64,000 bases of DNA, from positions 4,812,001-4,876,000 of the forward strand of contig NZ_CP045740.1 in assembly GCF_009650765.1 (NCBI RefSeq). Reading direction: 5' to 3'. Positions within the stretch are counted from its first letter, which is position 1. Each line of letters starts with the position of its first letter. This DNA comes from Streptomyces sp. SUK 48. GTDB taxonomy: Bacteria; Actinomycetota; Actinomycetes; Streptomycetales; Streptomycetaceae. Below, piece after piece: positions 1 to 64,000 of the stretch. The notes beneath the pieces were generated by a model. It saw only the letters and a list, made by a program, of their open reading frames with translations. It searched no databases and was not told the DNA's origin. A program made the translations under genes and the position numbers.

Positions 1-856
1 AGACGACGCCGGACAGCATGTTTCCCGCGGCGAAGACGCCGTACAGGACGCCGTTCAGACCGGGCTCGCCGATCGACTGGGTGAAGGCGGCCAGGGAGAC
101 CTGCATGCCGCCGAAGACCGAGCCGATGCCGAGGAAGGTCACGATCAGCACGCGCACCCCGGGAATCCGGAGCGCGGAGCCGTGCTCCACGCGCGCGGAC
201 CCGGCCGCGGCCGTCACCGCGGGCTGCGTGCTCTTCTGCGCGGCGAACAGCAGACCACCCACGAGGGTGAGCGCGGCCTCGGTGAGCAGACCGGCCGCCG
301 GGGTGACGGCGGTGCACAGGGCGGTCGCCAGCAGGGGCCCGAAGACGAAGGTCAGCTCGTCCGTGACCGACTCGAACGCGGCCGCGGTGCCCATCAGGGG
401 CGAGCCCTGGAGCTTCACGCCCCAGCGCGCCCGCACCATGGGACCGACCTGCGGTACCGAGGCGCCGGTCGGCACGGCCGCCAGGAACAGCACCCACAGC
501 GGAGCGTGCGCCAGGGCGAGCGCCGTCAGGGACAGACCCGCGATGGTGTGCACCAGGACGCCGGGGAGCAGTACGGCGCGCTGGCCGTAGCGGTCGGCCA
601 GGCGCCCGCTGTAGGGCGCGAACAGCGCCATGGAGACACCGGTGACGGCCGCGGCGGCGCCGGCGGCGCCGTACGAGCCGGTGGTGTGCTGCACCAGCAG
701 CACGATGGACAGCGTGAGCATCGCGAACGGCTGGCGTGCCGCGAAACCGGGGAGCAGGAAGGTCCAGGCGCCGCGGGTGCGCAGCAGTGCTCCGTATCCG
801 GGGCGGGAGGAGGCCGTCGAGGTCTTCGCCGACTCGTCGGTGACCGTGGATCCCAC
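1..856 (-). CDS. MFS transporter (partial, C-terminus outside window)
   Basis: The GTG start at 856 begins VGSTVTDESAKTS. The reading frame stays open to the window edge, so about 285 residues are visible and the C-terminal half is missing. Hydrophobic segments alternate with short loops. The loop after the second membrane span reads GRLADRYGQRAVLLPG, which is MFS motif A. The two six-helix halves of the fold are therefore only partly covered. It is probably a drug or metabolite exporter of the inner membrane; the substrate cannot be told from sequence. It lies downstream of, and on the same strand as, the antiporter gene, but 290 bp away, so it probably has its own promoter. Confidence 0.8.
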   Translation of the reverse strand, partial: MGSTVTDESAKTSTASSRPGYGALLRTRGAWTFLLPGFAARQPFAMLTLSIVLLVQHTTGSYGAAGAAAAVTGVSMALFAPYSGRLADRYGQRAVLLPGVLVHTIAGLSLTALALAHAPLWVLFLAAVPTGASVPQVGPMVRARWGVKLQGSPLMGTAAAFESVTDELTFVFGPLLATALCTAVTPAAGLLTEAALTLVGGLLFAAQKSTQPAVTAAAGSARVEHGSALRIPGVRVLIVTFLGIGSVFGGMQVSLAAFTQSIGEPGLNGVLYGVFAAGNMLSGVV

Positions 857-1147
857 GGCCGTGCCTTTCTGCCGCCTGGTAGCGCGCGTCCCGTTGTGGG
901 GTCCGGGCGCCGAGAGCTGTCCTCTTGCGCGGACTGCGGTAGATACCGGCGCCCACGGCAAGGTGGGGGGCGTCACGGCCGCCATACGGTCGCGCCAGCT
1001 CTGCGTCAGGCAGAGTTGGTTCGATCAGGGTGCCCCTTCATCGTACAGGGGCCACCCCCGCGCGGGCTGTGAAAACGAGCACCATCGGGCCGGTCACCTG
1101 GGATTCCGCGGCGCGTTCGCCAGGTGTGAACCGTAGGAAACCCGTTC
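857..1147. other. Intergenic region with small inverted repeats
   Basis: No gene is seen in these 291 bases. Two inverted repeats stand out. CTCTGC-GTCAG-GCAGAG at 999-1015 could be an operator for the downstream MFS gene. CACCTGG at 1095-1101 pairs with CCAGGTG at 1120-1126 and could be a weak terminator for the antiporter gene. Neither is strong evidence on its own. Confidence 0.35.
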
Positions 1148-2746
1148 TTAACGTGCGCCCCGCTCTTGACGCGCGTCCCGTTCCTGACGTGAGCCCCGTT
1201 CCTGACGCGACCCTCGCTCCTGACGCGGACCCCCGGCCTTCGCGCCCCTGGCGTCCGCCCCGTCCGTGCCCAGCCAGCTCGCCAGCTTGCCGCCGTGCGC
1301 GACCGCGCGCAGCCGCGCCTCCGCCGAGTCGCGGACCGGGTCGGTGGCGACCACCAGGAGTTCGTCACCGCGCCGCAGCACCGTGCTGGGCAGCGGCACG
1401 AAGGACTTCCCCTCGCGCACGACGAGGGTCACGGCGGACCCGGACGGCAGCCGCAGCTCGGCGATCTCCACGCCGTGCATCCGCGACTCCTCGGGGATGG
1501 TCACGGACAGCAGATGCCCGCGCAGCCGCTCCAGGGGCGCCGACTCGATGCCGAGGTCGGCCGCCTCGCCCTTCTCGCCCAGCCGCAGCGTGCGCGCCAG
1601 CCACGGAAGCGTCGGCCCCTGGACGAGGGTGTAGACGACGACCAGGACGAAGACGATGTTGAAGATCCGCCGGCTGCCGTCGACGCCGTTCACCATGGGG
1701 ATCGTCGCCAGGATGATGGGGACGGCGCCGCGCAGCCCCGCCCAGGACATCAGGGTCTGCTCCTGCCAGGGCACCCGGAACGGGGTCAGGCTGAGCACCA
1801 CGCTGAGCGGGCGGGCCACCATGGTCAGCACCAGGCCGATGACCAGGGCGGGCACGACGTCGTCGCCCAGCTCGTGCGGGGTGACCAGGAGGCCGAGCAG
1901 GACGAACATGCCGATCTGGGCGATCCAGCCGAGCCCCTCGGCGAAGCCGCGGGTGGCCGGCCAGTGCGGCAGCTTGGCGTTGCCGAGCACCATGGAGGCC
2001 AGATAGACCGCGAGGAAGCCGCTGCCGTGCCCCAGGGCGCCGGCCGCGTACGCCGAGATGGCGATCGCGAGGACGGCGATCGGGTAGAGGCCGGAGGCGG
2101 GCAGCGCCACGTGCTTGAGGCCCCAGGAGCCGACCAGGCCCACCGCGAGTCCCACGGCCGCGCCGATGGCCAGCTCCAGGGCTATCTCGCCGATCAGCAT
2201 GTACCAGTGCTCGACCGGTCCCGCCGTGGAGAACGCGACGACCAGGATGACGACCGGGGCGTCGTTGAAACCCGATTCCGCCTCCAGGGTGCCCGTCACC
2301 CGAGCGGGCAGGGGAATCCTGCGCAGCACGGAGAAGACCGCCGCCGCGTCCGTCGAGGACACCACCGCGCCGATGATGAGCGACTGCCGCCAGTCCAGAC
2401 CGACCAGATAGTGCGCGCCCGCCGCGGTGATCCCCACGCTGACCGCGACACCCGCCGTCGCGAGGACGGCGGCCGAGGACAGGACCGGCCGTACCTCCTT
2501 CCACTTGGTGCCGAGGCCGCCCTCGGCGAGGATCACGACCAGGGCCGCGTAGCCCATGACCTGCGTCATGGCGGCACTGTCGAAGTGGATGTGGCCCAGG
2601 CCGTCCTGGCCCATGACGATGCCGATCCCCAGGTAGACGAGCAGGCTGGGGAGCCCGCTGCGCGAGGAGATCCGCACGGCCGCGACGGCGACCAGCAGGA
2701 CGAGGGAGCAGACGAGCAGAAGCTGGTTGAGGTGCTGAACAGTCAG
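1148..2746 (-). CDS. Cation/proton antiporter (CPA1, NhaP2/CvrA-like) with RCK_C domain
   Basis: Predicted inner-membrane K+(Na+)/H+ antiporter of 532 residues. About a dozen membrane spans fill residues 1-385, starting LTVQHLNQLLLVCSLVLLVAV. A cytoplasmic TrkA-C/RCK_C domain follows at about 400-490 (residues from GHLLSVTIPEESRMHG to RRGDELLVVA), typical of regulated antiporters. The CTG at 2746 is the likely start: AAGGGAA sits about eight bases upstream, and the longer reading frame upstream is arginine- and proline-rich and does not look like membrane protein. The tail carries repeated RQERG units that are not part of the family fold. Ion preference cannot be told from sequence. It is divergent from the penicillin acylase gene. 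Confidence 0.85.
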   Translation of the reverse strand: MTVQHLNQLLLVCSLVLLVAVAAVRISSRSGLPSLLVYLGIGIVMGQDGLGHIHFDSAAMTQVMGYAALVVILAEGGLGTKWKEVRPVLSSAAVLATAGVAVSVGITAAGAHYLVGLDWRQSLIIGAVVSSTDAAAVFSVLRRIPLPARVTGTLEAESGFNDAPVVILVVAFSTAGPVEHWYMLIGEIALELAIGAAVGLAVGLVGSWGLKHVALPASGLYPIAVLAIAISAYAAGALGHGSGFLAVYLASMVLGNAKLPHWPATRGFAEGLGWIAQIGMFVLLGLLVTPHELGDDVVPALVIGLVLTMVARPLSVVLSLTPFRVPWQEQTLMSWAGLRGAVPIILATIPMVNGVDGSRRIFNIVFVLVVVYTLVQGPTLPWLARTLRLGEKGEAADLGIESAPLERLRGHLLSVTIPEESRMHGVEIAELRLPSGSAVTLVVREGKSFVPLPSTVLRRGDELLVVATDPVRDSAEARLRAVAHGGKLASWLGTDGADARGAKAGGPRQERGSRQERGSRQERDARQERGAR

Positions 2747-2849
2747 CGGCGGTTCCCTTCCTTGGCCCGGGCGCGGGGCGCGCGGACGCGCGAACACAAG
2801 ATCCGAGGCTGCGGCGCACCGCATCCAGGTACTTCGTTACCTTACCTAA

Positions 2850-2869
2850 TTCTTGACGCTTTCTTGACG
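2850..2869. promoter_or_regulatory. 11-bp-spaced direct repeat in divergent promoter region
   Basis: TTCTTGACG occurs at 2850-2858 and again at 2861-2869, exactly 11 bp apart, between the divergent antiporter and penicillin acylase genes. Read on the other strand, the repeat unit is CGTCAAGAA. An 11-bp direct-repeat period is the geometry of PhoP boxes, although this core departs from the usual GTTCACC. The two TTGACG copies could instead include a -35 element. Confidence 0.3.
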
Positions 2870-3013
2870 TTAGGGCGAGAAGATCGAACGCCCGTGCCTG
2901 CCGGTTCCCGACTCCGCGTCAAGGCGCACAGGGTCCTGCGCCTATGGTTGCTCCAGCGCTCATTCAAAGTCATGGCCCGACCTGCCGCTCGCGTTAGGAC
3001 AGCAAGGACAGCG

Positions 3014-5901
3014 ATGCCCCCGAACACCACCGCCACAACGGGTGACACCGCCACCACCGGTGCCGCGCCCGCCAAGTCAGGCAGGAAGAAGGGGCGCAAA
3101 GCCCGACTGCTCGTCCTGCTGCTGGTCCTGGCCGTCATCGCGGGCATCGCCTACGGCGGCTACTGGTCGGTCAGCGCCGTGCGCGCCTCCCTCCCGCAGA
3201 CCACGGGCTCGATCACGCTGGACGGGCTGTCCGGTCCGGTCGACGTCAAGCGGGACGGCAACGGCATCCCGCAGATCTACGCGTCCTCCGACGCGGACCT
3301 GTTCATGGCGCAGGGCTACGTCCAGGCGCAGGACCGGTTCTACGAGATGGACGTGCGCCGGCACATGACGGCGGGGCGCCTGTCGGAGATGTTCGGCAAG
3401 AGCCAGGTCAAGAACGACGAGTTCCTGCGCACCCTCGGCTGGGAGCGGGTCGCCAAGCAGGAGTACGACACCAAGCTGTCGGCCTCCGCCAAGAGCTATC
3501 TGGACGCCTACTCCAAGGGCGTCAACGCGTATCTGAAGGGCAAGAGCGGCAAGGACATCTCCCTGGAGTACGCCGCCCTCAACCTGACCAACGACTACAA
3601 GCCCCAGCAGTGGACCCCGGTCGACTCGGTCTCCTGGCTGAAGGCGATGGCCTGGGACCTGCGCGGCAACATGCAGGACGAGATCGACCGCGCCCTGATG
3701 ACGAGCCGGCTCGGCCCGCAGCAGATCCAGGACCTGTACCCGGAGTACCCGTACAGCCGTAACAAGCCGATCGTGCAGGAGGGTCAGTACAACGCGCTGA
3801 CCAAGAGCTTCCAGCAGAGCGCGGCCCCGGGCACGCCGGTGGGCACGGGCACGGGCACGACGACCGGCACGGGCACGGGTACCGGCACGACGGGGACCAC
3901 GGGCACCACCGGTACGACGGGCACCACCGGCGCCACGGGCTCGTCTGCGGGCACGACGGGCGCCACCGGCTCCGGAGCCTCGGGCACCTCCGGTTCGGGC
4001 CTCACGAGCCAACTGGGCGGCGTCTACAGCTCCCTGGACGACCTCCCGACCGCCGTCGGCGTGAACGGCCAGGGCATCGGCTCCAACTCCTGGGTCGTCG
4101 GCGGCCAGCACACCATCACCGGCAAGCCGCTGCTCGCCAACGACCCGCACCTGGAGGCGTCCCTGCCGGGCGTCTGGTACCAGATGGGCCTGCACTGCCG
4201 GACCGTCTCGGCCAAGTGCCAGTACGACGTCACGGGTTACACGTTTGCCGGGATGCCCGGTGTGATCATCGGCCACAACGCCGACATCGCCTGGGGCATG
4301 ACCAACTCCGGGGTCGACGTGAGCGATCTCTACCTGGAGAAGGTCACCGCGGGCGGCTACCTGTACGACGGCAAGGTGCGGCCCTTCAAGACTCGCCAGG
4401 AGACCATCAAGGTCGCCGGCGGCGCCGCCAAGACGATCGTCGTGCGCGAGACCCAGGACGGGATGCCGCTCCTGTCGGACCGCGACGACGAGCTGGTCCA
4501 GGTCGGCAAGAAGGCCACCGTCGGCTCCGCCGCCCCCGACCGCGGCGACGGCTACGGCATCGCCCTGAAGTGGACCGCGCTCGACCCCGGCACCTCCATG
4601 GACGCCGTCTTCGCGCTCGACAAGGCCGGCGACTGGAAGGACTTCCGCGCCGCGGCCGCCAAGTTCGACGTGCCCTCGCAGAACCTGGTCTACGCCGACA
4701 CGCACAACCACATCGGCTACACCCTGCCGGGCAAGATCCCGACGCGCTCCGCCGCGGACGACGGCTCCGTGCCCGCCCCGGCTGGGACTCCAAGTACCGC
4801 TGGACCGGCTACATCCAGAAGGACGAGCTGCCGTACGAGTTCGACCCCAAGCGCGGCTACATCGTCACCGCCAACCAGGCCGTGGTCGACAAGGACAAGT
4901 ACCCGTACACCCTGACCACCGACTGGGGTTACGGCACCCGCAGCCAGCGGATCACCGACCTGATCGAGTCCAAGATCAAGGGTGGCGGCAAGATCTCCAC
5001 CGACGACATGCGGCAGATGCAGCTGGACGACAGCAGCGAGATCGCCAAGCTCATGGTGCCGAAGCTGCTGAAGATCAACCTGTCGGACAAGAACGTGCGT
5101 GACGCGCAGAAGCTGCTGGAGGGCTGGGACTACACCCAGGACTCCGACTCCGCGGCCGCCGCGTACTTCAACGCCGTCTGGCGCAACGTCCTCAAGCTCG
5201 CCTTCGGCAACAAGCTCCCCAAGGAGCTGCGGGTCAAGGGCCAGTGCCTGTGGGTCGACAAGATCGACAGCACCGGCCCGGTGGACGACGACAACGCCAA
5301 GGTGCGCGAGTGCGGCCTGCGCGACGCGGACCAGGCGCAGCCGGACGGCGGCGACCGCTGGTTCGAGGTCGTGCGCAACCTGATGAACAAGCCGGACAGC
5401 GACTGGTGGACGACGCCCAAGCAGGGCACCCGCCCGGCGGCCAAGAACATGGACCAGCTCTTCGCGCGCGCCATGATCGACGCCCGCTGGGAGCTGACCG
5501 CCAAGCTCGGCAAGGACATCGACACCTGGAGCTGGGGCCGGCTGCACCGCCTGTTCCTGAAGAACCAGACGCTCGGCACCGACGGTCCCAAGGTGCTCCA
5601 GTACCTGCTCGACCGCGGCCCCTGGAAGCTCAACGGCGGTGAGGCGGCCGTGGACGCGACCGGCTGGAACGCCGCGGGCGGCTACAACGTGGTCTGGGTG
5701 CCGTCGATGCGGATGGTCGTCAACCTCGCCGACCTCGACAAGTCCAAGTGGATCAACCTGACCGGCGCCTCCGGGCACGCGTTCAGCGCGCACTACACGG
5801 ACCAGACCGACAAGTGGGCCAACGGCGAACTGCTGCCCTGGTCGTACTCCTCGAAGGCGGTCGACAAGAGCACGAGCGACACCCTCGTCCTCAAGCCGTA
5901 A
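3014..5901 (+). pseudogene. Penicillin acylase family protein, frameshifted
   Basis: Ntn-hydrolase of the penicillin/acyl-homoserine-lactone acylase family, about 962 residues if the frame is restored. ATG 3014 is preceded by AAGGA. An N-terminal membrane anchor or signal (about residues 28-50, LLVLLLVLAVIAGIAYGGYW) suggests an extracytoplasmic enzyme. The precursor should cut itself before Ser357 in GIGSNSWVVGG, which becomes the N-terminal nucleophile of the large chain. A Thr-Gly-rich stretch (about residues 276-330) lies just before that site. Frame 2 ends its homology near 4778 and the protein continues in frame 1 as GWDSKYRWTGYIQKDELPYE. Restoring one G in CCCCGG at 4777-4782 gives APGWDSKYRW. 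The natural substrate is unknown; N-acyl amides such as acyl-homoserine lactones are family substrates. Confidence 0.85.
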
Positions 5902-5919
5902 CCGCCGCACCCGGCAACC

Positions 5920-5957
5920 CGGAACGGCCCCCCACGCGCGCGTGGGGGGCCGTTCCG
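5920..5957. terminator. Bidirectional terminator hairpin
   Basis: A perfect 17-bp stem (5920-5936 with 5941-5957) encloses a CGCG loop. It lies between the convergent penicillin acylase and 5-formyltetrahydrofolate cyclo-ligase genes. There is no long T-tract, as is usual in Streptomyces. Confidence 0.8.
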
Positions 5958-5971
5958 CGCAATGCGGGCCT

Positions 5972-6586
5972 TCAGGCGAAGCGGCGGACCCCGGACGGCG
6001 TCACCACCGCGTGCACCGGCCGGTCGTGCGCCTCCGCCGGGACCCGCGCGACGACCTCCGTGTCGTAGAGCAGCACCACGAGACGGGGCCGCGCGCCCGC
6101 GCGCTCCAGCCGGGCCAGGACCCGGTCGTACGAGCCGCCGCCGCGCCCCAGCCGCATCCCGCGCGTGTCCACCGCGAGTCCGGGCAGCAGGACCACGTCC
6201 GCGCCCGTCACGGCGTCCGGGCCGAGCCGCGGGCCCGAGGGTTCGAGAAGGGCCATCTTCGAGCCGTGCCGGACCTCCCTCAGCGAGCCGGGCCCGGTGT
6301 ACTCCCCCCAGTCCAGGTCGTTGTCCGCGAGCAGCGCGGGGAGCAGGACACGCGCGCCCCGCGCCCGCAACGCGTCGAGGAGTGCGCCGGTGCCGGGTTC
6401 CGCGCCGACGGAGACGTACGCGGCGACCGTGCGCGCCCCCGCCAGTTCGGGCAGCTCCAGGGCGCGCGCGGCCAGCGCCCGGCCCGACTCCCGTACGTCG
6501 TCCTCCGGCAGCCCGTTCCTCATCGCGAGGAGGCTCCGCCGCAAGGTCCTCTTGTCAGGCTCGTCCACGCGTCCGTCGTGTTCCAC
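5972..6586 (-). CDS. 5-formyltetrahydrofolate cyclo-ligase
   Basis: Cytoplasmic ATP-dependent enzyme that converts 5-formyl-THF to 5,10-methenyl-THF and so recycles this storage folate. The family signature LPGLAVDTRGMRLGRGGGSY is present, with its glycine-rich, arginine-containing nucleotide/folate site, followed by DRVLARL. The N-terminus DKRTLRRSLLAMRNGL matches the usual start of the family. GTG 6586 is preferred because GGGAA lies about seven bases upstream; GTG 6601 and GTG 6571 are alternatives. At about 204 residues the length is normal. It runs divergently from galU. Confidence 0.88.
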   Translation of the reverse strand: MEHDGRVDEPDKRTLRRSLLAMRNGLPEDDVRESGRALAARALELPELAGARTVAAYVSVGAEPGTGALLDALRARGARVLLPALLADNDLDWGEYTGPGSLREVRHGSKMALLEPSGPRLGPDAVTGADVVLLPGLAVDTRGMRLGRGGGSYDRVLARLERAGARPRLVVLLYDTEVVARVPAEAHDRPVHAVVTPSGVRRFA

Positions 6587-6708
6587 GGGTCGTTCCCGCA
6601 CCCTTTCCGTCCGCCGTTGCCGGCGTCGATGTCGTCCCGGTCGTCGTCAAAGGGTGGGCCAAGCGCAGCCCCAGGTCGCACCAAGGGTCGCCGGTTAAGG
6701 TGGCGGGC

Positions 6709-7620
6709 ATGACTCAGTCGCACCCCAGGATCAGCAAGGCTGTCATTCCGGCGGCGGGTCTTGGTACCCGGTTCCTGCCGGCGACCAAGGCCACTCCCAA
6801 GGAGATGCTGCCGGTCGTCGACAAGCCCGCGATCCAGTACGTGGTCGAGGAGGCCGTGACCGCGGGGCTCGACGACGTTCTCATGATCACCGGTCGCAAC
6901 AAGCGTCCCCTGGAGGACCACTTCGACCGCAACTACGAGCTGGAATCCGCCCTCCAGAAGAAGGGCGACGCGAGCCGGCTCGCGAAGGTGCAGGAGTCCA
7001 GCGACCTGGCGACCATGCACTACGTCCGCCAGGGCGACCCCAGGGGCCTCGGCCACGCCGTGCTGTGCGCCGCCCCGCACGTCGGCCACGAGCCCTTCGC
7101 GGTCCTCCTCGGCGACGACCTGATCGACCCCCGCGACCCCCTGCTCCAGCGCATGATCGAGGTCCAGGAGCGGCACGGCGGCAGCGTGATCGCCCTCATG
7201 GAGGTCGCGCCCGAGCAGATCCACCTCTACGGCTGCGCCGCCGTCGAGGCCACCGCCGAGGGCGACGTCGTCAAGATCACCGGCTTGGTCGAGAAGCCCG
7301 ACCCCGCCGACGCCCCCTCCAACTACGCGATCATCGGCCGCTATGTCCTCGACCCGCACGTCTTCGACATACTGCGCACGACGGAACCGGGCCGCGGCGG
7401 CGAGATCCAGCTGACCGACGCGCTCCAGCAGCTCGCCGACGACGAGAAGGCCGGCGGCCCGGTGCACGGCGTCGTCTTCCAGGGCCGCCGCTACGACACC
7501 GGCGACCGGGGCGACTATCTGCGTGCCATTGTCAGGCTCGCATGCGAACGTGAAGACCTGGGCCCGGACTTCCGGACCTGGCTCCGCAGTTACGTAGCCG
7601 AGGAGATGCAGCAGAGTTGA
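6709..7620 (+). CDS. galU: UTP--glucose-1-phosphate uridylyltransferase
   Basis: Makes UDP-glucose from UTP and glucose-1-phosphate, for cell-wall glycans, trehalose and the Leloir pathway (galactose genes lie at 50-53 kb). The nucleotidyltransferase N-terminus [21 protein letters not shown] is intact. The catalytic/substrate segments LLGDDLI, GLVEKP and [12 protein letters not shown] are also present. Length is 303 residues, typical of bacterial GalU. ATG 6709 has AAGG upstream; the longer open frame upstream is antisense to the neighbouring gene and is not coding. Its TGA overlaps the TTG start of the moeA-like gene (TTGA), so the two are probably translationally coupled. It heads a conserved actinobacterial operon. 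Confidence 0.95.
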
Positions 7621-8939
7621 GCAGCGCCGCGCCCCGCCCGACCGGCGAAGACGACCTGTGGTCGGTGGATCAGCACCTGGAGGACATCCTCGCCACGGTC
7701 CAGCCCCTGGAGCCCATCGAACTCCAACTGCTCGACGCCCAGGGCTGTGTCCTGGTCGAGGACGTCACGGTGCCGGTGTCCCTGCCGCCGTTCGACAACA
7801 GCTCGATGGACGGGTACGCGGTGCGGGTCGCCGATGTCGCGGGCGCCAGCGAGGAGTTCCCGGCCGCCCTGGAGGTCGTCGGGGACGTCGCGGCCGGCGC
7901 GGACGACCCGGTGCGCGTCGGACCGGGCCAGGCCGCCCGCATCATGACCGGCGCCCCGCTGCCGCCCGGCGCCGAGGCCGTCGTCCCCGTGGAGTGGACC
8001 GACGGCGGACTCGGCGAGGGCCCGGCCGGCGGCATGCGGGCCCGCAGCCTCGCCCCCGAGGACGCCGAGGGCCAGGTGCGCGTGCACCGGCCCGTCGAGG
8101 CCCGCGCGCACGTACGGGCCGAGGGCAGCGACGTGAAGGCGGGCGACCACGCCCTCCAGGCCGGTACGATCCTCGGCCCGCCGCAGATCGCGCTGCTCGC
8201 CGCGATCGGCCGGGGCACGGTGAAGGTGCGCCCGCGCCCGCGCGTGGTCGTCGTCTCCACCGGCAGCGAACTCGTCCAGCCTGGCGAGCAGCTGAGCCGC
8301 GGCCGGATCTACGACTCCAACAGCTTCGCCCTCACCGCCGCCGCGCGGGACGCGGGCGCCATCGCCTACCGGGTGGGCGCCGTCGCCGACGACGCCGACA
8401 CCCTGCGCTCGACCATCGAGGACCAGCTGATCCGCGCCGACCTGCTGGTCACCACGGGCGGGGTGAGCGTCGGGGCGTACGACGTGGTCAAGGAGGCGCT
8501 GGCGGACATCGGCGACGAGGACGTGCCGGGCAGCGGCATCGAGTTCCGCAAGCTGGCCATGCAGCCCGGCAAGCCCCAGGGCTTCGGCTCCATCGGCCCC
8601 GACCACACGCCGCTGCTCGCGCTGCCGGGCAACCCCGTGTCGTCGTACGTCTCCTTCGAGCTGTTCGCCCGCCCCGCGATCCGCGCCCTGATGGGCCTCA
8701 CCGATCTGCACCGGCCGGTGCTGCGGGCCACGCTCACCGCCGACAAGGCGCTCCGCTCCCCGAAGGGCCGCCGGCAGTTCCTGCGGGGCCGGTACGCCGA
8801 CGGGGAGGTCACCCCGGTCGGCGGCGCGGGCTCCCACCTGGTGGCGGCGCTGGCGCACGCGGACGCGCTGATCGTCGTACCCGAGGACATGGAGTCCGTG
8901 GAGCCCGGCACCGAGGTGGAGGTCGTCGTGCTCGGCTGA
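7617..8939 (+). CDS. moeA: MoeA-like molybdopterin molybdotransferase / gephyrin-like protein (Glp)
   Basis: A 440-residue MoeA-family protein. Known MoeA inserts molybdate into adenylylated molybdopterin. Visible motifs are [11 protein letters not shown] near residue 62, the MPT-binding-like [11 protein letters not shown] near 282 and LPGNPVSSY near 340, followed by the C-terminal domain IV. The TTG start overlaps the galU stop by four bases. Its place between galU and rimJ/sepX matches the Mycobacterium galU-moeA1-rimJ-Rv0996 order and the Corynebacterium glp-glpR locus, where the MoeA-like Glp binds FtsZ and the membrane protein GlpR. It may therefore act in cofactor synthesis, in division, or in both. 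Linkage to moaC and mogA here supports at least a cofactor role. Confidence 0.88.
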
Positions 8940-9043
8940 GGCACGTCCTGGGCGGCTGCGCGCGGCTGCTTGGCGGTACCGTGTCGCGCACAGCAGGCCC
9001 GCGCACCGCACGGCGCGGGCCCGGACCGGGAGCGCCGCACAGC

Positions 9044-9556
9044 ATGACCGAACCGTCCCGGGGGCAGACCCCCGGATCCCCCGCCCAGGACCACCTCACG
9101 CACCTCGACGCGGCCGGCGCGGCCCGCATGGTCGACGTCTCCGGCAAGGACGTCACCGCGCGCACCGCACGCGCCGGCGGCCGTGTCCTCGTCTCGCCCC
9201 GCGTGATCGAACTGCTGCGCGGCGAGGGGGTGCCCAAGGGAGACGCGCTGGCCACCGCGCGGATCGCGGGCATCATGGGCGCCAAGCGCACCCCGGACCT
9301 GATCCCGCTCTGCCACCCGTTGTCGGTGTCGGGTGTGAAACTGGACCTGTCGGTCGCGGACGACGCCGTGGAGATCCTGGCCACCGTGAAGACCACGGAC
9401 CGCACGGGTGTCGAGATGGAGGCCCTCACCGCGGTGACGGTCGCCGCGCTCACCGTGATCGACATGGTCAAGGCGGTCGACAAGGGAGCGGTCATCACGG
9501 ACGTACGCGTGCTGGAGAAGACGGGCGGCAAGTCGGGCGACTGGAGCCGGGCATGA
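9044..9556 (+). CDS. moaC: Cyclic pyranopterin monophosphate synthase MoaC
   Basis: Works with MoaA to make cyclic pyranopterin monophosphate, the first intermediate of molybdenum cofactor. The 170-residue protein contains the family core [18 protein letters not shown] and the active-site segments [16 protein letters not shown] and [17 protein letters not shown], including the conserved KAVDKG lysine/aspartate pair. ATG 9044 is chosen; the longer frame upstream is the out-of-frame shadow of moeA. Its stop overlaps the mogA start (ATGA), so the two are coupled. Confidence 0.95.
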
Positions 9557-10053
9557 GCTACCGCGCCCTGGTGATCACCGCCTCCAACCGGGCCGCCGCG
9601 GGCGTCTACGAGGACCGGGGCGGCCCGCTGATCGCGGACGGCCTCACGCGCCTCGGCTTCGCCGTGGACGGCCCCCGGGTCGTGCCCGACGGGGAGCCGG
9701 TCGAGGCCGCCCTGCGCGAGGGCGCCGCCGCCGGGTACGACGCGATCGTCACCACCGGCGGCACCGGCCTCACCCCGACCGACCGCACCCCCGAGGCGAC
9801 CCGCGCCGTCATCGACCACGAGGTGCCGGGCATCGCCGAGGCGATCCGGGCGTTCGGCAGGGAGAAGGTGCCGACCGCCGCGCTGTCCCGCGGGGTGGCC
9901 GGGGTCGCCGGCCGGACCCTGATCGTCAACCTGCCGGGGTCCACGGGCGGGGTGAAGGACGGACTGGCCGTCCTGGAGCCCCTGCTGGCCCACGCCGTCG
10001 ACCAGCTCCGCGGCGGCGACCACGCCAGACCCGGCTCGGGGGGTGCGAACTGA
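9553..10053 (+). CDS. mogA: Molybdopterin adenylyltransferase MogA/MoaB family
   Basis: Adenylates molybdopterin before metal insertion by MoeA. The 166-residue MoCF-fold protein has the MPT-binding motif [17 protein letters not shown], the [14 protein letters not shown] segment and the N-terminal [20 protein letters not shown]. The start overlaps moaC by four bases and the stop overlaps the next gene's CTG start. moeA-moaC-mogA therefore supplies three steps of the pathway in one transcript. MoaB and MogA paralogues are hard to separate by sequence, so the exact paralogue name is tentative. Confidence 0.9.
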
Positions 10054-10682
10054 ACGGGTCGACCTGGCCGGTCGTGCTGGTGGACGGCGAGGTCGTCCTG
10101 CGGCCGATAAAGCTGCGCGACCAGCGCGAGTGGCGCGAGGTGAACCGCCGCAACCGCGACTGGCTGCGCCCCTGGGAGGCCACGATCCCGCCGCCCACCC
10201 CGAGCGGCCCGGTCGCGCACCGGCCGACGTACCGGCAGATGGTCCGGCATCTGCGCCGCGAGGCGCAGGCGGGCCGGATGCTGCCGTTCGTCATCGAGTA
10301 CCAGGGGCGCCTGGTGGGGCAGTTGACGGTCGCCGGGATCACCTGGGGGTCGATGTGCTCCGGGCACATCGGCTACTGGGTGGACGAGTCGGTGGCCGGG
10401 CGCGGGGTGATGCCGACGGCCGTCGCGCTGGTGGTGGACCACTGTTTCCGCACCGTCGGACTGCACCGCATCGAGGTGTGCATCCGCCCCGAGAACCGGC
10501 CCAGCCGCCGGGTGGTGGAGAAGCTCGGATTCCGCGAGGAGGGGCTGCGGCCGCGCTACCTGCACATCGACGGCGCCTGGCGCGACCATCTGGTCTTCGC
10601 GATGACCGCCGAGGAGGTGCCGGACGGGCTGCTCGGACGGTGGCGGAGGGCACGATCGGCGGCACAAGGACCGAGAAATTGA
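10050..10682 (+). CDS. GNAT acetyltransferase, RimJ/RimL type
   Basis: Cytoplasmic N-acetyltransferase of about 210 residues, related to the ribosomal-protein N-terminal acetyltransferases. Motifs in order are VVLRPIKLRDQREWREV, GHIGYWVDESVAGRGVMPTAV (acetyl-CoA loop) and HRIEVCIRPENRPSRRVVEKLG. CTG 10050 is the probable start because GGGGGG lies just upstream and it overlaps the mogA stop (CTGA); GTG 10071 is the alternative. It matches the rimJ gene that lies between moeA and glpR in mycobacteria. Its real substrate is unknown, and a link to the neighbouring division factor is inference from gene order alone. Confidence 0.85.
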   Translation: MNGSTWPVVLVDGEVVLRPIKLRDQREWREVNRRNRDWLRPWEATIPPPTPSGPVAHRPTYRQMVRHLRREAQAGRMLPFVIEYQGRLVGQLTVAGITWGSMCSGHIGYWVDESVAGRGVMPTAVALVVDHCFRTVGLHRIEVCIRPENRPSRRVVEKLGFREEGLRPRYLHIDGAWRDHLVFAMTAEEVPDGLLGRWRRARSAAQGPRN

Positions 10683-10803
10683 ATATGCGTTCGAAATTCT
10701 GATCCTAAGGGTCGCAAAAAATGCTGGAAATATCAGCCAGATCGTGCGACACACCGGCTCAATTGGCGGATACCTTCGGTCAAACCCCTCTACCGTGTGA
10801 GTC

Positions 10804-11991
10804 GTGAGCAGCAGCGGCCTCATCTACGCAGTCATCGTCGGGGCCTGGGCCGCCTACTTGGTGCCGATGTGGCTCCGTAGGCAGGACGAGCTGAACGAGG
10901 CCCGTCCGACGGAACGCTTCAGCACCGCCATCCGGCTGCTTTCCGGACGGGCGGGGATGGAGCGCCGATACGCCAAGGACCTGCGGGCGCGCTCCACCGA
11001 CGAGGGGGAGCAGGGCGCCGTCGATCCGGACGCCGTCACCGATTCGGTGGACGTCCGGTCCTTCGCCATGCCTCCGACCCGCCGTCAGGTCACGGTGGAG
11101 GGCGAGCCCGAGGCGTCCCGCGACCCGGAATCCGACCGGGGCCACGCCGACCGGGGCCACGCCCCCGCGGTCCCGGCCCAGAAGCACGTACCGGCACCCC
11201 GGCGCGCCCCGTCGTCCCCCTCGGCGCAGGCGGCCGCGGCGCGGGCCCGGCGCACGAAGGTGCTCGCGCGCCGCCGGCGCACCACCGTGCTGCTCTTCCT
11301 CGCCTTCACCATCGGCGCGGTCGTCGCCGCCGTGGGCGGCCTCGCCTTCCTGTGGGCGCCCGCCGCGCCCGCCGTGCTCCTCAGCGCGTACATCGCCTAT
11401 CTGCGGTCCCAGGAACGGCGCCGGTTCGCCTTCCAGATGGACCGCCGCCACGCCGAGGCCGCCGCCCAGCGACTGCGTGAGCGCCAGCCGCGCCGGCGCG
11501 CGACCCCGGAGGCCGCCCGCGCCGCCGACGAACCGGAGGAGGTCACAGGGACCGACACGGACCCCGGCCTCTCCACGCTCGCCGCCGACCGGCGTGCCCT
11601 GGTCGAGCAGACCGACCACGCCGAGTGGGTCGACCAGCAGCGCGAGCGGCAGCGGCGGCCCGGACATGGCGACAGCTGGGACCCGGTGCCGGTGCCCCTG
11701 CCCACGTACGTGACCGCGCCGGTCGCGCCGCGGGCCACCGCCGGCGTCGACCTGGGCGGCCCGGACACCTGGAGCTCGGCGCGGTCCAGCTCGGTCGCCC
11801 CGGAGCAGGAGGCGGACCAGGCGCCCGTGGCCGGGGAGCGCGAGCCGGCGGCCGGCGCGGCGGACCGGCCGGCCGACGGCCGCGGCGGCGCGCGCCGCGC
11901 CGCCTCCGCCCGCCGCTCCCGTGAGCGCGGCCGTACGCCGCTCTTCGACCAGTACGAGGACGGCGACCGTCCGCGTGCCGCCAACGAGTGA
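10804..11991 (+). CDS. sepX: SepX/GlpR-type cell division membrane protein
   Basis: A 395-residue membrane protein. One span lies at the extreme N-terminus (SSSGLIYAVIVGAWAAYLVP), followed by the conserved MWLRRQDELNEARPTERFS. A charged cytoplasmic stretch then leads to two spans near residues 160-200 (TTVLLFLAFTIGAVVAAVGG and LWAPAAPAVLLSAYIAYL). The remainder is a long, disordered Arg/Ala/Glu-rich tail ending LFDQYEDGDRPRAANE. This layout, and the place after galU-moeA-rimJ, match SepX, needed for normal septation in Streptomyces, and its homologue GlpR, the receptor for the MoeA-like Glp. It lies 121 bp after the rimJ-like gene and starts GTG 10804, so it may have its own promoter. Assignment is by recalled family features and synteny. 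Confidence 0.75.
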   Translation: MSSSGLIYAVIVGAWAAYLVPMWLRRQDELNEARPTERFSTAIRLLSGRAGMERRYAKDLRARSTDEGEQGAVDPDAVTDSVDVRSFAMPPTRRQVTVEGEPEASRDPESDRGHADRGHAPAVPAQKHVPAPRRAPSSPSAQAAAARARRTKVLARRRRTTVLLFLAFTIGAVVAAVGGLAFLWAPAAPAVLLSAYIAYLRSQERRRFAFQMDRRHAEAAAQRLRERQPRRRATPEAARAADEPEEVTGTDTDPGLSTLAADRRALVEQTDHAEWVDQQRERQRRPGHGDSWDPVPVPLPTYVTAPVAPRATAGVDLGGPDTWSSARSSSVAPEQEADQAPVAGEREPAAGAADRPADGRGGARRAASARRSRERGRTPLFDQYEDGDRPRAANE

Positions 11992-12037
11992 CGGCCGTCG
12001 CATCCGGAAGCCGCCCCTGACCAGTTCGGGAACGGAT

Positions 12038-12067
12038 TTCCAAGCACCCCGATCAGGGTGCTAGAGT
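12038..12067 (+). promoter_or_regulatory. Candidate tRNA-Ala promoter
   Basis: TAGAGT at 12062-12067 is a good -10 element 14 bases before the tRNA. TTCCAA at 12038-12043, 18 bases further upstream, is a weak -35 candidate. A 7-bp inverted repeat (AGCACCC/GGGTGCT, 12043-12062) occupies the spacer and could also terminate the upstream sepX transcript. Confidence 0.5.
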
Positions 12068-12081
12068 TTCACTCGTTGCAA

Positions 12082-12155
12082 GGGCCTGTGGCGCAGTCCG
12101 GTAGCGCACCTCGTTCGCATCGAGGGGGCCAGGGGTTCGAATCCCCTCAGGTCCA
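12082..12155 (+). tRNA. tRNA-Ala (anticodon CGC)
   Basis: The cloverleaf folds fully. The acceptor stem GGGCCTG/CAGGTCC carries the G3:U70 pair that identifies alanine tRNAs. The anticodon stem CCTCG/CGAGG encloses loop TTCGCAT with anticodon CGC, which reads GCG codons. The T arm is AGGGG-TTCGAAT-CCCCT. The discriminator base is A and CCA is not encoded. A strong terminator follows directly. Confidence 0.95.
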
Positions 12156-12162
12156 CGCAGCT

Positions 12163-12196
12163 CAAAGCCCCGGTCGGGAAACCGACCGGGGCTTTG
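12163..12196 (+). terminator. tRNA transcript terminator
   Basis: A perfect 15-bp stem (12163-12177 with 12182-12196) is closed by a GAAA tetraloop and starts eight bases after the tRNA. The right arm ends in GGGGCTTTG, giving a short T run. Confidence 0.9.
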
Positions 12197-12331
12197 ACAT
12201 GTTGTACGACCGTTTCGCCGGACGCGTTGCCCGGCACGCCGTGGCGGGGCCTTCCCGGTGGCCGTGGCGGGGCCTTCGTGTCCGTCGCTCCGGCCCCGCC
12301 CGGGCCATAAACTCGGCCGCAGATTCTTCGG

Positions 12332-12808
12332 CTACAGGTCCTTCGCGAAGCAGCGGCTCTCCTCGTGGAAGCGGTAGAAACCGAACTTGGGGCAGAGCGT
12401 GTAGCCGCTGGAGGTGTACAGGGCGATGGCCTCCGGCTGCTTGGTGCCCGTCTCCAGGACCATCCGCCGGCGCCCCGCCGTGCGGGCGTCCTCCTCCAGG
12501 GCGCTCAGGATCCGGCGGGCCAGGCCCCGGCCGCGTACCTCCTCGATCACATACATGCGCTTCAGCTCGGCGTCGCCGTCCGAGTAGCCCTCGTCGTTGC
12601 GCTCCTGGCTGCGCCAGCCGCCGGTGGCCACCGGGCGGTCGGCCTCGTCGTACGCGATCAGGTAGACACCCCGGGGCGGGAGGAAGTCCTGCGGGGTGAG
12701 GAAGGTTTCATCGCCGGCGTCGCCGTAACGGAGGGCGTATTCGGCCTGCACCGCGTCGTTGAGCTTCATGGCGTCGGGGTGGTCGAAACCTACGCGGCGA
12801 ATGTTCAT
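12332..12808 (-). CDS. GNAT family N-acetyltransferase
   Basis: A 158-residue GNAT-fold protein starting MNIRRVGFDHPDAMKLND. The acetyl-CoA-binding region reads LKRMYVIEEVRGRGLARRIL (the R-G-R-G-L-A pyrophosphate loop), followed by RRMVLETGTKQPEAIALYTS and the family-typical aromatic C-terminus. It is a small-molecule or protein acetyltransferase of unknown substrate. It starts 76 bp from the divergent xth gene, so the two share a short promoter region. Confidence 0.82.
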   Translation of the reverse strand: MNIRRVGFDHPDAMKLNDAVQAEYALRYGDAGDETFLTPQDFLPPRGVYLIAYDEADRPVATGGWRSQERNDEGYSDGDAELKRMYVIEEVRGRGLARRILSALEEDARTAGRRRMVLETGTKQPEAIALYTSSGYTLCPKFGFYRFHEESRCFAKDL

Positions 12809-12884
12809 CTGGGCATCGCGCTTCCGTGCGGGTGGGACCCCTCGCTCGTGAGGGCTTCGTCCAGTGTGCCGGTATCGTGCTCCG

Positions 12885-13688
12885 GTGCTGACTGTGACCT
12901 CGGTGAACGTGAATGGGCTGCGGGCCGCCGCCAAGAAGGGCTTCGTGCCGTGGCTGGCCGGGACGGAGGCGGACGTCGTCTGCCTCCAGGAGGTGCGCGC
13001 CGAGCCGCACCAGCTGCCCGAGGAGGTGCGCGAGCCCGAGGGCTGGCATGTGGTGCACGCCCCGGCGGCCGCCAAGGGGCGTGCGGGCGTCTCCCTGTAC
13101 ACCCGGCGTGAGCCCGACCGGGTGCGGATCGGCTTCGGGTCCGCCGAGTTCGACGGCAGCGGGCGCTATGTCGAGGCCGACCTGCCCGGCGTCACCGTCG
13201 CCTCCCTCTACCTTCCCTCCGGCGAGGTCGGCACCGAGCGGCAGGACGAGAAGATCCGCTTCATGGGGGAGTTCCTCGATCACCTCAAGGCGCTGCGCGA
13301 ACGCGCCGCCGCCGGGGGCCGCGAGGTGGTCGTCTGCGGCGACTGGAACATCGCCCACCGCGAGGCCGACCTCAAGAACTGGCGCGGCAACACCAAGAAC
13401 TCCGGCTTCCTGCCCGAGGAACGCTCCTGGCTGGGCCGGGTCCTCGCCCCGGCGGACGGCGGCTACGTCGACGTCGTACGGGCCCTGCACCCGGACGTCG
13501 ACGGCCCGTACACGTGGTGGTCGTACCGGGGGCGGGCGTTCGACAACGACTCCGGATGGCGCATCGACTACCAGCTGGCCACCCCGGGCCTCGCCGCGCG
13601 GGCGCTCAAGGCGCGCGTCGAGCGGGCCGCCTCGCACGCCGAGCGCTGGTCCGACCACGCGCCGGTGACCGTCACCTACGGCGCTTAG
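12885..13688 (+). CDS. xth: Exodeoxyribonuclease III family AP endonuclease
   Basis: Cytoplasmic DNA-repair enzyme that cuts at abasic sites and removes 3' blocks (EEP fold). The 267-residue protein has the family motifs in order: TVTSVNVNGLRAA, CLQEVRAEPHQ (metal-binding Glu), SLYLPSGEVG, VVCGDWNIAHREADL (catalytic Asp/Asn), GWRIDYQLATP and WSDHAPVTV (catalytic Asp-His). GTG 12885 begins the conserved core directly; the ATG at 12864 would add only seven residues. It is probably monocistronic. Confidence 0.92.
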   Translation: MLTVTSVNVNGLRAAAKKGFVPWLAGTEADVVCLQEVRAEPHQLPEEVREPEGWHVVHAPAAAKGRAGVSLYTRREPDRVRIGFGSAEFDGSGRYVEADLPGVTVASLYLPSGEVGTERQDEKIRFMGEFLDHLKALRERAAAGGREVVVCGDWNIAHREADLKNWRGNTKNSGFLPEERSWLGRVLAPADGGYVDVVRALHPDVDGPYTWWSYRGRAFDNDSGWRIDYQLATPGLAARALKARVERAASHAERWSDHAPVTVTYGA

Positions 13689-13698
13689 TCCCGTTCAG

Positions 13699-13743
13699 CC
13701 GTTTACTCCCCCCTTGCTCCCCTTACTCCCTCTTACTCCCCTT
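13699..13743. repeat. Short tandem TTACTCCC repeats between convergent genes
   Basis: TTACTCCC occurs at 13703-13710, 13723-13730 and 13733-13740, with a degenerate copy (TTGCTCCCC) between them. The last copy contains the stop codon of the MerR gene. No hairpin forms, so this is not an obvious terminator. Confidence 0.6.
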
Positions 13744-14410
13744 TATTGAGCTGCCGGTCCATCGCCAGGGACAGTTCCGCTTCCACCACGCTGCGGGCGA
13801 GGGGGCGCAGGCGGTGGAGGTCCTCCTCCGGGGCGTGCCGGAGGATCAGGTCGGAGAAGAGGGTGGCCAGGGCCTCGGCGTGTTCGCGGACGCGGGCGCC
13901 GGCGGTCAGGACCTCGGCGAGCGGGATGCCCTCGCGGACCAGGGCGGAGGAGACGTCCAGCAGGCGCCGGCTGATGTGCACGATCTTGTCGCCGTCGGTG
14001 CCCAGGTAGCCCAGCTCCATCGCGGCGGCCAGGTTCTCCGGGGTGACCTCGCCCTCGAAGCGGGCGGCCAGTTCCTCCGGGGTGAGGCGGATCGGCTCCT
14101 CCTCGGTGGGGGCGCCGACGCCGAGCAGGTCGGCGACGTCCCGGCCCTGGTCCAGGGCCTCGGCCAGCTCCGCGATGCCGGTCAGGGTGTGGCCGCGCTC
14201 CAGCAGGGCGCCGATGGTACGCAGCCGGGCCAGGTGGTGGTCGTCGTACCAGGCGATACGGCCCTCGCGGCGGGGCGGCGGCAGCAGCTTGCGTTCGCGG
14301 TAGAAGCGCAGGGTGCGCACGGTGATGCCGGCCCGTCGCGCCAGCTCCTCCGTGCGGTACTCGCGCGGGCCCCGACGGGCTGCCTCCGGGTGTTCGGTGT
14401 CTGCTGCCAC
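13733..14410 (-). CDS. MerR family transcriptional regulator
   Basis: A 225-residue regulator. The N-terminal MerR winged helix-turn-helix occupies about residues 18-85 (YRTEELARRAGITVRTLRFY, then KLLPPPRREGRIAWYDDHHL and LRTIGALLERGHTLTGIAEL). A longer effector domain rich in helices follows, without cysteine pairs for metal sensing, so an organic ligand is more likely. It is divergent from the monooxygenase-hydrolase-dehydrogenase operon and is the obvious candidate to control it. The intervening region contains several palindromes that could be its operator. Confidence 0.88.
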   Translation of the reverse strand: MAADTEHPEAARRGPREYRTEELARRAGITVRTLRFYRERKLLPPPRREGRIAWYDDHHLARLRTIGALLERGHTLTGIAELAEALDQGRDVADLLGVGAPTEEEPIRLTPEELAARFEGEVTPENLAAAMELGYLGTDGDKIVHISRRLLDVSSALVREGIPLAEVLTAGARVREHAEALATLFSDLILRHAPEEDLHRLRPLARSVVEAELSLAMDRQLNKGE

Positions 14411-14427
14411 GCCCGAAGCCTATGGTG

Positions 14428-14512
14428 TACCGCCGGTAACTTTCCTTCCCGCGCCCCCTACCGCTCGGTACGGAGCTGCTCTACAGTCCCATCGTGCCAG
14501 TGTTCACTGGCA
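14428..14512. promoter_or_regulatory. Three palindromes in MerR/monooxygenase divergent promoter
   Basis: TACCG-C-CGGTA lies at 14428-14438 and TACCG-CT-CGGTA at 14459-14470; both are perfect inverted repeats with the same arms. A third, longer palindrome TGCCAGTG-TT-CACTGGCA lies at 14495-14512, just downstream of a -10-like TACAGT (14482-14487) and upstream of the ribosome-binding site of the monooxygenase gene. The first pair fits a MerR-type site; the third is in a roadblock position typical of TetR-type repressors. Confidence 0.55.
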
Positions 14513-14556
14513 GCATCGACGGGCGGCATTTCAAGGCGAGGCGTGGAGGCTCCGGG

Positions 14557-16158
14557 ATGGCCGAGCACGAGCATGTGAGGGTGGCGGTGATCGGGTCCGG
14601 CTTCGGCGGGCTGGGCGCCGCCGTGCGGCTGCGCCGCGAGGGGATCACCGATTTCGTCGTACTGGAACGGGCCGAGGACGTCGGCGGCACCTGGCGGGAC
14701 AACAGCTACCCCGGGTGCGCCTGCGACGTGCCCTCCCACCTGTACTCCTTCTCCTTCGCGCCCAACCCCGAGTGGCCGCGCACCTTCTCCGGGCAGCAAC
14801 ACATCCGCGCCTATCTGGAGCACGTCACCGATGTCTTCGGACTGCGCCCGCAGATCCGCTTCGGCGCCGAGGTCAAGCTGCTCAGCTGGGACCGGGAGAA
14901 CCTGCGCTGGCACATCGAGACCTCGCGCGGCGCGCTGACCGCCGACGTCGTCGTCTCCGCCACCGGACCGCTGTCCGACCCGAAGGTGCCCGACATCCCG
15001 GGCCTGGACTCCTTCCCCGGCAAGGTGTTCCACTCCGCCCGCTGGGACCACGACTACGACCTGCGCGGCAAGCGCGTGGCCATGGTCGGCACCGGCGCCT
15101 CCGCCATCCAGATCGTGCCCGCCATCCAGCCGCAGGTCGGCCGGCTCACCCTCTTCCAGCGCACCCCGCCCTGGGTGATGCCCCGGGTGGACCGCGCGAT
15201 CAGCCCCGCCGAGCGCTGGCTGCACCGCGCCCTGCCGCTGACCACCCAGCTGCGCCGCGGCCTGCTGTGGGGCATCCGGGAGCTCCAGGTGCAGGCGTTC
15301 ACCAAGCGCCCCGACGAACTCGGCCTGGTCGAGCAGCTCGCCAAGCGCAACATCGCCCGCGCGGTCAAGGACCCGGCCCTGCGCGCCCGGCTCACCCCCG
15401 ACTACCGCATCGGCTGCAAGCGGATCCTGCTCTCCAACACCTACTACCCGGCGCTGGCCCGGCCCAATGTGGACGTCGTCGCCAGCGGGCTCAGCGAGGT
15501 GCGGGGCTCGACCCTGGTCGCCGCCGACGGCACCGAGACCGAGGCCGACGCGATCGTCTTCGGCACGGGCTTCCACGTCACGGACATGCCGATCGCCGAG
15601 CGGGTGGTCGGCGCGGAGGGCGTCACGCTCGCCGAGTCGTGGAAGGGCGGCATGCAGGCGCTGCGCGGCGCCACCGCCGCCGGGTTCCCGAACTTCATGA
15701 CGGTCATCGGGCCCAACACCGGTCTCGGCAACTCCTCGATGATCCTCATGATCGAGTCCCAGCTGAACTACATGGCCGACTATCTGCGCCAGCTCGGCGT
15801 CCTCGGCGGCCGTACCGCCCTCGACGCCCGGCCCGGCGCCGTCGCGGCCTGGAACCACAAGGTCCAGGAGCGGATGCGGCGGACCGTGTGGAACACCGGC
15901 GGCTGCACGAGCTGGTACCTCGACGCCAGTGGCCGCAACACCACCGTGTGGCCCGGTACGACGACCGAGTTCCGGCGCGCGACCCGGCAGGTGGACCTCG
16001 GGGAGTACGAGGTGATCCGGGCCGCCGGGACGCGGGAGACACCCGAGGGCGCGAAGGCCCCCGGGGACGCGAAGGCTCCCGAGGGCGCGAAGAACGCCAA
16101 GTCCCGCGAGAACGCGCAGGCTTCGGAGGCTTCCCCGGCCGACGAGGTCGCCGCATGA
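14557..16158 (+). CDS. Flavin-containing monooxygenase, Baeyer-Villiger type
   Basis: FAD- and NADPH-dependent monooxygenase of 533 residues. The FAD Rossmann motif VIGSGFGGLGAAV is near residue 14, and a second, NADPH-type motif VGTGASAIQIVPAI is near 180. Between them FPGKVFHSARW matches the Baeyer-Villiger fingerprint FxGxxxHxxxW exactly, followed by Asp. ATG 14557 is preferred because GGAGG lies seven bases upstream; GTG 14494 would add 21 unlikely residues. The tail is a Glu/Gly/Ala/Lys repeat (EGAKAPGDAKAPEGAK). It heads an operon with a hydrolase and a dehydrogenase, like the mycobacterial mymA region. Predicted role: oxidising a ketone to an ester. Confidence 0.88.
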   Translation: MAEHEHVRVAVIGSGFGGLGAAVRLRREGITDFVVLERAEDVGGTWRDNSYPGCACDVPSHLYSFSFAPNPEWPRTFSGQQHIRAYLEHVTDVFGLRPQIRFGAEVKLLSWDRENLRWHIETSRGALTADVVVSATGPLSDPKVPDIPGLDSFPGKVFHSARWDHDYDLRGKRVAMVGTGASAIQIVPAIQPQVGRLTLFQRTPPWVMPRVDRAISPAERWLHRALPLTTQLRRGLLWGIRELQVQAFTKRPDELGLVEQLAKRNIARAVKDPALRARLTPDYRIGCKRILLSNTYYPALARPNVDVVASGLSEVRGSTLVAADGTETEADAIVFGTGFHVTDMPIAERVVGAEGVTLAESWKGGMQALRGATAAGFPNFMTVIGPNTGLGNSSMILMIESQLNYMADYLRQLGVLGGRTALDARPGAVAAWNHKVQERMRRTVWNTGGCTSWYLDASGRNTTVWPGTTTEFRRATRQVDLGEYEVIRAAGTRETPEGAKAPGDAKAPEGAKNAKSRENAQASEASPADEVAA

Positions 16159-17105
16159 GCCGCCCCCGCGCCACCAGCATGACCTCCGGCGCCTACGCCC
16201 CGCCCGTCCCGTCCCGGGAACTCACCGTCCCCTCCACCGACGGCGCGCGGCTGTACGCCGAGGTGCACGGGCCCGAGGACGCGCCCCCAGTCGTCCTCTC
16301 CCACGGCTGGACCTGCTCGACCGCCTTCTGGGCCGCGCAGATCCGGGAACTGGCCGGTGACCACCGGGTGATCGTCTACGACCAGCGGGGCCACGGGCGC
16401 AGCCCCGTGAGCCCCGTGTGCACCACCCGCGCGCTCGCGGACGACCTGGAGGCGGTGCTCGCCGCGACCCTCGCGGACGGCGAACAGGCCCTGATCGTGG
16501 GGCACTCGATGGGCGGCATGACGGTCATGGCGGCGGCCGGGCGGCCCCGCTTCCGCGCCCACGCGGCCGCCGTCCTGCTGGCCAGCACCGGCAGTTCGCG
16601 GCTGGTCGCCGAGGCCCGGGTGCTGCCGCTGCGCGAGGGACCGCTGCGCACCCGGCTCAGCGCGGGCGTCCTCGGCTCGCGCGCCCCGCTCGGACCGGTC
16701 ACACCGCTCGCCAGGCGGATTCTCAAGTACGGCACGATGGGCGCCCGTTCGACACCGGAGATGGTGGAGGCGTGCGCGCGGATCGTGCACGGCTGCCCGA
16801 CCGGGGCCCGGCACGCCTGGTCCCAGGTGCTCGCCTCGCTCGATCTCGACCACGGCGTACGGCGGCTGGACCTGCCCACCGCGGTCCTGCACGGCACGGC
16901 CGACCGTCTCGTGCCGCCGGTGCACGCGCACGCCCTGGTCGCCGAACTCCCGCGCTGCGCCGGACTCACCGAGCTGCCCGGCGCCGGCCACATGACCCCG
17001 GTCGAGGAGCCCGAGCGGGTCACGGGCCGCATCCGGGACCTCGTCAGCACGTATGTCACGGGGGCCGGCGAGCCCGCTCCCCAGCCGATCAAGGAGGGCG
17101 CATGA
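16155..17105 (+). CDS. Alpha/beta hydrolase
   Basis: A 316-residue alpha/beta-hydrolase. The nucleophile elbow is GHSMGG (Ser near residue 117), the oxyanion region is VVLSHGWTCSTAF, the acid is Asp in HGTADRLVPP and the base is His in GAGHMTPVEEP. It starts in a four-base overlap with the monooxygenase stop and ends in a four-base overlap with the next gene, so all three should be made together. In context it may hydrolyse the ester made by the monooxygenase. Related enzymes include LipR-type esterases and haloperoxidase-like hydrolases; substrate unknown. Confidence 0.88.
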   Translation: MSRPRATSMTSGAYAPPVPSRELTVPSTDGARLYAEVHGPEDAPPVVLSHGWTCSTAFWAAQIRELAGDHRVIVYDQRGHGRSPVSPVCTTRALADDLEAVLAATLADGEQALIVGHSMGGMTVMAAAGRPRFRAHAAAVLLASTGSSRLVAEARVLPLREGPLRTRLSAGVLGSRAPLGPVTPLARRILKYGTMGARSTPEMVEACARIVHGCPTGARHAWSQVLASLDLDHGVRRLDLPTAVLHGTADRLVPPVHAHALVAELPRCAGLTELPGAGHMTPVEEPERVTGRIRDLVSTYVTGAGEPAPQPIKEGA

Positions 17106-17986
17106 GCAGGGTCGATCTGGAGGGACAGGTCGCGGTCGTCACCGGAGCGGCGCGCGGCGTCGGCGAGTTGCTCGCCCGCAAGCTCTCCGCGCGCGGAGCG
17201 AAGGTGGCGCTGGTCGGCCTGGAGGAGGAGGCCCTCAAGGAGGTCTCCGGGCGGCTGCACAGCGAGAGCGCCCACTGGTACGCCGATGTCACCGACCACG
17301 AGGCGATGGCCCGGGTGGCGCGGGAGGTGAAGGCGCGGTTCGGGAAGGTCGACATCGTGGTCGCCAACGCCGGTGTGGCGACGGGCGGTCCGTTCATCGA
17401 CTCCGACCCGGACGCCTGGCGGCGGGTGATCGAGGTCAACCTCATCGGCTCGGCGGTGACCGCCCGCGCGTTCCTGCCGGTGCTGGTCGAGAGCCGGGGC
17501 TATCTGCTCCAGATCGCCTCGCTCGCGGCGATCACCCCGGCGCCGATGATGACCGCGTACTGCGCCTCCAAGTCCGGCGTGGAGGCGTACGCGCACAGCC
17601 TGCGGGCCGAGGTCGGCTATCAGGGGGTGCGGGTCGGCGTCGGGTATCTGTCCTGGACCGACACCGACATGGTGCGCGGGGCCGATCAGGACGACGTCAT
17701 GCGGGAGTTGCGGCAGCGGCTGCCGTGGCCGTCGAACAAGACGTATCCGCTGGGGCCCGCGGTGGACCGGATCGTCGCGGGGATCGAGCGGCGTTCCTCG
17801 CAGGTGTACGCGCAGTGGTGGCTGCGGGGCATGCAGAGCGTGCGCGGGTATCTCCCGGGGCTCATCGGGTCGGTGGGGCAGCGGGAGATGAAGCGGTTCG
17901 GGCCGCGCCTCGAAGGGATGCGGTCCGGGCTGGTCGGCGCGGGCGGGGCGGCGGACGAGGCGGCGCGGGTCACGGTACGTGACTGA
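17102..17986 (+). CDS. Short-chain dehydrogenase/reductase
   Basis: A 294-residue classical SDR. The dinucleotide motif TGAARGVG lies near residue 15, NAG near 88, the catalytic Ser in LLQIASLAAI and the Tyr-x3-Lys in YCASK. The extended C-terminus (WWLRGMQSVRGYLPG onward) resembles membrane-associated mycobacterial SDRs such as SadH. It is the last gene of the monooxygenase operon, with a four-base overlap. Predicted to interconvert a secondary alcohol and the ketone used by the monooxygenase; direction and substrate are inference. Confidence 0.85.
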   Translation: MSRVDLEGQVAVVTGAARGVGELLARKLSARGAKVALVGLEEEALKEVSGRLHSESAHWYADVTDHEAMARVAREVKARFGKVDIVVANAGVATGGPFIDSDPDAWRRVIEVNLIGSAVTARAFLPVLVESRGYLLQIASLAAITPAPMMTAYCASKSGVEAYAHSLRAEVGYQGVRVGVGYLSWTDTDMVRGADQDDVMRELRQRLPWPSNKTYPLGPAVDRIVAGIERRSSQVYAQWWLRGMQSVRGYLPGLIGSVGQREMKRFGPRLEGMRSGLVGAGGAADEAARVTVRD

Positions 17987-18080
17987 TCCACATGCGGAGC
18001 GTGGTGGGGCGTGTGAATCTGGTCGTGGCCCCGCTGAGGGGCCGACTCCCCACTCTCACTCACCACAGGAGTGAACCCAC

Positions 18081-18341
18081 ATGGGTATGAAGGACCAGCA
18101 GCGCCAGGACCAGGGCCAGCGGCAGGACCAGGGCCAGTGGCAGCAGAAGGGCAAGGGCAAGATGGACCAGGCGCGTGAGCGCGCCGGCCAGCCCGGCCAG
18201 CCCCAGCGCGGCGAGCGCCCCCAGCCCGGCCAGCCCCAGCGCGGCGAGCGCCCCCAGCAGGGCCAGCAGCCCAACCGCGGTCGTCAGGACATCGACGACA
18301 CGGAGATGCAGGACCGGATGGACCACGACTACGACGCGTAG
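18081..18341 (+). CDS. Small Gln/Pro/Arg-rich repeat protein, disordered
   Basis: An 86-residue hydrophilic protein starting MGMKDQQRQDQGQRQDQGQW. The first third is Gln/Asp/Lys-rich. The middle contains QPGQPQRGERP twice in tandem with degenerate further copies, and the end is acidic (DIDDTEMQDRMDHDYDA). There is no membrane span, signal peptide or cysteine, and it is probably unstructured. AGGAG lies nine bases before ATG, and a terminator follows at once, so it looks like a real single-gene unit. Small proteins of this kind are common in Streptomyces; I do not recognise a function. The repeat makes length variation between strains likely. Confidence 0.7.
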   Translation: MGMKDQQRQDQGQRQDQGQWQQKGKGKMDQARERAGQPGQPQRGERPQPGQPQRGERPQQGQQPNRGRQDIDDTEMQDRMDHDYDA

Positions 18342-18347
18342 TTGATG

Positions 18348-18382
18348 CGTGGGGCGCCCTTCTTGACGGAGGGCGCCCCACG
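18348..18382. terminator. Bidirectional terminator hairpin
   Basis: A perfect 13-bp stem CGTGGGGCGCCCT/AGGGCGCCCCACG (18348-18360 with 18370-18382) has a nine-base loop. On the plus strand TTGTTT follows. It lies between the small protein gene and the convergent tricorn gene. Confidence 0.85.
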
Positions 18383-18387
18383 TTGTT

Positions 18388-21300
18388 TCAGGAAGCCGGC
18401 CTCGGTGGCAGCTCGGGGCGGGAGCGGTCGGGGGCGTCCGAGTAGTCCGGGGGGACGGCGGCGGGGTGGGATTCGAGGAGTTTCAGGGCCAGCTGGATCG
18501 CGTCGTCCATCTGGGCGTGGCGGCCCTCGGCCCAGTCCAGTGGGGTGCGCAGGATCTCCAGGTCCGGGGCGACGCCGTGGTTCTCGATGGACCAGCCGTA
18601 GGCGTCGAACCAGGCGGCGTTCATGGGCACGGTGATGACGGTGCCGTCGCCGAGGCGGTGGCGGCCGGTCATGCCGACGACTCCGCCCCAGGTGCGCTGC
18701 CCCACCACCGGTCCGAGGCCGAGGAGTCTGAACGCGGCCGTGATCATGTCGCCGTCGGAGGAGGTCGCCTCGTCGGCCAGCGCCACCACCGGGCCCCTGG
18801 GCGCGTTCGAGGTGTACGACACCGGCTGGGCGTCGCGCGTCAGGTCCCAGCCCAGGATGGTCCGGGTCAGCTTCTCGATGACCAGCTCGCTGATGTGGCC
18901 GCCCGCGTTGCCGCGCACGTCCACGATGAGCGCGGGCCGGGAGACCTCCAGGCGCAGATCGCGGTTGAACTGGGCCCAGCCCGAGCCGCCCATGTCGGGG
19001 ATGTGCAGATAGCCGCAGGCGCCGCCGCTCAGCTCCCGCACCACGTCCCGGCGTTTGGCCACCCAGTCCTGGTAGCGCAGCGGCCGGTCGTCGACCAGCG
19101 GGACGACGGCGACCCGGCGGGGCGGTCCGGTGCCCTCGGCGGGGGTGAAGGTCAGCTCCACCGTCGTACCGCCCGCGCCGGCCAGCAGCGGGAAGGGGCC
19201 CTTGACGGGGTCGACCGGGCGGCCGTCGACATGGGTGAGGACCGCGCCCTCGCGGATGCCGGTGCCGGCCAGCGGTGAACGGGCCTTGGAGTCCGAGGAG
19301 TCGCCGGGCAGGATCCGCCGCAGGGTCCAGCCGCCCTCCCGGTGCACCAGGTTGGCGCCGAGCAGACCCTGCCAGCGCTGGTAGTGCGGCGGGCCCTCGT
19401 TGCGGCGGGCGGCGGTGACGTAGGCGTGGGAGGTGCCGAGTTCGCCGAGGACCTCGCGCAGCAGATCCGCGAACTCGTCGGGGGAGGCGACCCGTTCGAC
19501 GAGCGGACGGTACTGGTCGAGCACCGTGTCCCAGTCGATACCGCTCATGCCCGGGTCCCAGAAGTAGGCGCGGATGATCCGGCCCGCCTCGTCGTACGCC
19601 TGGCGCCACTCGGCGGGCGGGTCCACCTCGTGCAGGATGCGGCGCAGGTCGATCCAGACCGTGCTGTCGGCGTCGCCCATCTCGGTGGAGGGCACCGCGC
19701 GCAGCTCGCCCTCGTCCACCACGACCAGCCGGGTGCCGTCGCCGCTCACCGCGAACCAGTCGAGATGGCCGACGAGTTCGGACTTTTTCGCCTTGGTGAT
19801 GTTGAAGTACTCCAGCGTGGGGCGGCCGCTGGTGTCGGCCGGGTTGGCGAAGGTCTCGCCGAGCGCGCCGGAGATCGGCCAGCGCAGCCAGACCAGGCCG
19901 CCGCCCGCGACCGGGTACAGCGAGGAGTACTTGGAGGCGATCACCGGGAACGGGGTGACCCGGCTGGCCAGGCCCTCCACCTCGACCATCACCGTGCCCG
20001 CCTCCCCGGTCCCCTCGTCCTCCAGCGGGTCGAGCCCGCCCGCCGCCGGGCGCCCCTCGGGTTGAGGGCGAACGGCGAGGGGGTCGCCGAAGACAGCGGG
20101 ACCAGGTAGGGGCGGCTGCCGAGCGGGAAGGACAGATCGCCGGTGTGGACGTCGTACACCGGGTCGAAGCCGCGCCAGGACAGGAAGGCGAGGTAGCGGC
20201 CGTCGCGGGTGAAGACGGGGGTCTCGTCCTCGAAGCGGCCGTCGGTGACGTCCACGATCAGCCGGTCCTTGATGCGGGCCAGCTTGATCTGGCGCAGGGA
20301 GCGGCCGATGCCGGGATGGGACCAGGTGAGCCAGCCGCCGTCGGGGGAGAAGGCGAGGTCGCGCACGGGGCCGTTGACGGAGCGGATCAGCTCGGTGACC
20401 GCGCCCTCCTCGGTCTCCGCGCCGACCCCCGTGCCGGGCGACTCGGGGTCCCCGGCGCCGGGCTCCTCGGGCACGTCGATCAGCAACAGCCGGCCGTCGT
20501 GCGAGGCGACGGCCAGGCGCTCGCCGTCCGGGTCGGAGATCATCTCCAGGACCCGGCCGAGGGCGCCCCGGGCGAGCCGGCGGGGCGGGCGGTCGCCGGT
20601 GGCGCGGGGCAGCTGGGCGATCTCCACCGCGTCCTCGCCCCCGGCGTCGGTCACATAGGCCACCTGCCCCATGGAGCCCAGCATCTCCGGCAGCCGGACC
20701 CGGACCCCGGGGGTGTCCGCGATCGTGCGGGCGGGGCCGTCGCGGTGGGTGAGCCAGTACAGGCTGCCGCGCACCACGACCGCGCTGGCCCGCCCGGTCT
20801 CGTCCACGGAGATGCCGTCGACGTTCTGCGCGGCCGGCACCTGGTAGCGGCGCCGGCCCGCGGCGGGCCCGGCGAGGCGGATGTCGAGCCTGCGCGGGAC
20901 GCCGCGCGGGGAGAAGTCGTCGACGAGCCACAGGTCGCCCGCGCACTGGTAGACCACCCGGGTGCCGTCGCTGGACGCGTGCCGGGCGTAGAAGGCGTCG
21001 TGGTCGGTGTGGCGGCGCAGGTCGGTGCCGTCGTAGGCGCAGGAGTAGAGGTTGCCGACACCCTCGTGGTCGGAGAGGAAGGCGATCCGCCCGGCGACGT
21101 ACATGGGGCTGGCGAGATGGCCGTCGATATCGGGCAGCAGGCGCTCGCCGTGCAGCCACAGCCGGCCCATGGCGCCGCCCCGGTAGCGCTTCCAGGAGGC
21201 CGGTTCGTGCGGCGGGGTGCCGGTGAGCAGCAGTGTCCTGCGCTCGCCGTCGAGGTCGGCGACCTGGATCTCGGTGACCGGGCCCCACGGCAGCCGGCCG

Positions 21301-21683
21301 CCCGGGTCGCCGTCGGGGGTCACCTTGTAGGCCCAGGTGAAGTACGAGAACGGCTGCCCGTGCGAGGCGACCGCCAGGATGTCGCCGTCCGGGGACCAGC
21401 CGCACACCTGGGTGTCGGCGCTGCCCCAGTACGTCAGCTGGCGCGCGGGTCCGCCGGTGACGTCCACCAGCTGGATCTCGGGGACCAGACTGCGCCAGTT
21501 CGTGTACGCGATCCGGCTGCCGTCGGGGGAGAAGCGCGGGTGCCCGGTCTTGGTGCGGTCCGCCGTGAGCCGCCAGGCGCGGCCGGGGGAGTCGAGGGGG
21601 GCCAGCCACAGATCGTCCTCGGACACGAAGCACAACAGATCGCCGCTGAGGTGGGGGAAGCGCAGATAGCTCACCCTTCCCAT
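18388..21683 (-). pseudogene. Tricorn protease homologue, frameshifted
   Basis: Large cytoplasmic serine peptidase that in the family degrades oligopeptides released by the proteasome or other proteases; about 1098 residues when restored. The N-terminal part (MGRVSYLRFPHLSGDLLCFV onward) holds the beta-propeller repeats with PDG motifs (FSPDGSRIAY, WSPDGDILAV). The C-terminal half has a PDZ-like region and the tail-specific-protease core with all expected catalytic residues: GTSHAYV (Ser-His), ATSSDGDMIT (nucleophile Ser-Asp) and SIENHGVAPD (Glu). The two halves are in different frames. One C is missing from the CCC run at 20058-20061; restoring it gives ALNPEGRPAAGG. ATG 21683 is chosen over an upstream TTG. 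It is divergent from the TetR-MMPL unit. Confidence 0.85.
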
Positions 21684-21759
21684 GCTTTTCCGCCCGCTGG
21701 GGGCGGGCAACTTATGTGCCCTTCTTATCCGTTCCTCACGTTCGTGACGGAGCCCACGT

Positions 21760-21824
21760 ACGAAACGGTTTCGTTTCGCTCCAGGGTGGGGGTATCTTCA
21801 TGGACGTACGAAGATGGACGTACG
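21760..21824. promoter_or_regulatory. Operator-like repeats upstream of TetR gene
   Basis: ACGAAAC-G-GTTTCGT at 21760-21774 is a perfect 7+1+7 palindrome, and TGGACGTACG is directly repeated at 21801-21810 and 21815-21824. Both lie in the 212-bp gap between tricorn and the divergent TetR gene. They are plausible sites for TetR autoregulation. Confidence 0.5.
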
Positions 21825-21895
21825 CAAGGAAGTTCCGGAAAGAAGTCCTGGAAACTGGGCCCGGAGACAAGTCCCGGTGCGGAAGGGTGAGCGAC

Positions 21896-22489
21896 ATGAC
21901 CGAGGCCGTCGCGGCTGCACGTCGCAGTCGCATCACCCCCGAGCGCGAGGCCGAGCTGTACGAGGCCGTGCTCGACCTGCTCCGGGAGGTCGGCTACGAC
22001 GCCCTGACCATGGACGCCGTCGCCGCCCGCACCCGGTCCAGCAAGGCCACGCTCTACCGCCAGTGGGGCGGCAAGGCCGAACTGGTGGTCAAGGCGCTGC
22101 GGCACAACAAGCGCGGCCACATCGGCGACATCGACACCGGGTCCCTCCGGGGCGACCTGCACGCCCTCGTGGCGATGGAGGACGACTGCACCATGGCGCA
22201 GAACTCCGCCCTGATGCGGGGGATCGCCATGGCGATGCACCACAACGAGGATCTGCGCGAGACGTTCCGGGCGCAGATCGTCGACGCGGAGATCGTCACC
22301 GGCCGGCAGATGCTCCAGCGGGCCGTGGACCGGGGCGAGGTCCGCCCGGACTGCCCGGCGATCGACTTCATGGTGCACATGATGGTCGGCGGCTTCGCCA
22401 CCAGGACCCTCCTGGAGGACCAGCCGCCCACCCAGGACTTCCTCACCTCGTACATCGACGCCGTGGTCCTCCCCGCCCTCGGCGCCTGA
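21896..22489 (+). CDS. TetR family transcriptional regulator
   Basis: A 197-residue repressor-type protein. The TetR helix-turn-helix spans about residues 15-60 (ELYEAVLDLLREVGYDALTM, DAVAARTRSSKATLYRQWGG). It is followed by a TetR_C-like ligand domain with MAMHHNEDLRETFR and the dimer region near FMVHMMVGGFATR. ATG 21896 has GGAAGGG eight bases upstream; the longer frame from 21716 runs through the promoter and is unlikely. The MMPL transporter starts 112 bp downstream on the same strand, so the regulator very probably controls that exporter and itself. Confidence 0.88.
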   Translation: MTEAVAAARRSRITPEREAELYEAVLDLLREVGYDALTMDAVAARTRSSKATLYRQWGGKAELVVKALRHNKRGHIGDIDTGSLRGDLHALVAMEDDCTMAQNSALMRGIAMAMHHNEDLRETFRAQIVDAEIVTGRQMLQRAVDRGEVRPDCPAIDFMVHMMVGGFATRTLLEDQPPTQDFLTSYIDAVVLPALGA

Positions 22490-22601
22490 CCCTCCTCGCA
22501 CACCTCCCCATCAAGCCCACCATCTGACGTCACCGCTCACGTCGTCGGGCTGATCACCCCTGCCCTGATGAACCCCACGACCTGACCGGGAGTACGCCTC
22601 C

Positions 22602-24812
22602 GTGGCCACATTCCTGTACCGAATCGGCCGGCTCGCCTTTAGGCGACGCCACTTCGTCGCCCTGATATGGGTCGCGCTGCTCACCCTCGCCGGGGTGGGC
22701 GCCGCCTCCGCGCCGCCCGCCGGCAACTCCTCCTTCTCGATCCCCGGTACCGAGGCCCAGAAGGCGTTCGACCTGCTGGAACAGCGCTTCCCCGGGATGA
22801 GCGCCGACGGCGCCACCGCGCGGGTCGTCTTCAAGGCGCCGGCCGGCGAGAAGATGACCGACAAGCTCAACAAGGCCGCCGTCGGCAAGACGGTGCGCGA
22901 GCTGGGCCACGGCTCCGAGGTCGCCTCGGTCGCCGACCCGTACACCGGGCACGCCGTCAGCCGGGACGGCTCCATCGCCTACGCCTCGGTGAAGTACAAG
23001 GTCTCCGGCATGGAGCTGAAGGACTCCTCGCGCGACGCGCTGAAGGAGGCCGCGCAGCAGGCACGGGACTCCGGGCTGACCGTCGAGATCGGCGGCGACG
23101 CGCTCACCGCGATGCCCGAGGAGGGCGCCGGCGAGCTGATCGGCATCGGCATCGCCGCCGTCGTCCTCGTCATCACCTTCGGCTCCCTGCTCGCGGCCGG
23201 ACTGCCGCTGCTGACCGCGCTCATCGGCGTGGGCATCGGCGTCTCCTCCATCACCGCGCTGGCCTCCGCCCTCGACCTGGGCTCCACCACCTCCACCCTG
23301 GCGATGATGATCGGCCTCGCGGTCGGCATCGACTACGCCCTGTTCATCGTCTCCCGCTACCGCGCCGAACTCGCCGAGGGCCGTGAACGCGAGGAGGCGG
23401 CGGGCCGCGCCGTCGGTACGGCGGGCTCCGCGGTGGTGTTCGCCGGTCTGACCGTCGTCATCGCGCTGGTCGGCCTCTCCGTCGTCAACATCCCGATGCT
23501 GACCAAGATGGGCATCGCGGCGGCGGGCACGGTCGCCATCGCCGTCCTGATCGCGCTCACGATGATCCCCGCGCTGCTCGGCTACGCCGGCCGCAGGGTC
23601 AAGCCGGCCGGCGAGAAGAGCAAGCTGCTCGGCGGCGGGCGCCAGGCGAAGAAGCCGGGCCGCCCCAACATGGGCACCCGCTGGGCGAGTTTCGTCGTAC
23701 GGCGCCCCGTCGCGGTCCTCCTCCTCGGCGTGATCGGCCTCGGCGCCGCGGCCGTCCCGGTCTCCTCCCTCGAACTGGGCCTGCCCGACGACGGCTCCCA
23801 GCCCACCTCCACCACCCAGCGCCGCGCCTACGACCTGCTGTCCGAGGGCTTCGGCGCCGGCTTCAACGGCCCCCTGATGGTCGTCGTGGACGCCAAGGGC
23901 AGCGCCCACCCCAAGACGGCCTTCAGCGAGGTCGGCAAGGAGATCAAGGGCTTCAAGGACGTCGTCGCGGTCACCCCGGCCGCGCCCAACAAGGCGGGCG
24001 ACACGGCGATCATCACGGTCGTCCCGAAGTCCAAGCCGTCCTCGAAGTCCACCGAGGACCTGGTGCACGCGATCCGCGACAAGGGCGCGGACATCACCGC
24101 GAAGACGGACGCCAAGCTGCTGGTGACCGGCTCGACGGCGATGAACATCGACGTCTCCCAGCGTCTGAACGACGCGCTCCTGCCCTACCTCGCCCTGGTC
24201 GTGGGCCTGGCCTTCCTCCTGCTGATCGTGGTCTTCCGCTCGGTCCTCGTCCCGCTGAAGGCGGCCCTCGGCTTCCTGCTCAGCGTGCTCGCGGCGCTCG
24301 GCGCGGTCGTCGCGGTCTTCCAGTGGGGCTGGCTGTCCGGCCTGATGAACGTCCAGCAGACCGGCCCGGTCATGTCGATGATGCCGATCTTCATGGTGGG
24401 CGTGGTGTTCGGGCTCGCGATGGACTACGAGGTCTTCCTCGTCACCCGGATGCGGGAGGCGTACGTCCACGGCGAGAAGCCGACCCAGGCCGTGGTGACC
24501 GGGTTCCGGCACGGCGCCCGCGTCGTGACCGCCGCCGCCGTCATCATGATCGCCGTCTTCTCCGGCTTCATCGGCTCCAGCGAGTCCATGGTCAAGATGA
24601 TCGGCTTCGGCCTCGCCATCGCCGTCTTCTTCGACGCGTTCATCGTCCGCATGGCGATCGTCCCGGCCGTCCTCGCCCTGCTGGGCAAGCGCGCCTGGTG
24701 GCTGCCGAAGTGGCTGGACCGCATTTTGCCCAACGTGGACGTCGAGGGCGAGGGCCTGCGCGCCCTGGCCGCCGACGGCAAGGAGGGCGAGCGGGAGCTG
24801 GTACGCGCCTGA
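22602..24812 (+). CDS. MMPL/RND family transporter
   Basis: A 736-residue inner-membrane exporter of the MMPL branch of RND proteins. It has the duplicated plan of one N-terminal span, an extracytoplasmic domain (about 40-165) and a block of spans, then the same again. The duplicated motifs GLAVGIDYALFIVSRYRAEL and GLAMDYEVFLVTRMREAY carry the conserved Asp-Tyr of the proton path. Known relatives export lipids, siderophores or drugs using the proton gradient. It starts GTG 22602 and follows a TetR gene. The substrate cannot be predicted; a role in lipid export or efflux of the TetR ligand is most likely. Confidence 0.9.
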   Translation: MATFLYRIGRLAFRRRHFVALIWVALLTLAGVGAASAPPAGNSSFSIPGTEAQKAFDLLEQRFPGMSADGATARVVFKAPAGEKMTDKLNKAAVGKTVRELGHGSEVASVADPYTGHAVSRDGSIAYASVKYKVSGMELKDSSRDALKEAAQQARDSGLTVEIGGDALTAMPEEGAGELIGIGIAAVVLVITFGSLLAAGLPLLTALIGVGIGVSSITALASALDLGSTTSTLAMMIGLAVGIDYALFIVSRYRAELAEGREREEAAGRAVGTAGSAVVFAGLTVVIALVGLSVVNIPMLTKMGIAAAGTVAIAVLIALTMIPALLGYAGRRVKPAGEKSKLLGGGRQAKKPGRPNMGTRWASFVVRRPVAVLLLGVIGLGAAAVPVSSLELGLPDDGSQPTSTTQRRAYDLLSEGFGAGFNGPLMVVVDAKGSAHPKTAFSEVGKEIKGFKDVVAVTPAAPNKAGDTAIITVVPKSKPSSKSTEDLVHAIRDKGADITAKTDAKLLVTGSTAMNIDVSQRLNDALLPYLALVVGLAFLLLIVVFRSVLVPLKAALGFLLSVLAALGAVVAVFQWGWLSGLMNVQQTGPVMSMMPIFMVGVVFGLAMDYEVFLVTRMREAYVHGEKPTQAVVTGFRHGARVVTAAAVIMIAVFSGFIGSSESMVKMIGFGLAIAVFFDAFIVRMAIVPAVLALLGKRAWWLPKWLDRILPNVDVEGEGLRALAADGKEGERELVRA

Positions 24813-24836
24813 CGTACGGCTGCCGCCGGTGAACGG

Positions 24837-24878
24837 CCGGTGAGGGTGCCCGTGGGGACGGGGCTGCACCCTCACCGG
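24837..24878. terminator. Terminator-like hairpin after MMPL gene
   Basis: CCGGTGAGGGTGC (24837-24849) pairs perfectly with GCACCCTCACCGG (24866-24878) over a 16-base loop, 24 bases after the MMPL stop and before the convergent lipoprotein gene. Confidence 0.7.
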
Positions 24879-24962
24879 CTTCTCGCCGTCCCGGGTTCGC
24901 GCCGTCCTGGGTTCGCGCGGGCGCACGCGGGAGCCCGGCCTGGAGGAGGCGCCCGGACCGGG

Positions 24963-25439
24963 CTAGGAGCCGACCTTGTTGATCCGCCAGGCGACCATGC
25001 CCGCCGCGCCGGGCTCGCCCCGCACATCGACCTTGAGCGCGCTTTCGGCCGTCAAACGCCCGAAGACCACGGACCCGTCGCAGGGAACCGCCTTCTTCCC
25101 GCCCGCGCCGGACGGCACCACGACCAGCTCCGCGGCCCCCTTCCCGGCGCACACCACGGCCAGCTCGTAGGCCGCGCCGTGAGCGAGGCCGGGCCGCGTG
25201 TGCACACCGTCCGCGACCCGCTCGACGCCCGACTCGACCATGGACCCGCCCTGATCGGTGACGGCGTCGAGCGCGGACCGCGCCTGATCGGTGAGCTTCT
25301 TCTCGGCCTGGGCGCCGTCGCCGCCACGGTGCGTGGCCGCGGGCACGGGCGCCGGGGCGTCGTTCGAGGTGCAGGCGGTGAGCAGGATCGCCGGTGCCAG
25401 GACACAGGTCAGCAGCCCCAGGGGTCCGCGCCGTCGCAT
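24963..25439 (-). CDS. Secreted lipoprotein of unknown function
   Basis: A 158-residue protein starting MRRRGPLGLLTCVLAPAILL. It has a classic lipoprotein signal: positive n-region, hydrophobic core and the lipobox LTAC at about residue 22, so it is predicted to be anchored to the outer face of the membrane by Cys. The mature part is polar, with two further cysteines (VVCAGKG and VPCDGS) that could form a disulphide. The start is ATG 25439, with GGAGAA upstream. I do not recognise the family. It is divergent from the dehydrogenase-like gene. Confidence 0.7.
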   Translation of the reverse strand: MRRRGPLGLLTCVLAPAILLTACTSNDAPAPVPAATHRGGDGAQAEKKLTDQARSALDAVTDQGGSMVESGVERVADGVHTRPGLAHGAAYELAVVCAGKGAAELVVVPSGAGGKKAVPCDGSVVFGRLTAESALKVDVRGEPGAAGMVAWRINKVGS

Positions 25440-25515
25440 CAGTTCTCCGGTTCCCGCGGCGCCTCCCGTGGTACGGGAAGCTGGAGACGACACGATATGA
25501 CTTCAGGGAGTGTCA

Positions 25516-26424
25516 ATGAGCGACAAGCCGATCGTCGGCGTCCTGGGTACCGGCATCATGGGCGCCGCCATGGCCCGCAATCTGTGCCGGGCGGGACTCG
25601 AGGTGCGCGCCTGGAACCGTACCCGGGAGAAGGCGGAGCCGCTGGCCGCCGACGGAGCCCGGATCACCGACACCCCCGCCGAGGCCGTCGAGGGCGCCGA
25701 TGTCGTCCTGACGATGCTCTACGACGGCGAGACCGTCCTGGAGGTCATGCGGGAGGCCGCGCCCGCCCTGCGCCGCGGGGCCGCCTGGGCGCAGTCCACC
25801 ACCGCCGGGTCCGAGCTGACCGGCGACCTGGCGGCCTTCGCCGACGCGCACGGACTGCTCTTCTACGACGCCCCCGTGCTCGGCACCAAGGAGCCCGCCG
25901 AGGCCGGGAAGCTCACCGTGCTGGCGGCCGGGCCCGAGGAGGGGCGCGCGGCGGTCACGCCGGTGTTCGACGCGGTGGGCGCCAAGACCCTGTGGACCGG
26001 TGCGGACGGTGCCGAGGGCAGCGCCAGCCGGCTGAAGCTGGTCGCCAACAGCTGGGTGCTCGCCGTCACCGCGGCCACCGGCGAGACGCTGGCCCTCGCC
26101 AAGGGCCTCGGCGTCGATCCGCGGCAGTTCTTCGAGCTGATCGGCGGCGGCCCGCTCGACATGGGGTATCTGCGGGCCAAGTCCCAGCTGCTGCTGGAGG
26201 GCGGGCTGACCCCGGCGTCGTTCGCGGTGACCACCGCCGAGAAGGACGCCCGGCTCATCGTGGCCGCGGGCCGGGGCAGCGGCGTACGCCTGGACGTGGC
26301 CGAGGCCGCCGCCGAACGGTTCGCCCGCGCGGCCGCCCAGGGGCACGGCCAGGAGGACATGGCCGCCGCGTACTTCGCCAGCTTCGAGGAGAAGGCGGAG
26401 ACGGCGGAGACGGCGGAGAAGTAA
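25516..26424 (+). CDS. NAD(P)-dependent 3-hydroxyisobutyrate-dehydrogenase-like oxidoreductase
   Basis: A 302-residue beta-hydroxyacid dehydrogenase. The N-terminal Rossmann motif GVLGTGIMGAAMARNL is at residues 7-22, the substrate-binding signature is FYDAPVLGTKEPAEAGKLTV, and the catalytic lysine lies in SRLKLVANSW (about residue 172). ATG 25516 is chosen because GGGAG lies just upstream; GTG 25510 would add two residues. Family members reduce or oxidise 3-hydroxy acids, succinic semialdehyde or glyoxylate, and sequence alone does not choose. The C-terminus ends in a Lys/Ala/Glu repeat encoded by imperfect GGCGGAGAA units that continue past the stop. Confidence 0.85.
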   Translation: MSDKPIVGVLGTGIMGAAMARNLCRAGLEVRAWNRTREKAEPLAADGARITDTPAEAVEGADVVLTMLYDGETVLEVMREAAPALRRGAAWAQSTTAGSELTGDLAAFADAHGLLFYDAPVLGTKEPAEAGKLTVLAAGPEEGRAAVTPVFDAVGAKTLWTGADGAEGSASRLKLVANSWVLAVTAATGETLALAKGLGVDPRQFFELIGGGPLDMGYLRAKSQLLLEGGLTPASFAVTTAEKDARLIVAAGRGSGVRLDVAEAAAERFARAAAQGHGQEDMAAAYFASFEEKAETAETAEK

Positions 26425-26459
26425 GGCGGAGAAGGCGGAGAAGGGCGGGCGGGGCCGAG

Positions 26460-26493
26460 CCCGGCCGCCGAGATGACGTGCGCGGCGGCCGGG
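26460..26493. terminator. Hairpin between dehydrogenase and DUF1876 genes
   Basis: CCCGGCCGCCG (26460-26470) pairs with CGGCGGCCGGG (26483-26493), a perfect 11-bp stem with a 12-base loop. It probably terminates the upstream gene. Confidence 0.65.
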
Positions 26494-26540
26494 AGCACCC
26501 TGGAGACAGCCGGAACGCGCGTTGCCCGGAGGTGGCCGAC

Positions 26541-26846
26541 ATGACGCAGACCATGCAGCAGACGCAGACCATGATGCACACCGCTGTCGGGTGGCATGTC
26601 GAGCTGGAGTTCGAGGAGGACGGTCAGCACACGCGCGCGGCGGCCCTGGTGCGGTTGCCCGACGGCAGCGAGGTCCGGGGGCACGGACACGCCAGCCGCC
26701 ACCACATCGACAACGACCAGCCCAGGGTCGGCGAGGAGATCGCCGGGGCCCGCGCCCTCAATGAGATCGCCATGGAGCTGCTGAACAAGGCACACACGGA
26801 GATCGACGCCGATTCCGGGCGCACCTCGCACCCGATCCACGTCTGA
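26541..26846 (+). CDS. DUF1876 domain-containing protein
   Basis: A 101-residue protein. The DUF1876 core is visible: GWHVELEFEEDGQHTRAAAL, then GHGHASRHHIDNDQPRVGEE and ARALNEIAMELL. The family is widespread in actinobacteria, often in stress-responsive settings, and has no proven biochemical role. The first 15 residues are Met/Gln/Thr-rich (MTQTMQQTQTMMHT), outside the domain. GGAGGTGG precedes ATG 26541, a strong ribosome-binding site. It is monocistronic, with terminator-like hairpins on both sides. Confidence 0.85.
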   Translation: MTQTMQQTQTMMHTAVGWHVELEFEEDGQHTRAAALVRLPDGSEVRGHGHASRHHIDNDQPRVGEEIAGARALNEIAMELLNKAHTEIDADSGRTSHPIHV

Positions 26847-26853
26847 GCCGGCG

Positions 26854-26890
26854 ACCGAGGGCACGCCCCCACGGGGCGCGCGTCCTCGGT
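26854..26890. terminator. Bidirectional terminator hairpin
   Basis: ACCGAGG (26854-26860) pairs with CCTCGGT (26884-26890), and the inner G/C-rich sequence pairs further around CCCCACGGGG. It lies between the convergent DUF1876 and serine hydrolase genes. Confidence 0.7.
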
Positions 26891-26894
26891 GGCT

Positions 26895-28073
26895 TCACGC
26901 CCCCAGCGACGCCTTCAGCGCCTGTACCAGCGCCTGCGCCCTCGGGTCCGACGTCACGCTCTTGCGGAAGCCGTTGGTGACATAGCCGAAGCCGATGCCC
27001 GACTCCGGGTCGGCGAAGGCGAGCGCGCCCCCGCGGCCCGGGTGCCCGAAGGAGCCGGGGGACAGGAGCGGGGACGCGCTGCCGTGCAGCATGTAGCCGA
27101 GGCCGAAGCGGGTGCCGACCACGAGCACCCGGTCGGCTCCCGCCGACCGCTCCGCGCGGGCCAGCTCCATCGTCTCGGGTGTGAACAGCCGTACCCCGCC
27201 GTCCACTTCGCCGATCAGCGAGGCGTAGACGCGGGCCAGTCCGTCGGCCGTCGCGATGCCGGTGGCGGCGGGCAGGGCGGCGGCGCGGTAGGCGGGGTCG
27301 TTCTCGTCCGGGAGCGGGGTGATCGCGGCGAAGGCACGGCGGGTGAGCGAGTCCGGGTCGGCGTAGGCCGCGGACACCGAGCGCTTGGGCCGCAGCTTCA
27401 GGGCGCCCGCGGACTGCGGCGCCTCGATCTCCCCGACCCGCCCGGCGCGCCCCTGCTCGGCCGCGGGCAGCCCGAGCCGGAAGTCGGCGCCGGCCGGCCC
27501 GGCGAGCTCGTCGGCCAGCCACTCGCCCACCGGACGCCCGGTGACCCGCCGGACCAGCTCCCCGACGAGCCAGCTGTACGTCTGCGCGTGGTACCCGTGG
27601 TCCGTGCCCGGCTCCCACACCGGGGCCTGGGCCGCGACGGCCGCCGCGCCGAGGTCCGGGTCGGCCGCCTCGGCCATGGTCAGCGGACGGTCCAGGACGG
27701 GCACGCCGGCGCGGTGCGCGAGCAGATGGCGGACGAGGGTGCGCTCCTTGCCCGCCGTCTTGTACTCGGGCCAGTACGTGCCGACCGGCGCGTCCAGGTC
27801 CAGGTGCCCGCGCTGGTGCAGCAGCAGGAGTCCGGCGGCGGCGACGCCCTTGGTGGCCGAGCGCACGATCTGGGCGGTGCCGGGCTCCCAGGGAGCCGTA
27901 CCGTCCACGTCCTTGGTGCCCGCCCACAGGTCGACCACCCGCCGTCCGTCGCGGTACACGGCCACCGCCGCGCCGCGCTCCCCGAGCCGGGCGAAGTTCG
28001 CCGCGAACGCCTCCCTGACCGGCTCGAAGCCCTCGGCCACCGTGCCGTTCACGACCACGTCCTCGCCCTCCAT
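26895..28073 (-). CDS. Serine hydrolase, class C beta-lactamase/esterase family
   Basis: A 392-residue protein of the beta-lactamase/EstB fold. The catalytic SxxK is SATK in IVRSATKGVAAAGLLLL (about residue 80), the second-motif Tyr lies in AQTYSWLVGEL (about 180), and a family GHPGRGG motif near the C-terminus replaces KTG. YSW rather than YSN favours an esterase or peptidase over a true beta-lactamase. There is no signal peptide, so it is probably cytoplasmic. ATG 28073 is chosen; the longer frame upstream is not supported. The physiological substrate is unknown. Confidence 0.85.
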   Translation of the reverse strand: MEGEDVVVNGTVAEGFEPVREAFAANFARLGERGAAVAVYRDGRRVVDLWAGTKDVDGTAPWEPGTAQIVRSATKGVAAAGLLLLHQRGHLDLDAPVGTYWPEYKTAGKERTLVRHLLAHRAGVPVLDRPLTMAEAADPDLGAAAVAAQAPVWEPGTDHGYHAQTYSWLVGELVRRVTGRPVGEWLADELAGPAGADFRLGLPAAEQGRAGRVGEIEAPQSAGALKLRPKRSVSAAYADPDSLTRRAFAAITPLPDENDPAYRAAALPAATGIATADGLARVYASLIGEVDGGVRLFTPETMELARAERSAGADRVLVVGTRFGLGYMLHGSASPLLSPGSFGHPGRGGALAFADPESGIGFGYVTNGFRKSVTSDPRAQALVQALKASLGA

Positions 28074-28173
28074 GTCCCGCGTTCCCTTCCACTCGCCTGC
28101 GACAGTGGGTGCAACAGCGGGCGTGGGCCTGCGATTCCTCGGCAGGATCAGGCGTCCGTTTTTGATGCCTTTG

Positions 28174-28991
28174 TCACCCGCGTCGGCTGTGCCACCCGGG
28201 GCCTGCCGCTCGCGGGTCGAAGCCGCACGGCAGTTCAAGGCGGTGCGCCCGCATCAGCTCCTCGTCGCCCAGCAGGTCCCCCGTCGGGCCGTCGGCCGCG
28301 ATCACGCCGTCACTGAGGATCAGCGCGCGCGGGCACAGCTCCAGGGCGTACGGCAGGTCGTGCGTGACCATCAGGACCGTGACGTCGAGCGAGCGCAGGA
28401 TGTCGGCCAGTTCGCGGCGGGAGGCCGGGTCGAGGTTGGAGGACGGCTCGTCCAGGACCAGGATCTCCGGCTCCATCGCCAGCACGGTGGCCACCGCGAC
28501 GCGCCGCCGCTGCCCGAAGGAGAGATGGTGCGGGGCCGGTCCGCGAAGTCCCCCATGCCGACCCGGTCCAGGGCGCCCCGTACGCGCTCCTCCAGGGCGG
28601 CCCCCTTGATCCCGGCCGCCGCCGGGCCGAACGCCACGTCCTCGCGCACCGTCGGCATGAACAGCTGGTCGTCCGGGTCCTGGAAGACGATGCCGACCTT
28701 CTGCCGGATCGCCGCCATGTGCCGCTTGCCGACGGGCAGTCCGGCCACCGTGACCGCCCCGGCGCCGCCGCCGAGGATGCCGTTGAGGTGCAGCACCAGC
28801 GTGGTCTTCCCGGCGCCGTTGGGACCGAGCAGCGCGACCCGTTCGCCGCGCCCGATGGTGAAGTCGACGCCGAACAGGGCCTGATGGCCGTCGGGGTAGG
28901 CGAAGGCGAGGCCGGAGACCTCCAGCGAGGCGGGGGCCGTACCGGGCGTGCCGGCCGTGCTGGTCGTGCCGGTTGTATTCACAGGGTCCAT
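28174..28991 (-). pseudogene. nikO: Nickel/cobalt ECF transporter ATP-binding protein, frameshifted
   Basis: ATPase of a group-I energy-coupling-factor importer for Ni2+ or Co2+ (NikO/CbiO), about 272 residues if restored. Walker A is LLGPNGAGKTTLVLHLNG, the Q-loop is GIVFQDPDDQLF, and Walker B ILVLDEPSSNLDP and the His-switch MVTHDLPYAL are in the other frame. The break falls at the signature region: the G run at 28532-28535 (C run on the coding strand) lacks one base, and adding it gives HHLSFGQRRRVAVATVLAM, a normal ABC signature. The first residues are Thr/Gly/Pro-rich. It overlaps the end of nikQ by 13 bases. Nickel rather than cobalt is inferred from the Nur-box-like site upstream of the operon. 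Confidence 0.85.
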
Positions 28992-29740
28992 CCCAACAGG
29001 CAGACGACGAGGGCCGAGCAGGGGAGCGCGAGGGCGCGGCGCCACTGCGCCGGGGACGCGGTCACCTCGTCGATGACCGGCATCGAACCGGCGTAGCCCC
29101 GGCTCACCATGGCCAGATGCACCCGCTCCCCGCGCTCGTAGGAGCGGATGAACAGCGCGCCGGCGGACTTGGCGAGCACCCCCCAGTGCCGCACGCCCCG
29201 CGCCTCGAAGCCGCGGGAGGCGCGGGCGATCCGCATCCGGCGCATCTCGTCGGTGATCACATCGCCGTAGCGGAGCATGAAGGAGGCGATCTGCGCCAGC
29301 AGCGGGGGCAGCTTCAACCGTTCGAGCCCCAGCAGGAGTTGGCGCAGTTCGGTGGTGGCCGCGAGGAGCACGGAGGCGGCGACGCCGAGGGTGCCCTTGG
29401 CGAGCACGTTCCAGGCGCCCCACAGGCCGTCGACGCTCAGCGAGAGGCCGAGGACGTGCACCCGCTCGCCCTCCGCGACGAACGGCATCAGCACCGCGAA
29501 CGCCACGAAGGGCACCTCGATCAGCAGCCGCCGCAGCAGGAACCCGGCGGGCACCCGGGCGCCTCGTGCCACGGCCGCGAGCAGCGCGGCGTACACCGCG
29601 AACGCCCACACCGCCTCGCGCGGGGTGGAGACCACGACCAGGACGAAGAGGAAGGCGGCCGCGAGCTTGGTGTGCGGCGGCAGCGCGTGCACGGGCGAGT
29701 CCGCGTGCCGGTAGAGGCGGTGGGCGTGGCCCGCACCCAT
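28979..29740 (-). CDS. nikQ: Energy-coupling factor transmembrane protein (NikQ/CbiQ)
   Basis: The T component of the Ni/Co ECF transporter, 253 residues, with about five to six membrane spans. The two cytoplasmic coupling motifs that dock on the ATPase are visible: RIARASRGF (Ala-Arg-Gly type) and HLAMVSRGYAG. The N-terminus carries HRLYRHADSPVHALPPHTKL, typical of CbiQ. It starts one base after the nikMN stop and overlaps the nikO start, so all subunits are coupled. Subunit composition M-N-Q-O is complete in this operon. Confidence 0.9.
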   Translation of the reverse strand: MGAGHAHRLYRHADSPVHALPPHTKLAAAFLFVLVVVSTPREAVWAFAVYAALLAAVARGARVPAGFLLRRLLIEVPFVAFAVLMPFVAEGERVHVLGLSLSVDGLWGAWNVLAKGTLGVAASVLLAATTELRQLLLGLERLKLPPLLAQIASFMLRYGDVITDEMRRMRIARASRGFEARGVRHWGVLAKSAGALFIRSYERGERVHLAMVSRGYAGSMPVIDEVTASPAQWRRALALPCSALVVCLLGWTL

Positions 29741-29741
29741 G

Positions 29742-30787
29742 TCAGAGACCGTGACCGACGGGCGAGACGTCCCTGTCGCGGCGCCTGCGCACCGCCCAGA
29801 ACACCGCGCTGCCCGCGACCACCGTGACCCCGACCCCGATCACGCCCGCGAGCCCGCCGGACAGGCGCGCGTCGGAGACGTCCTTGACGCCGTAGTCGGC
29901 GAGCGGGGAACCGGCCGAGGCGTGTTCCCGCGCCTTGCTGTCGATCCCCTTGTCGTGCGCGACCTTCTCCAGGCCGTCGGGGTTCGCGGAGGCGTAGAAG
30001 CTGACGAATCCGGCGAGGACCAGGGAGGCGACCAGGCCGGTCGCCCACACCTTGCGCCGCGAGGCGGGCGCCGCCGCGGGCGAGACGGGCGGGGTGGGCG
30101 CGTCCACCAGCTCGCCGTCCACCCGCAGCCGGAGCCGCTGCCGCAGCCCGCGCGCGCCGTGCACCAGGTCCGGGCGTACGGCGATCACGGCGCCGACCGT
30201 CAGCGCGGTGATGACCGCCTCGCCGACGCCGATCAGCACATGGACGCCGATCATCGCGGTCGCGACCTTGCCGATCGAGACGTCGGTGGTGCCGCCGACC
30301 GCGTAGATCAGGGTGAAGGCGCAGGCCGCGGCCGGCACGGAGACGAGCGCGGCGACGAAGGAGGCGGCGGTCACCGAGCGGCGGCCCCGGGCAGCACGGC
30401 GAGCAGACCCCGGAAGACGGCGTACGACACCACGGTGGTGACCAGCGCCATGTCCGTGATGTTGACGCCGAGCGCGGTCAGGCCGCCGTCCGCGAACAGC
30501 ACGCCCTGCATCAGCAGCACCACGGACACGCACAGCACGCCCGTATACGGGCCGACGAGTATCGCGGCGAGCGCTCCGCCCAGGAGATGGCCGCTGGTGC
30601 CGGCGGCGACCGGGAAGTTCAGCATCTGCACCGCGAAGATGAACGCGGCCACGAGACCGGCCAGCGGCGCGGTCTTCTCGTCCAGTTCCCTGCGGGCGCC
30701 GCGCAGGCTCACCGCGAGGGCGCCGGCGGCGACCACCGCGGTGACGGCGGAGGTGGGGGCGTCGATGAATCCGTCAGGTACATGCAC
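29742..30787 (-). pseudogene. nikMN: Nickel/cobalt ECF substrate-binding protein NikM with fused NikN/PDGLE domain, frameshifted
   Basis: The S component that binds the metal, about 348 residues if restored. It starts MHVPDGFIDAPTS: the N-terminal Met-His is the metal ligand in known NikM/CbiM structures. The CbiM membrane domain runs to about residue 215. It is followed by a fused C-terminal domain with the PDGLE motif (ASANPDGLEKVA) and one more membrane span, which replaces a separate NikN/CbiN. The break is at 30385-30391: frame one ends VLPGAAAR, and frame two resumes GRRSVTAASFVAALVSV. One extra G in the GGGG run repairs it. Confidence 0.85.
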
Positions 30788-30807
30788 CGTTCGATTTTAG
30801 ACACTTG

Positions 30808-30824
30808 TTGCGAACGCTTTGCAA
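30808..30824. promoter_or_regulatory. Nur-box-like operator upstream of nikMN
   Basis: TTGCGA-ACGCT-TTGCAA fits the Streptomyces nickel-regulator (Nur) box as I recall it, TTGCAA-N5-TTGCAA, with one mismatch. Read on the minus strand it is TTGCAA-AGCGT-TCGCAA, and it lies 21-37 bases upstream of the nikMN start. TAAAAT lies 19 bases further downstream as a -10, only 10 bases before ATG, so the box would cover the -35 and the mRNA leader would be very short. No strong ribosome-binding site is visible. Confidence 0.65.
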
Positions 30825-30946
30825 GTACTGGGTACTCGCCCCGGTCTCCGGGGCGCCCCGGGGGAAATGTGCGACATTGGAGAGAAGCGGATGAAAGCGG
30901 ACGAAACGGCTTCCCTAGAGGTCACTCAGCGTGAAAGGGCGTTCCC

Positions 30947-31285
30947 ATGTCTGTGATCGAGCAGTACGCGCGCGCCCATGTCGTCACGGATGACGTGGAC
31001 CCGGGGGCCGTCCCGGTACGACTGCGGTACGACCCCGAGGACGACCCGCGCTCGGTCCGGATCGATCTCCCGGGCACCCATGAGTGGACCTTCTCCCGCG
31101 CCCTGCTGGAGCGCGGGCTGCGGGCACCGGCCGAGAGCGGCTCCGTACGGGTGTGGCCGTGCGGCCGGGTCCAGGCGGTCGTGGAGTTCCACTCGGACCA
31201 GGGGGTCGATGTGCTCCAGTTCGACTCCAAGGCGCTGATCCGCTTTCTGCGCCGGACCTACACGGCCGTGCCCGTGCACAACTGA
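30947..31285 (+). CDS. ssgE: SsgA-like sporulation/cell division protein
   Basis: A 112-residue SsgA-like protein (SALP), a family found only in morphologically complex actinobacteria that steers septum and peptidoglycan machinery during sporulation. Conserved features are PVRLRYDPEDDPRSVRIDLP, EWTFSRALLERGL, GSVRVWPCG and FDSKALIRFLRRTY. GAAAGGG precedes ATG 30947. Convergent placement ten bases from a penicillin-binding protein gene matches the setting I recall for SsgE, linked to spore release or autolysis. Which SALP it is rests on that synteny and is less certain than the family. Confidence 0.8.
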   Translation: MSVIEQYARAHVVTDDVDPGAVPVRLRYDPEDDPRSVRIDLPGTHEWTFSRALLERGLRAPAESGSVRVWPCGRVQAVVEFHSDQGVDVLQFDSKALIRFLRRTYTAVPVHN

Positions 31286-31294
31286 CCGGTCCGG

Positions 31295-32959
31295 TCAGCC
31301 GCCCTTCCTGAGCAGGTCCGCCACGATCGGGCCCGCCGTGTCGCCGCCGTGCCCGCCGGCCTGCACCACGCCCGCGGCCACCAGGTCGCCCCGGTAGGCG
31401 GTGAACCAGCCGTTCGGCTTCTTCTGCCCGTCGACCTCGGCGGAGCCGGTCTTCGCGCCGTAGTCCGGGCCGAGGCCGGCCATCGCCTTGGCGGCGGTGC
31501 CGTAGTCGGCCGTGAACTTCATGACCTCCTTGAGCTGCGACTGCGTCTTCGCGGACATGGTGCGCGCGGCCGTCGCCAGGGTGCGGTGGTCCACTTCGGG
31601 GGAGACCAGGTACGGCTGGCGGAAGCGGCCCGAGCGCACGGTGGCCGCGACGGAGGCCATGTTCAGCGGGTTCATGCGCACCCCACCCTGGCCGATCAGC
31701 GAGGCGCCCATCTGCGCGCCGCTCTGCACCGGGACGGAGCCGTCGAAGGAGGGCACGCCGATGGCCCAGTTGTCCATGCCGAGGCCGTAGACCTGCTGGG
31801 CCTCCTCGGTCAGATCGCTGTGGGACAGCTTGGGCGCGAAGTCGATGAAGGCGTTGTTGCAGGAGGCGCCGAAGGCGGTCTTGAACGTGCCCTTCTTGAT
31901 CTCGGAATCGTCGTCGTTGTGGAACGTCCAGCCCGCGAGCTTGTACGTCTTGGGGCAGGGGTGCGAGGCGTCCGGGGTGATCAGCTTCTTCTCGAACAGC
32001 ATGGTCGAGGTCACGATCTTCATCGTGGAGCCCGGCGCCAGCGAGCCCTGGAAGCCGACGTTGAAGCCGTGCTCGCTGTTGGCGACCGCGAGGATCTCAC
32101 CGGTGGAGGGCCGCAGGACGACCACCGAGGCGTGCGTCCGCTTGCCGACCTGCGCCTCCGCCTCCGCCTGGAGGGCCGGGTCCAGGGTGGTCCTCACCGT
32201 CCCCGGGGTGCCCTGGCTCAGCGTCACCAGCGTCTTGTCGGACAGCTTCGCCCGCTGCGACGCCTTGCCGCGCGCCACGCGCAGCTCCACGCCCGCCGTG
32301 CCGCCCGCCTTCTTGCCGTACTTCTCGCGCAGCCCGTCCAGCACGGTGCCGAGCGAGGGGTACCTGGCCGCCGTCACCTCTTTGCCGTCGCGGTCCAGGG
32401 CCTTGACGGGCGGGGTGCCGGAGGCGCCGGTGACGAGCGTGTCGCCGTCCCGCAGATCCGGCTGTACGACGGAGGAGTGCCAGTCGACCAGGGGCTTGCC
32501 GTCGCTCGCCCGCCGGACGACGGTGAGCGAACTGCCGTACGCCAGCGGCCTGGAGACGCCCTTGTACGCCAGCGTCGCCTTGACGGAGAAGGGCACCTTG
32601 GCGCCCGTGGCGGTGCCCGGGGTGAGCGTGACGCCCGCGAGGTGGGCGTCCTTGGTGTAGCCGGTGAGCAGGGTGGTGGCGGCACGGGCGTCGTCGGTCG
32701 CGGCCGCGGCGGCGGCGACCCGGCCCTGCTGCCAGGAGGTGAGGAAGGCGGTGGCGGCGGTGTGCACCTCCGCCGCGCTGAGGGGGCCGGTCCTGACCTG
32801 CTGGTGGTGCGCGGTGGCGCTCGTCTCGCCGGCCGCCGAACCGCCGTCGTACAGCGCGTACGCGGTGAGTCCGGCGCCGCAGGCGACCAGGGCGACGACT
32901 CCGCCTATCACGCCGGGAGGGGCCGTGCGCCGTCCGGCGGCCCGTCTTCTCTTGCCCAC
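31295..32959 (-). CDS. Class B penicillin-binding protein (transpeptidase) with MecA-N-like domain
   Basis: A 554-residue membrane-anchored peptidoglycan transpeptidase. The single N-terminal span (PPGVIGGVVALVACGAGLTA) is followed by an NTF2-like/MecA_N domain (about 55-170), a dimerisation region and the transpeptidase domain. The catalytic motifs are all present: STMK (SxxK) in LAPGSTMKIVTS, SCN (SxN) in FGASCNNAFID and KTGSAE (KTG). It crosslinks wall peptides outside the membrane. Its 3' end lies nine bases from the convergent ssgE. The upstream mannosyltransferase is on the same strand but 270 bp away. Confidence 0.9.
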   Translation of the reverse strand: MGKRRRAAGRRTAPPGVIGGVVALVACGAGLTAYALYDGGSAAGETSATAHHQQVRTGPLSAAEVHTAATAFLTSWQQGRVAAAAAATDDARAATTLLTGYTKDAHLAGVTLTPGTATGAKVPFSVKATLAYKGVSRPLAYGSSLTVVRRASDGKPLVDWHSSVVQPDLRDGDTLVTGASGTPPVKALDRDGKEVTAARYPSLGTVLDGLREKYGKKAGGTAGVELRVARGKASQRAKLSDKTLVTLSQGTPGTVRTTLDPALQAEAEAQVGKRTHASVVVLRPSTGEILAVANSEHGFNVGFQGSLAPGSTMKIVTSTMLFEKKLITPDASHPCPKTYKLAGWTFHNDDDSEIKKGTFKTAFGASCNNAFIDFAPKLSHSDLTEEAQQVYGLGMDNWAIGVPSFDGSVPVQSGAQMGASLIGQGGVRMNPLNMASVAATVRSGRFRQPYLVSPEVDHRTLATAARTMSAKTQSQLKEVMKFTADYGTAAKAMAGLGPDYGAKTGSAEVDGQKKPNGWFTAYRGDLVAAGVVQAGGHGGDTAGPIVADLLRKGG

Positions 32960-33231
32960 AGCCTCTGTTCCTCCACCCTCGCCCAGGGTCCCCCGCGGCC
33001 CCTCGACTCCCCAACGACGGCACTCACCTTAAAGTCCTGAGCGGGGCGGGTGACGTCCCCGGTCATTTCGTAGCGCGGTTGCGACAATCGGACCCGCTCG
33101 GAGGGCAGTTCAGCCGACCAGCGAGCGGAACCCGCGCGCCGACCTGACCATCAGACCCTTCGCGAGCACCCCGCCGAGGCTCACGCCCACCCCCTTGGCA
33201 CCGGCCGCGGGCACGACGCCCGCCTGCCGGG

Positions 33232-34980
33232 CTACACCCAGGTGTCCAGCCACATCCTCGCCCGCCAGCTGTCGATCGGGATCGCCGTGCCGGTGAACAG
33301 GGGCCAGAAGTAGATGAAGTTCCAGGCGATCAGCAGGACCAGGACGCCCGCGGAGGTGGCGCCGATCACGCGGCGGGTGTCGCCGGAGCCCGGTGGGCCG
33401 ATGATCGCGCCGATCATCATGGCCACGGCCAGGCACAGGAACGGCACGAAGACGACCGCGTAGAAGAAGAAGATCGTCCGCTCCTGGTACAGGAACCACG
33501 GCAGATAGCCCGCCGCGATCGCGCAGGCGATGGCGCCGGCCCGCCAGTCGCGGCGGAACGCCCAGCGCCACAGGATGTACACGATCGCGAAGCAGGCCGC
33601 CCACCACAGCAGCGGCGTGCCGAGCGCCAGCACCTCGCGGGCGCACTTCTGGCCCGCGTCCGACGGGCAGCCGTCGGCGCCGGGGTTGGGCGACTCGTAG
33701 AAGTACGACACCGGGCGGCCCAGCACCAGCCAGCTCCACGGGTTGGACTGGTAGGTGTGCGGGGAGTCCAGGTGCAGATGGAACTCGTACACCTCGTGCT
33801 CGTAGTGCCACAGGCTGCGCAGCCAGTCAGGCAGGAAGGACCACGTCCCGCCCCGGCCGTCGGTGAGCGCCCAGTTGCGGAAGTAGCCGCCGGTGCCGTC
33901 CGTGGGGGAGAGGATCCAGCCCAGCCAGGACAGCAGGTAGACGGCGACGGCCACCGGGACCGTCGCCAGGAAGGTGATGCCGAGGTCGCGCCTCAGGACC
34001 GCCAGGCGCGGAGCGCGGGCGCCGGCCACCCGGCGGGCGCCCACGTCCCACAGCACCGCCATCACACAGAACGCGACCAGGATGTACAGGCCGTTCCACT
34101 TGGTGCCGATGGCCAGGCCCAGCATCAGCCCGGCCGCCCAGCGCCAGGGGCGCCGGCCGAGCCGGACGGAGTCCGCGATCTCCGCGTCCGGGCGCGCCAG
34201 GCCGTCCGGTCCGACGGGCAGCGCGGCGGCCAGTCTCGCCCGTGACCGGTCCCGGTCGATGAGCAGACAGCCGAACGCGGCCACCACGAAGAACATCAGC
34301 ACGCCGTCGAGCAGCGAGGTGCGGCTCATCACGAAGTGCAGGCCGTCCACCGCGAGCAGGGCGCCCGCCAGGCAGCCCAGGAACGTCGAGCGGAACATCC
34401 GGCGCCCGATCCGGCAGATCATCAGCACGCTCAGCGTGCCCAGCAGCGCGGTCATGAACCGCCAGCCGAACGGGTTGAACCCGAACATCAGCTCGCCGAG
34501 CCCGATCACGTACTTCCCGACCGGCGGATGCACCACGTACGCCGCGTCCGCCGGGATCGCGAGATGCCCGTGCGTCTGGAGGACCAGGTCGTTGGCGTTC
34601 TTGTCCCAGTTGACCTCGAAGCCGCGGTGGACCAGCGCCCACGCGTCCTTGGCGTAGTACGTCTCGTCGAATATCACCGCCCGCGGACTGCCCAGGTTCC
34701 AGAACCGCAGCAGGCCCGCGACCAGCGTCACCAGCAGCGGCCCCGCCCAGCCCGACCAGCGGTTGATCCGGTCGGCCAGCACGGGCGGGGCGCCGAGCGC
34801 CCGCCACAGCCGGGGGCCGGGCCGCGTGTACGGCGGCACCAGCCGGTCCCGGACGTCGCCCTCGGGCGTGTCCTTCGCCGGCGCGTACCCGAACCGGCGC
34901 AGCCGCTGCTGCCACGGCGGCCGCCGGTCGTGCGGCGCCTGGCCCTGGCTCAGTTCCATGGAGGACGCGGTACTGGTCAC
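33232..34980 (-). CDS. pmt: Protein O-mannosyltransferase (GT39, phospholipid carrier-dependent)
   Basis: A 582-residue polytopic membrane enzyme that moves mannose from polyprenyl-phosphate-mannose to Ser/Thr of secreted proteins (bacterial Pmt, as in phage phiC31 receptor glycosylation in S. coelicolor). The first loop contains the catalytic Asp-Glu in AVIFDETYYAKDAWAL. Later loops include VHPPVGKYVIGLGE and a conserved HLHLDSPHTYQSNPWSW. About ten spans are visible. The proposed start is GTG 34980; ATG 34959 is possible. It is divergent from rsmI with a 106-bp gap. Confidence 0.9.
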   Translation of the reverse strand: MTSTASSMELSQGQAPHDRRPPWQQRLRRFGYAPAKDTPEGDVRDRLVPPYTRPGPRLWRALGAPPVLADRINRWSGWAGPLLVTLVAGLLRFWNLGSPRAVIFDETYYAKDAWALVHRGFEVNWDKNANDLVLQTHGHLAIPADAAYVVHPPVGKYVIGLGELMFGFNPFGWRFMTALLGTLSVLMICRIGRRMFRSTFLGCLAGALLAVDGLHFVMSRTSLLDGVLMFFVVAAFGCLLIDRDRSRARLAAALPVGPDGLARPDAEIADSVRLGRRPWRWAAGLMLGLAIGTKWNGLYILVAFCVMAVLWDVGARRVAGARAPRLAVLRRDLGITFLATVPVAVAVYLLSWLGWILSPTDGTGGYFRNWALTDGRGGTWSFLPDWLRSLWHYEHEVYEFHLHLDSPHTYQSNPWSWLVLGRPVSYFYESPNPGADGCPSDAGQKCAREVLALGTPLLWWAACFAIVYILWRWAFRRDWRAGAIACAIAAGYLPWFLYQERTIFFFYAVVFVPFLCLAVAMMIGAIIGPPGSGDTRRVIGATSAGVLVLLIAWNFIYFWPLFTGTAIPIDSWRARMWLDTWV

Positions 34981-35086
34981 CGCGCCATCGTAGGGAACGG
35001 TGCTGTGCGAGTCCCGCGCATGCGCGGCGCGGGCCGCGAAGCGGTCGTTTTCCTCCGGCTCGCGGACCCCTGCGAGGATGGGGGGC

Positions 35087-35935
35087 GTGACTGGAACCCT
35101 TGTCCTCGCAGGTACCCCCATCGGCGACATCGCGGACGCGCCGCCCCGGCTGGTGCGGGAGCTGGAGACCGCCGACGTCATCGCCGCCGAGGACACCCGG
35201 CGGCTGCGCCGGCTCACCCAGGCGCTCGGCGTCACGCCGGGCGGCCGGGTGCTGTCGTACTTCGAGGGCAACGAGTCGGCGCGCACGCCCGAGCTGGTCG
35301 AGGAGCTGGCCGGCGGGGCGCGGGTGCTGCTCGTCACGGACGCGGGCATGCCGTCGGTGTCCGACCCCGGGTACCGGCTGGTCGCGGCGGCCGTCGAGCG
35401 GGACATCCGGGTCACCGCCGTGCCCGGGCCGTCCGCCGTGCTCACCGCGCTCGCCCTGTCCGGGCTGCCGGTGGACCGGTTCTGCTTCGAGGGCTTCCTG
35501 CCGCGCAAGGCGGGCGAGCGGCTCTCCCGGCTGCGCGAGGTCGAGGGCGAGCGGCGCACGCTGGTCTACTTCGAGGCCCCGCACCGCCTGGACGACACCC
35601 TCGCCGCGATGGCCGAGGTCTTCGGCGCCGAGCGGCGGGCCGCCGTCTGCCGGGAGCTGACGAAGACGTACGAGGAGGTGCGCCGGGGTCCGCTGGCCGA
35701 GCTGGCGAGCTGGGCCGCGGAGGGGGTGCGCGGCGAGATCACGGTCGTGGTCGAGGGCGCGCCGGAGAGCGGCCCGGAGGAGCTGGACGCGGCGGAGCTG
35801 GTGCGCAGGGTGCGGGTGCGCGAGGAGGCCGGGGAGCGGCGCAAGGAGGCCATCGCGGCGGTGGCGGTGGCGGCGGGGTTGCCCAAGAGGGTCGTGTTCG
35901 ACGCCGTTGTCGCTGCGAAGCGCGCCGATCAGTGA
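35087..35935 (+). CDS. rsmI: 16S rRNA (cytidine-1402-2'-O)-methyltransferase
   Basis: A 282-residue SAM-dependent enzyme of the tetrapyrrole-methylase fold that 2'-O-methylates C1402 in the ribosomal P site. Motifs are TGTLVLAGTPIGDIADAPPR, IAAEDTRRLRRL, LVTDAGMPSVSDPG (SAM-binding) and AVPGPSAVLTALALSGL, then FEGFLPRK and YFEAPHRL. GTG 35087 begins the conserved core and has GAGGA eight bases before it; ATG 35078 lacks a ribosome-binding site. It is probably monocistronic. Confidence 0.93.
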   Translation: MTGTLVLAGTPIGDIADAPPRLVRELETADVIAAEDTRRLRRLTQALGVTPGGRVLSYFEGNESARTPELVEELAGGARVLLVTDAGMPSVSDPGYRLVAAAVERDIRVTAVPGPSAVLTALALSGLPVDRFCFEGFLPRKAGERLSRLREVEGERRTLVYFEAPHRLDDTLAAMAEVFGAERRAAVCRELTKTYEEVRRGPLAELASWAAEGVRGEITVVVEGAPESGPEELDAAELVRRVRVREEAGERRKEAIAAVAVAAGLPKRVVFDAVVAAKRADQ

Positions 35936-36196
35936 GGGGCCTGCTCCGGCCGGTGGCTCGAGTAAAAACCGCCCTCTGAGCAGGGCTCTTCTCGGATGAG
36001 CGAATCGGCCAATGGGCGGCAAAAGGCTGTCGCCGTTGGCAAAGCGCGCAGGGGTCCGCGAGGGGCTTTTCGGCAAGGAAGACTCAAATCGGCTCCAACA
36101 CTCGACAGCCCTGGTGCATTCGCGTCGGCGAAGGCGTCCACTGGTCGAAGGGACCCCGATCAGGGGGTGCTTGTCCAGCGGAAACGAGGAGCTGGC
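35936..36196 (+). other. Leader/intergenic region upstream of zinc-ribbon gene
   Basis: No gene is seen in these 261 bases. GCCCT (35971-35975) pairs with AGGGC (35982-35986) and is followed by TCTTCTC, a weak terminator for rsmI. The remainder is noticeably richer in A/T than its surroundings and has no recognised riboswitch. Confidence 0.4.
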
Positions 36197-36625
36197 ATGA
36201 GTGAGATCGCAGGGCAGACCGGCCTCCGCGGTACGGCCACAGCCGTTGTTCACGAGTCGTATTCTTTCGCCTGCATGCGCTGCGGGCACGGCTGGGAGCA
36301 GTCGTACGAGATAGAGCACCACACGGACGCCGACGGGCAGCAGTACGTGCGGTACGTGGCCGACGGGCACGTCGTGCCGTCGCCGCTGCGCAGCCCCAGC
36401 TGCCAGAACTGCGACGGTCACGTGCTGCGGATCATGCGCGCCGGACAGGTCTCGTCGGTACGGGGCGCGGGCGCGGGCCGGCACGGGGTGCCGCTCGCCG
36501 GACCGGTGGAGGTGCCGCAGGTGCCGGGCGCCGGCGCCGGCGCGGGCGAGGGGGCCGCGGCCGGGGCGCAGCACCACTGGCACCTGTCGGACCTGCTGCA
36601 CCCCTTCCAGCGCAAGGCGAGCTGA
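36197..36625 (+). CDS. Zinc-ribbon-like small protein, actinobacterial
   Basis: A 142-residue protein starting MSEIAGQTGLRGTATAVVHE. Two CxxC pairs, CMRCGHGWEQSYEI and SCQNCDGHV, are about 50 residues apart and should bind zinc. They flank a His/Asp-rich segment (EHHTDADGQQYVRYV). The second half is low-complexity Gly/Ala and ends HHWHLSDLLHPFQRKAS. GAGGAG lies six bases before ATG 36197; the longer upstream frame is unlikely. The family is conserved in Streptomyces next to tatD/rpfB but has no function I recognise. A role in nucleic-acid or protein binding would be a guess. Confidence 0.72.
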   Translation: MSEIAGQTGLRGTATAVVHESYSFACMRCGHGWEQSYEIEHHTDADGQQYVRYVADGHVVPSPLRSPSCQNCDGHVLRIMRAGQVSSVRGAGAGRHGVPLAGPVEVPQVPGAGAGAGEGAAAGAQHHWHLSDLLHPFQRKAS

Positions 36626-36757
36626 CCCTTCCGGAGCAGGGGTGGGCCGGCCCATCCGGCGCAAGGCGAGCCGGCCCTTCCCGCCCGGGGCGGGCCGGCC
36701 GCCGCCCGGCCCCGGGCGCCGGAGCCCGGGGCCCGGTCCCTTTCGTAGGATCGGGAC
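36605..36757. repeat. 49-bp duplicated segment and G/C-rich spacer
   Basis: GCGCAAGGCGAGC occurs at 36610-36622, spanning the end of the zinc-ribbon gene, and again at 36659-36671. Each copy is followed within two bases by a CCCTTCC tract, so a 49-bp unit including the gene's end appears duplicated. The following 70 bases are strongly self-complementary (GGGCCGG/CCGGCCC). Confidence 0.6.
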
Positions 36758-37663
36758 ATGCCTTCGAACACCGGCCGGAACGGCTCCCCGGGCGACAAGA
36801 ACGCGGCGCCGCCGCCGCCCGCACCCCTGCGGGTGCCCGTCGCCGATTCCCACACCCACCTCGACATGCAGTCCGGCACGGTCGAGGAGGCTCTCGCGAA
36901 GGCCGCGTCGGTCGGGGTCACCACGGTCGTCCAGGTCGGCTGCGACATCGACGGCTCCCGGTGGGCCGCCGAGACCGCGCGGACGTACGCCGACGTGCAC
37001 GCCGCCGTCGCCCTCCACCCCAACGAGGCCCCGCGCATCGTCCACGGCGACCCCGACGGCTGGTCCCGCAAGGAGGCCAGGGAGCCGGGCGGGCAGGCCG
37101 CGCTGGACGAGGCGCTCGCCGAGATCGACCGGCTCGCCGCGCTGCCGCACGTCAAGGGCGTCGGCGAGACCGGCCTCGACCACTTCCGCACGGGCCCCGA
37201 GGGCAAGGACGCCCAGGAGCGGTCCTTCCGCGCCCACATCGAGATCGCCAAGCGGCACGGCAAGGCGCTCGTCATCCACGACCGCGAGGCCCACGCCGAC
37301 GTGCTGCGCGTGCTCAAGGAGGAGGGCGCCCCCGAGCGCACCGTCTTCCACTGCTACTCCGGCGACGCCGAGATGGCACAAATCTGCGCCCGCGAGGGCT
37401 ACTTCATGTCCTTCGCCGGGAACGTCACCTTCAAGAACGCCCAGAACCTGCGCGACGCCCTCGCCGTCGCCCCGCTGGAACTGGTCCTCGTGGAGACCGA
37501 CGCGCCCTTCCTCACCCCGGCGCCGTACCGCGGACGGCCCAACGCGCCCTACCTCGTTCCGGTCACCGTGCGCGCCATGGCCGCCGTACGCGGCATCGAC
37601 GAAGACGCGCTGGCGACGGCCCTGAACGCGAACACGGCCCGCGCCTTCGACTACCCGGCATAA
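36758..37663 (+). CDS. tatD: TatD family metal-dependent hydrolase/deoxyribonuclease
   Basis: A 301-residue TIM-barrel metal hydrolase. Metal ligands are visible in order: DSHTHLD (about residue 30), the Glu in GVGETGLDHF (about 142), the His in ALVIHDREAHAD, the His in FHCYSGD and the Asp in VETDAPFLTP. TatD proteins are 3'-5' DNases or RNases of repair and quality control. It has about 25 extra Pro-rich N-terminal residues before the domain. It is followed by rpfB, rsmA and ispE as in mycobacteria. Confidence 0.9.
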   Translation: MPSNTGRNGSPGDKNAAPPPPAPLRVPVADSHTHLDMQSGTVEEALAKAASVGVTTVVQVGCDIDGSRWAAETARTYADVHAAVALHPNEAPRIVHGDPDGWSRKEAREPGGQAALDEALAEIDRLAALPHVKGVGETGLDHFRTGPEGKDAQERSFRAHIEIAKRHGKALVIHDREAHADVLRVLKEEGAPERTVFHCYSGDAEMAQICAREGYFMSFAGNVTFKNAQNLRDALAVAPLELVLVETDAPFLTPAPYRGRPNAPYLVPVTVRAMAAVRGIDEDALATALNANTARAFDYPA

Positions 37664-37769
37664 TCACTCTTTCGTCACGTTTCGCAGTCGCGTCGCTTTG
37701 GAGAGTGACCGGGGCTCGGCTAGGTTCTGCCCCCGATCCGGACCTTTCGGCCCTGTGGAGCGTGTCGGC

Positions 37770-38957
37770 GTGAGCGGTAAACGGCGGTTGGAGACGGGCG
37801 CGTCGCCGGAACGGCGCGGTGGCCGGCGTGCGCGCGGGCGCGGGACGCGGGCGGCCAAGCGGCCGGACTCCGTGGTGCGCAGGCTGCTGCCGCAGGCACT
37901 GGTGGTGGCCTTCCTGGCCGGCGGCACCACCTCCTTCGTCGCCCAGGACCGGGCGATCCGGCTCGACGTCGACGGCCGGCCGCGGGCGCTGCACACCTTC
38001 GCCGACGACGTGGACGCGCTGCTCGCCGAGGAGGGCGTACGGGTGGGCGAGCACGACCTGGTCGCGCCCGCCCCCGACACCCCGCTGGCCGGCGGCGACG
38101 CGATCGCGGTGCGCTACGGCCGCCCCGTGCGGCTCACCCTGGACGGCCGGCGGCACCAGGTGTGGACGACGGCGCAGACCGTGGACGGGGCGCTCAGGGA
38201 ACTGGGGGTGCGCGCCGAGGGCGCGTATCTGTCGGCCTCGCGCTCCCAGAGCATCGGCCGCGCCGGGCTCGCGCTCGACGTCCGCACCGAACGGGCGGTC
38301 ACGGTCATGGCCGACGGGCGGGCCCGCACCCTCCGCACCAACGCGGCGACGGTCGGCGAGGCCGTCGCGGAGGCCGGGATCACCCTGGGCCCCGACGACA
38401 CGCTCTCCGCCCCCGCCGACAGCTTCCCGCGCGACGGGCAGACCGTCACCGTGACGCGGGTGACCGGGGGGCGGGAGGTCCGCGAGGAGGAGATCCCGTT
38501 CCGCACCGAGCGGACGTACGACCCCACGCTGCTCAAGGGCACCGAGGTCGTCACCCGTCCCGGGCGCCCCGGGCTGCGGCGGATCACCTATCTGCTGCGC
38601 ACGGTCGACGGGGTGCGCCAGGAGCCGCGCCGGGCGGGGACGGAGGTGGTGCGCAGGCCGCGGCGGCAGGTGGTGAAGGTCGGCACGAAGACGGCGCCGC
38701 GCTCGGTCGCGGGCACCGACGCGCTGGACTGGCACGGGCTCGCGGCATGCGAGTCCGGGGGCGACCCGCACGCGGTGGACTCCTCGGGGACGTACGGGGG
38801 CCTGTATCAGTTCGACGCGCAGACGTGGCACTCCCTGGGGGGCACGGGGCTGCCGCAGGACGCTTCGGAGTCGGAGCAGACGTACCGGGCGAAGAAGCTG
38901 TACGCGCGGCGGGGGGAGAGCCCCTGGCCGCATTGCGGGGAGCGGCTGCACGGCTGA
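37770..38957 (+). CDS. rpfB: Resuscitation-promoting factor RpfB
   Basis: A 395-residue secreted muralytic enzyme that cleaves peptidoglycan during germination and regrowth. The N-terminus has an Arg-rich cytoplasmic stretch and one membrane span (LLPQALVVAFLAGGTTSFVA). Three DUF348 repeats follow (IRLDVDGRPRALHTFADDV, VRLTLDGRRHQVWTTAQTV, VTVMADGRARTLRTNAATV), then a G5 domain (REVREEEIPFRTERTYDPTL). Last comes the Rpf lysozyme-like domain with catalytic Glu in LAACESGGDPHAVDSSGTYG. GTG 37770 is chosen, with GGAG about nine bases upstream. Domain order and the rsmA-ispE neighbours identify RpfB. Confidence 0.93.
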   Translation: MSGKRRLETGASPERRGGRRARGRGTRAAKRPDSVVRRLLPQALVVAFLAGGTTSFVAQDRAIRLDVDGRPRALHTFADDVDALLAEEGVRVGEHDLVAPAPDTPLAGGDAIAVRYGRPVRLTLDGRRHQVWTTAQTVDGALRELGVRAEGAYLSASRSQSIGRAGLALDVRTERAVTVMADGRARTLRTNAATVGEAVAEAGITLGPDDTLSAPADSFPRDGQTVTVTRVTGGREVREEEIPFRTERTYDPTLLKGTEVVTRPGRPGLRRITYLLRTVDGVRQEPRRAGTEVVRRPRRQVVKVGTKTAPRSVAGTDALDWHGLAACESGGDPHAVDSSGTYGGLYQFDAQTWHSLGGTGLPQDASESEQTYRAKKLYARRGESPWPHCGERLHG

Positions 38958-39026
38958 GACCGGGCGGGGCGCCGTGGCGCGGGGTGCTTGTCAGGGGCGC
39001 CCTTCGTCGCCCCGTACCCTTGTCCC

Positions 39027-39896
39027 GTGAGTAGCCCCGCCCCCGATTCCCTCCTCGGCCCCGCCGACATCCGCGAGCTCGCGACCGCGCTCGGTGTCCG
39101 CCCCACCAAGCAGCGCGGCCAGAACTTCGTGATCGACGCGAACACGGTCCGCCGTATCGTCCGCACCGCCGGGGTCCGCCCCGACGACACGGTCGTGGAG
39201 GTCGGTCCCGGGCTCGGCTCGCTCACCCTGGCGCTGCTGGAGGCCGCCGACCGCGTCACCGCCGTGGAGATCGACGACGTCCTCGCCGCCGCCCTCCCCG
39301 CGACCGTCGCCGCCCGGATGCCGGCCCGCGCCGACCGCTTCGCGCTGGTCCACTCCGACGCGATGCACGTCACCGAGCTGCCGGGCCCCGCCCCGACCGC
39401 GCTCGTCGCGAACCTGCCGTACAACGTCGCCGTGCCGGTGCTGCTCCACATGCTCGACACCTTCCCGAGCATCGAGCGCACCCTGGTGATGGTGCAGTCC
39501 GAGGTCGCCGACCGGCTCGCCGCCGCGCCCGGCTCGAAGGTGTACGGCGTCCCGTCCGTGAAGGCCAACTGGTACGCCGAGGTCAAGCGGGCCGGCGCCA
39601 TCGGCCGCACTGTCTTCTGGCCCGCGCCGAACGTCGACAGCGGGCTCGTCTCCCTGGTGCGGCGCACCGAGCCGGTCGCGACGACGGCCACGAAGCGGCA
39701 GGTGTTCGCGGTGGTCGACGCGGCCTTCGCGCAGCGCCGCAAGACCCTGCGGGCCGCGCTCGCCGGGTGGGCGGGTTCCGCGGCCGCCGCCGAAGAAGCC
39801 CTGGTCGCCGCCGGGATCTCCCCGCAGGCCCGCGGCGAGTCGCTGACGGTCGAGGAGTTCGCCCGCATCGCCGAGCACGCCCAGACCGGCGCCTGA
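39027..39896 (+). CDS. rsmA: 16S rRNA (adenine-1518/1519-N6)-dimethyltransferase
   Basis: KsgA/RsmA dimethylates two adjacent adenosines near the 3' end of 16S rRNA late in small-subunit assembly; loss gives kasugamycin resistance. The 289-residue protein has the substrate-recognition N-terminus [11 protein letters not shown], the SAM motif [16 protein letters not shown], the acidic VTAVEIDD and the catalytic motif NLPYNVAVP. The C-terminal [12 protein letters not shown] helical domain is present. GTG 39027 is chosen. It lies between rpfB and ispE, the classic actinobacterial order. Confidence 0.95.
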
Positions 39897-39926
39897 CGCC
39901 GGCACCCCGCACAGCCAAGGAGCGCA

Positions 39927-40820
39927 GTGAGCGTCACGGTCCGCGTCCCCGCCAAGGTCAACGTCCAGCTCGCGGTGGGCGCCGCCCGCCCCGACGGGTT
40001 CCACGACCTCGCCAACGTCTTCCTCGCCGTCGGCCTGTACGACGAGGTCACGGTCACCCCCGCCGACGAACTGCGCGTCACCTGCGCGGGCCCGGACGCC
40101 GCCCAGGTCCCCCTGGACCGCACCAACCTCGCCGCCCGCGCCGCCCTCGCGCTCGCCGCGCGCCGGGGCATCGAGCCGAACGTGCACCTCCACATCGACA
40201 AGGACATCCCCGTCGCCGGCGGCATGGCGGGCGGCAGCGCGGACGGCGCGGGCGCGCTGCTCGCCTGCGACAGGCTCTGGGGCACGGGCGCGTCCCGGGC
40301 CGAACTCCTCGCGATCTGCGCCGAGTTGGGCAGTGATGTGCCGTTCAGCCTGGTCGGCGGCGCCGCGTTGGGCGTCGGCCGCGGTGAGCGGCTGACCGCC
40401 CTCGACGTCGGCGGCACGTTCCACTGGGTGTTCGCGATGGCCGGGCGCGGGCTGTCCACGCCGGCGGTGTTCCGCGAGTTCGACCGGCTGGCCGAGGGCC
40501 GGGAGATCCCGGAGCCGGTGGCCTCGCGGGATCTGCTGGACGCGCTGGCCAAGGGCGACACCGACGCGCTGGCCGCGGCCGTCACCAACGACCTCCAGTC
40601 GCCCGCGCTCTCCCTCTTCCCGGAACTGGCGGCCACCCTGGCGGCGGGCCGCGACGCGGGCGCCCTCGCCTCGCTCGTCTCGGGCTCGGGCCCGACGACG
40701 GCCTTCCTCGCCCGCGACGCCGAGACGGCCCGGAAGGTCGCGGCGGCCCTCACCGCCTCCGGCACCTGCCGCACCGTACGGACGGCGGCGGGGCCGGTGG
40801 CGGGGGCGACGGTCCTTTAG
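39927..40820 (+). CDS. ispE: 4-diphosphocytidyl-2-C-methyl-D-erythritol kinase
   Basis: GHMP kinase of the non-mevalonate (MEP) isoprenoid pathway, phosphorylating CDP-methylerythritol. The 297-residue protein has the N-terminal RVPAKVNVQLAVG with its active-site Lys, the ATP-binding GHMP motif PVAGGMAGGSADGAGALL with the catalytic Asp region ELGSDVPFSLVGG, and the third motif LVSGSGPTTAFLAR. AAGGAG precedes GTG 39927. It follows rsmA by 30 bp, so they are probably co-transcribed. Confidence 0.95.
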   Translation: MSVTVRVPAKVNVQLAVGAARPDGFHDLANVFLAVGLYDEVTVTPADELRVTCAGPDAAQVPLDRTNLAARAALALAARRGIEPNVHLHIDKDIPVAGGMAGGSADGAGALLACDRLWGTGASRAELLAICAELGSDVPFSLVGGAALGVGRGERLTALDVGGTFHWVFAMAGRGLSTPAVFREFDRLAEGREIPEPVASRDLLDALAKGDTDALAAAVTNDLQSPALSLFPELAATLAAGRDAGALASLVSGSGPTTAFLARDAETARKVAAALTASGTCRTVRTAAGPVAGATVL

Positions 40821-40995
40821 GACGTCAGAGGGCGTCGGTCTCGGTCAGGCCGATGCAGCGGCCCGTTTCCGGCCATGTCATCACACAGAGTGACCATCCC
40901 CTCGCGCGTCACCCCCCACCCCCGAGGCCCTACGCTAGAAGGCTGACCCACGCGGCGGAGCCGCATGTCGATACCGCCCCGCGCACAGGAGTGAA

Positions 40996-42804
40996 ATGGC
41001 CGTCAACCTGGTCAATGTCGAGAACGTCAGCAAGGTGTACGGCACCCGTGCCCTGCTGGACGGCGTCTCGCTCGGTGTGCAGGAAGGCGACAGGATCGGG
41101 GTCGTCGGCCGCAACGGTGACGGGAAGACCACCCTGATCCGGATGCTCGCCAAGCAGGAGGAGGCCGACACCGGCCGGGTCACCCACCTGGGCGGGCTGC
41201 GCCTCGGCGTGCTCACCCAGCACGACTCGCTCGACCCCGCCGCCACCGTCCGCCATGAGGTGATCGGTGACATGGCCGACCACGAGTGGGCGGGAAACGC
41301 CAAGGTCAGGGACGTACTGACCGGCCTGTTCGGCGGCCTGGACCTGCCGGGCTTCCCCAAGGGGCTCGACACGGTCATCGGCCCGCTGTCCGGCGGCGAG
41401 CGGCGCCGCATCGCGCTGGCCAAGCTGCTGATCGAGGACCAGGACCTGCTCGTCCTGGACGAGCCCACCAACCACCTCGACGTCGAGGGCATCTCCTGGC
41501 TCGCCCGGCATCTGCGGAACCGCCGCTCGGCGCTCGTCTGCGTCACCCACGACCGCTGGTTCCTGGACCAGGTCTGCACCCGCATGTGGGACGTGCAGCG
41601 CGGTGACGTGTACGAGTACGAGGGCGGCTACTCCGACTACGTCTTCGCCCGCGCCGAGCGCGAGCGCATCGCCGCCACCGAAGAGGCCAAGCGGCAGAAC
41701 CTGATCCGCAAGGAGCTGGCCTGGCTGCGCCGCGGCGCGCCCGCCCGCACCTCCAAGCCCCGCTTCCGGGTGGAGGCCGCCAACGAGCTGATCGCGGACG
41801 TGCCGCCGCCCCGCGACAGCAGCGAGCTGATGAAGTTCGCCTCCTCCCGGCTCGGCAAGACGGTCTTCGACCTGGAGGACGTCACCGTCCAGGCCGGCCC
41901 GAAGGTGCTGCTCAAGCACGTCACCTGGCAGCTCGGCCCCGGCGACCGGATCGGCCTGGTCGGCGTGAACGGCGCCGGCAAGACCTCGCTGCTGCGGGCC
42001 ATGGCCGAGGCCGCCCGCACCGAGGGCGAGGCGCAGCCGGCCGGCGGCCGGGTCAATGTCGGCCGGACGGTCAAGCTCGCCTACCTCTCCCAGGAGGTCG
42101 CCGAACTCGACCCCACCTGGCGGGTCCTGGAGGCCGTGCAGCAGGTGCGCGAGCGCGTCGACCTCGGCAAGGGCCGCGAGATGACCGCGGGCCAGCTCTG
42201 CGAGACCTTCGGATTCACCAAGGAGAAGCAGTGGACGCCGGTCGGCGACCTCTCCGGTGGTGAGCGCCGCCGCCTCCAACTGCTGCGGCTGCTGATGGAC
42301 GAGCCCAACGTCCTCTTCCTGGACGAGCCCACCAACGACCTCGACATCGAGACCCTCACCCAGCTGGAGGACGTCCTCGACGGCTGGCCCGGCTCGATGA
42401 TCGTCATCTCCCACGACCGGTTCTTCGTGGAGCGCACCACGGACCGGGTGTTCGCCCTGCTCGGCGACGGCGCGCTGCGGATGCTGCCGCGCGGCATCGA
42501 CGAGTACCTGGAGCGGCGCCTGCGCATGGAGGAGGCGGTCGCCGAGCGCACCGCCGCCGCGGCGCCCAAGCCGGCCACGCAGGAGAAGAGCGCCGCCGAC
42601 CAGCGGGCCGCCAAGAAGGAACTCCAGAAGATCGAGCGGCAGTTGGACAAGGTCGCCGAGAAGGAGACCAAGCTGCACGCCCGGATCGCCGACAACGCGA
42701 CGGACTTCGCGAAGGTCGCCGAACTGGATGCCCAGCTGCGGGAGCTGGCCGGTGAGCGCGAGGAACTGGAGCTGCGCTGGCTGGAACTGGCGGAGGACGC
42801 GTAG
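40996..42804 (+). CDS. ABC-F family ATPase (Uup-like)
   Basis: A 602-residue soluble tandem ABC ATPase acting on the ribosome or translation, not a transporter. Domain 1 has Walker A GVVGRNGDGKTTLIRML, signature LSGGERRRIALA and Walker B LLVLDEPTNHLD. Domain 2 has GLVGVNGAGKTSLLRAM, LSGGERRRLQLL and LFLDEPTNDLD. The inter-domain linker (about 215-275) is Arg/Lys-rich. The C-terminal coiled coil (about 540-602, KKELQKIERQLDKVAEKETK) is the Uup-type extension, which favours Uup over EttA. There is no antibiotic cluster nearby, so a housekeeping role is likely. Confidence 0.92.
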   Translation: MAVNLVNVENVSKVYGTRALLDGVSLGVQEGDRIGVVGRNGDGKTTLIRMLAKQEEADTGRVTHLGGLRLGVLTQHDSLDPAATVRHEVIGDMADHEWAGNAKVRDVLTGLFGGLDLPGFPKGLDTVIGPLSGGERRRIALAKLLIEDQDLLVLDEPTNHLDVEGISWLARHLRNRRSALVCVTHDRWFLDQVCTRMWDVQRGDVYEYEGGYSDYVFARAERERIAATEEAKRQNLIRKELAWLRRGAPARTSKPRFRVEAANELIADVPPPRDSSELMKFASSRLGKTVFDLEDVTVQAGPKVLLKHVTWQLGPGDRIGLVGVNGAGKTSLLRAMAEAARTEGEAQPAGGRVNVGRTVKLAYLSQEVAELDPTWRVLEAVQQVRERVDLGKGREMTAGQLCETFGFTKEKQWTPVGDLSGGERRRLQLLRLLMDEPNVLFLDEPTNDLDIETLTQLEDVLDGWPGSMIVISHDRFFVERTTDRVFALLGDGALRMLPRGIDEYLERRLRMEEAVAERTAAAAPKPATQEKSAADQRAAKKELQKIERQLDKVAEKETKLHARIADNATDFAKVAELDAQLRELAGEREELELRWLELAEDA

Positions 42805-43075
42805 GACTTCGCCGCCGCGAATCAGCCAGTGCGGCGAACGGCCCCTCCCCGGTGCACGCCGGGGCGCGCGTGCGCCGCGTGAAGGGGGCGTGAAGGCGCG
42901 TAACGGAGGCATCACGGGCCGGTTCTCCCTTGGGAACAGGGCGGATCCGGCCCGCTGTGCTGTCCGTACCGAGTGATAGAAAGAGCCGTCTGAAAACTGT
43001 CTCCACAACGACCTTGGGTCCGTCAAGAACCTCAGGGCGTGGCTAAAAATCAGTGAACGAGGGGGAAGAGCGCTG
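42805..43075 (+). promoter_or_regulatory. Upstream region of beta-propeller gene, probable promoter
   Basis: No gene is seen in these 271 bases. The last 120 bases are richer in A/T than average. TAAAAA near 43044, 16 bases downstream of GTCAAG, is a possible -10/-35 pair, and GAGGGGGAAG just before ATG 43076 is a clear ribosome-binding site. GAGTGATAGAAAG near 42970-42983 is another possible -10 region. Confidence 0.4.
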
Positions 43076-45097
43076 ATGACTCAGCCGCCCGACCAGTCGC
43101 CCAGCGGCGGCTTCGGAGCACCGCAGGATCCGAGAGAGCCCCGGGACCCCCGGGGCTCCGGGGACCCGAGGGACACGGGGAATCAGCCGCCGGTCCCGGC
43201 CCAGCCGCCGACGGCTCCCGCCGCCCCGGCCCAGCCGCCCGCCGCGCCCGCGCCCCCGGCCGCCCCGCCGCCGACGGTCCTCTCCAAGCCGCCCGCGACC
43301 CCGGTGCCGCCCGCGACGCCCATCCCGCCCGCGCCCGGGGCCCAGTCCGGCCCGCCGCCGCAGCCGGGGCAGCCGCCCCAGCCCCCGCAGCAGCCGGCGC
43401 CTGGCTACGGCTACCCGCAGCAGCCCGGCCCCTACGGCGCCCCCACGGCCTCCGGGACCCCCGGCGCCCCCGGCCCCTACGGCGCCCCCGCGGCACCCGG
43501 GCCCTATGGCGCCCCCGCGGCCCCCGGCACTCCCGCTCCCTACGGCTACCCGCAGCAGCCCCAGCAGCCGGGCCCCTACGGGCAGCAGCCCCAGCCCGGT
43601 TACGGCTTCCCGCCGCAGCCGCCGTACCCCGGCGCCCCCGGCACCGCCCCCGGCGGCCCCTTCCCGCCCCAGAGCGGCGGCGGCAGGAAGAAGACCCTGC
43701 TGATCGTGGGCGCCGCGGCGGCCGCGCTGCTCGTCATAGCCGGCACCGTCTACGCCGTGACCAGCGGCGGCGACGGCAAGAAGAAGCCCGTGGCCGAGCA
43801 GAGCGGCAGCACCGCGCCGACCTCGTCCGGCGCCCCCTCGGCCTCCTCGTCGGCCACCGGCGGCGACGACCCCGAGGACCTCAACAAGGGCCGCGCGTCC
43901 GGCGAGGCGAAGGTGCTCTGGTACAAGTCGGCACCGGACGCCCCCGGCGCGGGCGCCGACGCCCCGGGCATGTGGATCGCCGGGAACACCGTGGTGAAGG
44001 CGGCGTACAAGCAGGTCTTCGCCTACGACGCCGGCAACGGCTCCGCCCCCTGGGGGCCCCTCTCCTTCCCGCAGAAGATCTGCGCGGTCACCCCGCAGAA
44101 GTCGGACGACGGCAAGGTCGTCGTGGCGTACATGAACGGCGCCGGCGACAACGCCAAGTGCAACCAGCTCACCCAGCTCGACCTCGCCACCGGCAAGAAG
44201 GGCTGGAGCGCCCAGGTCGCCGACGGCGGGCTGTTCGACAGCGCGCTCAACGTCGAACTCAGCGTGGCCGGACACACGTTGATGGTGGGCCGCTCCGAGT
44301 CGGGCACCGCCTACGACATCGACAGCGGCAAGAAGCTGTACGACAAGAAGCGCTACGGCAACGCCTGCTTCCCCGCCGGGTACGCGGGCGGCGCCGGCCG
44401 GCTCGTCCAGGTGGCGTCCTGCGCGGCCTCCACCAGCACCCAGCACGACGAGCTGCGGGAACTCGACCCGGCCACCGGCAAGGTGAAGTGGACCCAGTCC
44501 CTCAAGAAGGGCTGGCAGGTCAGCCGGGTGTACTCGATGAACCCGCTCGTGGTCTATCTGACCAACGAGGACAAGAAGACGTGGAACATCTCCACCTTCA
44601 CCTCGACCGGCAAGTTCCGCTCCCAGGTCAAGGTCGACGAGAAGTTCTCCCCGAGCTGCGGCTGGGCGATCCTGGAGCGCAACCTCCAGGGCTGCCAGGG
44701 CGTCGCGGCCGACGCCGACACGCTCTACCTGCCCACGTCCGCGACCTCCAGCGCCAACGAGATCGTCGCGATCAGCCTCTCCACCGGCACCGCGAAGTGG
44801 CGGGTCAAGTCCCCGGCGGACGAGCCGATGGCCCCGATGAAGACCGAGGGCGGCAAGCTCATCGCGTATGTGCAGCCGTCGTACGACGCGGGCGGCCAGG
44901 TGGTCTCGATCCCGACCGCTGGCTCCGCCCACACCCCCACGAAGCTGCTCCAGAATCCGCAGGGCACCGCGCAGATCGAGGACACCTTCTACAACGGCGT
45001 CATCGACTGGGCCGACGGGCGCTTCATCATCTCGGCCGGCCGGCTCAACGGCAACGACGAGTCGAAGGAGAAGCTGATCATGGCCTTCGGCGACTGA
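43076..45097 (+). CDS. PQQ-like beta-propeller membrane protein, proline-rich N-terminus
   Basis: A 673-residue protein in three parts. Residues 1-205 are cytoplasmic and disordered: Pro/Ala/Gln/Gly-rich with repeated GPYGAP and GYPQQP units. One membrane span lies at about 207-228 (LLIVGAAAAALLVIAGTVYA). A Ser/Thr-rich linker then leads to an extracellular PQQ/BamB-like beta-propeller with VFAYDAGNG, LDLATGKKGWSAQ, YDIDSGKKLYDKK, LDPATGKVKW and ISLSTGTAKWR blades. Cysteines at several blade edges suggest disulphides. Ligand unknown; such propellers often act as sensors or scaffolds at the cell surface. It is followed 76 bp later by a paralogue of the same design. Confidence 0.78.
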   Translation: MTQPPDQSPSGGFGAPQDPREPRDPRGSGDPRDTGNQPPVPAQPPTAPAAPAQPPAAPAPPAAPPPTVLSKPPATPVPPATPIPPAPGAQSGPPPQPGQPPQPPQQPAPGYGYPQQPGPYGAPTASGTPGAPGPYGAPAAPGPYGAPAAPGTPAPYGYPQQPQQPGPYGQQPQPGYGFPPQPPYPGAPGTAPGGPFPPQSGGGRKKTLLIVGAAAAALLVIAGTVYAVTSGGDGKKKPVAEQSGSTAPTSSGAPSASSSATGGDDPEDLNKGRASGEAKVLWYKSAPDAPGAGADAPGMWIAGNTVVKAAYKQVFAYDAGNGSAPWGPLSFPQKICAVTPQKSDDGKVVVAYMNGAGDNAKCNQLTQLDLATGKKGWSAQVADGGLFDSALNVELSVAGHTLMVGRSESGTAYDIDSGKKLYDKKRYGNACFPAGYAGGAGRLVQVASCAASTSTQHDELRELDPATGKVKWTQSLKKGWQVSRVYSMNPLVVYLTNEDKKTWNISTFTSTGKFRSQVKVDEKFSPSCGWAILERNLQGCQGVAADADTLYLPTSATSSANEIVAISLSTGTAKWRVKSPADEPMAPMKTEGGKLIAYVQPSYDAGGQVVSIPTAGSAHTPTKLLQNPQGTAQIEDTFYNGVIDWADGRFIISAGRLNGNDESKEKLIMAFGD

Positions 45098-45173
45098 GCC
45101 CGGCCCGCTTCCCCGCCCTCCTCCCGTTTTGGCCGCCGTCCGGCCGTCCGAGTGTCACCGAGGTACCCGAGCC

Positions 45174-47096
45174 ATGACCCAGCCGCCCCCGCCCCCGCCG
45201 AACCAGCCCCCGCAGCAGGGAGGGTTCGGCCCGCCGCCCCCGTCGGAGCCGACCCCGCCCACCCCGCCGCACTCGCTGGACAAGCAGCCCCCCGCGGCCC
45301 CGCCGCCCCCGCAGGGTGCCCCCGGCCAGCAGCCCCCGCCGCCGTCCCAGCCGGCGCCGCCGTCAGGACCTCCGCAGCCGGCCCCGCCGTCCGGACCCCC
45401 GCAGCCGGCGCCCGGCTACGGCTACCCGCAGCAGCCGGCCCCCGGTTACGGCTACCCCCAGCAGGCGCCCCCGCCGGCCGGCTACGGCTACCCCGCCGCG
45501 CCCCCGAACCCGTACGGCCAGCAGCCCGGAGCCCCCTACGGGGCGCCGCAGCAGAACCCGTACGCCATGCCCACCCAGCCGATGCAGCAGTCCGGGCAGC
45601 CGGGCTACGGCTATCCGGGCCAGCCCCCGACCATGCCCATGCGGCAGCAGGGCGGTGGCGGCGGGCGGAACAACACCGCGCTGTACATCGTCATCGCGGC
45701 GGTCGTCGTCATCGCGCTGATCGTCGGCGGGGGCATCTGGTACGCGGGCTCCGGTGGCGGCGGCACCAAGCAGGACACCGCCTCGTCCGGCGGCGGCAAC
45801 GGCGGCGGGGGAGGGGACAAGGGGTCCGGCGGTTCGACCGGCGGCAAGGAGAAGGCGCCGGCGAACGCGGCGGCCAAGGTCCTCTTCCAGGTCCCCTCGC
45901 CCTCGGTGAAGGACACGGTGAGCACCTCCGGCTCCTGGCTGACCGACAAGGTGTACGCCAAGACCGGCGTGGACGAGATCGTGGGCTACGACCCGGTCAA
46001 GGGCACCAAGCTGTGGACGGTCCAGCTGCCCGGCCCGGTCTGCGCGGCCAGCCGGCACCACACCGACGACGACAGGACCGCGATCACCTACCAGCCGACG
46101 AACAAGAAGTACTCCGGCTGCTCCGACATCGCGGCGATCGACCTCGACGCGGGCAAGAAGCTGTGGACGAAGACCGTCAACGTCGGTGACTACCCGGTCA
46201 ATTACCAGAACGTGACGGTCTCCCAGCGCACCGTCGCGCTCGGCGACAGCAACGGCGGCGCGGCCTTCGACATCGACTCCGGCAAGCCGCTGTGGCAGCC
46301 GAAGCCGGGCGAGGACTGCTACGACTCGGGCTACGGCGGCGGCGCCAAGCTGGTCGCGGTGCGCAGCTGCGGCGACTCGGACAACACCCAGCTGTCCATC
46401 CAGACCATCGACCCGAAGTCCGGCAAGGTCGTCTCCGAGTACAAGATGGACCCGGGCATCGAGTATGCCTCGGTCGTCTCCACCGATCCGCTGGTGGTGG
46501 CCGCCGACGTCGGCGACAGCGCGGGCGACGGCAGCGGCATCTCGGACTACTTCTCCATCGACAACAAGACCGGCAAGCTGCTCGCCCGGATCTCCGCGCC
46601 CGGCAAGACCTACGGCGGCCGCTGCGACGGCATCACCCGGATCGAGGACTGCCACGAGATCGCCGTCGGCGGCGGCAAGCTGTTCGTGCCGACCGAGGAG
46701 CACGACGGCAGCGGAAGCTCCTACAGCACCACCAACGAGGTCGTCGCCTTCGACCTGACCACCGGCAAGCCCACCGGCCAGCGCGCCGAGGCCGGGGACG
46801 GCTATCTGCTGTCGCCGCTGCGCATGGACGGCGCCAACCTGATCGCCTACAAGAAGCCGCCGTACGACAAGGGCGGCCAGATCGTCAGCATCGACGGCTC
46901 CACCTTCAAGCAGACCAAGCTCCTGGAGAACCCGTCCACGGAGAGCGTCCGGCGGGCGGAGGGCAGCATGCTGCCGGACTACGCGGAGATCCTCTTCGGG
47001 CGGGGCCGGCTGTACATGTCCGACGTCTTCGTCGACAAGGCGGACTCGAACGACGACAAGTCGTACCTGGTGCTGGCCTTCGGCACCGACGGCTGA
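45174..47096 (+). CDS. PQQ-like beta-propeller membrane protein, tandem paralogue
   Basis: A 640-residue paralogue of the preceding gene with the same plan. The proline/glutamine-rich N-terminus has GYGYPQQ and SGPPQPAPP repeats (1-160), the span TALYIVIAAVVVIALIVGGG is near 165-185, and a Gly/Ser linker leads to an outside PQQ-like propeller (VGYDPVKGTKLWT, IDLDAGKKLWTKT, FDIDSGKPLWQPK, FDLTTGKPTGQ). The blades differ enough that the duplication is old. ATG 45174 is chosen; the upstream extension from 45129 is not supported. The two genes are probably one operon, and both proteins may form a surface complex. Function unknown. Confidence 0.78.
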   Translation: MTQPPPPPPNQPPQQGGFGPPPPSEPTPPTPPHSLDKQPPAAPPPPQGAPGQQPPPPSQPAPPSGPPQPAPPSGPPQPAPGYGYPQQPAPGYGYPQQAPPPAGYGYPAAPPNPYGQQPGAPYGAPQQNPYAMPTQPMQQSGQPGYGYPGQPPTMPMRQQGGGGGRNNTALYIVIAAVVVIALIVGGGIWYAGSGGGGTKQDTASSGGGNGGGGGDKGSGGSTGGKEKAPANAAAKVLFQVPSPSVKDTVSTSGSWLTDKVYAKTGVDEIVGYDPVKGTKLWTVQLPGPVCAASRHHTDDDRTAITYQPTNKKYSGCSDIAAIDLDAGKKLWTKTVNVGDYPVNYQNVTVSQRTVALGDSNGGAAFDIDSGKPLWQPKPGEDCYDSGYGGGAKLVAVRSCGDSDNTQLSIQTIDPKSGKVVSEYKMDPGIEYASVVSTDPLVVAADVGDSAGDGSGISDYFSIDNKTGKLLARISAPGKTYGGRCDGITRIEDCHEIAVGGGKLFVPTEEHDGSGSSYSTTNEVVAFDLTTGKPTGQRAEAGDGYLLSPLRMDGANLIAYKKPPYDKGGQIVSIDGSTFKQTKLLENPSTESVRRAEGSMLPDYAEILFGRGRLYMSDVFVDKADSNDDKSYLVLAFGTDG

Positions 47097-47314
47097 CCTG
47101 CCGCCACACAATCACCCGAACGGGTGACTTGGTCAGCAGTGCCCCGGATGTCATCGGTCCGGGGCACTTCTGCTGTCCAGGGGCGGCGCGGCGGCGGACG
47201 AGCGAGTAGCTTCCGGGGGCATGCACAGGGGCGGGGTGCCGGGGGGCCCTCTGTCCATCGGGCCGGTGGACGTCCATAGTGGGGCATCCATGGGCGGGGC
47301 TGGGGGGTTTCTCA

Positions 47315-47989
47315 ATGGGAGTACGGCTCATGGTCGTGGACGACCATCGCCTGCTCGCGGAGGCGCTGGCGTCGGCGCTGAAACTGCGCGGGCACCGGGT
47401 GCTCGCCTCGGCGGCGCCCGCCGCGGGCGCCGCCGATCTGGTGATCGCACGGGCGCCCGAGGTGTGCCTGCTGGGCACGGCCGTCCCGGCCGAGCCGGGC
47501 GCCTTCGACCCGGTGGCGAAGATCAAGCGGGAGCGGCCGCAGGTGGCGGTGGTGGTGCTCGGCCCGGTGCCCTCGCCGCGCGGGATCGCCGCGGCGTTCG
47601 CCGCCGGGGCGTCGGGGTACGTACGGCACGACGAGCGCATCGAGGGTGTCGAGCGCGCGATCCTCAAGGCGCGGGCGGGCGAGTCGGCGGTGGCGCCGGT
47701 GCTTCTCCAGGAGGCGTTCGAGGAACTGCTGAACCCCACCGCGCAGCCCGACGACGAGGCCCAGCGCCTGCTGAGCGTCCTGACCCCGCGGGAGGTCGAG
47801 GTCCTCGTCCGGGTCGCCGACGGCGAGGACACCCGCGTCATCGCCTCCGGTATGCGCATAGCGCCGAGCACGGCCCGCACCCATGTGCAGCGGGTGCTGA
47901 TGAAACTGGGCGTGGGCTCGCGCCTGGAGGCGGCGGCGCTGGCCGCGCGCACGGGGCTGCTGGACCGGGCGGCGGGGCCGGGGTCATAG
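47315..47989 (+). CDS. LuxR-type response regulator with atypical receiver domain
   Basis: A 224-residue regulator. The N-terminal receiver-like domain starts VRLMVVDDHRLLAEALASAL, so the acidic pair is present. At the phosphorylation site, however, the sequence reads EVCLLGTAVP, with Gly where Asp should be, and the switch Lys is replaced by Arg (GYVRHD). It therefore cannot be phosphorylated in the normal way. The C-terminal LuxR/NarL helix-turn-helix is intact: LTPREVEVLVRVADGEDTRV, then PSTARTHVQRVLMKLGV. No histidine kinase is nearby. ATG 47315 has a G-rich ribosome-binding site. It may respond to a ligand or a partner protein. Confidence 0.85.
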   Translation: MGVRLMVVDDHRLLAEALASALKLRGHRVLASAAPAAGAADLVIARAPEVCLLGTAVPAEPGAFDPVAKIKRERPQVAVVVLGPVPSPRGIAAAFAAGASGYVRHDERIEGVERAILKARAGESAVAPVLLQEAFEELLNPTAQPDDEAQRLLSVLTPREVEVLVRVADGEDTRVIASGMRIAPSTARTHVQRVLMKLGVGSRLEAAALAARTGLLDRAAGPGS

Positions 47990-48011
47990 CCCCCGGCCCC
48001 GCCGCCCGCGA

Positions 48012-48070
48012 GCGCCCGTGGGGGCGCGGGGAACCGCGTGATCAGTCACGACGAAGCCGCACCCGGCAGA
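48012..48070. repeat. Dispersed Streptomyces intergenic repeat element
   Basis: The sequence around GTGGGGGCGCGGGGAACCGC and ATCAGTCACGACGAAGCCGC strongly resembles a short element I recall as repeated in many Streptomyces intergenic regions (form: GGGGGCGCGGGGAACTGCGC, then a CCAGCCACGACGG-like part). It lies between the response regulator and the convergent small membrane protein gene. Confidence 0.55.
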
Positions 48071-48093
48071 CCGCCCGCGCCCCCGAAAGACCC

Positions 48094-48399
48094 CTAGTCC
48101 TCCCGCTGTTCGGGCACGGTCACCGGCCTGAGCTTGAGCCACACCAGGAAGAAGACACCCAGCAGCAGCATCCCGATCCCGGTCCACAGGTTGATGTTGA
48201 CCCCCTGCGCCTTGTCGATCGCCGACTGCGAGTCCGTGATGCCGGTGATCGTGACGATCAGGCCGTAGACCACGAAGAGCCCGCCGATGATGCGCCGCAG
48301 ATCGAAGATGCGGGACGCGGTCGCCGACTTGGTCTCCAGCTCGGTGACCTCGCGCGCGAGCTCGCCCTCGGTGTCATGGTGTTCGGAGTTCTCGGACAT
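48094..48399 (-). CDS. Small two-span membrane protein associated with symporter
   Basis: A 101-residue protein starting MSENSEHHDTEGELAREVTE. It has an acidic, helical, probably coiled-coil N-terminus and two membrane spans (IIGGLFVVYGLIVTITGIT and LWTGIGMLLLGVFFLVWLKL) separated by a short loop, ending in the cytoplasm. GAGGGA precedes ATG 48399. It lies 20 bp downstream of the sodium:solute symporter gene on the same strand, so it is probably co-transcribed. It could be an accessory subunit, as small proteins accompany some symporters of this family; this is inference. Confidence 0.75.
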   Translation of the reverse strand: MSENSEHHDTEGELAREVTELETKSATASRIFDLRRIIGGLFVVYGLIVTITGITDSQSAIDKAQGVNINLWTGIGMLLLGVFFLVWLKLRPVTVPEQRED

Positions 48400-48419
48400 G
48401 TTCCCTCGATCCTCCCGCG

Positions 48420-50114
48420 TCAGAACGAGAACGGGATGTAGCAGACGGCGGCCAGCACGACCGCACCCCAGCCCAGCAGCGCCGGCTTGCGGTACCACGC
48501 GTCGTCACCGGGCGCCGGCGGCTCGGACATCCCCGGCGAGCGGGTGCCGTAGACCAGGCCCTGGAGCTCCTTCGCCGGCTTCGGCGCGGTGAACAGCGAC
48601 ACCAGGACCATCACGACCGCGCCGGCCACGAACCCGGCGATCGCCGAGACGAAGTTGGCGCCCTGGTCGGAGGGGATGGAGATGATCCCCTTCTTGTAGA
48701 GGACGAAGTAGTTGACCATCGCGGTGACGGTGCCCGCGAGCAGCCCCCAGAAGCCGGACTTGACCGACGCCCGCTTCCAGAACATGCCGATGATGAAGAC
48801 GACGAACATCGGCACGTTGAAGAAGGAGAACAGCGTCTGGAGGTAGGACATGATGTTCGAGAACGACGACGCGAGGAACGCCGTGCCCACCGACGCGCAG
48901 ACGCCGATCACGGTGATCCACCGGCCGAACCGGACGTAGTACGCGTCCTCCCGCCCGCGCACCACGTACTTCGCCCAGATGTCCGTGGTGAACACGGTGT
49001 TGAAGGACGACACGTTGGCCGCCATGCCCGCCATGAACGCGGCGAGCAGACCGGTGACCGCGATGCCGAGCACACCGTTGGGCAGCAGCTCCTGCATCAG
49101 GTAGGGGATGGCGTCGTTGTACTGAAGGCCGGAGCCGCTGGTGCCGATGTTCGGCACGAGCGCGGCCGCGACCAGGCCCGGGATCATCACCAGGAAGACG
49201 ATGAAGATCTTCGGGTACGCGGCGATCAGCGGCGTGCGCCGTCCCGCCGAGAGGTTCTTCGCGGACAGGGCGCGCTGGACCTCGGCGAAGTTGGTGGTCC
49301 AGTAGCCGAAGGAGAGCACGAACCCGAGGCCGAGCACGATCGTCAGCCAGTTCGCGCCGAGCGGGTTGGCGCTGCCGATCCCGGTGCCGCCCCACGCGGT
49401 GGTGAAGTTGTGCCCGTGGGTCTCGGCGAGCTTGTGGGTCAGGCCGCCCCAGCCGCCGACCTTGCGCAGCCCGAGGATGGTGAGCGGGATGAGCGCGGCC
49501 AGGATCACGAAGAACTGGAGCACCTCGTTGTAGATCGCCGAGGACAGGCCGCCCAGGGTGATGTACGCGAGGACGAAGGCGCCGGCGACCACGATGGCCA
49601 CCCACTGGGGCCAGCCCAGCAGGGCCTCGACCACGATCGCGAGCGCGTACAGGTTGACGCCGGCGATCAGGATCGCGGCGAAGGCGAACAGGATCGAACT
49701 GAGCAGATGGGCTGCCTTGTCGAAGCGCAGCAGCAGGAACTCGGGGACCGAGCGGACCTTGCTGCCGTAGTAGAAGGGCATCATCACCAGGCCGAGGAAG
49801 ACCATGGCGGGGATGGCGCCGATCCAGTACCAGTGCACGGTGTAGGCGCCGTACTGGGCGCTGTTGGCGGCCATGCCGAGGATCTCGGTGGCCGCCAGGT
49901 TCGCCGAGATGAAGGCGAGGCCGGTGATCCAGGCGGGCAGCGAGCGTCCGGACAGGAAGAAGTCGAGGCTGGTCTTGACGGAGCGGCGGGCGGCGAAACC
50001 GATACCGAGCACGACGACGAAATAGATCGCCAGGATCGTGTAGTCCAGCCAGTTGGTCGGGAGCCGTAGCCCGGCCGCCGCCAGATACGTATGCGCGTAT
50101 GTGGGGGTCTGCAT
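48420..50114 (-). CDS. Sodium:solute symporter (SSS/SGLT family), probable sugar transporter
   Basis: A 564-residue membrane transporter of the LeuT-fold SSS family, with about 14 spans. Conserved features include LDFFLSGRSLPAWITGLAFI, SANLAATEILGMAANSAQYG and the sodium-solute signature region AAFMAGMAANVSSFNTVFTT. It is divergent from galTEK, with only 158 bp between. The strong similarity of its core to SGLT-type sugar symporters and this position make galactose the best guess for the substrate. It is followed by a small two-span membrane protein. Confidence 0.87.
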   Translation of the reverse strand: MQTPTYAHTYLAAAGLRLPTNWLDYTILAIYFVVVLGIGFAARRSVKTSLDFFLSGRSLPAWITGLAFISANLAATEILGMAANSAQYGAYTVHWYWIGAIPAMVFLGLVMMPFYYGSKVRSVPEFLLLRFDKAAHLLSSILFAFAAILIAGVNLYALAIVVEALLGWPQWVAIVVAGAFVLAYITLGGLSSAIYNEVLQFFVILAALIPLTILGLRKVGGWGGLTHKLAETHGHNFTTAWGGTGIGSANPLGANWLTIVLGLGFVLSFGYWTTNFAEVQRALSAKNLSAGRRTPLIAAYPKIFIVFLVMIPGLVAAALVPNIGTSGSGLQYNDAIPYLMQELLPNGVLGIAVTGLLAAFMAGMAANVSSFNTVFTTDIWAKYVVRGREDAYYVRFGRWITVIGVCASVGTAFLASSFSNIMSYLQTLFSFFNVPMFVVFIIGMFWKRASVKSGFWGLLAGTVTAMVNYFVLYKKGIISIPSDQGANFVSAIAGFVAGAVVMVLVSLFTAPKPAKELQGLVYGTRSPGMSEPPAPGDDAWYRKPALLGWGAVVLAAVCYIPFSF

Positions 50115-50272
50115 GAGAACTCGCTTCGTTGCGCGAACTGATCAGAGCGGAACCTACGCCTGTGTGTTTAGAAAATGAACATCTCTGATGGTGATCTTTG
50201 TTCGATTGTGATGATCTGATTCTGTGTCGGGTTGTGGTCTGTTATGTTTGATTCTGTTGAGAGGAGTCCGGC
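50115..50272. promoter_or_regulatory. Divergent symporter/gal promoter with TGTGAT-like repeats
   Basis: This A/T-rich 158-bp region contains repeated TGATNN/TGTGNN hexamers between 50185 and 50230 (CTGATGG, TGATCT, TTGTGATGATCTGATTCTG). I recall TGTGAT direct repeats as the operator of the galactose-dependent galP1 promoter of the S. lividans gal operon. TATGTT near 50245 is a possible -10 for galT. GAGAGGAG is the ribosome-binding site. Confidence 0.6.
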
Positions 50273-51334
50273 GTGAAGAAGACCCCGACCCTGCTGGCCG
50301 ACGGTCGCGAGCTGATCTACTACGACCTGCGGGACGACACCGTGCGCGACGCCGCCGACCGCCGCCCGCTGGACCGTACGGCCACCACCTCCGAGATCCG
50401 CCGTGATCCGCTGCTCGGGGACCGGGTCGCCGTCGCCTCCCACCGGCAGGGCCGCACCTACCACCCGCCGGCCGACCAGTGCCCGCTGTGCCCGACCGAG
50501 GGCGAGCGGCTCAGCGAGATCCCGGACTCCTCGTACGACGTCGTCGTCTTCGAGAACCGCTTCCCCTCGCTCGCCGGCGACTCCGGGCGCTGCGAGGTCG
50601 TCTGCTTCACCTCCGACCACGACGCCTCCTTCGCCGATCTGACCCCCGGGCAGGGGCGCCTGGTGCTGGACGCGTGGACCGACCGCACGGCGGAGCTGTC
50701 GCAGCTGCCCTGTGTCGAGCAGGTGTTCTGCTTCGAGAACCGCGGCGCCGAGATCGGGGTGACCCTCGGTCACCCGCACGGACAGATCTACGCCTACCCC
50801 TTCACCACCCCCCGCACCGCGCTGATGCTCCGCTCACTCGCCGACCACCAGGCGGCCCACGGCGGGGAGAACCTCTTCGACGCCGTCCTGGAGCGTGAAC
50901 TCACCGGCGGGCGGGTCGTCCTGGCGGGTGAACACTGGGTGGCCTTCGTGCCGTACGCGGCGCACTGGCCGTACGAGGTCCATCTGTATCCCCGGCGCCG
51001 CGTCCCCGATCTGCTCGCCCTGGACGAGGCGGCGCGCACAGAGTTCCCCCAGGTGTATCTGGAACTCTTGAGGCGCTTCGACCGGATCTTCGGGCCCGGC
51101 GAGCCGCCGACGCCGTACATCTCCGCCTGGCACCAGGCGCCGTTCGGGGCACTCACCGGCTTCGACGGGGTGACGCGGGAGGACTTCGCGCTCCATCTGG
51201 AGCTTTTCACCATCCGCCGCACTTCCGGCAAGCTGAAGTTTCTCGCGGGTTCCGAGTCCGGCATGAGCGTGTTCATCAACGACGTGCCGCCGGAACGGGC
51301 GGCCGAGCGACTGCGAGAGGTAGCGACTTCATGA
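50273..51334 (+). CDS. galT: Galactose-1-phosphate uridylyltransferase
   Basis: Leloir-pathway enzyme that swaps UMP between UDP-glucose and galactose-1-phosphate. The 353-residue HIT-superfamily protein has the catalytic histidine triad in [12 protein letters not shown], the zinc-binding [10 protein letters not shown], and the UDP-binding VFENRFPSL and [14 protein letters not shown] 50273 follows GAGAGGAG. The stop overlaps the galE start (ATGA), so the two are translationally coupled. It uses UDP-glucose that galU (6.7 kb) can supply. Confidence 0.96.
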
Positions 51335-52293
51335 AGTACCTGGTGACGGGTGGCGCGGGTTACGTCGGCGGCGTGGTGGCCCAGCATCTGCTGGAGGCCG
51401 GACACGAGGTCACCGTCCTCGACAACCTCTCCACCGGCTTCCGGGCGGGCGTCCCGGCCGGTGCCGCCTTCGTCGAGGGCGACATCCGCGACGCCGCCAA
51501 GTGGCTCGACGCCTCGTACCACGGTGTGCTGCACTTCGCCGCGTTCTCCCAGGTCGGCGAGTCCGTGGTGAAGCCCGAGAAGTACTGGGACAACAACGTC
51601 GCCGGCACCCTCGCGCTGCTCGGCGCGATGCGCGAGGCGGGCGTGCGCACGCTCGTCTTCTCCTCCACCGCCGCCACCTACGGCGAGCCCGAGCAGGTCC
51701 CGATCACCGAGAGCGCCCCGACCCGCCCGACCAACCCCTACGGGGCGTCCAAGCTCGCCGTCGACCACATGATCACCAGCGAGGCGAACGCCCACGGCCT
51801 CGCGGCGGTCTCGCTGCGCTACTTCAACGTGGCGGGCGCGTACGGCGCGTACGGCGAGCGCCACGACCCCGAGTCGCACCTCATCCCGCTCGTCCTCCAG
51901 GTCGCCCAGGGCCGCCGCGACGCCATCTCCGTCTACGGCGACGACTACCCGACCCCCGACGGCACCTGCGTGCGCGACTACATCCACGTGGCCGACCTCG
52001 CCGACGCGCACCTGCTGGCGCTGACGGCCGCGCGCCCCGGCGAGCACCTGATCTGCAACCTCGGCAACGGCAACGGATTCTCCGTCCGCGAGGTGATCGA
52101 GACCGTCCGCGAGGTCACCGGGCACCCGGTCCCCGAGGTCGTCGCCCCGCGCCGGGGCGGCGACCCGGCCGTCCTGGTCGCCGCCGCGGACACCGCCCGC
52201 GAGAAGCTGGGCTGGAACCCGACCCGCGCGGACCTCGCGGGCATCGTCGCGGACGCCTGGGAGTTCGCGCGGAATCTGTCGAAGGAGAACTAG
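51331..52293 (+). CDS. galE: UDP-glucose 4-epimerase
   Basis: Interconverts UDP-galactose and UDP-glucose with bound NAD+. The 320-residue extended SDR has the NAD motif [18 protein letters not shown], the catalytic Tyr-x3-Lys in [13 protein letters not shown] and the Ser/Thr in [12 protein letters not shown]. Sugar-binding segments [13 protein letters not shown] and [13 protein letters not shown] are typical. The four-base overlap with galT, and the TAGTG junction with galK, show a tight operon. Confidence 0.95.
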
Positions 52294-53446
52294 TGGGGGC
52301 ACAGCAGGTCGCCGAGCGCTTCGCGGAGTTGTACGGAGCGCGGCCGCAGGGAGTGTGGGCGGCGCCGGGACGGGTCAACCTGATCGGCGAGCACACGGAC
52401 TACAACGACGGCTTCGTCATGCCGTTCGCACTGCCCCACCACACTCTCGCGGCGGTCTCCCGCCGGGACGACGGCCTGCTGCGCCTGCATTCCGCGGACA
52501 TGGACGGGGGCGTCGCCGCACTGCGCCTCGACGCGCTCGCGCCGGGCACCGACCCCGCGTGGACGGCGTACCCGGCGGGCGTCGTCTGGGCCCTGCGCGA
52601 GGCGGGCCACCCGGTCACCGGCGCGGACATCCACCTCGCCTCGACCGTGCCCACCGGCGCGGGCCTGTCCTCCTCCGCCGCCCTGGAGGTCGTGATCGCC
52701 CTCGCGCTGTGCGATCTGTACGGCCTCGACCTCGCCCGGTGGCAGCTCGCCCGGCTGTGCCAGCGCGCCGAGAACGTCTACGTCGGCGCGCCGACCGGCA
52801 TCATGGACCAGACCGCCGCCGCCTGCTGCGAGCCGGGCCACGCCCTGTTCCTCGACACCCGCGACCTGTCCCGGCGGCAGATCCCCTTCGACCTCGCGGC
52901 CGAGGGCCTGTGCCTGCTCGTGGTCGACACCCAGGTCAAGCACGCGCACAGCGGCGGCGAGTACGGCAAGCGCCGGGCCGGCTGCGAGAAGGGCGCGGCC
53001 CTGCTCGGCGTCGGCGCCCTGCGCGACATCGCCCACGCCGACCTGGACGCGGCGCTGGCCCGGCTGGGCGAGGAGGAGGAGATCCGCCGCCTGGTCCGCC
53101 ATGTCGTCACGGAGGACGAGCGCGTCGAACGCACGGTCGCCCTGCTGCGCGCCGGCACCCCCGGGCCATCGGCCCGGTCCTCACCGAGGGCCATGCCTCG
53201 CTGCGCGACGACTTCCGCATCTCCTGCCCGGAACTGGACCTCGTCGTGGACACCGCCCTCGCGCACGGCGCCCTGGGCGCCCGCATGACCGGCGGCGGCT
53301 TCGGCGGCTCGGCCGTCATCCTCACCGATACGGCCGAGGTCCCCTCCCTGACCGAGTCCCTGGAAGCGGCCTTCACGGCGGCGCGGTTCACGACTCCCCG
53401 GGTGTTCGAGGCGGTGCCGTCGGCGGGGGCGCGGCGACTGGTCTGA
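52293..53446 (+). pseudogene. galK: Galactokinase, frameshifted
   Basis: GHMP kinase that phosphorylates galactose, the first Leloir step; about 384 residues if restored. The galactokinase signature PGRVNLIGEHTDYNDGF, the ATP motif STVPTGAGLSSSAALEV and the catalytic region APTGIMDQTAA are in the first frame. The third GHMP motif ARMTGGGFGGSAVIL is in another frame. The frames part at the CCCCC run at 53158-53162. One more C gives RAGTPRAIGPVLTEGHASL, the normal sequence. GTG 52293 has GAAGGAG upstream and shares a base with the galE stop. Confidence 0.9.
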
Positions 53447-53448
53447 CG

Positions 53449-53892
53449 TCAGCGCAGCCGCTTCACCAGCGTGTACTCCGTGATCCCCGGCGGGTAGTCG
53501 GGGATCTCGCACACCACCTGGTAGCCCTGCTTGCGGTAGAAGCGCGGGGCCTGGAAGTCCCAGGTCTCCAGGCGGACGGCGGCGCAGGCGCGGTCGGCGG
53601 CGGCGTGGTGCTCGGCGCGGGCCAGCAGGTGGGAGCCGAGGCCCGTGCCGCGGTACGCGGCGTCCACCCAGAGGTAGGTGACATGCAGCCAGGCGGTCCA
53701 GGTGTGGCCCACCAGACCGCCCGCGAGCTCACCGGCGGGACCGAGGGCCCAGACGTGCAAGGGGACTTCGCGTTCGGCGGGGGTGCCGCGCAGCGCCGCG
53801 AGGACCGGGGAGGCCGCCGTATTGGTGTCCAGCAGCCGGTTGCGGAGCAGTTCCTGTCGTGCCTTGTCGACTTCCGCCTCGATACGAAACAT
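53449..53892 (-). CDS. GNAT family N-acetyltransferase
   Basis: A 147-residue GNAT protein starting MFRIEAEVDKARQELLRNRL. The acetyl-CoA loop is in HVTYLWVDAAYRGTGLGSHLL (R-G-T-G-L-G), followed by AAVRLETWDFQAPRFYRKQG with the conserved Tyr-x-Lys-x-Gly and the beta-strand VVCEIPDYPPGITEYTLVK. The substrate is unknown. Its stop is three bases from the galK stop (convergent). ATG 53904 is an alternative start. It is divergent from the LuxR-type regulator. Confidence 0.83.
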   Translation of the reverse strand: MFRIEAEVDKARQELLRNRLLDTNTAASPVLAALRGTPAEREVPLHVWALGPAGELAGGLVGHTWTAWLHVTYLWVDAAYRGTGLGSHLLARAEHHAAADRACAAVRLETWDFQAPRFYRKQGYQVVCEIPDYPPGITEYTLVKRLR

Positions 53893-54010
53893 GCGGCACA
53901 CCATAAACGCGCCCGTCGGCCAGTTCTGTAAATCTCCTTCCGCTGCGTGCCGGTATCCGTACGCTGAGACGCAGCGACCGGTCGGGGGCCGGTGCCGTTC
54001 AGGGGGTTCT

Positions 54011-54778
54011 GTGGTTCGTATCCGAGTCCTGGTCGTGGACGACCACCGCATCTTCGCCGAGTCGCTCGCCGCCGCGCTGGCCGCCGAGCCCGATGTCGAG
54101 GTCGCCGCCGCCGGCAGTGGCCCGGCCGCGCTGCGCTGCCTGGAGCGGGCCGTCGCCGAGGGCCGCCGCTACGACGTCCTGCTCGTGGACGCCGACCTGG
54201 GCGGCAGGCCGACCGGCGGCCGCTCGCCGGTACCCGTGCGGGGCGCGGACGAAGAGGGGCTGGTCGACGGGATCTCGCTGGTCGCGGGGGTGCGCGCCGC
54301 CCAGCCCGCCGTCCGTACCGTGGTCCTCGCCGGGAAGGACGACCCGCGCCGCGCCGCCCTCGCGCTCGGCGCCGGTGCCTGCGGCTGGGTCGCCAAGGAC
54401 TGCTCCCTGTCGCGGCTGCTCGCGGTGATCCGGGGTGTGCTGCGCGACGAGACGCATCTGCCGCCCGCCCTGCTGACCGGTGTGCTCAAGGAGCTGACCG
54501 CCGCCCGCAGACACCGCAGCGAGAGCGAACGCCTGGTGGAGTCGCTCACGCCGAGGGAGCGGGAGGTGCTGCGCTGCATGGTCGCGGGTCTGGGCCGCAA
54601 GGCGGTCGCCGAGCGGCTGTACCTCTCCCCGCACACCGTCCGCACCCATATGCAGAACGTCCTCGGCAAACTCGGCGTCCACTCCACCCTGGCCGCCGTC
54701 GCCCTCGCCCGCCGGGCCGGGGTGGGCCCGGTGGACCTAGCCGGGAATGTTGTCGAACGGGGCGGTCAACTGGCGTAG
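54011..54778 (+). CDS. LuxR/NarL-type response regulator (orphan)
   Basis: A 255-residue response regulator. The receiver has VRIRVLVVDDHRIFAESLAA, a proper phosphoacceptor Asp in YDVLLVDADLGG, Thr/Ser-containing VVLAGKDD and the switch Lys in GWVAKDCSL. An insertion of about 20 Gly/Arg/Pro-rich residues follows the phosphorylation site, which is unusual. The C-terminal LuxR domain reads LTPREREVLRCMVAGLGRKA, then SPHTVRTHMQNVLGKLGV. No kinase gene is adjacent. Its last 42 bases overlap the 3' end of the convergent MarR gene. Confidence 0.87.
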   Translation: MVRIRVLVVDDHRIFAESLAAALAAEPDVEVAAAGSGPAALRCLERAVAEGRRYDVLLVDADLGGRPTGGRSPVPVRGADEEGLVDGISLVAGVRAAQPAVRTVVLAGKDDPRRAALALGAGACGWVAKDCSLSRLLAVIRGVLRDETHLPPALLTGVLKELTAARRHRSESERLVESLTPREREVLRCMVAGLGRKAVAERLYLSPHTVRTHMQNVLGKLGVHSTLAAVALARRAGVGPVDLAGNVVERGGQLA

Positions 54779-55234
54779 CAGGTCCGCCAGTTCGCCCCGC
54801 TGTGCCCGGGACAGCTCACCGAGGATGGCCCGCTCCTGGGCCAGCAGCCCCGCGAGGGACTGGTCGGCGCGGTCCCGGCCGGTGTCGGTCAGCCGCACCA
54901 GCACCCCGCGCCGGTCGCTCGGGTCGGGGAGCCGTTCGACCAGGCCCTTCTTCGCCAGGCGGTCGATCCGGTTGGTCATGGTGCCGGAGGTGACCAGGGT
55001 CTGGGTCAGCAGCTGTCCGGGGGAGAGCTGGTACGGCGTGCCCGCGCGCCGCAGCGCGGTCAGCACGTCGAACTCCCAGGGCTCCAGCTGGTGTTCCGCG
55101 AACGCGAGCCGGCGGGCACGGTCGAGGTGCCGGGCGAGCCGGCTCACCCGGCTGAGCACTTCCAGCGGCTCCACGTCGAGGTCCGGGCGCTCCCGGCGCC
55201 ACGCTGCGACCAGCCGATCGACCTCGTCCTCCAT
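54737..55234 (-). CDS. MarR family transcriptional regulator
   Basis: A 165-residue MarR winged-helix protein. The recognition region QLSPGQLLTQTLVTSGTMTN and the wing GLVERLPDPSDRRGVLVRL are typical, flanked by dimerisation helices at both ends. There are no conserved cysteines for peroxide sensing in the N-terminal helix, so a small phenolic or other ligand is more likely than OhrR-type sensing. It is divergent from tam and the VOC gene, and paired sites in the gap suggest it controls them and itself. Confidence 0.9.
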   Translation of the reverse strand: MEDEVDRLVAAWRRERPDLDVEPLEVLSRVSRLARHLDRARRLAFAEHQLEPWEFDVLTALRRAGTPYQLSPGQLLTQTLVTSGTMTNRIDRLAKKGLVERLPDPSDRRGVLVRLTDTGRDRADQSLAGLLAQERAILGELSRAQRGELADLLRQLTAPFDNIPG

Positions 55235-55253
55235 GAGATCAGTGTAGTGGTTG

Positions 55254-55311
55254 TGTCGACATGAAGTCTCTTGGAATCGAGTATCTCCTGTTGAAGTATC
55301 TTGACGTCGAG
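55254..55311. promoter_or_regulatory. Paired CTTGNNNTCGAG sites in MarR/tam promoter region
   Basis: CTTGGAATCGAG at 55270-55281 and CTTGACGTCGAG at 55300-55311 share the pattern CTTG-NNN-TCGAG, exactly 30 bp apart, so they face the same side of the helix. The flanks extend the inverted symmetry of the second site. A palindrome TGTCGACA lies at 55254-55261. These are good candidates for MarR operators. Confidence 0.6.
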
Positions 55312-55337
55312 AGATCTCGCGCGGGAAGGTGGACGGC

Positions 55338-56150
55338 ATGACGACACCGACCTGGGACCCCGGCCAGTACCTCCGGCACGCCGGCCACCGCGCCCGCCCC
55401 TTCGCCGACCTTCTCACCCGCGTCCCCGACCTGCCCGGCACCCGGCCCCGCATCGCCGACCTCGGCTGCGGCCCCGGCAATGCCACCGCCACCCTCGCCG
55501 GACGCTGGCCCACCGCGCACATCACCGGCTACGACAACTCGCCCGAGATGCTGGACGCGGCCCACACCGGGCACGAGGGCCCCACCCCCGGCGGCGGCCG
55601 GCTGGACTTCGCCCGCGCCGACGCCCGCACCTGGACGCCCGGGGAGCCGTACGACCTGATCGTCTCCAACGCCACCCTCCAGTGGGTGCCGGGACACCTC
55701 GACCGGTTCGCCGACTGGATCGGGGCCCTTCCGCCCGGCGGCGTCTTCGCCTTCCAGATGCCGGACAACGTCGATGCCCCGCAGCACGTCCTCATGCGCG
55801 AACTCGCCGCCGCCCCGCGCTGGCGGGACCGGCTCACCGGGGTCCTGCGCCGCACCGACTCCGTGCACACCCCCGGCGCCTACCTGGACCGCCTCGCCCG
55901 CCTCGGCTGCGCCACCGACGTCTGGCGGACCACGTACCTGCACGTCCTCGAGGGCGAGGACCCGGTCCTCGACTGGGTGAAGGGCACCGGGCTGCGGCCC
56001 GCCCTGACCGTGCTCGCCGACGACCCCGAGGCCCGGGACGCGTTCCTCACCGCATACCGCGACCTGCTGCGCGACGCCTATCCGCGGGCGCCCTACGGCA
56101 CCTTCCTGCCCTTCCGCCGCCTGTTCGCCGTCGCCGTGAAGGGAGCCTGA
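55338..56150 (+). CDS. tam: Trans-aconitate 2-methyltransferase-like SAM methyltransferase
   Basis: A 270-residue class I methyltransferase. The SAM motif IADLGCGPGNATATLAGRWP is near residue 40, with acidic GYDNSPEML and FARADARTW. The Tam-type region SNATLQWVPGHLDRF is followed by FQMPDNVDAPQHVLMREL. Tam methylates trans-aconitate, a by-product that inhibits the TCA cycle. GGAAGGTGG precedes ATG 55338. The VOC gene starts two bases after its stop. Assignment to Tam is by family resemblance; other carboxyl methyltransferases are close. Confidence 0.83.
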   Translation: MTTPTWDPGQYLRHAGHRARPFADLLTRVPDLPGTRPRIADLGCGPGNATATLAGRWPTAHITGYDNSPEMLDAAHTGHEGPTPGGGRLDFARADARTWTPGEPYDLIVSNATLQWVPGHLDRFADWIGALPPGGVFAFQMPDNVDAPQHVLMRELAAAPRWRDRLTGVLRRTDSVHTPGAYLDRLARLGCATDVWRTTYLHVLEGEDPVLDWVKGTGLRPALTVLADDPEARDAFLTAYRDLLRDAYPRAPYGTFLPFRRLFAVAVKGA

Positions 56151-56152
56151 CC

Positions 56153-56620
56153 GTGCTGGTGGCCGTCGATCACGTACAGCTCGCGGCGCCGCCCGGATCG
56201 GAGGACGCGCTGCGCGCGTACTACGTCGATGTCCTCGGCATGACCGAGGCCGCCAAGCCGCCGGTGCTCGCGGCCCGCGGCGGCTGCTGGTTCGAGGCCG
56301 GCCCGGTCCGCCTCCACCTCGGCATCGACCCCGCCTTCCACCCCGCCGAGAAGGCCCACCCGGGCCTCCAGGTCCGCGACATCGAGTCCTACGCCACCCG
56401 GCTCACCACCCGCGGCGCGTCCGTGACCTGGGACGACAACCTCCCCGGCCATCTCCGCTTCTACTCGGCAGACCCGGTCGGCAACCGGCTGGAGTTCCTG
56501 GAACCGATCAGGCGGTCCGGCCGAGGTGGGTCATCACTGTGCGGCCTGGTTCGTGGTCCCCGGTCCTCGGTACTGCGGCAGGTCACCGGCGCAGCCCCAG
56601 CGGTCTCCCCCTTCTGGTGA
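56153..56620 (+). CDS. VOC/glyoxalase superfamily protein
   Basis: A 155-residue protein. Residues 1-118 form a single VOC unit: VAVDHVQLAAPPGSEDALRA with the first metal-ligand His, LGMTEAAKPPVLAARGG, VRLHLGID with the next His, and RFYSADPVGNRLEFLEP with the C-terminal Glu. AAGGGAG lies before GTG 56153. It is coupled to tam and probably shares its MarR control. The last 36 residues (after LEFLEPI) are Arg/Ser/Gly-rich with no VOC character; the frame may simply run on past the natural end through an unrecognised base error. Confidence 0.75.
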   Translation: MLVAVDHVQLAAPPGSEDALRAYYVDVLGMTEAAKPPVLAARGGCWFEAGPVRLHLGIDPAFHPAEKAHPGLQVRDIESYATRLTTRGASVTWDDNLPGHLRFYSADPVGNRLEFLEPIRRSGRGGSSLCGLVRGPRSSVLRQVTGAAPAVSPFW

Positions 56621-56623
56621 ACC

Positions 56624-57307
56624 TCAGCTCTTCCGATGACCTATCAGCCGCGGTCGCTGCTCCAGCCCGTCCAGGCCGTGCCACGCCAGATTCACCAGAT
56701 GCGCCGCCACCTCCGCCTTCTTCGGGCGGCGCACGTCCAGCCACCACTGGCCGGTCAGGGCGACCATGCCGACCAGGGCCTGCGCGTACAGGGGAGCGAG
56801 CTTGGGGTCGAAGCCGCGGGACTTGAACTCGCGGCCCAGGATGTCCTCCACCTGCGTGGCGATGTCGGAGATCAGCGACGCGAAGGACCCCGTCGACTGC
56901 GGGATCGGCGAATCGCGCACGAGAATACGGAAACCGTCCGTGTACTCCTCGATGTAGTCGAGCAGCGCGAACGCCGCCTGCTCGCACAGCTCACGCGGAT
57001 GCCCGGCCGTCAGCGAACCGGTCACCATGTCGAGCAGGCGCCGCATCTCGCGGTCGACCACCACCGCGTACAGCCCCTCCTTGCCGCCGAAGTGCTCGTA
57101 CACCACCGGCTTGGACACCCCGGCCTTCGCCGCGATCTCCTCCACCGAGGTGCCCTCGAACCCCTTCGCCGCGAAGAGCGTGCGACCGATTTCCAGCAAC
57201 TGCTGGCGGCGCTCGGCACCGGTCATACGGGTCCGGCGGGTCCGCCGCTGCTTGTCTTTGTCAGTTCCTGGATTGCTGCTGGAATCGGTCGCCACGGCGT
57301 CAATCAT
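56624..57307 (-). CDS. TetR family transcriptional regulator, desaturase-linked
   Basis: A 227-residue regulator. After a disordered Ser/Lys/Arg-rich start the TetR helix-turn-helix is at about 35-80 (RRQQLLEIGRTLFAAKGFEG, then TSVEEIAAKAGVSKPVVYEHF). A C-terminal ligand domain rich in aromatic and acidic residues follows. It begins in a four-base overlap with the desaturase stop (ATGA), so both are made from one mRNA. Genes in this arrangement usually encode a lipid-sensing repressor of the desaturase (DesT/FasR-like logic); the ligand, perhaps acyl-CoA, is inference. Confidence 0.87.
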   Translation of the reverse strand: MIDAVATDSSSNPGTDKDKQRRTRRTRMTGAERRQQLLEIGRTLFAAKGFEGTSVEEIAAKAGVSKPVVYEHFGGKEGLYAVVVDREMRRLLDMVTGSLTAGHPRELCEQAAFALLDYIEEYTDGFRILVRDSPIPQSTGSFASLISDIATQVEDILGREFKSRGFDPKLAPLYAQALVGMVALTGQWWLDVRRPKKAEVAAHLVNLAWHGLDGLEQRPRLIGHRKS

Positions 57308-58311
57308 GCCGCCTCGGCCGCCTCCTTCCGGCGCCGGGAGCCGCCATCCGCGTCGTTGCGGCGCGAATCGATACGCGAGTGTGACGGCCAGCGCACGTCG
57401 TACGCCCACCCCAGTTGCTCGAAGATCCGGATGAACCGGGCCGAGGAGTCGATCTGCCCGCGCATCACCCCGTGCCGCGCCGACGTCGGGTCGGCATGGT
57501 GCAGGTTGTGCCAGGACTCGCCGCAGGACAGCACCGCCAGCCACCACACATTGCCCGACCGGTCCCGCGACTTGAACGGCCGCTTGCCCACCGCGTGACA
57601 GATCGAGTTGATCGACCACGTCACATGGTGCAGCAGCGCCACCCGCACGAGTGACCCCCAGAAGAACGCGGTGAACGCGCCCCACCAGGACATCGTCACC
57701 AGACCGCCGATCAGCGCCGGCAGCCCCAGGGACAGCGCCGTCCACAGCACGAACTGCCGGGAGACCGCCCGCAGCGCCGGGTCCTTGACCAGATCAGGCG
57801 CGTACTTCTCCTGCGAGGTCTGCTCCTCGTCGAACATCCAGCCGATGTGCGCCCACCACAGGCCCTTGAGCAGCGCCGGGACCGTCTCGCCGTACTTCCA
57901 CGGGGAGTGCGGATCGCCCTCGGCGTCGGAGAACTTGTGGTGCTTGCGGTGATCGGCCACCCAGCGCACCAGCGGCCCCTCCACCGCCATCGACCCCATG
58001 ACCGCCAGCGCGATCCGCAGCGGCCGCTTCGCCTTGAACGAACCGTGGGTGAAATACCGGTGGAAGCCGATGGTGATGCCGTGGCATCCCAGGTAGTAGA
58101 AGAACACCAGCAGGCCCACATCGAGCCAGCTCACCCCCCAGCCCCAGGCCAGCGGCACCGCGGCCACCAGCGCCAGGAACGGAACGGTGATGAACAGCAG
58201 CAGCGTGATCTGCTCGATCGAACCCTTCCGCTCACCACCCAGCGTGGCCAGCGGAGGGGAGGTGTCGGTGGCCTTACGGGCTTCTTCGATCACATCGGAA
58301 TGTGAGGTCAT
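57304..58311 (-). CDS. Acyl-CoA (delta-9 type) fatty acid desaturase
   Basis: A 335-residue membrane di-iron desaturase. The three histidine boxes are visible: GFHRYFTHGSF (HxxxxH), ADHRKHHKF (HxxHH) and WHNLHHADP (HxxHH). Two pairs of hydrophobic segments separate them. It introduces a double bond into long-chain acyl chains and adjusts membrane fluidity. AGGGGA precedes ATG 58311. The C-terminal tail is Arg/Ser-rich. It is coupled to a TetR gene and preceded by two palindromic sites. It is divergent from ppc. Confidence 0.9.
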   Translation of the reverse strand: MTSHSDVIEEARKATDTSPPLATLGGERKGSIEQITLLLFITVPFLALVAAVPLAWGWGVSWLDVGLLVFFYYLGCHGITIGFHRYFTHGSFKAKRPLRIALAVMGSMAVEGPLVRWVADHRKHHKFSDAEGDPHSPWKYGETVPALLKGLWWAHIGWMFDEEQTSQEKYAPDLVKDPALRAVSRQFVLWTALSLGLPALIGGLVTMSWWGAFTAFFWGSLVRVALLHHVTWSINSICHAVGKRPFKSRDRSGNVWWLAVLSCGESWHNLHHADPTSARHGVMRGQIDSSARFIRIFEQLGWAYDVRWPSHSRIDSRRNDADGGSRRRKEAAEAA

Positions 58312-58390
58312 GCGCGTCCCCTGTGGGGTCGAGGGTCGGGGGTGGGTGTGCCGGGCCACCGGAACCGGACGCGGGGAGACCGTACGTCCC

Positions 58391-58417
58391 TACGGCTCCG
58401 TAACCTACGGCGACGTA
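58391..58417. promoter_or_regulatory. Twin TACGG-type palindromes upstream of desaturase
   Basis: TACGGCTCCGTA (58391-58402, perfect TACGG-NN-CCGTA) and TACGGCGACGTA (58406-58417, nearly perfect) are 15 bp apart in the desaturase/ppc divergent region. They look like a double operator, most simply for the TetR protein encoded in the desaturase operon. Confidence 0.55.
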
Positions 58418-58616
58418 AGTATGGCAGCGTGCCGGGCGGCGGCAAGAGCCCTGAGATCCTGCGCGTCCCCATCGACACCTATCCTTGGAATCGGTCGGAC
58501 AGCGCGGTCCGCTGAAGTTTCCTTCCCGGGCGCTCCGGCCCGTATGCGGCACAGGCCGCGCGGCAGACGGCCGGGTACCTCCCCGAGACGCTTCAACACT
58601 GCAAGGAGCCGTACCT

Positions 58617-61361
<2,745 letters not shown>

Positions 61362-61380
61362 CCGCGCGCCACACAGAGGT

Positions 61381-61408
61381 GCCCCCGGAGTCGTACGACC
61401 CCGGGGGC
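61381..61408. terminator. Bidirectional terminator hairpin after ppc
   Basis: GCCCCCGG (61381-61388) pairs with CCGGGGGC (61401-61408). The loop itself contains the palindrome GTCGTACGAC, so the stem can extend to 13 pairs with one A-C mismatch. It lies between ppc and the convergent membrane protein gene. Confidence 0.8.
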
Positions 61409-61426
61409 GCCCCCCTGTTCACCGCC

Positions 61427-61936
61427 TCACTGCACCGCGACGAACGCCGCCGTCAGCAGCCCGATCCCCGCCAGGCCCAGCCCCCACGCCACCCGCCGCA
61501 GCCGCATCCCGCCCGCGACCACCACCGAGGCCAGCAACAGCGCACCGCCCAGCGGCACCCACGCGTACAGAATCCCCGCCGTACCCGAACGCAGCGCCTG
61601 CGAACCGTCCGGCTTCAGCACCACCGCGTACGTCCGCCCCTTGCGCACCGCGACCGCCTCCGCGATCTCCACCCGCGCCCGGGCCCGCGCCCCCGCCGAC
61701 GTCGGCGTGAACGCACCGCTGCACCTGCCGCCCGAACAGGCCGACACCTTCACCGTGCCCTGCTCGCGGCCCTTGGTCAGCAGCACATGCTGGGCGTTCC
61801 CCCAGGAACCCCACACCCCCGCGAACACGATCAGCGCGGCGAGCGCGCCCATCGTCGCGACCCGCCCGAACCGCAACGCGGACACGGACGCCTGACGAGC
61901 GGAACGACCCGCGGTGGGAGGCATGGCCGGGATCAT
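61427..61936 (-). CDS. Membrane protein of unknown function
   Basis: A 169-residue protein with three likely spans: VATMGALAALIVFAGVWGSW near the N-terminus, and LYAWVPLGGALLLASVVVAG and AWGLGLAGIGLLTAAFVAV at the C-terminus. The loop between them (about 50-115) holds two cysteines in VSACSGGRCSG and is probably extracytoplasmic, where they could form a disulphide. ATG 61936 or ATG 61924 could be the start. I do not recognise the family. It lies 52 bp downstream of pth on the same strand, possibly in that transcript. Confidence 0.72.
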   Translation of the reverse strand: MIPAMPPTAGRSARQASVSALRFGRVATMGALAALIVFAGVWGSWGNAQHVLLTKGREQGTVKVSACSGGRCSGAFTPTSAGARARARVEIAEAVAVRKGRTYAVVLKPDGSQALRSGTAGILYAWVPLGGALLLASVVVAGGMRLRRVAWGLGLAGIGLLTAAFVAVQ

Positions 61937-61988
61937 TGGCCATACCTCTGCGACCGGTCAACTCGGCCCGGCGGCAAAGCCGTACAAG

Positions 61989-62591
61989 TCAGGAGTTGTA
62001 CGTGCCCTGCGCCCGCTCCAGGCCCTCGGTCACCAGAGCCTCCACCGCGTCCGCCGCGCGGTCCACGAAGTAGTCCAGCTCCTTGCGCTCGGCGGAGGAG
62101 AAGTCCTTCAGCACGAAGTCCGCCACCTGCATACGGCCCGGCGGACGCCCGATCCCGAACCGGACCCGGTGGTACTCCGCGCCCATCGCCTTCGTCATCG
62201 ACTTCAGACCGTTGTGCCCGTTGTCCCCGCCGCCCAGCTTCAGCCGCAGCGTGCCGTAGTCGATGTCCAGCTCGTCGTGCACGGCCACGATGTTCGCCAC
62301 CGGCACCTTGTAGAAGTCCTTCAGCGCGTTCACCGGGCCACCGGACAGGTTCATGTACGACATCGGCTTCGCCAGGATCACCCGGCGGTTCGCGGGACCC
62401 GCGGGACCGATCCGGCCCTCCAGCACCTGCGCCTGCGCCTTCCCCGCCCGCTTGAACTTCCCCCCGATCCGCTGCGCGAGCAGATCCACCACCATGAAGC
62501 CGACGTTGTGCCGGTTCATCGCGTACTCCGGCCCGGGATTCCCGAGCCCGACAACCAGCCAGGGGTCATTGGCGGGGGTGGTCACGTCCAT
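61989..62591 (-). CDS. pth: Peptidyl-tRNA hydrolase
   Basis: Essential cytoplasmic enzyme that recycles tRNA from prematurely released peptidyl-tRNA. The 200-residue protein has the active-site segment [20 protein letters not shown] (catalytic His, binding Asn), [14 protein letters not shown], the Asp in [10 protein letters not shown] and [13 protein letters not shown]. The start is ATG 62591 with GAGGAG upstream. It lies downstream of rplY and prs on the same strand, a common bacterial order, but is separated from rplY by a hairpin. Confidence 0.95.
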
Positions 62592-62608
62592 GTCTCCTCG
62601 ATACGCGC

Positions 62609-62643
62609 CAGCCGCCGCTCCCCGCGAGGGAGAGCGGCGGCTG
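62609..62643 (-). terminator. Terminator/attenuator hairpin between rplY and pth
   Basis: CAGCCGCCGCTC (62609-62620) pairs perfectly with GAGCGGCGGCTG (62632-62643), and the loop CCCGCGAGGGA can pair further. It should end or reduce rplY transcripts before pth. Confidence 0.75.
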
Positions 62644-62666
62644 AACAGATGATGACGGGGCGAGGA

Positions 62667-63266
62667 TCAGACCTCGGCGGCCTCGTCGCCCTCGGCCTCG
62701 GCCTCTTCGCCCTCGGTCTCCTCGGCCTGGGCCTGGAGGACCTGGAGAACGACGGCGTCCTCCTCGACGGCCAGCGAGACACCGCTGGGGAGCTTGATGT
62801 CCTTGGCGTGGACGGAGGCACCGGCCTCCAGGCCCTCCACGGAGACGGTGACCGACTCCGGGATGTGCGTGGCCTCGGCCTCGACCGGCAGCGCGGACAG
62901 GACGTGCTCGAGCAGGTTGCCACCCGGGGCCAGCTCGCCCTCGGCGTGCACCGGAACCTCGACCGTGACCTTCTCGCCGCGCTTGACCAGCAGCAGGTCG
63001 ACGTGCTCCAGGAAGCCCTTCAGCGGGTCGCGCACGACCGACTTCGGGATCGCCAGCTCGTTGGTCTTGCCGTCGATGTCCAGGGAGATCAGGACGTTCG
63101 GCGTACGCAGCGCCAGCAGCAGCTCGTGGCCCGGCAGGGTCAGGTGCACCGGGTCGGAACCGTGGCCGTACAGCACACCCGGGACCTTGTTGTCACGGCG
63201 GATGCGGCGGGCCGCACCCTTGCCGAACTCGGTGCGGGACTCGGCGGCGATCTTCACCTCGGACAT
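62667..63266 (-). CDS. rplY: 50S ribosomal protein L25/Ctc
   Basis: Ribosomal protein that binds 5S rRNA in the central protuberance. At 199 residues it is the long CTC form: an N-terminal L25 domain (MSEVKIAAESRTEFGKGAAR, NKVPGVLYGHGSDPVHL, FLEHVDLLLV) and a C-terminal beta domain, ending in an acidic Glu/Ala tail (ETEGEEAEAEGDEAAEV). GAGGAG precedes ATG 63266; ATG 63275 would add three residues. prs lies upstream with a terminator between them. Confidence 0.94.
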   Translation of the reverse strand: MSEVKIAAESRTEFGKGAARRIRRDNKVPGVLYGHGSDPVHLTLPGHELLLALRTPNVLISLDIDGKTNELAIPKSVVRDPLKGFLEHVDLLLVKRGEKVTVEVPVHAEGELAPGGNLLEHVLSALPVEAEATHIPESVTVSVEGLEAGASVHAKDIKLPSGVSLAVEEDAVVLQVLQAQAEETEGEEAEAEGDEAAEV

Positions 63267-63429
63267 AGGGATCACTCCTCGTAGTAACTGGGACGGACGT
63301 GGTCACCCGGCCACGAACGGCCTGCTACGAAGAGCGCGTCGATAACGGACCGCCGTACGCACGCGTACGGCCTCCCTCGCCGAGCAACTCCAGAAGCTTA
63401 CCCGGACCCGGAGGCCGTACCAAAAGGAT

Positions 63430-63459
63430 CTTCAGCCAGCCCGGAAGAGCCGGCTGAAG
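63430..63459 (-). terminator. Rho-independent-like terminator of prs
   Basis: CTTCAGCC (63430-63437) pairs with GGCTGAAG (63452-63459), with further G/C pairing inside. On the coding (minus) strand GATCCTTTTGG follows, giving a T run that is rare in this G+C-rich sequence. Confidence 0.8.
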
Positions 63460-63464
63460 AAACC

Positions 63465-64000
63465 TCACTGCTCGTCGAAGAGGCTGGTCACCGAACCATC
63501 CTCGAACACCTCACGCACCGCACGCGCGATCGTCGGAGCGATCGACAGCACCGTGATCTTGTCCTGCTCCCGGCCCAGCTCCGCCGGCGTCGGCAGCGTG
63601 TTCGTGAACACGAACTCGCTCACCCGGGAGTTCTTCAGCCGGTCCGCCGCCGGACCCGACAGCACACCGTGCGTCGCCGTCACGATGACGTCCTCCGCAC
63701 CGTGCGCGAACAGCGCGTCCGCGGCCGCGCAGATCGTGCCACCGGTGTCGATCATGTCGTCCACCAGGACACACACGCGACCCTCGACCTCACCCACGAC
63801 CTCGTGGACGGTCACCTGGTTCGCCACGTCCTTGTCACGACGCTTGTGCACGATCGCCAGCGGCGCACCCAGGCGGTCGCACCAACGGTCCGCCACCCGC
63901 ACCCGGCCCGCGTCCGGCGACACCACCGTCAGCTTGTTCCGGTCCACCTGCTCGCCCACGTAGTCCGCCAGCAGCGGCAGCGCGAAGAGGTGGTCCACCG
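63465..64000 (-). CDS. prs: Ribose-phosphate pyrophosphokinase (partial, N-terminus outside window)
   Basis: Makes PRPP from ribose-5-phosphate and ATP for nucleotides, His and Trp. Only the C-terminal 178 residues are visible; the frame is open at the window end. The PRPP-binding loop VLVDDMIDTGGTICAAADAL is intact, as are the flexible-loop region IVHKRRDKDVANQV and the C-terminal TVLSIAPTIARAVREVFEDG. It ends FDEQ, then a terminator. It lies upstream of rplY and pth on the same strand. Confidence 0.93.
   Translation of the reverse strand, partial: VDHLFALPLLADYVGEQVDRNKLTVVSPDAGRVRVADRWCDRLGAPLAIVHKRRDKDVANQVTVHEVVGEVEGRVCVLVDDMIDTGGTICAAADALFAHGAEDVIVTATHGVLSGPAADRLKNSRVSEFVFTNTLPTPAELGREQDKITVLSIAPTIARAVREVFEDGSVTSLFDEQ

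Follow-up and report, generated by a model that had tools for sequence, protein, structure and literature searches.

The closest described relatives of the proteins considered here are Glp of Corynebacterium glutamicum (PDB 8bve/8bvf; PMC10522489) and SepX of Streptomyces venezuelae (vnz_14865; PMC8748795). In the portion of the literature available, binding of Glp to GlpR is shown only for C. glutamicum (PMC10522489). Septal localisation and a division phenotype of SepX have been shown in S. venezuelae (PMC8748795), and the available text of the 2022 report states that no known divisome gene lies near sepX. The published view, as put in the accessible parts of that literature, is that Glp is a repurposed enzyme in which catalysis has seemingly been lost, and that bacteria bearing it have at least two MoeA copies.

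The glp-sepX locus of Streptomyces sp. SUK 48

In the window, that is, the whole stretch of 64,000 nucleotides that was analysed, the gene group galU-glp/moeA-moaC-mogA-rimJ-like-sepX occupies positions 6709-11991 of the plus strand (Table 1). An initial annotation had proposed this order, a kinship with the Corynebacterium glp-glpR locus, and the identity of the last protein as SepX with one plus two spans. Curated-model scores and coordinates bear out the order, NF045515 and NF050099 scores over their cut-offs confirm the kinship, and NF050099 together with hydropathy (spans at residues 6-24, 162-180 and 182-200) agrees with SepX. Since NCBIfam models already name both the MoeA (as Glp_gephyrin) and the protein at the end of the locus (as SepX/GlpR), the parts themselves are known.

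Table 1. Features of the gene group, in positions of the window
Feature	Position	Strand	Details
galU, UTP-glucose-1-phosphate uridylyltransferase	6709..7620	+	303 aa; TIGR01099 344.8 bits (cut-off 326.8)
glp/moeA, Glp-family MoeA, molybdotransferase active-site residues kept	7617..8939	+	440 aa, TTG start; NF045515 Glp_gephyrin 573.3 bits (cut-off 475)
moaC, cyclic pyranopterin monophosphate synthase	9044..9556	+	TIGR00581 204.4 bits (cut-off 141.5)
mogA-type molybdopterin adenylyltransferase, MoCF domain	9553..10053	+	166 aa; PF00994 and TIGR00177 (105.9 bits, cut-off 85.35)
rimJ-like GNAT N-acetyltransferase	10074..10682	+	PF13302 73.2 bits, over cut-off; start maybe a few codons upstream
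GACAC box (WhiA consensus), 56 nt upstream of sepX start	10748..10752	+	recurs at the equivalent place in relatives
sepX, SepX/GlpR-type divisome membrane protein, 1+2 spans	10804..11991	+	395 aa; NF050099 SepX_GlpR_2 251.4 bits (cut-off 150)

All three MoeA domains (PF03453, PF00994 and PF03454) score over their cut-offs in SUK 48 Glp, and the moaC of the locus is the only one found in the genome (a single PF01967 match). The mogA-type protein does not reach the MogA equivalog model (PRK09417, 103.8 bits, cut-off 158), and the rimJ-like protein has a GNAT domain but an unsupported identity as RimJ (PRK10809, 78 bits, cut-off 190). SepX of SUK 48 belongs to the same NCBIfam family as that of S. 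venezuelae and has the same 1+2 spans; at the level of sequence, we saw no difference in kind between the two. Unlike the C. glutamicum locus, that of SUK 48 has moaC and mogA between glp and rimJ.

The four-base overlaps noted earlier are present at galU/glp (TTGA, with the TTG start) and at moaC/mogA (ATGA), whereas gaps of 104, 20 and 121 nt separate glp from moaC, mogA from rimJ and rimJ from sepX, so that overlap is not general to all gene joints. The shared transcript that had been proposed for the cofactor genes and the division pair is doubtful for sepX, since this gene has a GACAC box of its own, at -56 in SUK 48 and conserved in relatives. GACAC is the WhiA motif (PMC3781837, available part), and the box fits the description of S. 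venezuelae SepX as a WhiAB target in the accessible text of PMC8748795. A position-based count did not place GACAC in the chosen bin for 36 of the 64 linked rows from outside Streptomyces; in some of these the box lies around -55 of the start or farther away, and others lack it. A promoter and terminator scan found none, and read-through into sepX is possible.

The gene order is conserved beyond chance. We compiled 80 named loci, 63 of them with enough flank; for 16 of the 79 named Glps the flank was too short to check for moaC. Among the 63, moaC is present in all, rimJ and a SepX are retained in 61, and galU, moaC, mogA, rimJ and a SepX are all kept in 53; the same order recurs across many further families. 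A profile search found SepX in 45/45 moaC-linked Glp loci, a set made of 44 fetched Glps and that of SUK 48. The unlinked set comprises 15 Glps whose genes lie by rimJ-sepX without moaC. Loci L100, L107 and those of family f31 (L070-L074), which have glp-moaC but neither rimJ nor sepX, were tallied as MoeA and not as linked Glp.

Active-site residues of Glp and the second MoeA

To the initial annotation we owe the question whether the MoeA of this locus does both jobs, and it was the right one to ask. Our reading is that SUK 48 Glp is probably a working molybdenum insertase, with a possible second job beside SepX. From the residues kept, MogA would adenylate molybdopterin and Glp would then insert molybdate; the protein would thus serve the moaC-mogA cofactor genes, as a member of the same family as Corynebacterium Glp and not as a worn-out, repurposed form of it.

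Of the ten positions that we scored, nine have been the subject of mutant structures of E. coli MoeA (D59, T100, R137, D142, E188, D228, K279, R350 and S371); the tenth, D259, corresponds by motif to D274 of Cnx1E. SUK 48 Glp keeps nine of the ten (D59, T100, R137, D142, E188, D228, D259, R350 and S371). With the gephyrin E domain and Cnx1E it has the Mo-insertase fold and retained active-site positions in common. E. coli MoeA, at 36% identity, shares the same 9/10 residues; it differs in having K279, which is Q in SUK 48 Glp, and in lacking the PRPR hinge motif. The Q is also found in 7/7 MoeAs with moaC but without sepX, and a literature search for variants of E. coli MoeA at K279 or D59 gave no relevant paper. 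The degenerate active site given as a trait of Glp in the accessible text of PMC11733289 is hence not what SUK 48 Glp presents. Relative to the published accounts consulted, what is new is that this protein, judged by its residues, retains the molybdotransferase active site that the Corynebacterium Glp has lost.

Comparison of linked and unlinked Glps sharpens this difference. The Mg ligand D228 is present in 45/45 moaC-linked Glps and 79/79 named loci vs 2/15 unlinked Glps, and T185 in 44/45 and 79/79 vs 1/15. In a column-by-column comparison that drew on 45 linked Glps and 42 of the 79 named ones, linked Glp and MoeA share 23 conserved columns that unlinked Glp has lost, and no column shows the reverse. 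The residues could in principle be kept for binding molybdopterin or for folding of a scaffold rather than for turnover; the Q at position 279 is in line with this, as is the case of gephyrin, a scaffold that carries an enzyme fold (PMC11733289, available part). The loss of D228 in 13 of the 15 Glps without moaC speaks for catalysis as the reason of retention, and we regard the binding or folding explanation as extremely improbable.

The genome of SUK 48 contains one other MoeA only, and this would suit an account in which Glp has given up cofactor synthesis for division and the paralogue is the real MoeA, a conclusion drawn for Glp as a group in the accessible part of PMC11733289. The residues kept by SUK 48 Glp argue against it, and so does the paralogue itself, which departs from the ten-residue list in more places, namely the equivalents of D142, K279, R350 and S371; we thus rejected it as the better-preserved enzyme. 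Retaining D228 and D259, it could nonetheless make cofactor and cannot be called dead. In addition, about 115 of 280 Glp genomes (hand tally; single MoeA_N match) have no other MoeA, and we consider loss of cofactor activity in SUK 48 Glp very unlikely. The paralogue scores 180 bits against the NF045515 cut-off of 475, so that no second Glp was found elsewhere in the genome; a second Glp-like MoeA of this kind had been named beforehand as counter-evidence, and the objection does not apply.

The tally leaves out G277, whose best piece scored E 1e-136. G042, with two MoeA_N matches, was searched for molybdoenzymes and not counted as sole. In all 35 sole-Glp genomes examined, molybdoenzyme domains are present and a single moaC lies next to glp. 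With active-site residues kept in the streptomycete protein and Glp as the sole MoeA found in many of the genomes sampled, the published claim would need limiting to one lineage. Annotation is affected too: in such genomes the NCBI model, on the scores obtained here, would give the name 'divisome protein Glp' to the sole molybdotransferase.

Hinge, FtsZ loop and the neighbourhood of SepX

SUK 48 Glp has in common with C. glutamicum Glp its NF045515 family, an adjoining SepX/GlpR-type gene and the second, proline-rich hinge, which reads RPRPR in SUK 48. This motif is found in 41/45 linked, 75/79 named and 15/15 unlinked Glps vs 3/22 other MoeAs; hinge region 1 reads PLEP in SUK 48 vs APEP in C. 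glutamicum. The predicted Glp model (pLDDT 89.5) gives its best Foldseek E-value with C. glutamicum Glp; by TM score the matches are Cnx1E 5g2r (0.79), 8bve_A (0.73) and 1g8l_A (0.63), and, the first two being tied in Z, the model is compatible with an open or a closed hinge.

In other respects the two proteins are the reverse of each other. C. glutamicum Glp has lost its active-site motifs and has the Met/Tyr FtsZ loop, whereas SUK 48 Glp has a gap and a G at the columns of M361 and Y369, so that the FtsZ contact described for C. glutamicum Glp is not retained. On the side of FtsZ, the SUK 48 protein ends in LDVPDFLK and keeps the L, V, P and F contacts, as far as sequence can tell. Loss of the interaction surface, which the initial annotation named as evidence against a division role, is therefore seen in part: the FtsZ-loop residues are absent and the proline hinge is present.

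We suggest, tentatively, that in most Actinomycetes Glp may be a moonlighter, both insertase and SepX-bound division adaptor, and that the damaged Glps with an FtsZ loop may be the end of a job split between two copies. The Glp dimer may partner SepX at division sites via the proline hinge and Glp-specific residues. On the other hand, Glp could be an ordinary MoeA and sepX a mere neighbour with its own WhiA-controlled promoter, division work being confined to the FtsZ-loop lineage. The box upstream of sepX is consistent with such an arrangement, as is the fact that the Met/Tyr loop residues mark unlinked Glps; furthermore, the two-hybrid partner found for SepX was DynB, and the term moeA is absent from the main text of that report (PMC8748795). 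The near-constant retention of rimJ and a SepX in the named loci argues against mere neighbourhood, and so do the hinge motif and ten Glp-specific columns that are common to intact and catalytically damaged Glps and not to MoeAs without sepX. We hold this purely metabolic role to be rather unlikely. If Glp does moonlight, it would be a bacterial mirror image of gephyrin, which serves here as an analogy for a moonlighting scaffold; SUK 48 Glp has no fused MogA domain, and its partner would be SepX. The Streptomyces division factor would thereby be tied to a Glp-family neighbour.

History of moaC-mogA and of the damaged Glps

The moaC-mogA pair had been taken for an insertion into the locus. The data do not support this: moaC also lies next to moeA genes that do not belong to the Glp group, which makes loss in the moaC-less loci the simpler history. 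The sole-Glp genomes, where molybdoenzyme domains occur together with a single moaC next to glp, likewise make moaC-mogA most simply ancestral to the locus. We thus rejected insertion in favour of ancestral linkage, the direction being left unproven by the AU test. In the tree, the damaged Glps branch within the intact ones, and the same test does not reject the alternative (p 0.283).

On the simplest history, most Actinomycetes that have the locus would retain a single Glp with both functions. In the Corynebacterium lineage and some relatives, a second MoeA would have come to serve moaC-mogA, while Glp itself would have lost residues for catalysis and has the Met/Tyr loop that binds FtsZ. Family f4 is taken as Mycobacteriales (Corynebacterium and Mycobacterium kin) from likeness to C. 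glutamicum Glp. The direction of change that we infer would make these loci a natural experiment in the passage from enzyme to cytoskeletal adaptor: intact, moaC-linked Glps would stand for the apparent starting state, and damaged Glps with the FtsZ loop for the apparent outcome. Genomes G361, G332 and G082 have two copies each, and in all three the copy at rimJ-sepX is the more damaged one. D228 is still present in the damaged copy of G332 and of G082, and the moaC-side copies are imperfect too (D142E in G082, D259E in G361).

Gene order and genomic context

The locus comprises six genes assigned by family models, all on one strand (table). Its MoeA scored 573 bits on the NCBIfam model Glp_gephyrin (cut-off 475), and the last protein, which the initial annotation had called SepX, scored 251 bits on SepX_GlpR_2 (cut-off 150), bearing that assignment out. 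As both are over their cut-offs, the division labels for Glp and SepX are already present in the public family library. The names SepX and GlpR are joined by NCBIfam; among the matches listed from the open-licence literature, no paper treated SepX together with GlpR or Glp. The four-base overlaps described for the locus hold for galU/glp and moaC/mogA but not throughout, since gaps of 104 nt and 121 nt separate glp from moaC and rimJ from sepX, respectively.

Features of the locus in window coordinates (Glp residues in protein numbering)
Feature	Position	Strand	Remark
5-formyltetrahydrofolate cyclo-ligase gene	5972-6601	-	divergent from galU
galU, glp (MoeA), moaC, mogA-type, rimJ-like GNAT, sepX	6709-11991	+	six genes, family models
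rimJ-like gene	10074-10682		
GACAC box (WhiA consensus)	10748-10752	+	56 nt before sepX
SepX juxtamembrane segment	10880-10960		after first span
tRNA gene	12082-12155		immediately after sepX
Glp-specific columns	V173, L194, P206, A242, R252, Q270, L271, R273, R356, L439		P206 in hinge

The locus is ordinary for Actinomycetes. Its Glp is up to 88% identical to those of the nearest named Streptomyces loci; moaC is present in all 63 named loci having enough flank, and the rimJ-like gene, whose product in the window falls far under the curated RimJ cut-off, is kept in 61 of them. A search with a profile seeded from some of these same loci found SepX near glp in the loci where moaC accompanies it (linked, 45/45) and in the loci with rimJ-sepX without moaC (unlinked, 15/15). 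In most fetched Glp loci glp is preceded, on the opposite strand, by a 5-formyltetrahydrofolate cyclo-ligase gene.

The host genome (8.34 Mb, one contig) has a single moaC, at this locus, and two MoeA_N proteins, the Glp and a paralogue 0.69 Mb off (fetched locus L008, 7537-9207 (-); genome C1 near 4.13 Mb). This paralogue scores below every NCBIfam MoeA cut-off, so the check for a second Glp-like MoeA elsewhere left the proposed role of the locus standing. It adjoins a mobA-like gene, whose product is itself under its own cut-off, lacks equivalents of D142, R350 and S371 (E. coli MoeA numbering), and may be a specialised MoeA. The fourth MoCF domain of the genome is in an open frame that, judged by eye, reads like CinA.

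Active-site residues and the supply of cofactor

Compared with E. coli MoeA, the window Glp keeps D59, T100, R137, D142, E188, D228, D259, R350 and S371, and carries Q instead of K279. These positions, D259 excepted, were chosen by others, being drawn from the titles of E. coli MoeA mutant crystal structures. According to PMC9458074, D228 is the Mg ligand; D259 is, as mapped by motif, the position of Cnx1E D274, where a D-to-E change is described as abolishing Moco synthesis (PMC6954367). Since all seven MoeAs with moaC but without sepX carry Q at 279, this substitution is no sign of Glp-specific decay. By these residues the window Glp looks like an intact Mo-insertase.

Intactness at D228 is common to every moaC-linked Glp examined (45/45 linked, made up of 44 fetched Glps and that of the window, 79/79 named, and 42/42 after clustering at 70% identity), against 2/15 unlinked Glps (2/7 clusters). 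T185 behaves similarly (44/45, 79/79 and 1/15). D259 parts the two classes less sharply, because E replaces it in 3/45 linked and 5/79 named Glps, yet it is retained in 5/15 unlinked ones. When the 45 linked and 42 of the 79 named Glps were compared with MoeAs and unlinked Glps, 23 columns proved conserved in linked Glps and MoeAs yet lost in the unlinked class, with none in the reverse direction. Damage in unlinked Glps is nevertheless only partial, as D59, E188, R137 and P298 are kept in 15/15. The Glp of C. glutamicum shows residue loss of the same kind.

A class-wide draw of 393 genomes gave a Glp over cut-off in 280, and a hand tally found exactly one MoeA_N in about 115 of these; in family f17, a group of sampled genomes, it was the sole one in 20/20. 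All 35 sole-MoeA genomes checked had molybdoenzyme domains (PF01568 or PF02738, at least one at E 1e-20 or better per genome) and a single moaC, adjoining glp. PF01568 was found in 35/35 and PF02738 in 31/35, the latter count being firmer because PF01568 also occurs in cofactor-free proteins. The published claim of Glp repurposing should hence be narrowed.

FtsZ loop, hinge and SepX

The FtsZ pocket residues of C. glutamicum Glp (PMC10522489), M361 and Y369, are found in 13/15 and 15/15 unlinked Glps. At the M361 alignment column of linked Glps the six commonest residues do not include M, and Y369 occurs in 6/45 (11/79 named). The window Glp has neither, so that its sequence gives no support for FtsZ binding of the known kind, although the genome's own FtsZ tail, LDVPDFLK, keeps the contact residues. 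Of the interaction surfaces whose loss the initial annotation set as a test, the published loop residues are absent, but the second proline hinge is common to linked and unlinked Glps (41/45 linked, 75/79 named and 15/15 unlinked, versus 3/22 other MoeAs). Ten further columns (table) are shared by both classes and not by other MoeAs, judged against a small and diverse MoeA set (n=16). Provided that there is no catalysis left to preserve in unlinked Glps, these columns are candidates for a second job; shared descent could explain them as well.

In SepX, the segment after the first span reads ERFSTAIRLLSGR, and relatives have RFSxAMRVL or ALATRVL. A loose pattern, run with no shuffled control, matches 54/54 Streptomyces/Kitasatospora, 37/64 other linked and 14/15 unlinked rows, and the segment is a possible docking motif.

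GACAC is given as the WhiA consensus in PMC3781837. It occurs, on either strand, no more than 200 nt from the start of sepX in 117 of 133 loci, many of them close relatives, against a shuffled mean of 52 and maximum of 74 (200 shuffles). At a near-fixed distance (one position bin) it is present in 54/54 Streptomyces/Kitasatospora, 28/64 other linked rows and 0/12 rows of family f4, 5 of which have it elsewhere within 200 nt. The proposal that cofactor genes and sepX share a transcript is weakened accordingly: with a conserved box before it, sepX does not have to rely on the genes that precede it, but read-through from them may occur.

Split loci and history of the moaC linkage

In the 12 loci fetched from family f4, which is taken for Mycobacteriales, galU-glp-rimJ is accompanied by a SepX and no moaC-mogA intervenes; in the genome of one of these loci (G347) moaC adjoins a second MoeA. 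Three genomes carry two copies each, one rimJ-side and one moaC-side. In G361 the rimJ-side copy has T100A, D228A and N300E, and the moaC-side copy is intact except for D259E; in G332 the former has T100S and N300D with D228 kept, and the latter is intact; in G082 the former has T100A, D142E and N300E with D228 kept, and the other has D142E. The copy by rimJ-sepX is thus the more damaged in all three, through differing residues.

All 15 unlinked Glps cluster together in the tree, in a single group that lies within the linked ones, and when the longest rows are left out they require two changes. A linked-only clade remains compatible with the AU test (p 0.283), and long branches may have drawn the damaged copies together. 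Because MoeA loci outside the Glp group also have moaC, ancestral linkage is the simpler reading, which speaks against the idea that moaC and mogA were inserted into a division locus. Five loci of family f31 (L070-L074) have moeA-moaC with no galU, rimJ or sepX found nearby, that is, a MoeA without the division half, and a mogA-type match on the opposite strand some kb off.
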